Shown in pieces: positions 1 to 36,751 of a stretch of 36,751 bases of DNA. The notes under the pieces are model-generated. The model was given only the letters and a program-made list of their open reading frames with translations, did not search any database and was not told where the DNA came from. The stretch lies in contig MHMM01000013.1 of the NCBI GenBank assembly GCA_001821555.1, positions 1-36,751 of the forward strand, written 5' to 3'. This stretch comes from Candidatus Nealsonbacteria bacterium RIFOXYB1_FULL_40_15. GTDB lineage: Bacteria > Patescibacteriota > Minisyncoccia > Minisyncoccales > GWA2-38-27. The translations under genes were made by a program, and so were the position numbers. Numbering within the stretch: position 1 is the first letter of the stretch; each line of letters starts with the position of its first letter.

Positions 1-53
1 AGCCGACTAATCTCTTCTCTTTCCTCAAGGGTCAAACGATAATACTTCTTCAT
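1..53 (-). CDS. IS30-type transposase, N-terminal fragment (runs off the window)
   Basis: Only the first 17 codons are visible, reading MKKYYRLTLEEREEISR. A short basic start followed by LTxEER(x)EI is the usual opening of IS30-family transposases, where it begins the N-terminal helix-turn-helix DNA-binding region; the DDE catalytic domain would lie outside the window. The start is the ATG at 51-53 and has no obvious Shine-Dalgarno sequence. It is transcribed leftward, away from the GC-rich relic at 306-520. The family call rests on a very short piece plus the inverted repeats just outside it, so it is moderate; another helix-turn-helix protein with a similar start cannot be excluded. Confidence 0.6.
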   Translation of the reverse strand, partial: MKKYYRLTLEEREEISR

Positions 54-108
54 AGAATTTAACGCTTAATTTATTATGGGATAATACTATACTGTTGCGT
101 TAAATTCT
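54..108. repeat. 12-bp inverted repeats at the outer end of the IS30-type element
   Basis: AGAATTTAACGC at 54-65 is the exact reverse complement of GCGTTAAATTCT at 97-108, with 31 bp between. The spacer contains TATAGTATTAT on the minus strand, a likely -10 region for the transposase. The outer copy is a plausible terminal inverted repeat of the insertion sequence, and the inner copy may be an operator or transposase-binding site. The exact end of the element cannot be fixed without its other end. Confidence 0.5.
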
Positions 109-129
109 TGAATCTAATTAAGCTTAGTA

Positions 130-144
130 AAGCTTAGCTTACTT
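130..144. repeat. Copy of a 15-bp repeat also found at 30627-30641
   Basis: AAGCTTAGCTTACTT here is identical to 30627-30641, where it is part of a perfect 10-bp hairpin. This copy lies between the insertion-sequence end and the terminator of cassette 1 and does not form the full hairpin. It is probably one member of a small dispersed palindromic repeat family. Confidence 0.45.
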
Positions 145-151
145 TGAAGCA

Positions 152-190
152 AAAAAACAGGCGAGAACGAATGATTCGTTGTTCTCGCCC
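152..190 (-). terminator. Intrinsic terminator of GC-rich cassette 1
   Basis: On the minus strand a long hairpin with arms GGCGAGAAC and GTTCTCGCC (inner AACGAAT/ATTCGTT pairing) is followed by a run of seven T. It ends the transcript that starts upstream of 520 and reads through the broken gene at 306-520. Confidence 0.8.
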
Positions 191-206
191 TGAAAACGTC
201 AAAGGT

Positions 207-284
207 ATAATGTCTCGGTAGCTGCCGAGCCCAGCCCGCAGACTTTCGCCTGCGGGACTAAGTCAACCCGCGTCATAATGTCTC
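207..284. repeat. Direct repeat and GC palindromes in the 3' part of cassette 1
   Basis: ATAATGTCTC occurs at 207-216 and again at 275-284. Between the two copies are two GC palindromes: CTCGG/CCGAG at 214-229 and CCCGCAG/CTGCGGG at 235-256. The repeat spacing suggests a small insertion or duplication downstream of the broken gene. Similar short GC palindromes accompany the other three GC-rich cassettes. Confidence 0.4.
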
Positions 285-305
285 CTTGAAAGCCATGTCA
301 GAAGG

Positions 306-520
306 TTAACCGTTCTGGCTCTCCGTACCATTCACTGCATGTCGGTACTTGTCCGCGAGCCACTCGCCACCAGGTTCGTCGCCACTGCGACATTCCACAA
401 CTCCAAGGCATACATAAGCGTTTCCTCCCAAAAACCTCTGGTTTGTTCCCGCCCACACAGCGGAAACAGGATGGCTTGAACTGCAATGAATTGACCGCGG
501 TATTGGATATTCTACTTCAT
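306..520 (-). pseudogene. Broken GC-rich cassette gene 1 (start out of frame)
   Basis: A strong ribosome binding site (AGAAAGGAGGTG) sits 5 nt before an ATG at 518-520, but that ATG is followed by AAG TAG, so the initiated frame stops after two codons. The frame that looks genuinely coding is offset: it contains ...NQRFLGGNAYVCLGVVECRS... and ...GGEWLADKYRHAVNG..., has the G-first codon pattern expected of real genes, and stops at 306-308. It has no start codon of its own after an upstream TAG. I therefore read this as a gene inactivated by a small indel near its start, in a unit that still has ribosome binding site and terminator. All three minus-strand frames are open over much of the GC-rich stretch, so a 62-codon ORF at 298-486 starting with TTG is the competing reading. 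Function is unknown. Confidence 0.5.
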
Positions 521-585
521 TGACACCTCCTTTCTAATGTTCTTTTTTTATAATACAACAAGAATTAAAAAAATCTAGCTCGAAC

Positions 586-625
586 TGTGGATAAATGAGC
601 CTGGCTCATAGAAAACTGTGGAAAA
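586..625. promoter_or_regulatory. Palindrome between two TGTGGAWAA boxes upstream of mfd
   Basis: TGTGGATAA (586-594) and TGTGGAAAA (617-625) flank a perfect 7-bp inverted repeat, ATGAGCC/GGCTCAT, at 595-609. The first box matches the DnaA-box consensus in reverse and also resembles the TGTGG-extended -10 seen before topA and cassette 2. The arrangement suggests that 586-625 is regulatory rather than coding, which favours a downstream start for mfd. A replication-origin role is not supported by anything else here. Confidence 0.35.
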
Positions 626-657
626 CTTGGCTGTTATGTGATAAGATAATGCTTCTG

Positions 658-2613
658 ATGGATAATCAGAAAGATAAAGTTTTGATCGCATCTTTAGCCC
701 CCTATTTTCTTGAAAGGGACAGTTTTTGGTTTGAAAAGAACCTTGAAAAGATTCTTGACGCCTTAAAAACCCAGTCTTTTTTTCAAGACAATATCCTTCT
801 GCTGGAAAAAGACCTTTCCAAGAACCCTTATGAGATTCTAAGGAAACTTGATGAAATGGGGTATGAGAAAGTTCAAAAAGTTGAAGAAATGGGAGAATTC
901 TCCTCTTTGGGCGGAATTATAGAAATATTTCCTATTAATAGAAGAAGGGCTGTAAGGGTGGATTTTCTGGGAAACAAAGTAGATTCTTTGGAAGAAATAG
1001 GAGAAGACCTCAAAGACGAAGCGAAATCAAAAGAAATCCTGAGAAAAAAGCTGAAAAACCAAAGGATATATTCGGATATAAAGGGACTGAAAGAAGGAGA
1101 ATATCTGGTGCATTTGGACCACGGCATAGGCAGATTCGCTGGATTTGAAAAAATAAAGGAGGATGATTACTATGTTCTTGAGTATGATAAAAATGACAAG
1201 CTTTTTGTCCCTAAGGGGCTGGAAAGAAAGCTTTCAAGATTCGTGGGGTTTTCAGAGCCCAGGATCTCCAGACTAAGCTCTCCTTTGTGGCAAAGAACAA
1301 AGAAAAAGATAAAAGAAGATGCCTTCAAGCTTGCAAGAGCGCTTTTGGACTCGGAAGCAAAAAGAAAGGCAACAGAAAGACAGCCCTATCTGCCTGATGA
1401 CGAGCTTGATGCAATGCTGGCGTCCAGCTTTGAATATATGGAAACACCGGATCAGGCATCTGCAATTGAAGATATAAAAAGGGATATGGAAAAGAAAAAG
1501 CCCATGGACAGATTAGTGGCAGGAGACGTTGGATTCGGAAAAACAGAGGTTGCTCTAAGGGCTGCGATGAAAGCGGTCAAATCTGGAGCTATGACAGTCG
1601 TCCTGGCTCCGACAACTATTTTAGCCAGCCAGCACTTTGGCAGCTTCAGCAAAAGGCTTTTGGGCCTTCCTGTAAACATAGCATTGCTTACAAGGTTGCA
1701 GAATAAGAAGGAAAGGGAAAAAATAACTGAAGGGCTTAAAAACAGCTCAATAGACATCTTGATCGGAACCCATAGCATATTATCCGAAAAGACATCCTCT
1801 CTGCTGTTCAAAAAAGACGGGCGAGGCCTTTTGATAATAGACGACGAACAAAGATTCGGAGTAAAGCAGAAAGAAAAGCTCAAGCAGATGAAGTCCGGCA
1901 TAGACGCACTCTCTCTTTCGGCCACCCCGATCCCGAGAACTCTCCATTTGGCCATGTCTTCATTGAAAGAAATGAGCATTATACAAACTCCTCCGGAAGG
2001 AAGACTGCCTATAAAAACATTTGTTCTGCCCTGGTCTAGAAAAATTATCAAGTCCGCGATAGAGAAAGAACTGGATAGAAAAGGCCAGGTTTATTACCTT
2101 TACAACAGGATTGAAAGCATAGAAAGAGCTAAAGAATTGATAGAGGAAATCTCTCCCAATGCTAAAACAGAGCTTATCCATGCAAGAATCCCGAACAGAG
2201 ATCTTTTGTCTTCTTTAAGCAGGTTTCAGAGCCAAAAAGCGGATGTCTTGGTTTCAACTACAATAATTGAAAACGGGATAGACCTCGAGAACGCAAATAC
2301 AATAATAGTAGACGACGCTTCCAGACTGGGATTATCCCAGGCATACCAGCTAAAAGGAAGAGTCGGGAGATCCGACCGGCAGGCCTTTGCATTCTTCCTT
2401 TACAAAGGAAAATTAAAAGAAAAAGCCAAGGCCAGGTTGGAAGCGCTTGAAGAAATGCAGGACTTGGGATCGGGCTACAGAATAGCATTGAGGGATTTGG
2501 AAATAAGGGGCTCGGGAAACATTCTAGGGAAAGAACAGTCAGGATCTATAAACAAAGTGGGCCTCAATCTTTACTGCCAGATGCTTTCTGAAGCAGTTGA
2601 AAAAATGAAATAA
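658..2613 (+). CDS. mfd: Transcription-repair coupling factor Mfd, compact form
   Basis: A superfamily 2 translocase that removes RNA polymerase stalled at DNA damage and recruits nucleotide excision repair. In order: the end of the UvrB-like region (EFSSLGGIIEIFP near 80), the CarD-like RNA-polymerase interaction domain (GEYLVHLDHGIGRF from about 147), Walker A GDVGFGKT (about 289), a DDEQ box in place of DEEQ (about 395), SATPIPRT (about 421) and the second RecA lobe ending in a QLKGRVGRSDR motif VI. It stops right after the IRGSGNILGKEQSG segment, so the C-terminal autoinhibitory D7 domain is absent, as is most of the N-terminal UvrB-homology module; about 650 residues against about 1150 in typical Mfd. 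ATGs at 595 and 649 are in frame, but 595-609 lies inside a palindrome and GATAAT at 645-650 is 7 nt before the 658 ATG, so 658 is preferred. Confidence 0.9.
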   Translation: MDNQKDKVLIASLAPYFLERDSFWFEKNLEKILDALKTQSFFQDNILLLEKDLSKNPYEILRKLDEMGYEKVQKVEEMGEFSSLGGIIEIFPINRRRAVRVDFLGNKVDSLEEIGEDLKDEAKSKEILRKKLKNQRIYSDIKGLKEGEYLVHLDHGIGRFAGFEKIKEDDYYVLEYDKNDKLFVPKGLERKLSRFVGFSEPRISRLSSPLWQRTKKKIKEDAFKLARALLDSEAKRKATERQPYLPDDELDAMLASSFEYMETPDQASAIEDIKRDMEKKKPMDRLVAGDVGFGKTEVALRAAMKAVKSGAMTVVLAPTTILASQHFGSFSKRLLGLPVNIALLTRLQNKKEREKITEGLKNSSIDILIGTHSILSEKTSSLLFKKDGRGLLIIDDEQRFGVKQKEKLKQMKSGIDALSLSATPIPRTLHLAMSSLKEMSIIQTPPEGRLPIKTFVLPWSRKIIKSAIEKELDRKGQVYYLYNRIESIERAKELIEEISPNAKTELIHARIPNRDLLSSLSRFQSQKADVLVSTTIIENGIDLENANTIIVDDASRLGLSQAYQLKGRVGRSDRQAFAFFLYKGKLKEKAKARLEALEEMQDLGSGYRIALRDLEIRGSGNILGKEQSGSINKVGLNLYCQMLSEAVEKMK

Positions 2614-2651
2614 AATAATTTGACTCATTTTTTCTTTTTTGATATCTTCTG

Positions 2652-2667
2652 TGGTATTATTGAAAAC
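2652..2667 (+). promoter_or_regulatory. Extended -10 promoter giving a near-leaderless topA mRNA
   Basis: TG at 2652-2653 followed by G and TATTAT (2655-2660) forms an extended -10 element. Only 7 nt separate it from the topA ATG at 2668, so transcription should begin at or next to the start codon. There is no Shine-Dalgarno sequence. No good -35 lies 17 bp upstream; the TTGACT at 2620 is too far away. Confidence 0.55.
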
Positions 2668-4674
2668 ATGAAACTTGTAATCGTAGAAAGCCCGACAAAA
2701 TCAAAAACGATAGAAAAGTTCCTAGGAAAAGAGTATAAAGTTCTATCGTCTTTTGGACATATTAGAGATCTCCCAAAGAGCTCTTTGGGCGTAGATCTTG
2801 AAAAAGACTTCCAGCCCAAATATGTAATTCCTTCTAAATCTAGAAAGGTAATTTCTGAATTAAAAAAAGAATCCAAGAAAGCAGGGGAAATCATACTGGC
2901 AACCGATGAAGACAGGGAGGGAGAGGCCATTGCTTGGCATCTTTCAGAGGCCCTGAAGATAGAAAATCCGAAAAGAGTGGTTTTCCATGAGATAACAAAG
3001 CAAGCGATTGAAGACGCCTTCAGAACCCCTAGGGAGCTGGATATGAACCTGGTCAACGCCCAGCAGGCCAGAAGAATACTGGACAGGATCGTAGGATACA
3101 AGCTCTCGCCTTTCCTTTGGAAAAAGGTAGCCAAGGGCCTCTCGGCGGGAAGGGTTCAGTCTGTCGCAGTGCGACTTATAGTAGAAAGGGAAAGGGAGAG
3201 GGAGAAATTCCAAAAAGAAGAATACTGGACAATAAAAGCCACGTTCTTAAAAGATAACAAAGAATTTGAATCCTTTTTATCCAAAAAGAATGGAAAGAGT
3301 TTGGAAAAACTGGAAATAAAGTCAAAAGAACAAGCAGAAAAGATAAAAAAAGAGCTTGAGTTTTTGCCTTACAAAGTTTCCAGCGTAGAAAAAAAGGAAT
3401 CCGTAAAGAACCCCTTTCCGCCCTTCACTACAAGCTCTTTACAGCAGGAAGCTTGGAATAAATTCAGATATCCTGCAAAAATGACAATGAAAATCGCCCA
3501 GGACCTGTACGAAAAAGGATTCATAACCTACCACAGAACGGATTCGGTCAACCTTTCGGATTTCTCCTTGAATTCAGCTAAGAAATTTATAACAGAAGCT
3601 TTCGGAAAAAACTATCATTCTTTCAGAAAATACAAAGCCAAAGGAAAAACCCAGGAAGCCCATGAAGCAATAAGGCCTGCGTATCCTGAAAAAAGGCCCG
3701 AAGATTCAGGATTAGAAAAACAGCACTTCAAAATTTATGACATTATTTGGAGAAAGTTTATGTCTTCCCAAATGAGCCAAGCCATATTTGATTCGGTTGC
3801 CATAGACATTTCAGGCGGAGAATATGAGTTTAGATCAACCGGGCAGACATTGAAGTTTGACGGATTCTTAAAAGTCTATCCGATGAAGTTTGAAGAAACA
3901 GAGCTTCCAGATTTAAAAAGGGAAGATCCTCTCAATATTCAGGATATTTTGCCCGAACAGCATTTCACCCAGCCCCCTCCCAGATACACAGAGGCAAGCA
4001 TAATAAAACAGCTGGAAGAAAACGGAATAGGAAGGCCCTCAACCTATGCTCCCATCATCTCAACCATACAAGCCAGGAACTATATTGAAAAAGATGAGAA
4101 TAGGAGATTTAAGCCGACAGAAATAGGAATCGTGGTAAATGATATATTAGTAGAACACTTCCCTGTTGTCGTGGATATAAAGTTTACCGCAAAAATGGAG
4201 AACGAGCTTGACGAAGTGGCAGAAGGGAAAGACACCTGGGAAAAAACCTGCAGGGATTTTTACGAACCCTTCAAAAAGAATCTTGAAGAAAAATACGAAG
4301 AGGTGGAAAAGAAAGATATAACCGATAAGCCGACAGACAAAATATGCCCTAAGTGCGGGTCTCCTTTGATAGAAAAACTAGGCAGATACGGGAGATTCTA
4401 TGCCTGCTCTAAGTTTCCGGAGTGCAAATACACTGAATCCCTAAAGAAAGACGCACTGGACGTCCCTTGTCCAAAATGCGGAAAAGGAAAACTCGCAGGA
4501 AAAAGAACAAAGAAGGGAAAGATATTCTACGGATGCAACAGGTTCCCTGAATGCGATTTTGCCTTGTGGGACAAGCCGACAGGAGAGAAATGCGAAAAGT
4601 GCGGATCTCTGCTCGTTCAAAAAGGAAAGCAGATCAAATGCTCTAATAAGGATTGCGATTTTAAGAAAAAATAG
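2668..4674 (+). CDS. topA: DNA topoisomerase I (type IA)
   Basis: Relaxes negative supercoils by a transient 5'-phosphotyrosine break in one strand. The N-terminal TOPRIM domain shows IVESPTKSKT (residues 4-13) and DEDREGEAIAWH (D80, D82 metal ligands). The catalytic tyrosine is Y288 in GFITYHRTDS. The C-terminus carries three zinc-ribbon repeats, each with CxxC pairs (CPKCG...CSKFPEC, CPKCG...CNRFPEC, CEKCG...CSNKDC), which bind single-stranded DNA. At 668 residues it is a normal bacterial-length enzyme with a reduced zinc tail. The open frame extends 16 codons upstream to 2620, but the promoter -10 lies inside that extension and MKLVIVESPTKS is the canonical start, so 2668 is chosen. It follows mfd by 54 bp with its own promoter. 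Confidence 0.97.
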   Translation: MKLVIVESPTKSKTIEKFLGKEYKVLSSFGHIRDLPKSSLGVDLEKDFQPKYVIPSKSRKVISELKKESKKAGEIILATDEDREGEAIAWHLSEALKIENPKRVVFHEITKQAIEDAFRTPRELDMNLVNAQQARRILDRIVGYKLSPFLWKKVAKGLSAGRVQSVAVRLIVEREREREKFQKEEYWTIKATFLKDNKEFESFLSKKNGKSLEKLEIKSKEQAEKIKKELEFLPYKVSSVEKKESVKNPFPPFTTSSLQQEAWNKFRYPAKMTMKIAQDLYEKGFITYHRTDSVNLSDFSLNSAKKFITEAFGKNYHSFRKYKAKGKTQEAHEAIRPAYPEKRPEDSGLEKQHFKIYDIIWRKFMSSQMSQAIFDSVAIDISGGEYEFRSTGQTLKFDGFLKVYPMKFEETELPDLKREDPLNIQDILPEQHFTQPPPRYTEASIIKQLEENGIGRPSTYAPIISTIQARNYIEKDENRRFKPTEIGIVVNDILVEHFPVVVDIKFTAKMENELDEVAEGKDTWEKTCRDFYEPFKKNLEEKYEEVEKKDITDKPTDKICPKCGSPLIEKLGRYGRFYACSKFPECKYTESLKKDALDVPCPKCGKGKLAGKRTKKGKIFYGCNRFPECDFALWDKPTGEKCEKCGSLLVQKGKQIKCSNKDCDFKKK

Positions 4675-4689
4675 TAAAATAAAATATCA

Positions 4690-4773
4690 GCCGAGGTGGC
4701 GAAATTGGCAAACGCACAGGTTTCAAAAACCTGCGAGAGTAATCTCTTGAGGGTTCAAGTCCCTCCCTCGGCA
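4690..4773 (+). tRNA. tRNA-Leu (anticodon CAA)
   Basis: The acceptor arms GCCGAGG (4690-4696) and CCTCGGC (4766-4772) pair perfectly, with discriminator A at 4773. The anticodon arm is CAGGT-TTCAAAA-ACCTG, giving anticodon CAA. A long variable arm (CGAGAGTAATCTCTTG) marks the class II leucine tRNA, and the T arm is GAGGG-TTCAAGT-CCCTC. No CCA is encoded. The 3' part (4750-4775) is repeated exactly at 5486-5511 and acts as the attachment site of the element downstream, so an insertion there leaves the tRNA intact. Confidence 0.97.
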
Positions 4774-4775
4774 CT
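4750..4775 (+). repeat. Attachment-site copy inside tRNA-Leu (left)
   Basis: A 26-bp block covering the T arm from its second base, the 3' acceptor strand, the discriminator and two more bases. It is identical to 5486-5511. A direct repeat of a tRNA 3' end is the classic footprint of tyrosine-recombinase integration into tRNA genes. Confidence 0.85.
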
Positions 4776-4867
4776 ATTTGTAGGTTTCCGCCAAAGGCGA
4801 GACCCCGCTAAGGCGGGGCAACCCCACCTCGGGCACCAGTTTTTTGATTACTCCCAAGAGGCGACAC

Positions 4868-4896
4868 TTGCTTCCTATTGACTTTTGTGGTATAAA
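4868..4896 (+). promoter_or_regulatory. Promoter of cassette 2
   Basis: TTGCTT (4868-4873), a 17-bp spacer and TATAAA (4891-4896), with TG at 4888-4889 as an extended -10. The TGTGGTATAAA block resembles the topA promoter. A leader of about 90 nt leads to the AGGAGG at 4975-4980. Confidence 0.55.
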
Positions 4897-4989
4897 TGCT
4901 ATCCTTGAATATTGTCGGCATCATAACCGATAGTCGCCGTCCGCACGGTGTGGCGGCAAAATCTGAACCTTAACAGGAGGCAAAACGCC

Positions 4990-5361
4990 ATGCAATTTCC
5001 AATGAGAGATGAAATGACGGAAGATCAAGTTGCCGCCAACGTTGCGGCACAGCTCGTTCCCGGAAAGTACTATCGCTTCGCCCCCCCGATCATGGCAACA
5101 GCCGTCCCGGTCGGCGGACCCAACGTCTGTAAGCTCGAGGAGTGCGAATTCGATCGTGGCTGGTAAATCGGTCTAGTGAATGGCAACCATGTCTTCCAGG
5201 GCAAGCCGGTGAACGACGAACGCATCATCCCAACGCCACCAGGCTATCAGGACGTGCCGAATTTGAACGAGATCTTGGAGCAACTCCGGGACAGTTATTT
5301 CCACGTTCTGTTCATCGACGGAAGCCAGGCGGTGCTCGACACTGACCAGGGTCATCACTGA
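4990..5361 (+). pseudogene. Cassette 2 gene, unknown function, interrupted by one in-frame TAA
   Basis: AGGAGG at 4975-4980 is 9 nt before the ATG at 4990. The frame runs 58 codons (MQFPMRDEMTEDQVAANVAA...CKLEECEFDRGW) to TAA at 5164-5166, then continues in the same frame as IGLVNGNHVFQGKPVNDERI...EQLRDSYFHVLFIDGSQAVL to the stop at 5361. Nothing else separates the halves, so it looks like one gene of 123 sense codons broken by a single nonsense change. Two alternatives remain: translation restart at the GTG at 5176, which lacks a ribosome binding site, or readthrough. I do not recognise the family. The product would be a soluble acidic protein without membrane segments. Its codon use (C/G third positions) is unlike the A/T-rich host genes. 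Confidence 0.6.
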
Positions 5362-5403
5362 CCCACACCTGCAGCGATACGAACACGCCAGTCGCAGAAC
5401 CAT

Positions 5404-5439
5404 GGGCGCGGCACGACAAGTGTCCCGCCCCCTTTTTTT
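5404..5439 (+). terminator. Intrinsic terminator of cassette 2
   Basis: An 11-bp stem (GGGCGCGGCAC at 5404-5414 with GTGTCCCGCCC at 5420-5430, one C-C mismatch and one G-T pair), loop GACAA, then CC and seven T at 5433-5439. It insulates the element from the convergent host operon. Confidence 0.85.
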
Positions 5440-5485
5440 GATTTTTGATTTAAGATTTTTTGTAAAAGACTGCGCCAAGACTGGA

Positions 5486-5511
5486 AGGGTTCAAGTCCCT
5501 CCCTCGGCACT
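5486..5511 (+). repeat. Attachment-site copy (right)
   Basis: Exact 26-bp copy of the tRNA-Leu 3' end at 4750-4775. The bases before it do not extend into anticodon- or D-arm sequence, so this is a junction copy and not a second tRNA gene. Confidence 0.85.
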
Positions 5512-5559
5512 TGGATTTAGTTAAACCTGGGAAAAAATAAATGATTTTTATAGGCGTAT

Positions 5560-6108
5560 TCAAGAAGTTTTCTTTTTCAGTTCATTCTTAAGAATTCGGC
5601 AGAAATAAGAAAATGAGTAAAATGCCAAACCGAATATAGAGATTAAAACAGATACTATAAAACCTGCCAAATCAAACTTTTCACCATAAAAATTAAACAC
5701 TGCAAAACTGATAATTATTAGGAGAAGATAAGCTATTTCAATAATAAGCAGTTTATATGCGAACCTTAGTTCAAATTTGAAATCTTTAAACGTTTTCTTG
5801 AGAAAAAGAGAGGCCAAATACCCGATTATCGGAAAAGCAATCAAAACCAATGCCACTATAGCATTGATAAATTCTTGCGGACTTTTTATTGAAAAAAGAG
5901 GTAGCAAAAATTCCATTACAGACCCAAACTTATGAAAAAATAATACATTTTCATTGCTCATCACCATTATCGGAATAAGAAAAAATAACAATCCTATTAT
6001 TATAGAATTAGATATAAATAAATACTCTAAATAGCTTAAGATCTTAAGGAAAATAATTTTCTTTAGAGAAAAATTGCTTTCAAAAATACGCATGAGATTC
6101 TTGAACAA
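5560..6108 (-). CDS. Hypothetical multi-pass membrane protein
   Basis: 182 residues with a basic N-terminal stretch and about four hydrophobic membrane segments (IIIGLLFFLIPIMVM, FINAIVALVLIAFPIIGYLA, LLIIEIAYLLLIIISFAVF, IVSVLISIFGLAFYSF), ending in a lysine-rich tail. I recognise no catalytic motif or family. It is the last gene of the leftward operon and starts 7 bp after the PAP2 phosphatase gene, so it may act with that enzyme at the membrane. There is no visible ribosome binding site. The right-hand attachment copy of the tRNA-Leu element ends 48 bp beyond its stop. Confidence 0.75.
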   Translation of the reverse strand: MFKNLMRIFESNFSLKKIIFLKILSYLEYLFISNSIIIGLLFFLIPIMVMSNENVLFFHKFGSVMEFLLPLFSIKSPQEFINAIVALVLIAFPIIGYLASLFLKKTFKDFKFELRFAYKLLIIEIAYLLLIIISFAVFNFYGEKFDLAGFIVSVLISIFGLAFYSFSYFCRILKNELKKKTS

Positions 6109-6115
6109 ACATTTA

Positions 6116-6628
6116 TTATATAATTTTAGATATTCTTTTGTAAGCAGAATTTAAGGCGAGGGCGAGAAAGATACCAATGCTGGCTCCTCCCAAGATATCT
6201 ACTGGCCAGTGGATGCCGGAGAATACCCTTGCCAGGGAAATAAGAAAAGCAAACAGGAAATAAAGGATTCCTGCTTTTTTATTATATAAAAAAATAATGG
6301 CTGCCAAAGCAAAGAAGAAGGTGGAGTGTCCTGAAGGAAAAGAATTGTAGAGACTATGGGAGACTAGCTGACTTACTTCCCGGACGGCGAAAGGCCTTGT
6401 TGTCTTGTATGCAAAATATATGATTTCTATGAACGCTCTGGCAAAAACTGCAGAAAATACAGAAAGAGCGACTACCCTTAAATACTTTGAATAGTTAACT
6501 GCTAAAAAAATAAGCAAACTGGCTATAACTGCGTATTCAAAATAACTGGCAAAAAATACGGCTAAGACGTCAAGCCAGTACCATCTTAATGCATAGCTGT
6601 TTATTAAATTAAATAGTTGTTCGTTCAT
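6116..6628 (-). CDS. PAP2-family membrane phosphatase
   Basis: A membrane acid phosphatase of the type that dephosphorylates lipid phosphates such as undecaprenyl pyrophosphate or phosphatidic acid. The three-part signature is complete: KTTRP (K75, R78), PSGH (98-101) and SLARVFSGIHWPVD with R134, nucleophile-activating H140 and D144. Five or six hydrophobic segments surround these motifs, and 170 residues is a normal length. The start overlaps the end of folD by about 20 bp. The specific substrate cannot be read from the sequence; a role in carrier-lipid recycling is inference. Confidence 0.9.
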   Translation of the reverse strand: MNEQLFNLINSYALRWYWLDVLAVFFASYFEYAVIASLLIFLAVNYSKYLRVVALSVFSAVFARAFIEIIYFAYKTTRPFAVREVSQLVSHSLYNSFPSGHSTFFFALAAIIFLYNKKAGILYFLFAFLISLARVFSGIHWPVDILGGASIGIFLALALNSAYKRISKII

Positions 6629-7358
6629 TTAGCTTCAAAAGATTCTTAAAAAGGCAAGCAACCGTTATGGGGCCTACTCCTCCGGGAACCGGAGTTATTA
6701 AGGAGGCTTTTTTTGAAACCTCATTAAAATCAACATCTCCAACCGCTTTTCCATTTTCATCGTGGGAGAATCCTATGTCTATTACAACTGCTCCCTCTTT
6801 TACCATGTCCTGGGTTATAAGCTTGGGCTTTCCGACTCCCGTGATTATAATATCCGCCTCTTTAATCTTTTCTATCCCAAAATATTCAAGGCCCTTTTCT
6901 TTTAACCATTCTTCCAGGGGTTTTCCAACCAGCTTTCCCCTGCCCACCAAGGCTATTTTTTTGCCTTCTAACGAGATGCCGCACTCTTTCAAGATCTCCT
7001 CCACTGCAGAAACCACAGGAGAAACAGATTCAACGTTTTTTTGCTCCGGGATAGCTTTTAAAACATCTTTTAATCCTTCGGGCAAAGGAAGCTGGATGAT
7101 AAGGCCTGAAAATCTATTAGAAATCTCTTTGATTTCTCTTTCCAAGTTTTCTTTGGAAATATCCCTGTTAAATTTAAAGAGCTCAAATCCCGCTCCTATT
7201 ATTTTTGCAGCCTGTTCTTTTCTTTTGACATAGATCTTGGAGCTGAAATCGTCTCCAACCAAAATAACAGCAAGGCTTATTTTCAGCTCTTTCTCTTGGA
7301 TTTCTCTTCTGACTTCATTTAATATTCTTTCGGATATCTTTTTTCCGTCAATAATCAT
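6609..7358 (-). CDS. folD: FolD-like methylenetetrahydrofolate dehydrogenase/cyclohydrolase, with altered motifs
   Basis: Family of bifunctional enzymes converting 5,10-methylene-THF to 10-formyl-THF with NADP. Seen: MIIDGKKISERI start, YVKRKEQAAK with the catalytic-lysine candidate K45, IIQLPLP (87-93), the dinucleotide-binding loop GRGKLVGKP (139-147) and ITPVPGGVGPIT near the C-terminus. The usual KDVDGF folate-site motif reads KNVESV (107-112), the PCTP segment is missing and GRS is GRG, so activity may be reduced or changed. It is 250 residues, compact against about 285. The ATG at 7358 overlaps the glyA TGA as ATGA; the open frame begins at 7382, but MIIDGKK is the conserved start. Placement after glyA, which makes methylene-THF, supports a one-carbon role. 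Confidence 0.88.
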   Translation of the reverse strand: MIIDGKKISERILNEVRREIQEKELKISLAVILVGDDFSSKIYVKRKEQAAKIIGAGFELFKFNRDISKENLEREIKEISNRFSGLIIQLPLPEGLKDVLKAIPEQKNVESVSPVVSAVEEILKECGISLEGKKIALVGRGKLVGKPLEEWLKEKGLEYFGIEKIKEADIIITGVGKPKLITQDMVKEGAVVIDIGFSHDENGKAVGDVDFNEVSKKASLITPVPGGVGPITVACLFKNLLKLNERTTI

Positions 7359-8614
7359 TCTGGCAATGGAAACCTGCTGCAAAGCTCTCTTACTTCCTCT
7401 CTTACTTTGCTGCAGCTGTTTTTATCATTAATGACTTCGTTTATCCATCCTGCTATTTTAATCATTTCTTGCTCTTTCATCCCTCTGGTTGTTATAGCCG
7501 GCGTGCCCATTCTCAATCCGGAAGGGTTGAAGGGGGGATTCGGATCAAAGGGTATGCTGTTTTTGTTCATAGTCATTCCTGCTTTTTCCAGTATATCTTG
7601 CGCTTCGGGGCCTGAAATATTTTTATTCCTTAAATCCACTAATATCAAATGATTATCTGTTCCCCCGGAAACCAGCTTAAATCCATATTTTAAAAGTTCT
7701 CCGGCCAGGGTCTTGGAATTTTTGACTATCTGTTCGGCATATTTTTTAAAGCTCTCTTGAGATGCTTCTTTAAGGCAGACAGCTATTGCGGCAATCGCAT
7801 TCTCGTGGGGCCCTCCCTGCAGGCCAGGAAAAACGGCTTTGTCTATTTTCTTAGGAAGATCAGGATCTTTTTGGATTCCTTTTTCAGTAACCATAATCAT
7901 TCCGCCTCTGGGTCCTCTCAAGGTTTTATGGGTAGTAGTTGTCATAATATGGGCAAAAGGAGCCGGGCTCGGATGAACGCCTCCCGCCACAAGCCCTGCT
8001 ATATGAGCGATGTCAGCGGCCAAATACGCTCCAACAGAATCTGCAATAAATGAAAATCTCTCCCAGTCAAAGATTCTTGGATAAGCAGTAGCTCCGACCC
8101 AGATAAGCTTGGGGTGGCATTCTTTTGCCAACCTTTCTGCTTCTTTAAAATCAATGAAGTGCGTCTGATCTACTCCGTATTGGACAGAATTATAGTATTT
8201 GGAAGAAAAGTTCACTTTCCACCCATGAGTAAGATGCCCTCCGTGAGGAAGGGACATTCCCATTACCGTATCTCCCTTTTCCAATAAAGCGTAATAAACA
8301 GCGTGGTTGGCTGGCGAGCCGGAATACGGCTGGACATTGGCATGAACCGCGTTAAAGAGCTTTTTGGCCCTCTCCCTGCAAAGATCTTCCAATTTATCAT
8401 AATATTCAAGACCGGCATAATATCTTTTCCCCGGGTATCCTTCAGCATACTTGTCTGTCAACAAAGATCCCAAGGCCTGCCTTACTGCGCGAGACGTATG
8501 GTTTTCAGAAGGTATCATTTCCAAAGAGGTTTTTTGTCTTTCTGTTTCTTTCTCTATAAGAAAAGCAACTTCTTTATCCTTTCCCAAATAGTTTTCTTTT
8601 TTTCCGAAAAGCAT
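7355..8614 (-). CDS. glyA: Serine hydroxymethyltransferase
   Basis: PLP enzyme that interconverts serine plus tetrahydrofolate with glycine plus 5,10-methylene-THF. Visible: EMIPSENHTS near residue 32, YAEGYPGKRYYAG (56-68), DIAHIAGLVAGG with PLP-contacting D201 and H204, TTTTHKTLRGPRGG with the Schiff-base lysine K230, and the LxxxGGTDNHL substrate region. Full length at 419 residues. It starts 11 bp after the upstream sugar kinase and overlaps folD by 4 bp, so the two one-carbon enzymes are translationally coupled. There is no Shine-Dalgarno sequence. Confidence 0.97.
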   Translation of the reverse strand: MLFGKKENYLGKDKEVAFLIEKETERQKTSLEMIPSENHTSRAVRQALGSLLTDKYAEGYPGKRYYAGLEYYDKLEDLCRERAKKLFNAVHANVQPYSGSPANHAVYYALLEKGDTVMGMSLPHGGHLTHGWKVNFSSKYYNSVQYGVDQTHFIDFKEAERLAKECHPKLIWVGATAYPRIFDWERFSFIADSVGAYLAADIAHIAGLVAGGVHPSPAPFAHIMTTTTHKTLRGPRGGMIMVTEKGIQKDPDLPKKIDKAVFPGLQGGPHENAIAAIAVCLKEASQESFKKYAEQIVKNSKTLAGELLKYGFKLVSGGTDNHLILVDLRNKNISGPEAQDILEKAGMTMNKNSIPFDPNPPFNPSGLRMGTPAITTRGMKEQEMIKIAGWINEVINDKNSCSKVREEVRELCSRFPLPE

Positions 8615-8625
8615 ATTATTTGATT

Positions 8626-9504
8626 TTATTCTCTTATTCTTTCCAATGCAAGCTTTATAGCCCCGGAAACGGGAGGATCTTTAGGATATATGCAAATAGG
8701 ATTTCTTTCCAGATTTTCCTCAAAAGACTTCCTAAAATCCTTTGACTTAAACATGCTTCCTGCCGAAACCAAAGGAAAGCTAAAAAGCTTAAGCTTTTTT
8801 GAAACAGTATTGGCAGATAAGGCGGCCTGCCTGCCGGATTCAGACATTATTTGTTTGGCGTCCTTGTCTCCTTTTTCGGCGGCTCTGTCCGCAATTATAC
8901 AAAAAAGAGAAATCACCTTTAAAAAATCGCTCCCATAGATCTTTGCGGCCAGATCTTCGGGCGTTGATGATTTGAACTCTTCCAGAATCATTTTTGCCAT
9001 TATCCCAGACATATCTCTCCCATCCAGGCCTCTGAATGTCTTTTCTATGGCCAGCTTACCCGCCCACATAGCAGAACCTTCATCGGCAAGCCACCCCCAG
9101 CCGGAAGTTTTTTCTTCTTTGCCCCTTTTCCATCCGTGAGCGACGCATCCTGTTCCGGCAATAAGAACCTCCCCGTCTTTTTCATCACTCCCTGATCTGA
9201 AAGCCACCAACTGGTCTGAAACAATAGAACATCTTAACCCTGTTTTATTTTTTATCTTTCTTTCAATGCTTTTTATTTGAGGCCCGTACTCTTCTTGCAC
9301 AGAAGGCATCCCTATTAATGCGAATTCGGCCTTCTCCTTGAACTTGTTGATGCCTTTTGCGATATTTTCAATAGATGCTTCCAGCCCTGCATTTCTTGGA
9401 TTGGAGGGGCCCGTTTTGATTTCAGCCAAAATCCTGCCCGACATGTCAGCCAGAGCCGTCATAGTCTTTGTCCCTCCTCCGTCCACTCCTATTACATGCT
9501 TCAT
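8626..9504 (-). CDS. BadF/BadG-type sugar kinase, N-acetylglucosamine kinase-like
   Basis: ASKHA-fold ATPase of the BadF/BadG/BcrA/BcrD family, which includes eukaryotic-type N-acetylglucosamine kinases and bacterial amino-sugar kinases. The N-terminus has the phosphate-1 loop VDGGGTKTMTALAD and GPSNPRNAG (about 33-41), followed by VLIAGTGCVAHGW (phosphate-2 region) and GWGWLADEGSAMW. 292 residues is the family norm. The ATG overlaps the stop of the upstream NTP-transferase/YrdC fusion (ATGA), so the kinase and a sugar-nucleotidyltransferase domain are made together. A pathway of sugar phosphorylation followed by nucleotide activation is a reasonable inference; the sugar itself is not determined. 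Confidence 0.85.
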   Translation of the reverse strand: MKHVIGVDGGGTKTMTALADMSGRILAEIKTGPSNPRNAGLEASIENIAKGINKFKEKAEFALIGMPSVQEEYGPQIKSIERKIKNKTGLRCSIVSDQLVAFRSGSDEKDGEVLIAGTGCVAHGWKRGKEEKTSGWGWLADEGSAMWAGKLAIEKTFRGLDGRDMSGIMAKMILEEFKSSTPEDLAAKIYGSDFLKVISLFCIIADRAAEKGDKDAKQIMSESGRQAALSANTVSKKLKLFSFPLVSAGSMFKSKDFRKSFEENLERNPICIYPKDPPVSGAIKLALERIRE

Positions 9505-10871
9505 TTTCCTCTTCTTATTATTTTCGGCCTCTTTTGCGAAAAATCAATTATTGTAGAAGGATTGCTGTCAGGAAGGTCTCCTGCGTCAACAACCAGATCC
9601 GGCCTTGTCTGACTGTCTTCAAAATAGTCAAAAATATCATTTATCTTGACCGTGGAAGGGATTCCCTGAGGATTGGCAGATGTGGCGGTAAGGGGTTTTT
9701 GGAATTTATCCATTATGTCTTTTACAAATTTAGAATCGGGTATTCTCAATGCAATGGTATTTTTTTCAACGTAAACAGAGGGCGCAATCCCCGAATTCTT
9801 TTTTCTTTCCAGGGCCGCTGTAATCTTTCCGGGCCATATTTCCTCCAAAAATGCCTCCGTATCATTGTCTATTGCAGCTAGTTTTTTTGCCTGACCGATA
9901 TCTTTGACAAAGACAGGAAGGGGCTTTTTTTTGTCCCTCTGTTTTATTTCAAAAACCCTCTGGACCGCTTTTTCGTTTGTGGCATCGGCGATAAGGCCAT
10001 AAACCGTGTCCGTGGGACAGGCCAGCACCTGCCCTCTTTTTAAATACTCAACAGCTCTTTCAACAGCATCCCTTGATCTGGCAGAGATTACTTCAAATTT
10101 CCTGTTTCTGCCGAAGATCTTTTTGAATCTTTTGATTGAACTTAAGAAGTAAGAGAGCATGATAATGTCAGCCGGGTTTCCGAAGTCAAACCAGAAGTCC
10201 TTGATAACCTTGACTTTCACTTTCTTTTCTTTTGCCAGCATACTCACAGCATCTGTGATTTCATATTCTCCCCTGGAAGACTTTTTGATCTTCTTTATCT
10301 TTTCAAAAACTTCGGAGGTGAACTTGTAAAGGCCTGCGTTTACCATGTTCCCCAAGAACTCTTTGGGCTTTTCAACTATCTTTTCCAAGAATTCTCCTTC
10401 CTGAATAAGAACACCGTACTTTTCAGGATTCTTCTTATATACCCCGGCCACATAATTGTACTTGCCGCCGTTTCTCATTTCTTTGAGATCCTGCACCGAA
10501 TACAGATTGTCTCCGCAAAGATAAACAAAGCTTTCTTTCCCCACAGCTTCCTCTGAAACCATCAAGGGGCAGGCGGTGCCGTAAATAACGCTTTTGGGCC
10601 CGAGCTTTTCATACTGGCTCAATGTCCTAATGCTGTATTTTATTGAACTGAAAGGAGGCTTGTACTTTCTCAAAAACTCTTCAATAAGTTCTTCTTTGTA
10701 TCCTGTCACCAGGATAAGATCCCTGTATCCTGCCAAGAATAAATTATCCAGAAGATACGCCAAAAAAGGCCTCTTCCTGACTTTGATCAGATGCTTTGAT
10801 TTATTGGCCGTGAGGTGCAACATTCTTGTCCCCTCTCCGGCCGCCGCAATCACTACTTTATCAATTGGCAT
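9501..10871 (-). CDS. Fusion of a sugar-nucleotidyltransferase domain and a TsaC/Sua5 (YrdC) domain
   Basis: Two complete domains in one 456-residue frame. Residues 1 to about 245 are a nucleotidyltransferase of the GlmU/RmlA type: AAAGEGTRM (9-17), K31, LCGDN (118-122), VEKP (166-169) and NAGLY. Residues about 260-456 are a YrdC domain, which makes threonylcarbamoyl-AMP for t6A37 of tRNA: CPTDTVYGL (285-293), KQRDKKKPLPVFV (310-322) and TATSANPQG. The link is continuous coding sequence with no internal stop. In most bacteria these activities are separate proteins. TAATAT lies 7 nt before the ATG, so the gene may head a leaderless operon with the sugar kinase, glyA, folD and the phosphatase. 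Confidence 0.9.
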   Translation of the reverse strand: MPIDKVVIAAAGEGTRMLHLTANKSKHLIKVRKRPFLAYLLDNLFLAGYRDLILVTGYKEELIEEFLRKYKPPFSSIKYSIRTLSQYEKLGPKSVIYGTACPLMVSEEAVGKESFVYLCGDNLYSVQDLKEMRNGGKYNYVAGVYKKNPEKYGVLIQEGEFLEKIVEKPKEFLGNMVNAGLYKFTSEVFEKIKKIKKSSRGEYEITDAVSMLAKEKKVKVKVIKDFWFDFGNPADIIMLSYFLSSIKRFKKIFGRNRKFEVISARSRDAVERAVEYLKRGQVLACPTDTVYGLIADATNEKAVQRVFEIKQRDKKKPLPVFVKDIGQAKKLAAIDNDTEAFLEEIWPGKITAALERKKNSGIAPSVYVEKNTIALRIPDSKFVKDIMDKFQKPLTATSANPQGIPSTVKINDIFDYFEDSQTRPDLVVDAGDLPDSNPSTIIDFSQKRPKIIRRGK

Positions 10872-10895
10872 TGTCTGAATATTATTATATATTGT

Positions 10896-12140
10896 TTAAA
10901 TTTCTAAAGTTCTTACCATTTCCCTATAAGATTGGACCAGATCATGCAAGCTGTTATTTGGTTTTTCAAAAGATTCAATTATCATTTGTTCTACTTCGCT
11001 TAAAGATTTTTGTTTCGGGTATAATTTGTTGGCCCATTCCAACAATTCGTCATCGGAAAATAGATCAACTCTAAATTTCAAGTATTTTCCGTCTTTGACA
11101 AACTCAGCCGTGTAGGCAAAATTAATAGCATCTGCGTCTGATCCGTCGTAGCTAATTATCTCCAGCCCTCTGCCAATTTTTTCATTATGTATATAATCTA
11201 TATGGAAAGGAACCCTATAAATAGAGACCGCCTCTAATGCCCTACATCTCTCTTCAATTTTATCCCTCATGCTTTCTGATATTTTATCCTCTTGAGAAAA
11301 ATTATGAATAAAATTGTAATCGTTTAAGCTTTGCTTGCAGCTGGCAGGATCCTTCAGCGTGATGCGGATAATATATTTCTTATAAATATTTTCTGCTTCT
11401 TTTGTTAATTCCAGGTCAGAATAATTGCAACCTTCCTGGCTGATGCTTTTATAAACCGGGTAATCCCAACCGTAGGGATAAGCAAATTTTATTCCGATTT
11501 CTCTGTTATCATAAACTTTCCAACTCGAAGTATTATCTGCTTGATTTTTAAAACTGGTTTTGCTGTAATTATTTTTTGTTAATAACCAGTCCGGAAATAT
11601 ATTTAAAAAACTGCTTGCAATGATTATTAAAATACCGGCTAATGCAACCCAGAATTTCCAATCTTCGGCCCACTTTTTATTCTCTACAAGCACGTGCCTG
11701 TACTTTAAAAGTAAAATAATTACAAAGACAGAAAGAATTGCGGAAATTGAGAGGGAGAAAAGAGATGTTTGAAAGTTAAATTCTTTAATATAGTAAATTG
11801 CGTTTGAAATTACCGTTTTTGCTCCCCATATTAAAGCCAGCCACCAAGCCCATAGTTTCCCCTGCTTAATCCCAACGGCAATAATAGCCAAAACAACAGC
11901 AGATAGCAGTGCAAGTCCGGTTAAATACGAAAAGGAGCTTAAAGATAGAAAAAGGGCGAACAGAGAAAAAATTGAAAACAATACATACAGAGCAGATAAA
12001 ACATTTTTTATGGGAACTCTTTTTTTAATTGAATCCAGGACATAATAAATTATAACCGCCGGAACAATTAAATAAATAACTGACTGTCCTAGATTAGAGT
12101 AAAATTCGAAAAATTCCTCAGTAAATATTTTGTTTAGCAT
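10896..12140 (-). CDS. Membrane protein with an extracytoplasmic PsbP-like C-terminal region
   Basis: 414 residues in two halves. Residues 1 to about 195 contain roughly six hydrophobic segments (for example VIYLIVPAVIIYYVL, ALLSAVVLAIIAVGI, AILSVFVIILLLKY, WVALAGILIIIASSFL). The second half opens with SSWKVYDNREIGIKFAYPYG, the kind of W..Y.....GI.F.YP.GW start seen in small exported domains that Parcubacteria often attach to lipid or membrane anchors. No enzyme motif is visible. It is the last gene of the leuS-iorA-iorB run, 13 bp after iorB. Function is unknown; a surface or sensing role is a guess from the architecture. Confidence 0.7.
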   Translation of the reverse strand: MLNKIFTEEFFEFYSNLGQSVIYLIVPAVIIYYVLDSIKKRVPIKNVLSALYVLFSIFSLFALFLSLSSFSYLTGLALLSAVVLAIIAVGIKQGKLWAWWLALIWGAKTVISNAIYYIKEFNFQTSLFSLSISAILSVFVIILLLKYRHVLVENKKWAEDWKFWVALAGILIIIASSFLNIFPDWLLTKNNYSKTSFKNQADNTSSWKVYDNREIGIKFAYPYGWDYPVYKSISQEGCNYSDLELTKEAENIYKKYIIRITLKDPASCKQSLNDYNFIHNFSQEDKISESMRDKIEERCRALEAVSIYRVPFHIDYIHNEKIGRGLEIISYDGSDADAINFAYTAEFVKDGKYLKFRVDLFSDDELLEWANKLYPKQKSLSEVEQMIIESFEKPNNSLHDLVQSYREMVRTLEI

Positions 12141-12153
12141 ATCAAAACATGAA

Positions 12154-12726
12154 TTAATTTTCCCAGACTAATTCAAAAGCCTTTTTATTTAACTCAAGGT
12201 ATTTTTCTGGAAACAAGTTTTCCATCGCCTTCAAAACAGATTCTTTCTTCAAGGGAATGAGCTCGTTTGAAACGCAATATCCTAAAAGATAAGAAGTAGA
12301 AACCACTTCTTTCTCCAGCTTTTCTTGGCATACTTTAGAAGCAGGAACTATTCTTTTTTCTTGTTTTATTTCCCTTCCTATTATCCCGGTTATTTCTTCT
12401 TCCGAAAGACCTTCAGGATAAGGAAAAAAGTATCCATTAATAACAAATTTGGTATTTTTATTCGCGTAGCGCAGCTTTCTTAAAGTTTCCGCCAATTCCA
12501 AGCTGATAATAAGATCGGCTTCTCCTTCAGATATTAAAGGAGACCATACTTTTTTTCCAAACCTAACGTGCGTTTCCACGCTCCCCCCTCTTTGCGAAAG
12601 CCCGTGCAATTCCGATGTTTTTACATCGTATCCCTCCGCAAAGGCCGCCTCGGCAATAAGCTGAACCAAGGTAATAACACCCTGGCCCCCGACGCCCGCA
12701 ATCACAATATTGAAATTTTTATCCAT
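12154..12726 (-). CDS. iorB: Indolepyruvate ferredoxin oxidoreductase, beta subunit
   Basis: Gamma-type domain subunit of 2-oxoacid:ferredoxin oxidoreductases. FNIVIAGVGGQGVITLVQLIAEAA at the N-terminus is the characteristic glycine-rich motif, followed by SELHGLSQRGGSVETHVRFG (about 38-57), and 190 residues matches IorB. The gene lies 9 bp after iorA on the same strand, the usual gene pair. Together they oxidise aryl-pyruvates or related 2-oxoacids to acyl-CoA and CO2, passing electrons to ferredoxin. In a host this reduced it may serve amino-acid fermentation, which is inference. Confidence 0.93.
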   Translation of the reverse strand: MDKNFNIVIAGVGGQGVITLVQLIAEAAFAEGYDVKTSELHGLSQRGGSVETHVRFGKKVWSPLISEGEADLIISLELAETLRKLRYANKNTKFVINGYFFPYPEGLSEEEITGIIGREIKQEKRIVPASKVCQEKLEKEVVSTSYLLGYCVSNELIPLKKESVLKAMENLFPEKYLELNKKAFELVWEN

Positions 12727-12735
12727 GATTCAGAA

Positions 12736-14343
12736 TTAAATATTTTTCTTTAACTTTCTCTCATAGTAAGCGCATATCCTGCGGGAGACTATGACAGATG
12801 TTCCTTTTTTATTAATAAAGTCTCTTATCGCATCCTGAAGCTCTTGCATATTTACAGGATCCACAGTTTTCACGTTCTCTGCCCCGCATGCTTTGGCGAT
12901 ATCTTCTATTTTTATCTCTTTTGCAGATTCACCTGTTCCCGTCAAGCCCATTCCGGGATTGGGCTGGTGCCCGGTCATCGCAGTTATCCTGTTGTCCAGT
13001 ACAAAAATCAAAAGATCTGATTTATTGTAAACAGAATTAATCAGAGCGGGAATACCTGCGTGAAAAAATGTAGAATCTCCTATCAAAGCAATTACTTTTT
13101 GGCCGCCGGCTTTATTAATCCCGTGGCCTACTCCTATGGAAGACCCCATGCTCAACAGATAATCCTGAATTTCGTGGGGAGCAAATCCCGCCAGCATATA
13201 GCACCCTATGTCCCCTCCGAAAATAGTTCCTTCGGGAGCCATTTTTTTAATAGCAGAAAAAACTATCCAGTACGGGCACCCCTGGCAAAGTCTCGGATAT
13301 CTCAAAGGAATTTTAAGGTCTTTCTCGGTTCTTTTGACAAAAAGCTTCTTTTTGACCAGCTTCCCCAAAGCCAAGGCAATCTTTTCATTACTAAGCTCTC
13401 CTATTTCAGGAAGCAGATCTTTTCCATATATTTTAAGCTTGCATCCGGCGATCTCTTTGACTTTTTTTTCAATAAATCCCTCCAATTCCTCTGCGATCAA
13501 GACTTCCTTCATATCCGAAACAAAACTTAGAATCTTTTTCTCGGGAAGAGGATTAAACATTCCTATTTTTAAAACAGGAATATTAAGATTATTCTTTCTT
13601 AAAACTTCCGTTACATGCAGATTGGCCACTCCCGATGTTATAATCCCGAGCTTTCCTTTGCCTCTTGAAATCAATGCCAATTTTTCAGAATCCTTCTTCA
13701 TTGTTTCGAGCTTTTTAAGAAGCTCTCCTTTCATCTCAAGAACTCTCGGGGGCATTGTAACAAACTTATTTTTGTTTTTAACAAATTCCCCTTTTTTATT
13801 TTCTATATTTATAATTCCTATCTCAACAGGCATTCTTTGATGAGCCACTCTGGTTGTTGTTCTTAATATAACCGGAACGCTGTATTTTTCCGACAGTTTA
13901 AATGCCAGTATAGTAAAATCTTTTGCCTCTTGGGCATCTTGAGGCTCTAAAATCGGAACGTGGGCAAGATCAGCAAAGCCACGGCTGTTTTCTTCTGATT
14001 GCCCCGAACTGTGGCAAGAAGGATCGTCAGCAACTACAATTACCGTAGCCCCCTTCGCGCCAGTATAGACAAATGGCAGAAATGCGTCCAATGCAACATT
14101 CAAGCCGAAGTTTTTCATAGAAACAAGAGTCTTCAGCCCGGAATAAGAAGATCCTATTGCAGATTCCATGGCTGTTTTTTCGTTGACAGCAAATTCAAAA
14201 TAGATGCCGTGCTTTTGAGCTATTTTTCCGAAAACAATTCCTATTTCAGAACTTGGCGTGCCAGGATAAGCAGAAACATATTGGACCCCGGACTCTAGAG
14301 CCCCCTGGACAATAGCTTCGTTTCCCAAAAGTATTTTTTTCAT
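12736..14343 (-). CDS. iorA: Indolepyruvate ferredoxin oxidoreductase, alpha subunit, lacking the ferredoxin domain
   Basis: Thiamine-diphosphate-dependent subunit of IorAB. Visible: YPGTPSSEIG (26-35) and EKTAMESAIGSSYSG of the pyrimidine-binding domain, RLCQGCPYW (351-359) before the TPP domain, GGDIGCYML, and the TPP/Mg motif GDSTFFH...DN (422-451). It ends at residue 535 with VIVSRRICAYYERKLKKNI. The usual IorA of about 600 or more residues continues into an 8-cysteine, two-cluster ferredoxin domain at this point, which is absent; the stop is directly followed by the iorB region, so no remnant is left. Electrons must therefore leave through a separate carrier. The gene begins immediately after the leuS stop. 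Confidence 0.93.
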   Translation of the reverse strand: MKKILLGNEAIVQGALESGVQYVSAYPGTPSSEIGIVFGKIAQKHGIYFEFAVNEKTAMESAIGSSYSGLKTLVSMKNFGLNVALDAFLPFVYTGAKGATVIVVADDPSCHSSGQSEENSRGFADLAHVPILEPQDAQEAKDFTILAFKLSEKYSVPVILRTTTRVAHQRMPVEIGIINIENKKGEFVKNKNKFVTMPPRVLEMKGELLKKLETMKKDSEKLALISRGKGKLGIITSGVANLHVTEVLRKNNLNIPVLKIGMFNPLPEKKILSFVSDMKEVLIAEELEGFIEKKVKEIAGCKLKIYGKDLLPEIGELSNEKIALALGKLVKKKLFVKRTEKDLKIPLRYPRLCQGCPYWIVFSAIKKMAPEGTIFGGDIGCYMLAGFAPHEIQDYLLSMGSSIGVGHGINKAGGQKVIALIGDSTFFHAGIPALINSVYNKSDLLIFVLDNRITAMTGHQPNPGMGLTGTGESAKEIKIEDIAKACGAENVKTVDPVNMQELQDAIRDFINKKGTSVIVSRRICAYYERKLKKNI

Positions 14344-16788
14344 TTAAACAACAAAATTAATGACTTTGTTTTTTACAAAGACAACTTTTTTTATTTTCTT
14401 TCCCTGAAGATATTTTTTGATTCTTTCTTTTTCTTTTGCGACCTCAACGGCTTTCTTTTCCGAAAGTCCCGGCCCCGTTTCCAGTCTGTCTCTTGCCTTT
14501 CCATTGACCTGAATCGTAATGCTTATTTTATCCTCTTCTTGGTCTTTGGACTCCGGCCATTCTTGTTCAGAGCACATTCCCTTGAATCCGGCCAAAAGCC
14601 AAAGCTCTTCTGAAATATGGGGAGCAAAAGGAAAAAGAATAATAAGAAAGCGGGCAAGATGGGCCAAAGATATCTCTTTCTGGCTGTCTAATTTATTGGC
14701 CAGTATCATTAAAGAAGAAACTGCCGTGTTAAATTTTAGAAGCTCTATATCTTCAGAAACTTTCTTTGATGTTTTTAAGATAATCCTTTCTGTCTCTTTG
14801 TTTTCATTCTCTGCAAAAGGTTTTTCTTTTAAGCCCCAGACTTTTTCAAGAAATCTTCTGACCCCTTTTACTCCTTTTGTATCCCAAGGAATGGCCTGCT
14901 CAAAAGGACCCATAAACATCTCGTAAACTCTCAAAGTGTCTGCCCCGAAATCTTTTATAACATCATTCGGGTTTATTACATTCCCTTTTGATTTTGACAT
15001 TTTTGTCCCTCCTTGCCCTAAAATCATGCCATGAGAAGTTCTCTTTCTGTAGGGTTCTGGACCCGTTTCTTTGGGAACAGCTCCTATATCCCATAAGAAT
15101 TTATAAATAAATCTTGAATAAAGAAGATGCAAAGTCGTATGCTCCATCCCCCCGTTATACCAGTCAACCGGAAGCCAGTAGCTTATCTTCTTGGAATCCG
15201 CAAGTTTTTTTTCGTTGGAAGGATCTGCGTATCTTATATAATACCAATCAGATCCCGCCCAATTCGGCATTACATCCGTCTCTCTTCTGGCAGATCCCCT
15301 GCAAACAGGACACTTTGTCTTAACCCATTCCTCTTTCTTGGCCAGGGGGGACTCTCCTTCTTCCGTCGGCTGATAGCTCTTCACCTCGGGGAGCTTGACC
15401 GGAAGATCCTCTTCAGGAACCGGCTGCCAACCGCATTTTTCGCAAAAAACCATAGGAATGGGCTCCCCCCAGTATCTCTGTCTTGAGAATATCCAGTCTC
15501 TTAGTTTGTAGCTTACTTTTTCAGAACCCGAAACCCTTACTTTGAGCCATTCAACTATTCTTTTTTTTGCTTCCTCTGAAACCATTCCGGAAAACTTTCC
15601 CGAATTGACAAGAAATCCCTCTCCTTCATAGGCAGATTTAAAACCTCCTCCTGAAAAATCTAGTTTTCTCCTGCGCTCCCTTCTCCCATGCTGGATCACT
15701 TCAATCATAGGAAGATTATACTTTCTGGCGAAAACAAAATCTCTGGAATCGTGGACAGGAACCGCCATAACAGCTCCTGTTCCGTATTGCGAAAGAACAT
15801 AATCCGAAACAAATATCGGAATCTTTCTATTATTTGCGGGATTAGTGGCTTTCACTCCCAATAATTCTATTCCTGTTTTCTCTTTATCTTCGGCCAGTCT
15901 TTCTTTTTCCATCTTTTTCTTGGATCTTTCTATATACTTTGCAACCTGGTTATAATTTGAGATTTTATCCTTCAGTTTTTCTATCAAAGGATGCTCCGGA
16001 GCCAGAACTATGTAAGTGCACCCGAATAAGGTATCGGGTCTTGTGGTAAATACAGGAACAGAAAGGTTGCTTTCGTGAATTTTAAAAATTATTTCGGCTC
16101 CGTAGCTTCTTCCTATCCATTCTTCCTGCGAAAGCTTTACTCTTTCGGGATAATCAACCAAGTTAAGATCTTTCAAAAGTCTGTCGGCATAATCTGTTAT
16201 CTTAAGCATCCATTGTTCTTTTTCTTTTCTTTCAACTTTTGAACCGCATCTTTCGCAATTTCCTGAAACCACCTCTTCGTTTGCCAAACCTATCTTGCAG
16301 GAAGAGCACCAATTTATAGGCATTTTTGCCTTATACGCCAATCCTTTTTTAAAAAGCTGTATGAATATCCATTGGGTCCATTTATAATATTCGGGGTCGG
16401 TGGTATTTATCTCTCTTGACCAGTCAAAAGAAAGCCCCAAAGACCTCATTTGATTTTTAAAAGCTTCTGTATTTTCTTTTGTTGCCTCGGCAGGATGAAT
16501 TCCTGTTTTAATCGCATAGTTTTCAGTCGGCAATCCGAAAGCATCCCAGCCCATAGGAAACAGCACATTCTGCCCCTCCATCCTCCTTTTTCTGGCCACT
16601 ATGTCCAAAGCAGTATAACTTCTGCAATGGCCTACGTGAAGCCCCGATCCTGAAGGATAAGGAAACTCAACCAAAACGTAGAATTTGGGATTTTTAGAAG
16701 TGTCTTTTGCCCTAAAAACATCCTTTTTTTCCCATATTTTCTGCCATTTGGCCTCTATCTCCCGGGGATCATACTTATCTTTAACCAT
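14344..16788 (-). CDS. leuS: Leucyl-tRNA synthetase
   Basis: Class I synthetase charging tRNA-Leu. The HIGH motif appears as HVGH within FPYPSGSGLHVGHCRSYT (about 41-58), the editing domain carries TTRPDTLFGCTYIVLAPEHP, and KMSKSKGNV is at 596-604. A zinc-binding insert shows CSSC...CERCGS, and a second CxxC set (CEKCGW...CPVCRG) follows. 814 residues is slightly short of the bacterial norm of about 860. It heads the leuS-iorA-iorB-membrane protein run. The promoter -10 sits 6 nt before the ATG, and there is no Shine-Dalgarno sequence. Confidence 0.97.
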   Translation of the reverse strand: MVKDKYDPREIEAKWQKIWEKKDVFRAKDTSKNPKFYVLVEFPYPSGSGLHVGHCRSYTALDIVARKRRMEGQNVLFPMGWDAFGLPTENYAIKTGIHPAEATKENTEAFKNQMRSLGLSFDWSREINTTDPEYYKWTQWIFIQLFKKGLAYKAKMPINWCSSCKIGLANEEVVSGNCERCGSKVERKEKEQWMLKITDYADRLLKDLNLVDYPERVKLSQEEWIGRSYGAEIIFKIHESNLSVPVFTTRPDTLFGCTYIVLAPEHPLIEKLKDKISNYNQVAKYIERSKKKMEKERLAEDKEKTGIELLGVKATNPANNRKIPIFVSDYVLSQYGTGAVMAVPVHDSRDFVFARKYNLPMIEVIQHGRRERRRKLDFSGGGFKSAYEGEGFLVNSGKFSGMVSEEAKKRIVEWLKVRVSGSEKVSYKLRDWIFSRQRYWGEPIPMVFCEKCGWQPVPEEDLPVKLPEVKSYQPTEEGESPLAKKEEWVKTKCPVCRGSARRETDVMPNWAGSDWYYIRYADPSNEKKLADSKKISYWLPVDWYNGGMEHTTLHLLYSRFIYKFLWDIGAVPKETGPEPYRKRTSHGMILGQGGTKMSKSKGNVINPNDVIKDFGADTLRVYEMFMGPFEQAIPWDTKGVKGVRRFLEKVWGLKEKPFAENENKETERIILKTSKKVSEDIELLKFNTAVSSLMILANKLDSQKEISLAHLARFLIILFPFAPHISEELWLLAGFKGMCSEQEWPESKDQEEDKISITIQVNGKARDRLETGPGLSEKKAVEVAKEKERIKKYLQGKKIKKVVFVKNKVINFVV

Positions 16789-16794
16789 GATGAT

Positions 16795-16803
16795 ATATTA
16801 CCA
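16795..16803 (-). promoter_or_regulatory. Extended -10 of a leaderless leuS transcript
   Basis: On the minus strand TGG-TAATAT is followed by exactly 6 nt and the leuS ATG (16786-16788). The same layout, TGN, an A/T hexamer, N6 and ATG, precedes smpB and the gene at 26104-26511. Confidence 0.5.
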
Positions 16804-16846
16804 TAATCTAGGAATATTAAAAAGAGATGAAAAAGTAGGCTGTAGT

Positions 16847-17662
16847 TCATATCCCGAAGAGATTTTGCGCGTTTTGGGACGTTGCTTCAATCACCTCTTC
16901 AAAAGATATTCCTCTTATCCTGGCCACATCCTTTGCGATCTGCTTTATATAGCAAGGTTCGTTTCTTTCAGCCTCAATTCCTTTTGGAATAAGATATGGG
17001 GAATCGGTTTCCAAGAGCAGTCTTTCTAGAGGAAACTTTTCAATTGTTTCTTTGATATCCTGTTTATACATTATCCCGTTTATTCCCAAGTAAAGCCCCA
17101 TTTCAAGATATCTTTCTGCTTCCTGCCAGGTTCCGGTAAAACAATGGATTACACCTAAAACCGGATCTTTTTTAAGAATAGCTATTAGAAGGTCGTGGGC
17201 TTTTCTGCAGTGAAATATTACAGGAAGGTTAAGTTCTTTTGCCAGCTTCATCTGTTTTAAAAGCAGATCTGACTGTTCTGATTTGTACTTTTCAATCCTT
17301 ATTTTCGTTTTGGGCTTATAATAAAAATCTAGCCCTATCTCTCCTATTGCAACAACTTTTTCGGATTTACAGATTCTTTTATATTCTTCCCCGTCAAACT
17401 CTTCTCCTTTAGGAGAAAACCCTCCTTCTTCCTCGTCCATCCTAATCTTTATTGTTTCGGTTATCATATGAACAGGATGCAAGCCGACAGAAGCATACAT
17501 TCCTTCGTTGTTTTCTGCTATTTCAACCGCCTTCTTGCTGGTTTCAAGCTTCGTTCCTACGTTTATAACCCGCACCTGTTCATTTCTGCATCTCTCAAGA
17601 ACTTCTTTTAAATCTCCTTCAAAAGACTTGAAATTAAGGTGGGCATGGGAATCTATAATCAT
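16847..17662 (-). CDS. tatD: TatD-family metal-dependent deoxyribonuclease
   Basis: Amidohydrolase-fold hydrolase; family members are 3'-5' exonucleases or D-aminoacyl-tRNA deacylases. Metal ligands are visible in order: SHAHLNF (H6, H8), GEIGLDFYY (E108), FHCRKA (H151), IHCFTG (H173) and ETDSPYL (D220). 271 residues is normal, with a short insert around 70-95 rich in Glu and Gly. The ATG overlaps the metG stop (ATGA); the metG-tatD pairing is common in bacteria. It is last in the M16 peptidase operon. Confidence 0.93.
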
Positions 17663-19044
17663 ATTCTCGGAAAAAGAGGAGTTTGCCTGTTCTTTATCTT
17701 TTCTGAAGATTCGGGCAAGAATATTGAAACGAGCTCCCCTATTTTATCAACAGCAAAATTAAGATCGCTCACGGTTTGATCCGCATTGTCTCCTCCTTCC
17801 CATGGCCTATTTTCTTCTATATATTTATCGCAAAAAGATATTAGTTCCCAGATAGATTTTAATGCTTCCCCAAATTTAAAAGATTCAACGGCTTTATTTC
17901 TTTTAAGCTCCGCTTTTTTCACCTCCTTTTTAATAATTCCCGAAGGAGTTTTTCCAAACCCTGTTTTTTTCTTCAGGGCCTCTACTCTTGAAACCAGATT
18001 TCCTATTCCGGAGGCAAGTTCTGTATCATATCTTTTTTTAAATCTTTCTATAGAAAAGTCTCCGTCCTCAGCAGAAGGAATCTCCCTTAGAAGATAGTAT
18101 CTTAACGCGTCAGATCCGTACTTTTCAATAATTTCAAAAGGATCTACTACGTTTCCCAGAGATTTTGACATTTTCTTTCCTTCGGAGGTTATAAAGCCGT
18201 GGACGAATATGGATTTCGGCATTTCAAGGCCTAGAGACAAAAGCATGGCAGGCCATATCAAAGCATGAAATTTCAAGATGTCTTTTCCTATGCAGTGGAC
18301 ATCCGCAGGCCAAAAAAAGTTAAATTTGGCTTTATCAAAACTATATCCTATTCCCGAAACATAGTTTAAAAGAGCATCTGCCCAGACATAAAGATACTGG
18401 GAAGGATCTTGAGGAACTTCAAATCCAAAGTATTTATCCTTTGACCTTGAAAAGCTTACATCCTCTATTCCGTTTTTTATATAACCTAAAACCTCTTTCT
18501 TTCTGCTTTCGGGAATAATCCTAACCATTCTTTTTTTTAATTCAGGAAGGTATTTTGAGAGGCGGAAGAAATAGTTTTCTTCCTCTATAAACTCGGGCTC
18601 TTTTTGATGGTTGGGGCATTTCCCGTCCACCAAGTCTTTTTCTGTAACAAAAGCTTCACACCCTGAACAATAGTATCCCTTGTATTTTCTTTTGTAGATA
18701 TCTCCTGATTCAACCATCTTCTCCCAAATTTCCTCCACGGCAGGTTTATGTCTTTTTTCATCTGTAGTTCTTATAAAATCGGTGTTGGAAATATTTAAAA
18801 CAGAACAAAGCTCCCTGAATTTTCCGGAGACCTGATCGGTAAATTCTTTAGCAGAAAGGCCCTTTTCTTCAGCTGCTTTCTTTATTTTCAATCCATGCTC
18901 ATCGGTTCCTGTTAAGAAAAACACTTCCTTGCCTCCTTCCCGATTATATCTTGCCAGAACGTCTGCCTGAACTATCTCTAGGGCAAAGCCTATATGCGGA
19001 AAAGCATTGGCATAAGGTATGCTAGTAGTAATATAGTATTTCAT
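17659..19044 (-). CDS. metG: Methionyl-tRNA synthetase, short form
   Basis: Class I synthetase. The start [20 protein letters not shown] holds the HIGH motif as [12 protein letters not shown] is at 291-298. A single zinc knuckle is present ([14 protein letters not shown]...CPNH). 461 residues: the C-terminal EMAP/Trbp111-type tRNA-binding domain of longer MetG proteins is missing. It overlaps both neighbours by ATGA junctions (permease upstream, tatD downstream), so the four genes of this operon are translationally coupled. There is no Shine-Dalgarno sequence at its start. Confidence 0.97.
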
Positions 19045-20072
19045 GCCGAAACAGTTTCTTTGTCTTTTCTTTTTTGCAAAAATCCTTTTATAAACTCAAA
19101 TAGTATCCCAAACAAAGGAATGGCTAGAATGGCTCCTAAAAACCCCCACATATCTCCCCCCACAACCAAAGCCAATAACACCAGAACAGGAGGAAGGCCT
19201 ACAAGTTTCTTCATAATAATAGGGGACAGGATATTGTTTTCTATCTGCTGGATAACAACCAAAGTTAAGATTACCAAAATCCCCTTTATCGCTGAAACAG
19301 GAAAAACTAAAAGAAAAACCACTATTCCGGTAAAGAGGGGCCCGATATAGGGAACAAAATTGAAAACTCCTGAAAATAGTCCCAAAGTAAATGGATACCT
19401 CACGCCAAAAATCAAAAAAGCAATGTAAGAAGCGACTCCGACAAAAAGACATCCCAAAAGTCTTCCTCCAAACCATCCTGAAACCTTTTTTTGGCACTTC
19501 TGCCAAACATCCATAACTTTAGATTCATACTCTTTTGGGAACATAAGTATAAGAGCTTTTTCCACTCCCCTTTCTTCCATAGATAAAAATATAGCCATCA
19601 CGATAACAAATAAAGTACTGAAGACTCCGCCAAAAACTGCAAAAAGAGCCGAAAATATATTTTTGCTCATACTCCTTAAGGTTTCTTCAAGAGCAGTGAG
19701 AAAAGTTTCTGCGTTCTCAAAGACTTCAAATCCCAATCCCGTAAGAGGAGGAGCTATTTTCTCAAAATACTGGGGCAGGAATTCAATGAACTTTTGTATT
19801 TCATCTATGAATATCGGAACTACAAGATATATAAGAATACTCAAAAGTCCGAAAACCCCCACATAGACGAATATGACAGCAAGACTTCTCGGAACCTTCT
19901 TTTTGTTCAAAAAATTAATAGCCGGATTAAAAAGGAGTGAAATTGTAAGAGCAAATATAAACCATATTAAAATCTGCCTTATAGAAAAAAGAACGTAGAA
20001 TGCAACTATAGCCAGAGAAACTCTTAAGATGGTTCCCCATGAAATATCCAAAACTTTTTCGCTGTTTATCAT
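19041..20072 (-). CDS. AI-2E family (PerM/TqsA-like) transporter
   Basis: 343 residues with about seven or eight hydrophobic segments arranged as in the AI-2E transporter family: an N-terminal pair ([38 protein letters not shown]), a long soluble stretch, then [21 protein letters not shown] and [29 protein letters not shown], the most conserved part of the family. Members export small molecules or act as Na+/H+ antiporters; the substrate here is unknown, and quorum-signal export should not be assumed. Coupled by ATGA overlaps to the peptidase gene upstream and metG downstream. Confidence 0.9.
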
Positions 20073-21337
20073 AATTTTAGAATCTTTTTAAATTCTGCTT
20101 CTTTTTTAACAGGGCCTATCAAAGCAAGATTGAGCTTTTCGGGTTTAAATATATCATTTGCCACCCTTAAAATATCATTAACTCCCACCTGGCTCACCTT
20201 TTCATAAACTTCCTTCGGAGTTAAAATTCTGTTTTCCAGAAGTTCCTGCGAACCATAAAAAGAAGCTAAGACATCGGAGGCCTCAAATGACAAAGCCATT
20301 CTTCCTTTGAAGTTATCTTTGACTTTTTTCAGCTCTCTGGGAGAAACTTTGCTTTTTGAGATCTTTTGAAATTCTTTAAGAACCGCTTTTATCGCCTTTT
20401 CGGCTTTTGAATTATCCACTCCGGCCTGCACCACAAGAAACCCCGTGTCAGGATCTGAAGCCGCATTTGCTCTGATGTAATAAGCAAGTCCCAACTCTTC
20501 TCTTATAACAACGAAAAGCCGGGAGCTCATCATTCCTCCAAGAATCATGCTCAAAAGCTCAAATGCATATCTTTTGGGATGAAAGAGACTATATCCTCTT
20601 ACGCCGAGACAAAAATGGGTCTGGTCTGTTTTCCTTCTTTCTATTATAATTTCGGGCGTTTTTTGGCATTCTACAACCGGAGTCTTTTTTGAATGGCTCT
20701 CTGTTCCTATCTTTGCAAAATACTTTTTAACCTTTTTTATGGCTTCTTCTTCGTCCCCCATCTCGCCCGAAATGCAGACTATGGTATTTGACGCGTTGTA
20801 TTGGTTTTTCATGTACTTGGCTATATCCTCTCTCCCTATTCCCATCACGCTTTCTTTTGTGCCCGCTATATCCCATCCGGCAGGCTGATCCCCATAAAGC
20901 ACTTTTGTCCAGAGATTTTGAACATGGGAGGTAGGGTGGTCATAATACATATTTATCTCCTCTATCACTACGCCTTTTTCTTTCTTGATCTCTTTCAGAT
21001 CAAGCCTTGAATTCAAATAGATGTCTGAAATAACGTCCAAAGCAAGATCAAAATGCTTTGAATCCACTTTGGCATAATATCCTGTATAATCTTCTCCAGT
21101 AAAAGCGTTGTAATTGCCTCCGACGGCATCCAAGGGCTCTGCTATTTCCAAATGAGTAGGCCTCTTCTTCGTTCCTTTGAATAAAAGATGTTCTAAAAGA
21201 TGGGATATCCCCGATATCTTTTTCGTTTCGTACTTAGATCCTGTTCCAACCAAAACAAGGCAGGTAACAGCTTCTGATCCTTTCTTGGGAACTGTAATAA
21301 TTCTCAATCCGTTTTCAAGAACAGTCTTTTTATACAT
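20069..21337 (-). CDS. M16 (pitrilysin-family) zinc peptidase
   Basis: Processing-peptidase-like metalloprotease. The inverted zinc motif HLLEH is at 46-50 (SGISHLLEHLLFKGTKKR), with the third ligand expected in the KKEKGVVIEEINMYYD stretch. The second, inactive-type domain follows with RREELGLAYYIRA-like sequence (VVIREELGLAYYIRANAAS). Length of 422 residues fits a single-subunit bacterial M16B enzyme. The open frame extends to 21373, but TATAAT at 21344-21349 lies in that extension, so the ATG at 21337 is chosen; the mRNA would be leaderless. It heads the operon with the permease, metG and tatD. Confidence 0.93.
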   Translation of the reverse strand: MYKKTVLENGLRIITVPKKGSEAVTCLVLVGTGSKYETKKISGISHLLEHLLFKGTKKRPTHLEIAEPLDAVGGNYNAFTGEDYTGYYAKVDSKHFDLALDVISDIYLNSRLDLKEIKKEKGVVIEEINMYYDHPTSHVQNLWTKVLYGDQPAGWDIAGTKESVMGIGREDIAKYMKNQYNASNTIVCISGEMGDEEEAIKKVKKYFAKIGTESHSKKTPVVECQKTPEIIIERRKTDQTHFCLGVRGYSLFHPKRYAFELLSMILGGMMSSRLFVVIREELGLAYYIRANAASDPDTGFLVVQAGVDNSKAEKAIKAVLKEFQKISKSKVSPRELKKVKDNFKGRMALSFEASDVLASFYGSQELLENRILTPKEVYEKVSQVGVNDILRVANDIFKPEKLNLALIGPVKKEAEFKKILKL

Positions 21338-21343
21338 TTTTTT

Positions 21344-21373
21344 ATTATATATAAAATAGCTCAAAAAGTCCAA
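21344..21373 (-). promoter_or_regulatory. Promoter of the M16 peptidase operon
   Basis: On the minus strand TTGGAC (21368-21373), an 18-bp spacer and a perfect TATAAT (21344-21349), then only 6 nt (all A) to the ATG at 21335-21337. This predicts a leaderless transcript. Confidence 0.7.
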
Positions 21374-21401
21374 CTACGCTATTTTTAATTAAATTTGAAA
21401 C

Positions 21402-21450
21402 AAAAAAACAAGGGGTCTCCATCCGCCCTGGGCGGATGGAAAACCCCTTT
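21402..21450 (-). terminator. Intrinsic terminator of cassette 3
   Basis: Minus-strand nested hairpin: outer arms AAGGGG/CCCCTT and inner perfect arms CCATCCGCC/GGCGGATGG (21419-21439), followed by TTG and a run of T (the A tract at 21402-21408). It separates cassette 3 from the peptidase promoter just downstream. Between it and the gene stop is a GC-rich imperfect palindrome around 21465-21485 (CCGAAGCTCAGCGAAGG). Confidence 0.85.
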
Positions 21451-21547
21451 TGGCCACGCCTTGCCTCACCGAAGCTCAGCGAAGGCGGGAACGCAAGGTT
21501 CAAGAGAAAAGGATTCGAAAGAACCGAGTGTTTGAGGTTTCGAGCAT

Positions 21548-22432
21548 CTACTGCGGGAGGAACCCGGACGAGGAACCGTAGCAGCCGCTGGCATGGCCGG
21601 CAAAGAAGCCGTCGAACTCGACCCTGCCATCATCGAAGCGGAAGTACGGGGCGCCGTCAAAGGAACCATCCTCAACGCAATCGTACTCGGCGCCGGCACA
21701 GTCGATCCAGAGATCGTTGTGGTCGGCGAGCCGTTCCAGGTGTGTGAGGAGCATGCAGGCGATGGTGAACGGATCGTTCCCGAACTCCATGCTCGGCATG
21801 ACTTCCAGTGCCCGACGGACGGAACGGCCGCGGTGACGGAAGCCAAACTGGTAGAGAATCACGAGGATGTCGTTCCCTTCCTGCTGCTGGCCGAGCATCT
21901 CCAAGGCCTTTTGGGTCTTGGCACGAAGACGCAGGCGATCGGGCCCGATCTGACCTTCACGGTAGTTGCAGAACGCGCCGTTACAGGTCTGCTTGATCAG
22001 GTCGAGCACCTTCTGCAGGGCTTCCTCGTAGGTCTTGCCGACCTTCTGCCATCGCGGGATAGCGAAGAAGCCTTCGGCACCTTCGGGGATGGGCTGTTCA
22101 GCCAACTTCTCGTTGGCGCAACCGATGCCCGGCAGGAGTTCCTGCAACCGCTTGACCTGATCGGCGACGCTCTTGCTGTTGGGCTTGTAGCCCGACAGGT
22201 AGCCGTAGGTCGACTCGACTTCCTCGTCGGCGAACTTGTTGGGAATGGACAGCTCGCGGATCGCACTGATAACACGAGCTTCGAGATCATCGCCGTTTGC
22301 GATGAGCTTCTGAGCGCCGTCCTTGTCGGGGACACCGTCGTGGAACACACGGTCAACCGCGTCTTCCACCAACCGCCTGACTTGCTCTTTCTGACCGTCA
22401 GTGATGATGCTGGATGTGATCGATGTACTCAT
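21548..22432 (-). CDS. GC-rich cassette 3 protein, unknown function, variable-looking C-terminus
   Basis: 294 residues from the ATG at 22432, which is 8 nt after AAAGGGG; GTG (22441) and ATG (22438) lie in frame but too close to that site. The N-terminal half is helical and charged (DGQKEQVRRLVEDAVDRVF, DDLEARVISAIRELSI, YEEALQKVLDLIKQTC). The middle has KTQKALEMLGQQQEG and FRHRGRSVRRALEVMPSMEF. The C-terminus is rich in D, G, F, S and C (DGRVEFDGFFAGHASGCYGS), with every codon from D to Y in the segment 21578-21613 ending in C or T. I do not recognise a named family. It is far more GC-rich than glyS on one side and the peptidase on the other, and has its own promoter, leader and terminator. 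The long open frame on the opposite strand (21593-22459) lacks these signals. Confidence 0.8.
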   Translation of the reverse strand: MSTSITSSIITDGQKEQVRRLVEDAVDRVFHDGVPDKDGAQKLIANGDDLEARVISAIRELSIPNKFADEEVESTYGYLSGYKPNSKSVADQVKRLQELLPGIGCANEKLAEQPIPEGAEGFFAIPRWQKVGKTYEEALQKVLDLIKQTCNGAFCNYREGQIGPDRLRLRAKTQKALEMLGQQQEGNDILVILYQFGFRHRGRSVRRALEVMPSMEFGNDPFTIACMLLTHLERLADHNDLWIDCAGAEYDCVEDGSFDGAPYFRFDDGRVEFDGFFAGHASGCYGSSSGFLPQ

Positions 22433-22449
22433 CGTCATCACCCCTTTCT

Positions 22450-22487
22450 GTCCGCCTAAGGCGGACGAATAACAATGTGCTTCGTCC
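22450..22487 (-). promoter_or_regulatory. Leader of cassette 3 with two overlapping hairpins
   Basis: GTCCGCC/GGCGGAC (22450-22466, 3-nt loop) and GGACGAA/TTCGTCC (22463-22487, 11-nt loop) share four bases, so they cannot both form fully. The first ends two bases before the AGAAAGGGG ribosome binding region. The layout could act as an RNA switch or attenuator, or simply be a mobile-element end palindrome. Confidence 0.4.
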
Positions 22488-22515
22488 TAAGAACATCTGT
22501 TAGAATCTAGAATTA

Positions 22516-22543
22516 ATTATATCAAATTAATATATTTTGTCAA
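22516..22543 (-). promoter_or_regulatory. Promoter of cassette 3 embedded in the end of glyS
   Basis: On the minus strand TTGACA (22538-22543), a 16-bp spacer and TATAAT (22516-22521). TTGACA is also the in-frame Leu-Thr codon pair of the glyS C-terminus (SLTKYINLI), and the -10 overlaps the glyS TAA (22517-22519). Both hexamers are perfect matches. Confidence 0.75.
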
Positions 22544-23821
22544 TGAATCAACGGCCACTCTCTCTTGTTTCATAGTATCCCTGTCTCTGACAGTTACCGT
22601 ATCGTCATTCAAGGTATCAAAGTCTATCGTGATGCAGAAAGGAGTTCCTATCTCATCCTGCCTCCTATATCTTCTTCCTATGGCTCCAGATTCATCATAC
22701 TGAACATTAAAGTCTCTTTTAAGAAGATCAAAAACCTGCCTTGCTTTCTTGACCAAATCCTCTTTGTTCTTAACCAAAGGAAGAACCGCAATCTTAACAG
22801 GGGAAAGTCTTTTATCCATTCTTAAGACTGTTTCAACTTCTTTGACTGATTTTTCTCCCCTTCCGCCCTCAACTTCTTGATAAGCTTCAGCAATAAAAGC
22901 AAGCAGGGACCTGTCCGCCCCCACAGATGTCTCTATAACGTATGGATAAAAACCCTCGTATTTCAAATCTTCTCCTGAATGTTTTGAATGGTTGGAGAGA
23001 TCCCAATCGCCCCTGTTATGGACTCCTTCTACTTCTTTCCATCCGAAAGGAAAGTTATATAAAATATCTACTGCTTTTCTCGCATAATGGGCAAGCTCTC
23101 CTTTCGGAACTTCGTAAATCTTCAGATTCTTCTTAGAAATGCCCAGTCCATAATACCAGTTCAATCTCTGGTCCAACCAGTAATCAAAGAATTTATCAGC
23201 GTCTTTGGAGTCGCAGAACCACTGCATCTCCATCTGTTCAAATTCTCTCGTGCGAAAGATAAAATCCTTGGGAGTAATTTCATTTCTGAATGCTTTTCCT
23301 ATCTGGGCTATTCCAAAAGGAAGTTTCGCCCTCATTGTCTGGAGAACATTTTTAAAATTAACATATATTCCCTGGCAGGTTTCAGCCCTTAAATAGGTTG
23401 TTGAGGCATCTTCCTCAACGGGCCCGACGAAAGTTTTCATCATAAGATTAAACTTCCTGGGCTCTGAAAGCTCTCCTCCGCATTCAGGACATCTATCCTC
23501 TTCCAAAAGATCTTTCCTGAACCTTTTTTTGCATTTATTGCACTCCACTAGCTCGTCAGCAAAACCTGCCGTAAGGTGTCCGGAAGCTTCCCATACTTTA
23601 GGGCTCATAAGAATAGAGGAATCTAGTCCGAAAATATCTTCCCTGCTCCTAACCATTTCATTCCACCACTCCCTCTTTATATTATTCTTCATTTCAACCC
23701 CTAGAGGACCGAAATCATAACAGGATCCAAACCCTCCGTATATTTCAGAAGATTGGAAGATAAAACCCCTTCTCTTTGAGAATGAAACTATTTTCTGCAT
23801 CAGATCGGATTCTTTTTTCAT
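22517..23821 (-). CDS. glyS: Glycyl-tRNA synthetase, homodimeric class II type
   Basis: Class II synthetase of the eukaryotic/archaeal-like alpha2 form. Seen: the N-terminal RRGFIFQSSEIYGGFGSCYDFGPLG block, motif 2 in FRNEITPKDFIFRTREFEQME, motif 3 in YVIETSVGADRSLLAFIAEAY, an insert with CNKCKKRF...CPECGG zinc-type cysteines, and an anticodon-binding domain starting near IAVLPLVKNKEDL and containing GAIGRRYRRQDEIGTPFCIT. 434 residues, near the usual 430-460. It begins 4 bp after the DUF11-like gene and is last in the recO operon. Its final codons contain the promoter of cassette 3. Confidence 0.97.
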   Translation of the reverse strand: MKKESDLMQKIVSFSKRRGFIFQSSEIYGGFGSCYDFGPLGVEMKNNIKREWWNEMVRSREDIFGLDSSILMSPKVWEASGHLTAGFADELVECNKCKKRFRKDLLEEDRCPECGGELSEPRKFNLMMKTFVGPVEEDASTTYLRAETCQGIYVNFKNVLQTMRAKLPFGIAQIGKAFRNEITPKDFIFRTREFEQMEMQWFCDSKDADKFFDYWLDQRLNWYYGLGISKKNLKIYEVPKGELAHYARKAVDILYNFPFGWKEVEGVHNRGDWDLSNHSKHSGEDLKYEGFYPYVIETSVGADRSLLAFIAEAYQEVEGGRGEKSVKEVETVLRMDKRLSPVKIAVLPLVKNKEDLVKKARQVFDLLKRDFNVQYDESGAIGRRYRRQDEIGTPFCITIDFDTLNDDTVTVRDRDTMKQERVAVDSLTKYINLI

Positions 23822-23825
23822 CAGA

Positions 23826-25421
23826 TTATTTTACTGTTTCGGGAGTAAAAAGAGAGTTTGCCTTCTGCTCAACACTTCTTTGGGTCCATTCATCTTCTCC
23901 TATTATTCTCGCCTGCTCTATCAAAGAAGCATTCTGCCCTTTCTGATTGGGAAAAGGAGTTATCTCTGCCTGGAAAGATATAGATGAATCAGCAGATCCT
24001 GCCTGCATATCTCCTACTATCCAGAGGATCTCCCTGCTTTGGCTGTCAAAGGCAAATGATCCATCTTGAGAAGAGTTTCCGGTAAGTCTTACATTTTGAG
24101 GAAGAATAGCTTTTACTTTTACGTTCTTCATATTGTTCAGCCGGTTTTTGACATTCCATGATATATTGTAAGTCGTAGCCGTTCCTGCCTGGGGAGGATT
24201 TGCCCCTCCGTCAAGAATCGCTTGTTGGTTAAGTTCCAACTTTGAATTAACTTTGATTGAAAACTCCTGCTTTACCTTGGAAATAAGGATGGCGTTCTTC
24301 AAAACAGACTCTTTCCCTTGATTGTCCCAGCCATCTTTAACTTTAACCCAAAACTCCACTTTCCCCTCTTCTCCCTGGTCTAAAAATCTTAATTTTGGGG
24401 TATCGTGCCAATCCCATATTATAGTGTTGTCTCCGGATTCAAACTGTCCGTCCTGTGTTCTCACTGTTGAGAAGTCAAATCCAGACCCCTCTAGCCGGGC
24501 AACCAGGAAAAGATCCCTAAAGGGTTCTTCTCCTACGTTTCTGAAAGATATTTCATAATGCAACTGATCTCCCGGCGAAGCCACATAATCTGCCTGGCTG
24601 TTAACCTGCTGAATTATTGAAAGGTAGGGCTCCATTATTTCAACTCCTCTGTTTATTTCTTTCAAGAGGACGAATTCTCCGTCTCTCCACATTCCCAGCT
24701 GGGCCTTGAATATCTTGTATTCACCCAATTCAGCCGAAAATTTTCCTTGTATTTCAATTCTTCCCCCTTCGGCTCTGTTTAGCAATGGAATATCCCACTC
24801 GTTCTTATTAATGCTCGCGGGTTTAGAAGATTTTAATTCAAATCCAGCAGGATATTCTGTTTTCACGGTAAGACTGGAAAGGGGATAATCCATAACAGAA
24901 TAATAATTCAGGGAAAATTCAAAATCTTTATTTGCTTCTATTCTAGAAGGAAGATCAAAATCAAATGTAAGAGGAACTGATTTTATCTTTGTCGTAAAAC
25001 TGCTTTGAGACTCATATCTTGCGTTCAAATTCTTGGGCTGGTAGCTTAGCCAGACATTAGCGGTTTTCAATGATTGCTCTTTCCCAAAAAGCCTTCCTTT
25101 GAAAGAATATGTTTTTTCTTCCCCTGGATATATATCCCCCAGCTCTTCGGGGCTTATCTCTTTCCTTCTTACAGATCCTCCGTCCACAAGAGTATTTTCC
25201 GGAAATTCAAAAACCAAGCGAGGATTTTCAAGTCGGACATCTCCGTTGTTTTTGTATTTTACCGTATATTCCACTTCTTCTGAAAAATCAACTTCCGAGG
25301 GGCCTATTATTTCAATCTTAAGAACATCCTTTGAATAAGGATTCTTTTTCCAGTACCAAAATCCCAGCACCCCTAGGATTAAAAAAGCCACGACTGCAAA
25401 AATTAAGATCTTCTTGACCAT
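23826..25421 (-). CDS. Membrane-anchored surface protein with DUF11/COG1361-like repeats
   Basis: 531 residues. One N-terminal membrane anchor (KKILIFAVVAFLILGVLGFWYW) is followed entirely by beta-rich modules in which phrases such as VEYTVKYKNNGDVRLENPRL (about 46-65), LHYEISFRNVGEEPFRDLFL and TTYNISWNVKNRLNNMKNVK repeat, the hallmark of the DUF11/COG1361 immunoglobulin-like fold seen in secreted and S-layer-associated proteins. There is no sortase or lipobox signal and no catalytic motif. It lies 14 bp after recO and 4 bp before glyS. A cell-surface structural role is inference from the architecture. Confidence 0.8.
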   Translation of the reverse strand: MVKKILIFAVVAFLILGVLGFWYWKKNPYSKDVLKIEIIGPSEVDFSEEVEYTVKYKNNGDVRLENPRLVFEFPENTLVDGGSVRRKEISPEELGDIYPGEEKTYSFKGRLFGKEQSLKTANVWLSYQPKNLNARYESQSSFTTKIKSVPLTFDFDLPSRIEANKDFEFSLNYYSVMDYPLSSLTVKTEYPAGFELKSSKPASINKNEWDIPLLNRAEGGRIEIQGKFSAELGEYKIFKAQLGMWRDGEFVLLKEINRGVEIMEPYLSIIQQVNSQADYVASPGDQLHYEISFRNVGEEPFRDLFLVARLEGSGFDFSTVRTQDGQFESGDNTIIWDWHDTPKLRFLDQGEEGKVEFWVKVKDGWDNQGKESVLKNAILISKVKQEFSIKVNSKLELNQQAILDGGANPPQAGTATTYNISWNVKNRLNNMKNVKVKAILPQNVRLTGNSSQDGSFAFDSQSREILWIVGDMQAGSADSSISFQAEITPFPNQKGQNASLIEQARIIGEDEWTQRSVEQKANSLFTPETVK

Positions 25422-25435
25422 ACTTTTTTATTCTA

Positions 25436-26104
25436 TCACATAGAATGCTGTCTTATCAAGGTTTCCTGGACTTTCCAGGACAATGAATCAAGCTCTGAAA
25501 ATAAAGTTTTAGGACACGAAAGTCTAGCCAAAGTTTTCCAGTCTTTTCTAAGAATAATTCTTAAAAGCTTTATGGCATTAGCAGATATTTTGATATCTCC
25601 TTCAGAACAAGAGCAGAAAATCCCTCCGCCCCCAAAAGAAAATGTGTTATTGTCTTCCGGAAGCTTTCTTCCGCATTTCAGGCAATCTCCAAGGTTAAAG
25701 CCGTACCCCGAAATACTTAAAAGATTCCAGAAATAGAAATGGCAGGCAATTTCAGAAGAACAGCCCTGGCCCAATGATTCCATCAGAAGATCCCATACTC
25801 TTCTATCTTTTTCTTGGCCTGAAACTATAGCTTCAGTTGCTTCGGATATCCTGTCCGATCCATGAAACTTATCAAGGGCAACAGTATCTGTGAGCGTCTT
25901 AATTTCTTTACCTTGGATAAATTCTACTTCCGAGAAATAAAAGGTGTCTATTCCGGATCTAAGCTTAGAAGTTATCTTCCTTATTCCCCTTCCCAAAACA
26001 GAAATCTTGCCAAAATCTTCTGAAAATAAAGAAAAGAGCTGATCGGCTTCTTTAACATTTTTCTTTGACAAAACAACGGCTTTGGTTCTGTAGTGATTCG
26101 CCAT
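25436..26104 (-). CDS. recO: DNA repair protein RecO
   Basis: Mediator that loads RecA onto SSB-coated DNA in the RecFOR pathway and anneals strands. The N-terminal OB-fold begins HYRTKAVVLSKKNVKEADQLFSLFSEDFGKISVLGRGIRK, the diagnostic RecO opening; a helical domain follows, with a zinc finger CLKCGRKL...CSC at about 161-187. 222 residues, slightly short. The start overlaps the stop of the small basic gene upstream by one base. Expression is probably from the promoter at 26518-26526. Confidence 0.93.
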   Translation of the reverse strand: MANHYRTKAVVLSKKNVKEADQLFSLFSEDFGKISVLGRGIRKITSKLRSGIDTFYFSEVEFIQGKEIKTLTDTVALDKFHGSDRISEATEAIVSGQEKDRRVWDLLMESLGQGCSSEIACHFYFWNLLSISGYGFNLGDCLKCGRKLPEDNNTFSFGGGGIFCSCSEGDIKISANAIKLLRIILRKDWKTLARLSCPKTLFSELDSLSWKVQETLIRQHSM

Positions 26105-26511
26105 TACTTCTCTCCTTTTAATCTCCTCAAATAGCTTATCTTATCCTGAATCTTACTCCTTTCAGCGTAAGATTTTGACAATCTCCGGTTTTTTTCTAAG
26201 TCGCCAATAGCTCCCTTGAAGTCTTGTTCGGAAATCCGGCCCCCGTATTTTTTATAATTAAAAATACCCTTTTCCATTCCTTCTCTTTCCTTAAAAGAGA
26301 ATTTGCGCGAAGTGCCGGGGATCTGCCCGGTGTCTTTTCTCAAAGACTGGCGCAGATCTTGCCTGGACAAAGGTTTCTTTGTTTCAAACAAACCGGGCTT
26401 GGGAGCTGCCTTCGGGGTAGGCCCGACCAGCATGTCAAAAAAACCGGGCCGTTTTTTCGGTGCAGGTCTCGGAGCAGAAGGACGCCTATTATTATTAAAA
26501 AATATACCCAT
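26104..26511 (-). CDS. Small basic, proline-rich protein upstream of recO
   Basis: 135 residues, strongly basic. The first 45 are low-complexity and rich in P, K and R (PSAPRPAPKKRPGFFDMLVG, PTPKAAPKPGLF); the rest is predicted helical and charged (KFSFKEREGMEKGIFNYKKY, DLEKNRRLSKSYAERSKIQD). No membrane segment, cysteine pair or known motif is visible. It is the first gene of the recO-DUF11-glyS operon and carries a leaderless-type promoter. A nucleic-acid-binding role is possible from charge alone. Its codon use is normal for this chromosome, so it is a resident gene. Confidence 0.75.
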   Translation of the reverse strand: MGIFFNNNRRPSAPRPAPKKRPGFFDMLVGPTPKAAPKPGLFETKKPLSRQDLRQSLRKDTGQIPGTSRKFSFKEREGMEKGIFNYKKYGGRISEQDFKGAIGDLEKNRRLSKSYAERSKIQDKISYLRRLKGEK

Positions 26512-26831
26512 TATTTATTTATATCAAAATAATGCTGTATTGTCATTCTCGCATAATTATCACCCGGAAAACAGAGTCTATAAAAATAACAAAGGTAATA
26601 TTTTTCTTCCATATGGTAAAAATGTGTTACCAAAAAGAAAAGTGACCTTATTTCTAATGTAACTGCAGGTCTTGTTCCGAAGAATGACAAAAAATATAAT
26701 TTCCGCTATAAACTCTCCCGAACGGTTTTTTGTTTCCTAAAAGAATCATCGTTTGTTTAATTTTTTCGGCATTTCCATGATTCACGATTCGCCTATTACC
26801 GCTTTACATTATACACATTTCCATCCCAAAG
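26512..26831. other. Gene-free stretch between the recO operon and cassette 4
   Basis: A/T-rich sequence with no supported gene. It holds the promoter of the recO operon at its left edge, an exact 10-bp inverted repeat (TTGTCATTCT at 26540-26549 and AGAATGACAA at 26681-26690), and a small hairpin GGTAA/TTACC around 26615-26631. The open frame crossing its right end on the plus strand runs through the cassette 4 terminator and is not credible. Confidence 0.5.
26518..26526 (-). promoter_or_regulatory. Extended -10 of the recO operon
   Basis: TGA-TATAAA on the minus strand, then exactly 6 nt to the ATG at 26509-26511, with no ribosome binding site. Same layout as leuS and smpB. Confidence 0.5.
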
Positions 26832-26877
26832 AAAAAGCCCTTTGCAAATTCCACCTTGATGGAAAATACAAAGGGCT
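26832..26877 (-). terminator. Intrinsic terminator of cassette 4
   Basis: Minus-strand hairpin with outer arms AGCCCTTTG/CAAAGGGCT (26836-26844 and 26869-26877) and inner TTCCA/TGGAA, followed by TTTTT-C-TTT. A separate GC palindrome CCTGCC-TATC-GGCAGG lies at 26882-26897, between the gene and the terminator. Confidence 0.85.
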
Positions 26878-26938
26878 GAAGCCTGCCTATCGGCAGGAAG
26901 ATCCAAAGGGCAAGGACAAAATATCCGAGACCAAAGGA

Positions 26939-27610
26939 CTAATTGATGACACTTGCGAGCGAAGCGGACGGGCTACCGGCACCCCAGCCAAAGCCGAGCC
27001 AGAGGCAGTCCCAGCGCCACTCTCCGCCGTGGAAAAACAGGCACAGCACACGGCGACTGCCGCCCGGGTGGCGCAGGATGAAACCAAAGAAGTAGATTCG
27101 GGTTCCGATCTTCCCTGACTTACGAAGACGCTCGAGAACGCTGTCTCCGGGCTTGCCTTCTGCTTTCTTAACTTGGTAATCATTCCATAGAGCTAGGAAG
27201 GCTTTGGCGCCCAGTTGTTGATTCTTGCTGGCGCCGGCCCGTTTCATCTTCTCTTCGCCATGGATGCTTGACTCACCCTCTTTGAGATGAGTCTCGAGTA
27301 TAATCCGCTCGAAATCCACGACATCGGGCTCCTGTACGCAGCTTTCCTCGCCCTCCAGTCCATTGCCGTCAGCCGGACCTTTCCAGAAAGCCCAACCTTG
27401 TCCGATGAATTCGGAGGGGTTGAGGGCCTTGTCCAGAACCAGTTTGAGGCTGACGCGGACAATAGTAGCCAGACCCATGAGGACCAGCTTGACTTGGGCC
27501 AGCACTCCGTTGGAATTCTGACCGAGCGCAGTCAGATCAGCAGGAGTGTATCCATGTTCCTGTAATGCATCTGCCAACTGATGAATTTGACCTTCGATAA
27601 ACTGAGACAT
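26939..27610 (-). CDS. GC-rich cassette 4 protein, possible diversified C-terminal segment
   Basis: 223 residues; start ATG 27608-27610 with AGAAAGAAGG ending 6 nt upstream. The N-terminal part is helical (MSQFIEGQIHQLADALQEHG, LGQNSNGVLAQVKLVLMGLA), then an acidic middle and KNQQLGAKAFLALWNDYQVK. The C-terminus reads RVLCLFFHGGEWRWDCLWLG and FGWGAGSPSASLAS, a Trp/Gly-rich tail. Between the fixed Trp codons (199-213, 26972-27016) every codon ends in C or T, as expected if AAY/GAY/TAY codons had been changed at their adenines. From memory, variable tails of this form occur in CPR target proteins of diversity-generating retroelements; I could not check this. No reverse transcriptase is in the window. 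Composition and expression signals set it apart from ileS, recO and their neighbours. Confidence 0.8.
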   Translation of the reverse strand: MSQFIEGQIHQLADALQEHGYTPADLTALGQNSNGVLAQVKLVLMGLATIVRVSLKLVLDKALNPSEFIGQGWAFWKGPADGNGLEGEESCVQEPDVVDFERIILETHLKEGESSIHGEEKMKRAGASKNQQLGAKAFLALWNDYQVKKAEGKPGDSVLERLRKSGKIGTRIYFFGFILRHPGGSRRVLCLFFHGGEWRWDCLWLGFGWGAGSPSASLASVIN

Positions 27611-27625
27611 GTCTCACCTTCTTTC

Positions 27626-27639
27626 TGGCACGTGTGCCA
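27626..27639. promoter_or_regulatory. Palindrome next to the cassette 4 ribosome binding site
   Basis: TGGCAC-GT-GTGCCA ends directly before AGAAAGAAGGTG on the minus strand. Cassette 3 has a GC palindrome in almost the same place (22450-22466). It could be an operator or an RNA hairpin controlling translation. Confidence 0.4.
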
Positions 27640-27762
27640 ATTAAATAGATTGTTGACCGCCGCAGTAGCAGTCACATCTAGAAAATGCTGATTTAATCGG
27701 CATCTTTTGGATATAACTGCTTTTTACAACAACCCTCCAGGATAACAAAGAACTATAGCACC

Positions 27763-27791
27763 ATTGTATAATATTATCTTGTTTTTGTCAA
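27763..27791 (-). promoter_or_regulatory. Promoter of cassette 4, with -35 inside ileS
   Basis: On the minus strand TTGACA (27786-27791), a 17-bp spacer and TACAAT (27763-27768). TTGACA is the in-frame Leu-Thr pair of the ileS C-terminus (LLTKTR, stop at 27774-27776). The transcript has a leader of about 150 nt. Near-consensus, and the second case in this window of a cassette promoter starting in the last codons of a synthetase gene. Confidence 0.75.
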
Positions 27792-30575
27792 TAGGATTCT
27801 GCGCTTTTCACTGCCTACTTTTATTTCCTCCCCTCCTTCTATTCTATCTCTTACTACAAGTTCTTTGGCTTTTACTTCCCGCATCAGCTCTTCTTTATTT
27901 TCAATATCAAAATCCGATTGTATGATTACCAAATCATTCGGAGTAAAGCCCATTTTCTTTCTGATGCTGTTTATATTCCTCACTAGCTCCCTGAATTCTC
28001 CTTCTTTCTTCAAATCTTCGGTAATTTCCAGATCAAGCATTAGATCTTCTCCCTGTTTTTGATCAAAAACAACTTCTTTTACATTTACCTCCTCCTTTAT
28101 CAAATTGATTAATTCCTCTTCCGTTCCCGATTCTTGATTCTTAATTCTTAATTCCTGCAAAGGCTGTCTTACCTTTATGCCCGCCTCGGCTCTTTTTGCC
28201 AGAGCCGAATTAACAATGCCCCTTATCTCCGCCATGTCCTGCTCTAATTTTTCGTCAATCATTCTTTTTTCCGCCTTAGGCCACTCGCATAAATGTACTG
28301 ATTCAGGCATATCCTTCTTCCTCAAACTTTGATAAGCGTCTTCTGCAAAAAAGGGCATAATGGGAGCTATTGCTTTGGATAAATTCAATAAAATGCTGTA
28401 GAGAACCGCAATGGCATCTTCTCTTTTTTCCGCTCCCTCGTGAAACCTCTTTCTGGACCTTCGGATATACCAAAGAGAAAGATCTTCAATAAAGAAATTT
28501 TCTGTCCTTGAAACGGCTGATGCGGGATCAAACTCATCAAAATTCTCTTCCGCATCCTTAAGCAAGCTATTGAATCTTGAAAGTATCCACTTATCCAGCA
28601 GATCAGCAGAAGAGGGCTTGGGGTCCGGAAAATCTTTTTCGGGCACATAAGTTCTAAAAAATTCATACGCGTTATAAAGGGTCATAAGTTTCCTTTTTGC
28701 TTCTTCTGCGGGACCATAGCCGAATTTGAGGTCAATCGCAGGATTTTGCTTTGCATACATCCATCTCATGGGATCCGCCCCTATCTTTTCAACTGCGTCG
28801 TCAAACCAAATAGCATTCCCCTTGGATTTGTGCATTTCCTCCCCCTTTTCATCCTTTACGGTAGCAAAGCCAAAAACAGTTTTCATTGGATTCTCCCCTT
28901 TCAAAACAGAGCTCATTACAATAAGAGAATAGAACCAATTTTTAAATTGGCCGGGGAAAGACTCTGTCACAAGTTCTGCGGGAAACCATTTTTCGGGCAT
29001 AGTTGAAAAAGGAACTATTCCCGCATCCAGCCAGGGGTTTCCCACATCCTTTACTCTAGAAACTTCTTTTCCGCATTTTGCGCATTTTATCTTGACCTCA
29101 TCTATCCACGGCCTGTGCGGAGAATGGCCTTCAAATTCCTCCCAGCCGGAAACAGCCTTCTTTTTAAGCTCCTCCTTAGAACCTATTACTTCAAAGTTTC
29201 CGCATTCGCATTCGTATATAGGAAGGGCTAGCCCCCAGTATCTCTTTTTTGAGATCAGCCAGTCTTTCATGTTCTTGAGCCAGTCAAGTTCCCTGTCAAG
29301 CCCAAAAGAAGGTATCCATTTTATTTTCTTTGCCGTTTTGACTAAGTCTTTTCTGATCTTTTTCATGGATATGTACCATTCATCCACCACCCGGAAGATA
29401 AGCTCTGACTTGCACCTCCAGCAGGTAGGATACCTGTGGGCATATTCTTCTGTTTTGAAAACCTTTTCTCCCAGCAGATCAAGGACTTTTTCCCGGGCAA
29501 TTTCAGAACCAACAAATGTTCCAGTTAATCCTCCGAATCCTGGCCGGTAATTGCTCTCGTTATCAGAAACATCAATAACCGGCAAATCTAATTCTTTAGA
29601 CAAAGAAAAATCTTCGGCTCCGCATCCGGGAGCTATATGAACTACTCCTGTTCCATCTTCTGAAGTAACATCTTTCCATATTATGACTCTGTGGGGCATA
29701 TCTTTTACCGCCGCCTTAACCGCCTCAAAAGAATCAAATAATCCTTCGTATTCAAGATTCTCAAGCTTCTTGCCTTTGAAAATCTCTGTTATCTCTCCTC
29801 CGGCTAGATCGGACTTTTCTTTTAATAAAATATATGTCTCTCTGCCTTTCTTAACTTTTGCGTATTCTAATCCGGGATTTACAGCCAAAGCGACATTCCC
29901 AGGCAGAGTCCAGGGCGTAGTCGTCCATGCCAAAAAGTAGGTGTTTTCTTCCTCTTTTAGCTTAAACCTCACATAAACTGATTTATGGACAAGCTCCTTA
30001 TATTCTTCTGTAAGAATTTCATGTTGGGAAATGGCCGTCCCGCATCTCGGGCACCAAGGCACAGAGTCATGGCCTTTGTAAAGCAGCTTTTTTTTATGGC
30101 AAGTTTTCAGGAAGTTCCAGATAGTGTAATTATTCTCATCTGACATCGTATAATAGGAATTGTCCCAGTCCATCCACTGGCCCAGCCGGATTGACTGCTC
30201 TGTCTGGATTTTTGAATATTTCAAAACTCTCTCTTTGCACGCCTCCACGAATTTATCTATGCCGAATAATTCTATGTCTTTTTTATTTTTAATGCCCTTC
30301 TCTTTTTCAACCTCCACTTCTACCCAAAGCCCCTGGCAGTCAAAGCCGTTCTGATATCTTTCGTCAAATCCCTGCATTGCTTTATACCTCTGAAATAAAT
30401 CCTTGTACGTCCTCCCCCAGGCATGGTGAACACCCATTGAATTGTTGGCAGTAATGGGGCCGTCCAAAAAAGACCAGCGTTTTTTACCCTGATTCTTTTT
30501 CTTCAATTTTTCAAAGATTTTCTTTTCCTCCCAGAATTTAAGTATTTTGTTCTCTGTCTCAGGAAAGTTATACAT
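27774..30575 (-). CDS. ileS: Isoleucyl-tRNA synthetase
   Basis: Class I synthetase. The first signature is HAWG (51-54, in NSMGVHHAWGRTYKD) in place of HIGH; the second is MHKSKGNAI from 581, where the first K of KMSKS is replaced. The editing domain has TTTPWTLPGNVALAVNPGLE, and FVGSEIAREKVLDLL follows. Several CxxC pairs (CPRCGTA, CWRCKSE, CAKCGKE) are likely zinc sites. Full length at 933 residues, with a C-terminal anticodon-binding domain rich in E and K. The start follows AGTAT directly with no Shine-Dalgarno sequence. The call rests on overall layout; a valine enzyme is less likely given the length and signatures. Confidence 0.93.
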   Translation of the reverse strand: MYNFPETENKILKFWEEKKIFEKLKKKNQGKKRWSFLDGPITANNSMGVHHAWGRTYKDLFQRYKAMQGFDERYQNGFDCQGLWVEVEVEKEKGIKNKKDIELFGIDKFVEACKERVLKYSKIQTEQSIRLGQWMDWDNSYYTMSDENNYTIWNFLKTCHKKKLLYKGHDSVPWCPRCGTAISQHEILTEEYKELVHKSVYVRFKLKEEENTYFLAWTTTPWTLPGNVALAVNPGLEYAKVKKGRETYILLKEKSDLAGGEITEIFKGKKLENLEYEGLFDSFEAVKAAVKDMPHRVIIWKDVTSEDGTGVVHIAPGCGAEDFSLSKELDLPVIDVSDNESNYRPGFGGLTGTFVGSEIAREKVLDLLGEKVFKTEEYAHRYPTCWRCKSELIFRVVDEWYISMKKIRKDLVKTAKKIKWIPSFGLDRELDWLKNMKDWLISKKRYWGLALPIYECECGNFEVIGSKEELKKKAVSGWEEFEGHSPHRPWIDEVKIKCAKCGKEVSRVKDVGNPWLDAGIVPFSTMPEKWFPAELVTESFPGQFKNWFYSLIVMSSVLKGENPMKTVFGFATVKDEKGEEMHKSKGNAIWFDDAVEKIGADPMRWMYAKQNPAIDLKFGYGPAEEAKRKLMTLYNAYEFFRTYVPEKDFPDPKPSSADLLDKWILSRFNSLLKDAEENFDEFDPASAVSRTENFFIEDLSLWYIRRSRKRFHEGAEKREDAIAVLYSILLNLSKAIAPIMPFFAEDAYQSLRKKDMPESVHLCEWPKAEKRMIDEKLEQDMAEIRGIVNSALAKRAEAGIKVRQPLQELRIKNQESGTEEELINLIKEEVNVKEVVFDQKQGEDLMLDLEITEDLKKEGEFRELVRNINSIRKKMGFTPNDLVIIQSDFDIENKEELMREVKAKELVVRDRIEGGEEIKVGSEKRRILLTKTR

Positions 30576-30620
30576 ATACTAAAGAGTAGTATTTTTTCTT
30601 CCTTTTTTCAAGAAGGAAAT

Positions 30621-30643
30621 GCAAGTAAGCTTAGCTTACTTGC
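30621..30643. repeat. Perfect hairpin overlapping the end of the phosphatase gene
   Basis: GCAAGTAAGC-TTA-GCTTACTTGC, a 10-bp perfect stem, with the stop codon of the gene at 30636-31202 lying in one arm. There is no clear T run, so termination is doubtful; it may block 3' exonucleases. Fifteen of its bases recur at 130-144. Confidence 0.5.
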
Positions 30644-31202
30644 AGGAAAACTCTATATATTCCCCCGTGTCAGGGTAAAAAGAAGACTTTAGAGTTTCTT
30701 TTTCTGTTAGTTTTTTCAAAAAAGCCGAAAAAAGCCAGATAGGATCCGCATGGCTTATCACCAGGATGGTTTTGCTCCTATACTTTCTTTCAGTTTGTTT
30801 AAAAAACTCTGAAATCCTTCTTTTTACATCCCTGCAAGATTCTCCGCCTTCAGGCCTCTTGGAAAATCTTTGAAGCTTATTTTTGAATAACATCCTGTAT
30901 TCTTGAGCCGGCCTGCCCGAAAAAAATCCGAAATCCGTGTCTCTCAATCTTTTATCCAAAATAACTTTTACTTTTATTTCTTTTGCCACGATTTCAGCCG
31001 TCTGGCGGGTCCTGTAAAAATCAGAGGCGTAAATTATATCTATCTCTTTTTCTTTGAGTTGTTTTGCCACTTCTTTTATTTTCTTTTCTCCTTTTTGCGT
31101 GATAGGAAGCATGATTTGATCTTCTTTGCTATAAAGAATATCCAGGTTGTTTGCCTGGTATTTTGTTTCCCCGTGCCTTAGAAGAATATAGCTGTTTTTC
31201 AT
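30636..31202 (-). CDS. Histidine phosphatase (phosphoglycerate mutase-like)
   Basis: Branch 1 histidine phosphatase. The catalytic LLRHGET is at 7-13 (H10 is the phosphorylated residue), an arginine pair at FYRTRQTAE (about 62-70), and the second catalytic histidine in VISHADP (H151). RPEGGES at about 116-122 is the conserved loop. 188 residues, which fits small phosphatases such as alpha-ribazole or broad-specificity enzymes better than true cofactor-dependent phosphoglycerate mutase of about 250. The ATG overlaps the argS stop by 4 bp. The substrate is unknown. Confidence 0.9.
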   Translation of the reverse strand: MKNSYILLRHGETKYQANNLDILYSKEDQIMLPITQKGEKKIKEVAKQLKEKEIDIIYASDFYRTRQTAEIVAKEIKVKVILDKRLRDTDFGFFSGRPAQEYRMLFKNKLQRFSKRPEGGESCRDVKRRISEFFKQTERKYRSKTILVISHADPIWLFSAFLKKLTEKETLKSSFYPDTGEYIEFSCK

Positions 31203-32875
31203 ATTTCTTCGGGAACTTCAATCCCTAAGATTTCCAGTCCTTTTTCTAAAATCAAGGAGGCAGAATAAACCAAAGACAGTCTCAAAGATTTATTTTCCTC
31301 TGCTTTTAACACGGGAATATTTTCATAAAAGCTGTTGAATTCCTTAGAGAGGTCAAATAAATAATTTGAGATCAAATTGGGGCTGAAAGATTCCGCGGCT
31401 TTTTCCAGAACAAAAGGATACTGCTGTATTTTTCTGGCAAGATTCTTTTCTTCTTTCTTTGTGAATTCTATTTTTTTCAGGACTAATTTGGTTTTGGATT
31501 TTTTGAGGATTTTCTTAGCCCTTAAGCAGGCATACTGCAGATAAGGGCCTGAATTTCCTTCCAGATTGAGTATCTTGTCCCAGTCAAATATTATATCGGT
31601 GGAAGGGTGGCTTGAAAGATCGTTGTATTTTACAGCTCCAATGCCTATTATTTTAGCTATCTTCTTTTTTTCTTTAAGATCGGGGTTTTTCCTTTCTATT
31701 ATTTCTTCGGCTCTCCTAACGGCCTCTTCCAGCACATCCTGCAAGAATATTATCTCTCCCTTTCTTGTGCTCATTTTTCCCGTCTTTAGCCTGATCAATC
31801 CGTGCGGAACGTGAACAAGCTTTTCTTTTTTTATCCAACCCAAAAGCTCTGCGGATTCAAAAACTTGCTTAAAATGAAGACTTTGCTCTGATCCGACTTC
31901 ATATATAATAAGCGAGGGTTTGAACTTTTTAACTCTGTGCCTTATGGCAGCAAGATCTCTTGTGGAATAAAGTGTTGATCCGTCTGATTTTAGGATCATT
32001 AAGGGGGGAAGAGTTTTGAGGGGAATTATCAATGCCCCTTGGCTTTTTTGAACAACCCCCTTTTCCAAAGCTTCTTCAACCACGTCTTTCAGCATCGGTT
32101 CGTAAAAGCTTTCTCCCAAGGTCATATCTATATTTATTCCAAGCATGCTATACACTCTGTCAAATTCTTTTAGGCTTGTTTTTACGCATTCTTTCCAGAT
32201 TCTTCTCGCCTCTTTGTCTCCTTTTTCAAGCCTTTCAAACCACTGCCTTGCTTCATTTATCATTTCAGGATGTTTTTCAGATTCCTCGTGAAATTTAATA
32301 TAAAGAGAAACAAGATCTTTTACTGAATAATCTTGTATTTTTTTATCTCCCCATTCTTTGATTGCATAGATAAGCTTTCCAAACTGGGTGCCCCAATCTC
32401 CTATATGGTTATCTCCTAAAACTTTGTAGCCCAAGCATTTATACATATTATAAATGGCCTGGCCTATTACGGTTGACCTTAAATGGCCTATCCCAAAAGG
32501 CTTTGCGATATTAACCCCCGAATAATCAACTATAACTGTCTCTTTTTTCTTTCTTTTAAGGCATCCGTATTCCTTCTTCTCTTTAAGAACCTTCTTCAAT
32601 TCTTCTCCTAGGTATTCGTCGGATAAAAAGAAGTTTATGAATCCGGGGCCTGCCACTTCAACTTTTTCGAAGATCTTATCTTTTATCTTTTCTTTTATGA
32701 TGCTTGCTATTTCAAGCGGGTTTTTATTCTCTTTTTTAGCCAGAATCATTGCGATATTAGAAGAATAATCTCCGTAGTCTTTTTCTTTGGAAATTTCAAT
32801 TGAAAAATCAAAAGGCTCTATCCTAAGTTCTTTTACTGCCTTGTTTAAGAAATTTTTTATTTTTTCCTCAATCAT
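31199..32875 (-). CDS. argS: Arginyl-tRNA synthetase
   Basis: Class I synthetase that needs tRNA for amino-acid activation. The HIGH motif appears as GIGHLRST (128-135, after VDYSGVNIAKPF) and the KMSKS equivalent as KMSTRKG (367-373). The N-terminal Add-1 domain and the C-terminal DALR anticodon-binding domain (from about YLQYACLRAKKILKK) are present. 558 residues is typical. The start overlaps or abuts the end of the small membrane-anchored gene upstream (stop 32879), and the histidine phosphatase follows with a 4-bp overlap. Confidence 0.97.
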   Translation of the reverse strand: MIEEKIKNFLNKAVKELRIEPFDFSIEISKEKDYGDYSSNIAMILAKKENKNPLEIASIIKEKIKDKIFEKVEVAGPGFINFFLSDEYLGEELKKVLKEKKEYGCLKRKKKETVIVDYSGVNIAKPFGIGHLRSTVIGQAIYNMYKCLGYKVLGDNHIGDWGTQFGKLIYAIKEWGDKKIQDYSVKDLVSLYIKFHEESEKHPEMINEARQWFERLEKGDKEARRIWKECVKTSLKEFDRVYSMLGINIDMTLGESFYEPMLKDVVEEALEKGVVQKSQGALIIPLKTLPPLMILKSDGSTLYSTRDLAAIRHRVKKFKPSLIIYEVGSEQSLHFKQVFESAELLGWIKKEKLVHVPHGLIRLKTGKMSTRKGEIIFLQDVLEEAVRRAEEIIERKNPDLKEKKKIAKIIGIGAVKYNDLSSHPSTDIIFDWDKILNLEGNSGPYLQYACLRAKKILKKSKTKLVLKKIEFTKKEEKNLARKIQQYPFVLEKAAESFSPNLISNYLFDLSKEFNSFYENIPVLKAEENKSLRLSLVYSASLILEKGLEILGIEVPEEI

Positions 32876-32878
32876 TAG

Positions 32879-33400
32879 CTATTTCCCCAATATTTTTTTA
32901 AAGAGCTGGATTTCTTCCTCAGAAAAAGAAGCTCCGTGATCCTTAATGTCGTGCAGTTTTTTATAGGAGGTTCTGATCAAAAGGTTTTCTTTCGCCGATA
33001 TAATATAGATTATGGGAATACTCCCTATATTCTTACCGCATTTTTCGCATGGTTTAAAAGTATTGATATAAATTGAATATTTAAAAGGGTTCCCCTCAAC
33101 AATATATTTTTGGATAAGCTCTTTTTTAAAATCATCTTTGTTCTTATTATTTTCAATCGCATTGCTCGCTACCCAGTCCCAGTCAATATTACTAACAGGA
33201 GAAATTGGGTGTGCGTCTTCTGAAGCAAGATCAACCGAAGGAAGGATATCTATCATATCAACATACATTTTAGATATTTTATTGTCGCTATTTTGAATTT
33301 CATCGGATATGGATTGGTTTTTTTCTTTTGATGAAAACATAATCATTATTATAATTAATATTGTTAAAATTATCAGGACAAGAATTATTTTTTTGGGCAT
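32879..33400 (-). CDS. Small membrane-anchored exported protein
   Basis: 173 residues. The N-terminus is a signal-anchor (KKIILVLIILTILIIIMIMF) followed by a polar linker and a mixed alpha/beta domain. One CxxC pair (KPCEKCGKN, about 117-125) could bind metal or form a redox disulfide; no other cysteines are seen in that domain. No family recognised. It is first in the argS-phosphatase operon, divergent from smpB across about 106 bp of A/T-rich sequence (33401-33506) that must hold both promoters. Confidence 0.7.
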   Translation of the reverse strand: MPKKIILVLIILTILIIIMIMFSSKEKNQSISDEIQNSDNKISKMYVDMIDILPSVDLASEDAHPISPVSNIDWDWVASNAIENNKNKDDFKKELIQKYIVEGNPFKYSIYINTFKPCEKCGKNIGSIPIIYIISAKENLLIRTSYKKLHDIKDHGASFSEEEIQLFKKILGK

Positions 33401-33491
33401 AAATAAAATACTTAAAGACTTCTTAATTGTTATTATAATAAAAAAGGATGGTTTCGTCCACCATTTGAAATTATAAATATATCAACAGATA

Positions 33492-33500
33492 TGATAATAT
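33492..33500 (+). promoter_or_regulatory. Extended -10 of smpB
   Basis: TGA-TAATAT followed by 6 nt (AGAAAA) and the smpB ATG at 33507, predicting a leaderless message. A convincing -35 is not seen at the usual distance. Confidence 0.5.
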
Positions 33501-33506
33501 AGAAAA

Positions 33507-33953
33507 ATGATAGTTTACGCAGAAAATAAAGAGGCGTATTTTAACTATGAAATCCTTGATAAATACGAGGCCGGTTTGGTTTTGCTGGGACATGAGGTAA
33601 AATCTGTTAAAACAGGCAAGGCAAGCATAAAAGGATCTTATGTCGTCTTTAAGGAATCCGAAGCTTTTCTTATGGGATCTGTGATATCCCCTTATCAGCC
33701 CAAAAATGTTCCTGAAGACTACAACCCCCAGAGATCCAGAAAACTTCTTTTGAATAAAAAAGAGCTTGATTATCTTGCCGGAAAAAGCAAAGAAAATAGC
33801 TTTGCGCTCGTGCCCTTGAAACTTTTTGACAAGTATGGTAGGGTAAAGCTTGAATTCGGCATAGCAAAGGGAAAGAAAAAAAGAGATAAGAGAGAAAGCA
33901 TAAAAAAGAGGGAAATAAATAAACAGATAGAAAGGGCTTTAAAAAGGGAGTGA
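33507..33953 (+). CDS. smpB: SsrA-binding protein SmpB
   Basis: Binds the tRNA-like domain of tmRNA and delivers it to stalled ribosomes. The OB-like core is clear: AYFNYEILDKYEAGLVLLGHEVKSVKTGKASIKGSYV (about 10-46), RSRKLLLNKKEL (76-87), VPLKLFDKYGRVKLEFGIAKGKKKRDKRESIKKRE, and a basic C-terminal tail that becomes helical in the ribosome. 148 residues, standard. Its stop codon lies inside the 5' acceptor strand of the tmRNA gene, so the RNA partner begins within the last codons of the protein partner. Confidence 0.97.
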   Translation: MIVYAENKEAYFNYEILDKYEAGLVLLGHEVKSVKTGKASIKGSYVVFKESEAFLMGSVISPYQPKNVPEDYNPQRSRKLLLNKKELDYLAGKSKENSFALVPLKLFDKYGRVKLEFGIAKGKKKRDKRESIKKREINKQIERALKRE

Positions 33954-34294
33954 AAGTTTTGACAAATAGCTTTGCTAAAATTATGCAGATCCAGCTTGGA
34001 AAACTGGCTAAACTTTCCAAAATCTTAATAAGTGCCAACTTATTCAAGAAACCAGCATTAGCATTTGCTTAATGCTCATTCCTCCCGGCGACTCCCGATA
34101 GCCGGCCAGGAGTGTCATAAAAATCGGGGTAGGCAGTCCTTTTTCCTTAGAAGAACTGCTGAAATCAAAAAGGATAGGATACCGAAGTTTTGCCAGTCTT
34201 TTTATCCGGCATCCGAATTATTCAAGACCGGCTAAATCTGTAGATTAATTTTAACAATCTTTTTGGACGGGAGCTCACCCTCCCCACTTCCACC
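33946..34294 (+). ncRNA. ssrA: tmRNA (SsrA), tag ANLFKKPALAFA
   Basis: The tRNA-like ends pair: GGGAGTG (33946-33952) with CACTTCC (34285-34291), followed by discriminator A and CC. The 5' end continues GAAAGTTTTGACAAATAG, matching the D-loop-like start of tmRNA. A long-range helix forms between CTAAAATTA around 33974 and TTAATTTTA around 34246. The reading frame starts with the resume codon GCC at 34034 and encodes ANLFKKPALAFA, stopping at TAA 34070-34072; the hydrophobic end fits a protease tag. The T stem is GGGAG/CTCCC, but the loop between is six bases (CTCACC) in place of the usual seven-base TTCRANY. About 349 nt. It overlaps the smpB stop by 8 nt. Confidence 0.9.
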
Positions 34295-34296
34295 CT

Positions 34297-34357
34297 GTAG
34301 TGAAAATTTGGCTTGCCTTCGGTAGCATTTCTAAAATGCAGGCCAAATTTCTACTAC
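34297..34357 (+). promoter_or_regulatory. infC leader hairpin
   Basis: A 16-bp stem with two mismatches pairs GTAGTGAAAATTTGGC (34297-34312) with GCCAAATTTCTACTAC (34342-34357); an inner GCATTT-CTA-AAATGC hairpin fills the top. It ends 13 nt before the infC ATG and has no T run, so it is more likely a translational control element of the IF3-L35-L20 operon (autoregulation by L20 or IF3 is known in other bacteria) than a terminator for tmRNA. Confidence 0.5.
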
Positions 34358-34370
34358 GGGGTCCACAATA

Positions 34371-34892
34371 ATGCAGCAAACGAAAATAAAGATACCGTTT
34401 TCAAACAACAGAATAAGGGCCAAAGAAGTAAGACTGATAGACGAAACAGGAAATCAGATAGGCGTAATTTCTTTGGAAGAGGCCTTGGCCAAAGCAAAAG
34501 AAAAAGGGCTTGATCTAGTCCAAATAACAGAAAAAGTGGAGCCCCCTGTATGCAAGATAACCGATTTGGGCAAATATCTTTATTCTTTGAAAAAAAAGGA
34601 AAGACAGCAAAAGCATCATCATATAGGAGAGCTTAAGGGGATACGGCTTACTTTTGCCATATCCGACCACGATATAGAAGTAAGATCCAATCAGGCAATG
34701 AAATTTCTCTTAAAGGGAGATAAGGTTCTGGTAGAGATGAGGTTGAGAGGCAGAGAAAAAGCGCACCAGGACATGGCAAGAGAAAAAATGCAGAGATTCG
34801 CCAGCAAAATAGGCCAATTGCTCCCCATAAAAATAGAAAGGGAGCTTAAAAAAGAACCCAGAGGATTTACAATGATAATTTCAAAAAAATGA
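34371..34892 (+). CDS. infC: Translation initiation factor IF-3
   Basis: Prevents premature 50S joining and checks the initiator codon. The N-domain begins PFSNNRIRAKEVRLIDETGNQIGVISLEEALAKA, then the linker and C-domain with KERQQKHHHIGELKGIRLTFAISDHDIEVRSNQAMKFLLKGDKVLVEMRLRGRE, all canonical. 173 residues. The ATG at 34371 is preceded directly by ATA and by a large hairpin rather than a ribosome binding site. The stop overlaps the rpmI ATG by 4 bp (ATGA). Confidence 0.97.
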   Translation: MQQTKIKIPFSNNRIRAKEVRLIDETGNQIGVISLEEALAKAKEKGLDLVQITEKVEPPVCKITDLGKYLYSLKKKERQQKHHHIGELKGIRLTFAISDHDIEVRSNQAMKFLLKGDKVLVEMRLRGREKAHQDMAREKMQRFASKIGQLLPIKIERELKKEPRGFTMIISKK

Positions 34893-35071
34893 AAACCAGA
34901 AAATCAATCACAAAAAGGTTCAGGATAACAAAAAACGGCAAGATTTTAAGGCGCGCTGTCGGACAAGACCATTTCAGGGCAAAAAAATCCGGGAACAAAA
35001 AAAGGAAAGGCAGGAAATGGGTTTTAGTTTCAGGGCCTTTGGCTAAAAAAGTAAAACAGCTTATAAGATAA
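34889..35071 (+). CDS. rpmI: Ribosomal protein bL35
   Basis: 60 residues, very basic, with the family pattern MKTRKSITKRFRITKNGKI, the RAGQDH-like AVGQDHFRAKKSG and a C-terminal KKVKQLI helix. Component of the large subunit. Overlaps infC by 4 bp and ends 1 bp before rplT, the standard infC-rpmI-rplT order. Confidence 0.95.
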   Translation: MKTRKSITKRFRITKNGKILRRAVGQDHFRAKKSGNKKRKGRKWVLVSGPLAKKVKQLIR

Positions 35072-35072
35072 T

Positions 35073-35420
35073 ATGGTCAGAGTAAAAAGGGGCGTAAGAG
35101 CCCATAAAAGAAGACAGAATCTCCTAAAGAATACTAAAGGATTCAGATGGGGGAGAAAATCAAAATATAGGCTTGCCAAAGAAGCTTTGCTTCACGCATG
35201 GTCATATTCTTTTAGGGATAGGAAAGCCAAAAAGAGAAGCTTCAGGAGTCTTTGGCAGACAAAGATAAACGCCCAGGTCAGAAAAAATGGGGTTTCTTAT
35301 AGTAAATTTATCCATATGCTGAAAGCAAAGAATATAGAGCTGGACAGAAAAATTCTGGCGGATCTCGCAGAAAATAACCCTGAAATATTCAACAAGATAT
35401 CGGAAGAAGCAAAATCTTAA
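35073..35420 (+). CDS. rplT: Ribosomal protein bL20
   Basis: 115 residues: MVRVKRGVRAHKRRQNLLKNTKGFRWGRKSKYRLAKEAL at the N-terminus (the long rRNA-binding arm) and SYSKFIHMLKAKNIELDRKILADLAENNPEIFNKI at the C-terminus. Required for 50S assembly and, in other bacteria, the repressor of its own operon. Its end overlaps the end of the convergent glycosyltransferase gene by 4 bp, so no terminator separates them. Confidence 0.97.
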   Translation: MVRVKRGVRAHKRRQNLLKNTKGFRWGRKSKYRLAKEALLHAWSYSFRDRKAKKRSFRSLWQTKINAQVRKNGVSYSKFIHMLKAKNIELDRKILADLAENNPEIFNKISEEAKS

Positions 35421-36643
35421 ATTTCAGAAAACATCTTCAGATAATCTCTTAAAAGCCTCAAAATAAGGAAGCGGTTTGAAACGCTTTTTTTTGCTTTCCT
35501 GCCTATTCTTTCTTTTAATTCAGCATTTTGAATAAGTTTTTTAATTAAGAAAGCGGCTTCCTCGGGAGAATCGGCCAGGAAGCCGTTTTCTCCGTTTTTT
35601 ATCTGAAGCCTTATGCCCCCTGCATTCCCGCCTATTACAGCCTTCTCCTTCCACATCGCCTCTGCGACTGTAAGCCCGAAGCCTTCTTTTAAAGACTTCT
35701 GCAGAACAATGTCGGATCCTGTTTGAAAGGCATTTACGAAAATATCGTTAGAAATTCCATTCAGAACCGCGGGATTTGAAAAAACAAATATGTCTTTGTC
35801 TCCCTCTCTTTCCTTTTCTATTTCATTAAGCATTATTCTTGCCTCAGGATCGTCCTCCGCCATAATAAGGCCCAGAAGAGCAAGCTGAAGCCCTTTAACT
35901 TCCTTCTTCGCTATCTTATAGGCTTTTATAACTCCTAAAGGGTCTTTGGCAGGGTCAAACCTTGAAACTTGTATTGTGAGAGGCCTGGAAACATTTATTT
36001 TGAATTTCTTGATTATCTTTTTCGCGTATTCTAAGGATATCTTCTTATTTTTAAGAGAAAAAGGATCTATTGCCGGAGCAAAAAATCTGGTCTTCTCCGG
36101 AGGAAACCCTTTTCCTGCAAATTCTTCTGCCGAAAAGATTATCCTGTCCGATCTTGAGACAAAGTCTTTGATAAAATCCCAGGCAACCGGATCCGGATCG
36201 GAGCTGTCAATATGAATTCTGGAAATAACCGGAGAATTGAATTTAAAGAAATCAACAAGTCCTGCCGGTTGGGGGTCGTGCAATACCCAAAAGTCGGCAT
36301 TCAGGCCTTTCATCTTTTTCGCAGTCTTCTCTAAATGTTTTAGGTATTCTTTTTTTGAAAAGTTTGTTTTCTTCCCCTGCAAAGAATTATGAAGGGATTT
36401 TGTCTGCTCAAAGAATTTTTTGTCTTCGGGGATAAGAATCCATTCGGCCTTGAGACCTGCTGAATTCATAAGAGGAACCAAGCTTTTTAAAATTTCCGCC
36501 ACTCCTCCTCCTTCTTTCGCAGAATTCATATGGACTATCCTTGCTTTTGAGAGCTTTTTAGAAAGCTTTTTTACTTCATTAAAAAAAGGCGTTTTGCTGT
36601 ATTCTTCAAGTTTTACCTTTTTTGTTTTAACTTTTGGGATCAT
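35417..36643 (-). CDS. GT4-type glycosyltransferase, trehalose synthase (TreT)-like
   Basis: GT-B fold enzyme of 408 residues. The N-terminal domain has the sugar-acceptor loop HMNSAKEGGGVAEILKSLVP (about 38-57), FWVLHDPQPAGLV and ISRIHIDSSDPD; the C-terminal donor domain has IQVSRFDPAKDPLGVIKAY, LVLGL-like ALLGLIMAEDDPEA and the EX7E-type KEGFGLTVAEAMWKEKAVIGGNAGGI. These are the features of trehalose glycosyltransferring synthases and of related sucrose/glucosylglycerate-type enzymes. The exact donor and acceptor are not fixed by the sequence. Its start overlaps the end of the NUDIX gene upstream by 17 bp, and its end overlaps rplT tail to tail. Confidence 0.85.
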   Translation of the reverse strand: MIPKVKTKKVKLEEYSKTPFFNEVKKLSKKLSKARIVHMNSAKEGGGVAEILKSLVPLMNSAGLKAEWILIPEDKKFFEQTKSLHNSLQGKKTNFSKKEYLKHLEKTAKKMKGLNADFWVLHDPQPAGLVDFFKFNSPVISRIHIDSSDPDPVAWDFIKDFVSRSDRIIFSAEEFAGKGFPPEKTRFFAPAIDPFSLKNKKISLEYAKKIIKKFKINVSRPLTIQVSRFDPAKDPLGVIKAYKIAKKEVKGLQLALLGLIMAEDDPEARIMLNEIEKEREGDKDIFVFSNPAVLNGISNDIFVNAFQTGSDIVLQKSLKEGFGLTVAEAMWKEKAVIGGNAGGIRLQIKNGENGFLADSPEEAAFLIKKLIQNAELKERIGRKAKKSVSNRFLILRLLRDYLKMFSEI

Positions 36644-36751
36644 TCAAAAATTTATCTGCTTTTTCTAAAATATTCTTTGAATTCTTAAAGCTTGTCTTTG
36701 CCACGGCATTCTTTATATCCAGCCACTCAAAACCCTTGTGTTCAAAAGATA
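36627..36751 (-). CDS. NUDIX hydrolase, C-terminal fragment (runs off the window)
   Basis: Only the last 40 codons are visible, reading SFEHKGFEWLDIKNAVAKTS and then FKNSKNILEKADKFLNDPKS. The pattern E-x-K/x-x-F-x-W-hydrophobic, followed by A-x-x-x-hydrophobic-x-F-x-N-x-K-x-hydrophobic-L-x-x-A, is the C-terminal end of Ap4A-type NUDIX hydrolases, where it follows the Nudix box. The Nudix box itself is outside the window, so the call is moderate. It overlaps the glycosyltransferase start by 17 bp, indicating one operon. Confidence 0.6.
   Translation of the reverse strand, partial: SFEHKGFEWLDIKNAVAKTSFKNSKNILEKADKFLNDPKS

Follow-up and report, generated by a model that had tools for sequence, protein, structure and literature searches.

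Integrative elements that use the 3' end of tRNA genes, islands and satellites among them, restore the tRNA and leave a second copy of its end, as a direct repeat, at their far side, and tycheposons and other cargo-only tRNA elements consist of cargo beside tRNA genes without a recombinase of their own. The locus described here lies in the window, a stretch of 36,751 nucleotides (G000:C13) of Candidatus Nealsonbacteria bacterium RIFOXYB1_FULL_40_15, whose 761-kb genome is distributed over 21 contigs and is 99% complete. This locus resembles the tRNA 3'-end integrative elements in its apparent 3'-end insertion, the restored tRNA and the repeat at the far side, but differs from them in measuring 736 bp, in having one gene and no integrase, and in the occurrence of a tandem pair of such units in the relative G011. 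Cargo adjacent to a tRNA without a recombinase is shared with tycheposons, although the window unit is much smaller, belongs to a different lineage and has no identified helper element. With integron gene cassettes it has in common a one-gene make-up, successive insertion into the same site and a recombinase that would act in trans, whereas the window unit has its own promoter and a tRNA end in place of attC/attI. An integron cassette was considered and rejected, as the motif GTTRRRY is absent in 4750-5511, and so was an integron integrase, with the lone PF00589 protein of the host scoring 105 bits where the integron-integrase cut-off is 265, and matching XerD/XerC best. The tRNA-end footprint is real, and its most likely source is the insertion of a one-gene foreign unit, a passenger, at the 3' end of tRNA-Leu(CAA) with recombination functions supplied in trans, a reading that we hold with moderate confidence.

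A repeated end of tRNA-Leu(CAA)

The tRNA-Leu(CAA) gene, with topA immediately upstream, is intact, and its 3' boundary is placed at 4774 by ARAGORN, one base beyond that given by Rfam. The 26-bp duplication claimed by the sequence-only reading was confirmed, since its two copies are identical at 26 of 26 positions, comprising 24 tRNA bases followed by CT (Table 1). This exact repeat is also unique: allowing up to three mismatches, the 24-base tRNA part occurs twice in the window while 100 shuffles yield no match, a third exact copy is absent from the 761-kb genome, and with up to two mismatches the sole third match genome-wide is another tRNA-Leu on contig 8. A partial tandem duplication of the tRNA, invaded later by unrelated DNA, has a conceivable precedent in the degenerate second tRNA-Arg(CCG) of the same genome. 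However, that reference case reaches z = 9.9 in the tRNA-remnant test, against z = -0.4 for the sequence before 5486, where nothing tRNA-like is present, and the flanks of the two 26-bp copies differ from the first base past the block. The absence of a remnant and the recurrence seen in relatives uphold the earlier preference for insertion, and such a duplication is highly improbable.

Table 1. Positions of the features discussed (window coordinates unless a contig or locus is named)
Feature	Position	Strand	Basis or remark
tRNA-Leu(CAA), intact	4690-4773	+	Rfam RF00005, 60.1 bits
Left 26-bp block: T-stem, T-loop, acceptor 3' strand plus CT	4750-4775	+	repeat search
CCCACCTCGGGCACCA, candidate 3' end of a foreign tRNA-Leu, within the left end of the unit	4823-4838	+	14-nt match
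Promoter, TTGACT (4878-4883), 16-nt spacing, TATCCT (4900-4905)	4878-4905	+	promoter scan
Shine-Dalgarno, AGGAGG	4975-4980	+	sequence
Gene, ATG at 4990, 58 aa to TAA at 5164-5166	4990-5166	+	translation
Terminator, hairpin 5404-5430 then T7	5404-5440	+	sequence and fold
Right 26-bp block: displaced tRNA 3' end	5486-5511	+	repeat search
GC-rich orphan-gene unit with own promoter	21376-22550		
GC-rich orphan-gene unit with own promoter	26776-27700		
Host copy of the non-coding element, after tRNA-Lys(TTT)	G000:C17:40211-40262 (L067:4212-4263)	-	
Host large serine recombinase (only one)	G000:C2:27-365 (L218)		convergent onto tRNA-Gln(CTG), small contig
Further serine recombinases at tRNA 3' ends	L207, L208, L209, L211, L213-L217		

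According to the insertion reading, recombination would have taken place at the 3' end of tRNA-Leu(CAA), its T-arm and 3' end serving as the junction; the tRNA would have been restored by the incoming DNA and the original 26-bp end displaced by 736 bp. Prior to insertion, a single 26-bp block would have abutted TGGATTTAG, giving an empty-site junction CTCGGCACT-TGGATTTAG. The direction of insertion and a circular intermediate are assumed in this scheme, and the excised circle would join GACTGGA to AGGGTTCAAGTCC...CACTATTTG. Because the unit contains no recombination gene, the activity would have to come from elsewhere in the cell, presumably from a trans-acting site-specific recombinase, be it the host Xer protein or a large serine recombinase that targets tRNA genes. 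One feature that counts against insertion is the start of the right-hand copy at tRNA position 50, 4 nt ahead of the T-loop, in which most other copies start.

The next conserved gene, encoding PAP2, lies within 670 nt of tRNA-Leu(CAA) in 16 of 24 relatives, compared with 1345 nt in the window, which favours the insertion reading. Relatives without the insert at this tRNA exist, none of them of the same genus, and the immediate right flank of the unit is not alignable to them. A parallel is found in G011, a member of the same family, in which two different single-gene cassettes follow tRNA-Leu(CAA) in tandem, in the order tRNA, TTGACA, a gene of 135 aa, terminator, an 18-bp copy of the tRNA end, TTGACA, leader, a gene of 379 aa and terminator. 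Both cassettes open with TTGACA right after GGCAC, their leaders are related and their terminators nearly identical. A related leader, with an ORF of 44 aa, also stands straight after tRNA-Leu(CAA) in G005. In G066 the same tRNA is followed by a 334-bp spacer and a 29-bp copy of its end, and the left flank there is a diverged PAP2 fragment about 80% identical to the end of the native PAP2 gene; judged by its sequence, this insert looks like imported donor-locus DNA and not a cassette, which counts against the insertion reading. At the same tRNA, in several genomes, ORFs that appear LAGLIDADG-like by eye begin within a few bases of the 3' end, at L009:1978-2595, L011, L104 and L141.

How common such footprints are was surveyed in 393 distinct tRNAs of the host and its relatives, a sample taken before any search for non-coding elements, with host tRNAs examined in the stretches around them and tRNA-end copies counted from 16 nt upwards. 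Copies of the 3' end were found downstream of the tRNA in 9 of the 393; among the controls, upstream tails numbered one (an entire pseudo-tRNA), upstream heads five and downstream heads zero. In seven of the nine, the copy begins within the T-loop or one base ahead of it, which fits an exchange point within the T-arm. Spacers longer than 300 bp occur in three cases, all of them at tRNA-Leu(CAA), the tRNA sampled most heavily. A short insert was observed at host tRNA-Ser(TGA) (L081, minus strand, 5260-5117), where an 18-bp copy of the tRNA end lies 104 bp downstream; the insert consists of hairpins only, and the displaced copy retains CCA along with a palindromic repeat found after other host tRNAs.

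A compact expression unit between the repeats

The segment between the repeats has 53% GC, against 40% for the window, and the earlier description of it as a GC-rich unit with promoter, Shine-Dalgarno sequence, gene and terminator holds in every part at sequence level, except that the gene, with a TAA in frame after 58 codons, cannot be called plainly intact. The terminator hairpin was recognised from sequence and fold and was not listed by the automatic terminator scan. Beyond the TAA the frame remains open to TGA at 5359-5361, which would make 123 codons in all, and its third-position GC is 0.62 before the stop and 0.72 after it. Two possibilities follow, a short gene or one of 123 codons with a nonsense mutation, the latter being likely; the cargo is probably a passenger whose decay has begun. 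Protein relatives of the gene are absent among 196 genomes of the lineage, Pfam, PHROG and NCBIfam give no family match, phage records yield one weak partial match and viral contigs none, and the unit was not found in plasmids. The single match among genome contigs, in L056, was rejected, since it falls within an extended GC-rich coding stretch and seems to be a motif matched by chance. The earlier statement that the unit lacks an integrase also stands, as 4776-5485 contains neither a long ORF nor a match to any family. A counterpart of the leader (4849-4925), 81% identical, stands ahead of a different GC-rich gene in G061, which represents another family of the same order; leaders are thus common to units whose genes differ.

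One of the features of the left end of the unit is CCCACCTCGGGCACCA, whose first 14 nt equal the tRNA-Leu(CAA/TAA) ends of relatives (three tails) and are followed by CA, completing CCA. A 14-nt match to tRNA-Leu tails was reached by 2 of 200 shuffled elements, and the sequence looks like the end of a different tRNA-Leu. This counts in favour of a foreign insert and bears as well on a serious, if unlikely, rival explanation, namely that DNA from the tRNA locus of a donor entered the cell and recombined at the conserved tRNA-Leu sequence by a general or homology-assisted route, with no site-specific recombinase involved. Such an event is kept alive by the 14-16 nt end of another tRNA-Leu in the unit and by the PAP2 fragment beside tRNA-Leu(CAA) in G066, and the confinement of the three long spacers to this tRNA would agree with it, heavy sampling notwithstanding. 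Against it, the shared stretch of 18-26 bp is short for RecA, and both G011 cassettes begin at an identical base and have tail sequence in common.

Tyrosine recombination at tRNA ends had further been offered by the sequence-only reading as a route of arrival for the other two GC-rich units in the window. This proposal found no support, because neither unit has flanking direct repeats of at least 10 bp, and no repeats are shared; a tRNA within 1.5 kb was found in just 1 of 24 loci of the gene family at 26.9 kb. That family occurs sporadically, in 17 of 247 genomes, a spread that fits transfer.

A structured non-coding element beside tRNA genes

Most tRNA-end copies in this order stem from a small non-coding element and not from inserts of the window type. 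This structured element of about 75-120 nt was found with a covariance model in 66 copies across 30 of 247 genomes of the order, and in 46 of the 66 a tRNA on the same strand ends at most 150 nt upstream, mostly at 38-49 nt, with 14 amino-acid types represented. The sequence past the element matches the end of its own tRNA (z = 23 against swapped assignments), and the commonest tail copy begins exactly at tRNA base 54. In G007, copies of about 112-123 bp lie directly after tRNA-Ser(CGA), tRNA-Ser(TGA), tRNA-Arg(CCT) and tRNA-Gln(CTG), each followed by the end of that same tRNA (diverged at Gln). An empty site for tRNA-Arg(CCT) is present in G011, of the genus of G007, where the flank that follows the tail copy in G007 comes directly after the tRNA.

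The element also carries a match to the tRNA that it accompanies. A GAAC-plus-T-stem segment within it is antisense to bases 49-56 of that tRNA, perfectly so in 19 of 46 cases, and the mean match of 7.12 of 8 positions drops to 6.11 with swapped tRNAs (z = 11). Where the T-stem holds non-Watson-Crick pairs, the element tracks the antisense in six cases and the direct copy in two, and unusual T-loops are matched as well, GTGC of tRNA-Gly by GCAC and GTCC of tRNA-Ile by GGAC. In the modelled structure, changes on both sides are seen in 10 of 14 pairs, in an alignment that was fitted to that structure. Rfam contains no such family, the search returning nothing but tRNAs and, below threshold, unrelated families; no intron family matched the element, and we claim none of the group I intron, group II intron and IS110 bridge-RNA readings.

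As the non-coding element demonstrates that copied tRNA ends in this order can have a source other than an integrase, a repeat of a tRNA 3' end alone points to an integrase less strongly here than it would in ordinary bacteria. It is conceivable, though doubtful, that the 736-bp unit and the G011 array are cargo of an undescribed system in which an element with a T-stem guide inserts at tRNA 3' ends; guided insertion would leave a 21-bp duplication, from tRNA base 54 to one base past the tRNA end. Membership of the window unit in the element family was rejected (covariance model R1 gives at most 1.9 bits in 4600-5700, and model R2 no match overlapping the unit with filters off), and the antisense of the tRNA-Leu T-arm (GAACCCTC) has no site with at least 7 of 8 matches within the insert. 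If the element is guide-directed, its covariation with the T-stem of the neighbouring tRNA would amount to a new way to choose an insertion site.

Recombinases and other genes at tRNA ends

Action of a tyrosine recombinase, as proposed from the sequence, is no more than a possibility. The only Phage_integrase (PF00589) protein of the host, a Xer-type protein of 316 aa in a housekeeping neighbourhood, matches XerC/XerD best. Each of the ten genomes tested, the host and nine relatives, contains exactly one tyrosine recombinase. Serine recombinases do use tRNA 3' ends in this lineage: besides the host gene, nine more end at or overlap tRNA 3' ends in G001, G007, G011 and G176, those of G001 each at its own tRNA (Leu-TAA, Arg-CCT, Ala-GGC, Arg-TCG, Asn-GTT and Ile-GAT). 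The one subjected to domain analysis has resolvase, recombinase and zinc-ribbon domains. Tail copies of at least 12 nt were not found beside these genes, and literature searches on cassettes at tRNA ends, or on serine recombinases, in this lineage returned nothing relevant. A large serine recombinase is only a candidate for action in trans at tRNA-Leu(CAA), and the position of the host enzyme at tRNA-Gln(CTG), not tRNA-Leu(CAA), counts against the insertion reading. The same genes, running to or into tRNA 3' ends, imply that larger elements of that kind exist, of which the window unit could be a remnant after deletion of an integrase and other genes; this is very unlikely, given that the compact expression unit takes up most of the interval from one repeat to the other, that both repeats are exact and that the G011 cassettes belong to the same size class.

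Under the preferred reading of a passenger inserted with recombination in trans, a tRNA end can gather single genes, each equipped with a promoter and a terminator of its own, with no mobility gene adjacent, in a reduced-genome lineage in which every genome tested has one tyrosine recombinase. Such loci would be concrete places to ask how these bacteria gain genes.

Several further tRNAs have short genes close by. At host tRNA-Lys(CTT) (L073:4265-4880), a GC-rich single gene of 155 aa has a TTGACA promoter a few bases past the tRNA, and no right-hand copy of the tRNA end was found there. Short ORFs, judged by eye to be GIY-YIG-like, lie upstream of intact tRNAs at L082 (host tRNA-Gln(TTG)), L138 (tRNA-Leu(CAA) of G201) and L081 (host tRNA-Ser(TGA)), and at L082 and L138 a duplicate of the tRNA 5' half, split by a GC-rich palindrome, stands ahead of the ORF.
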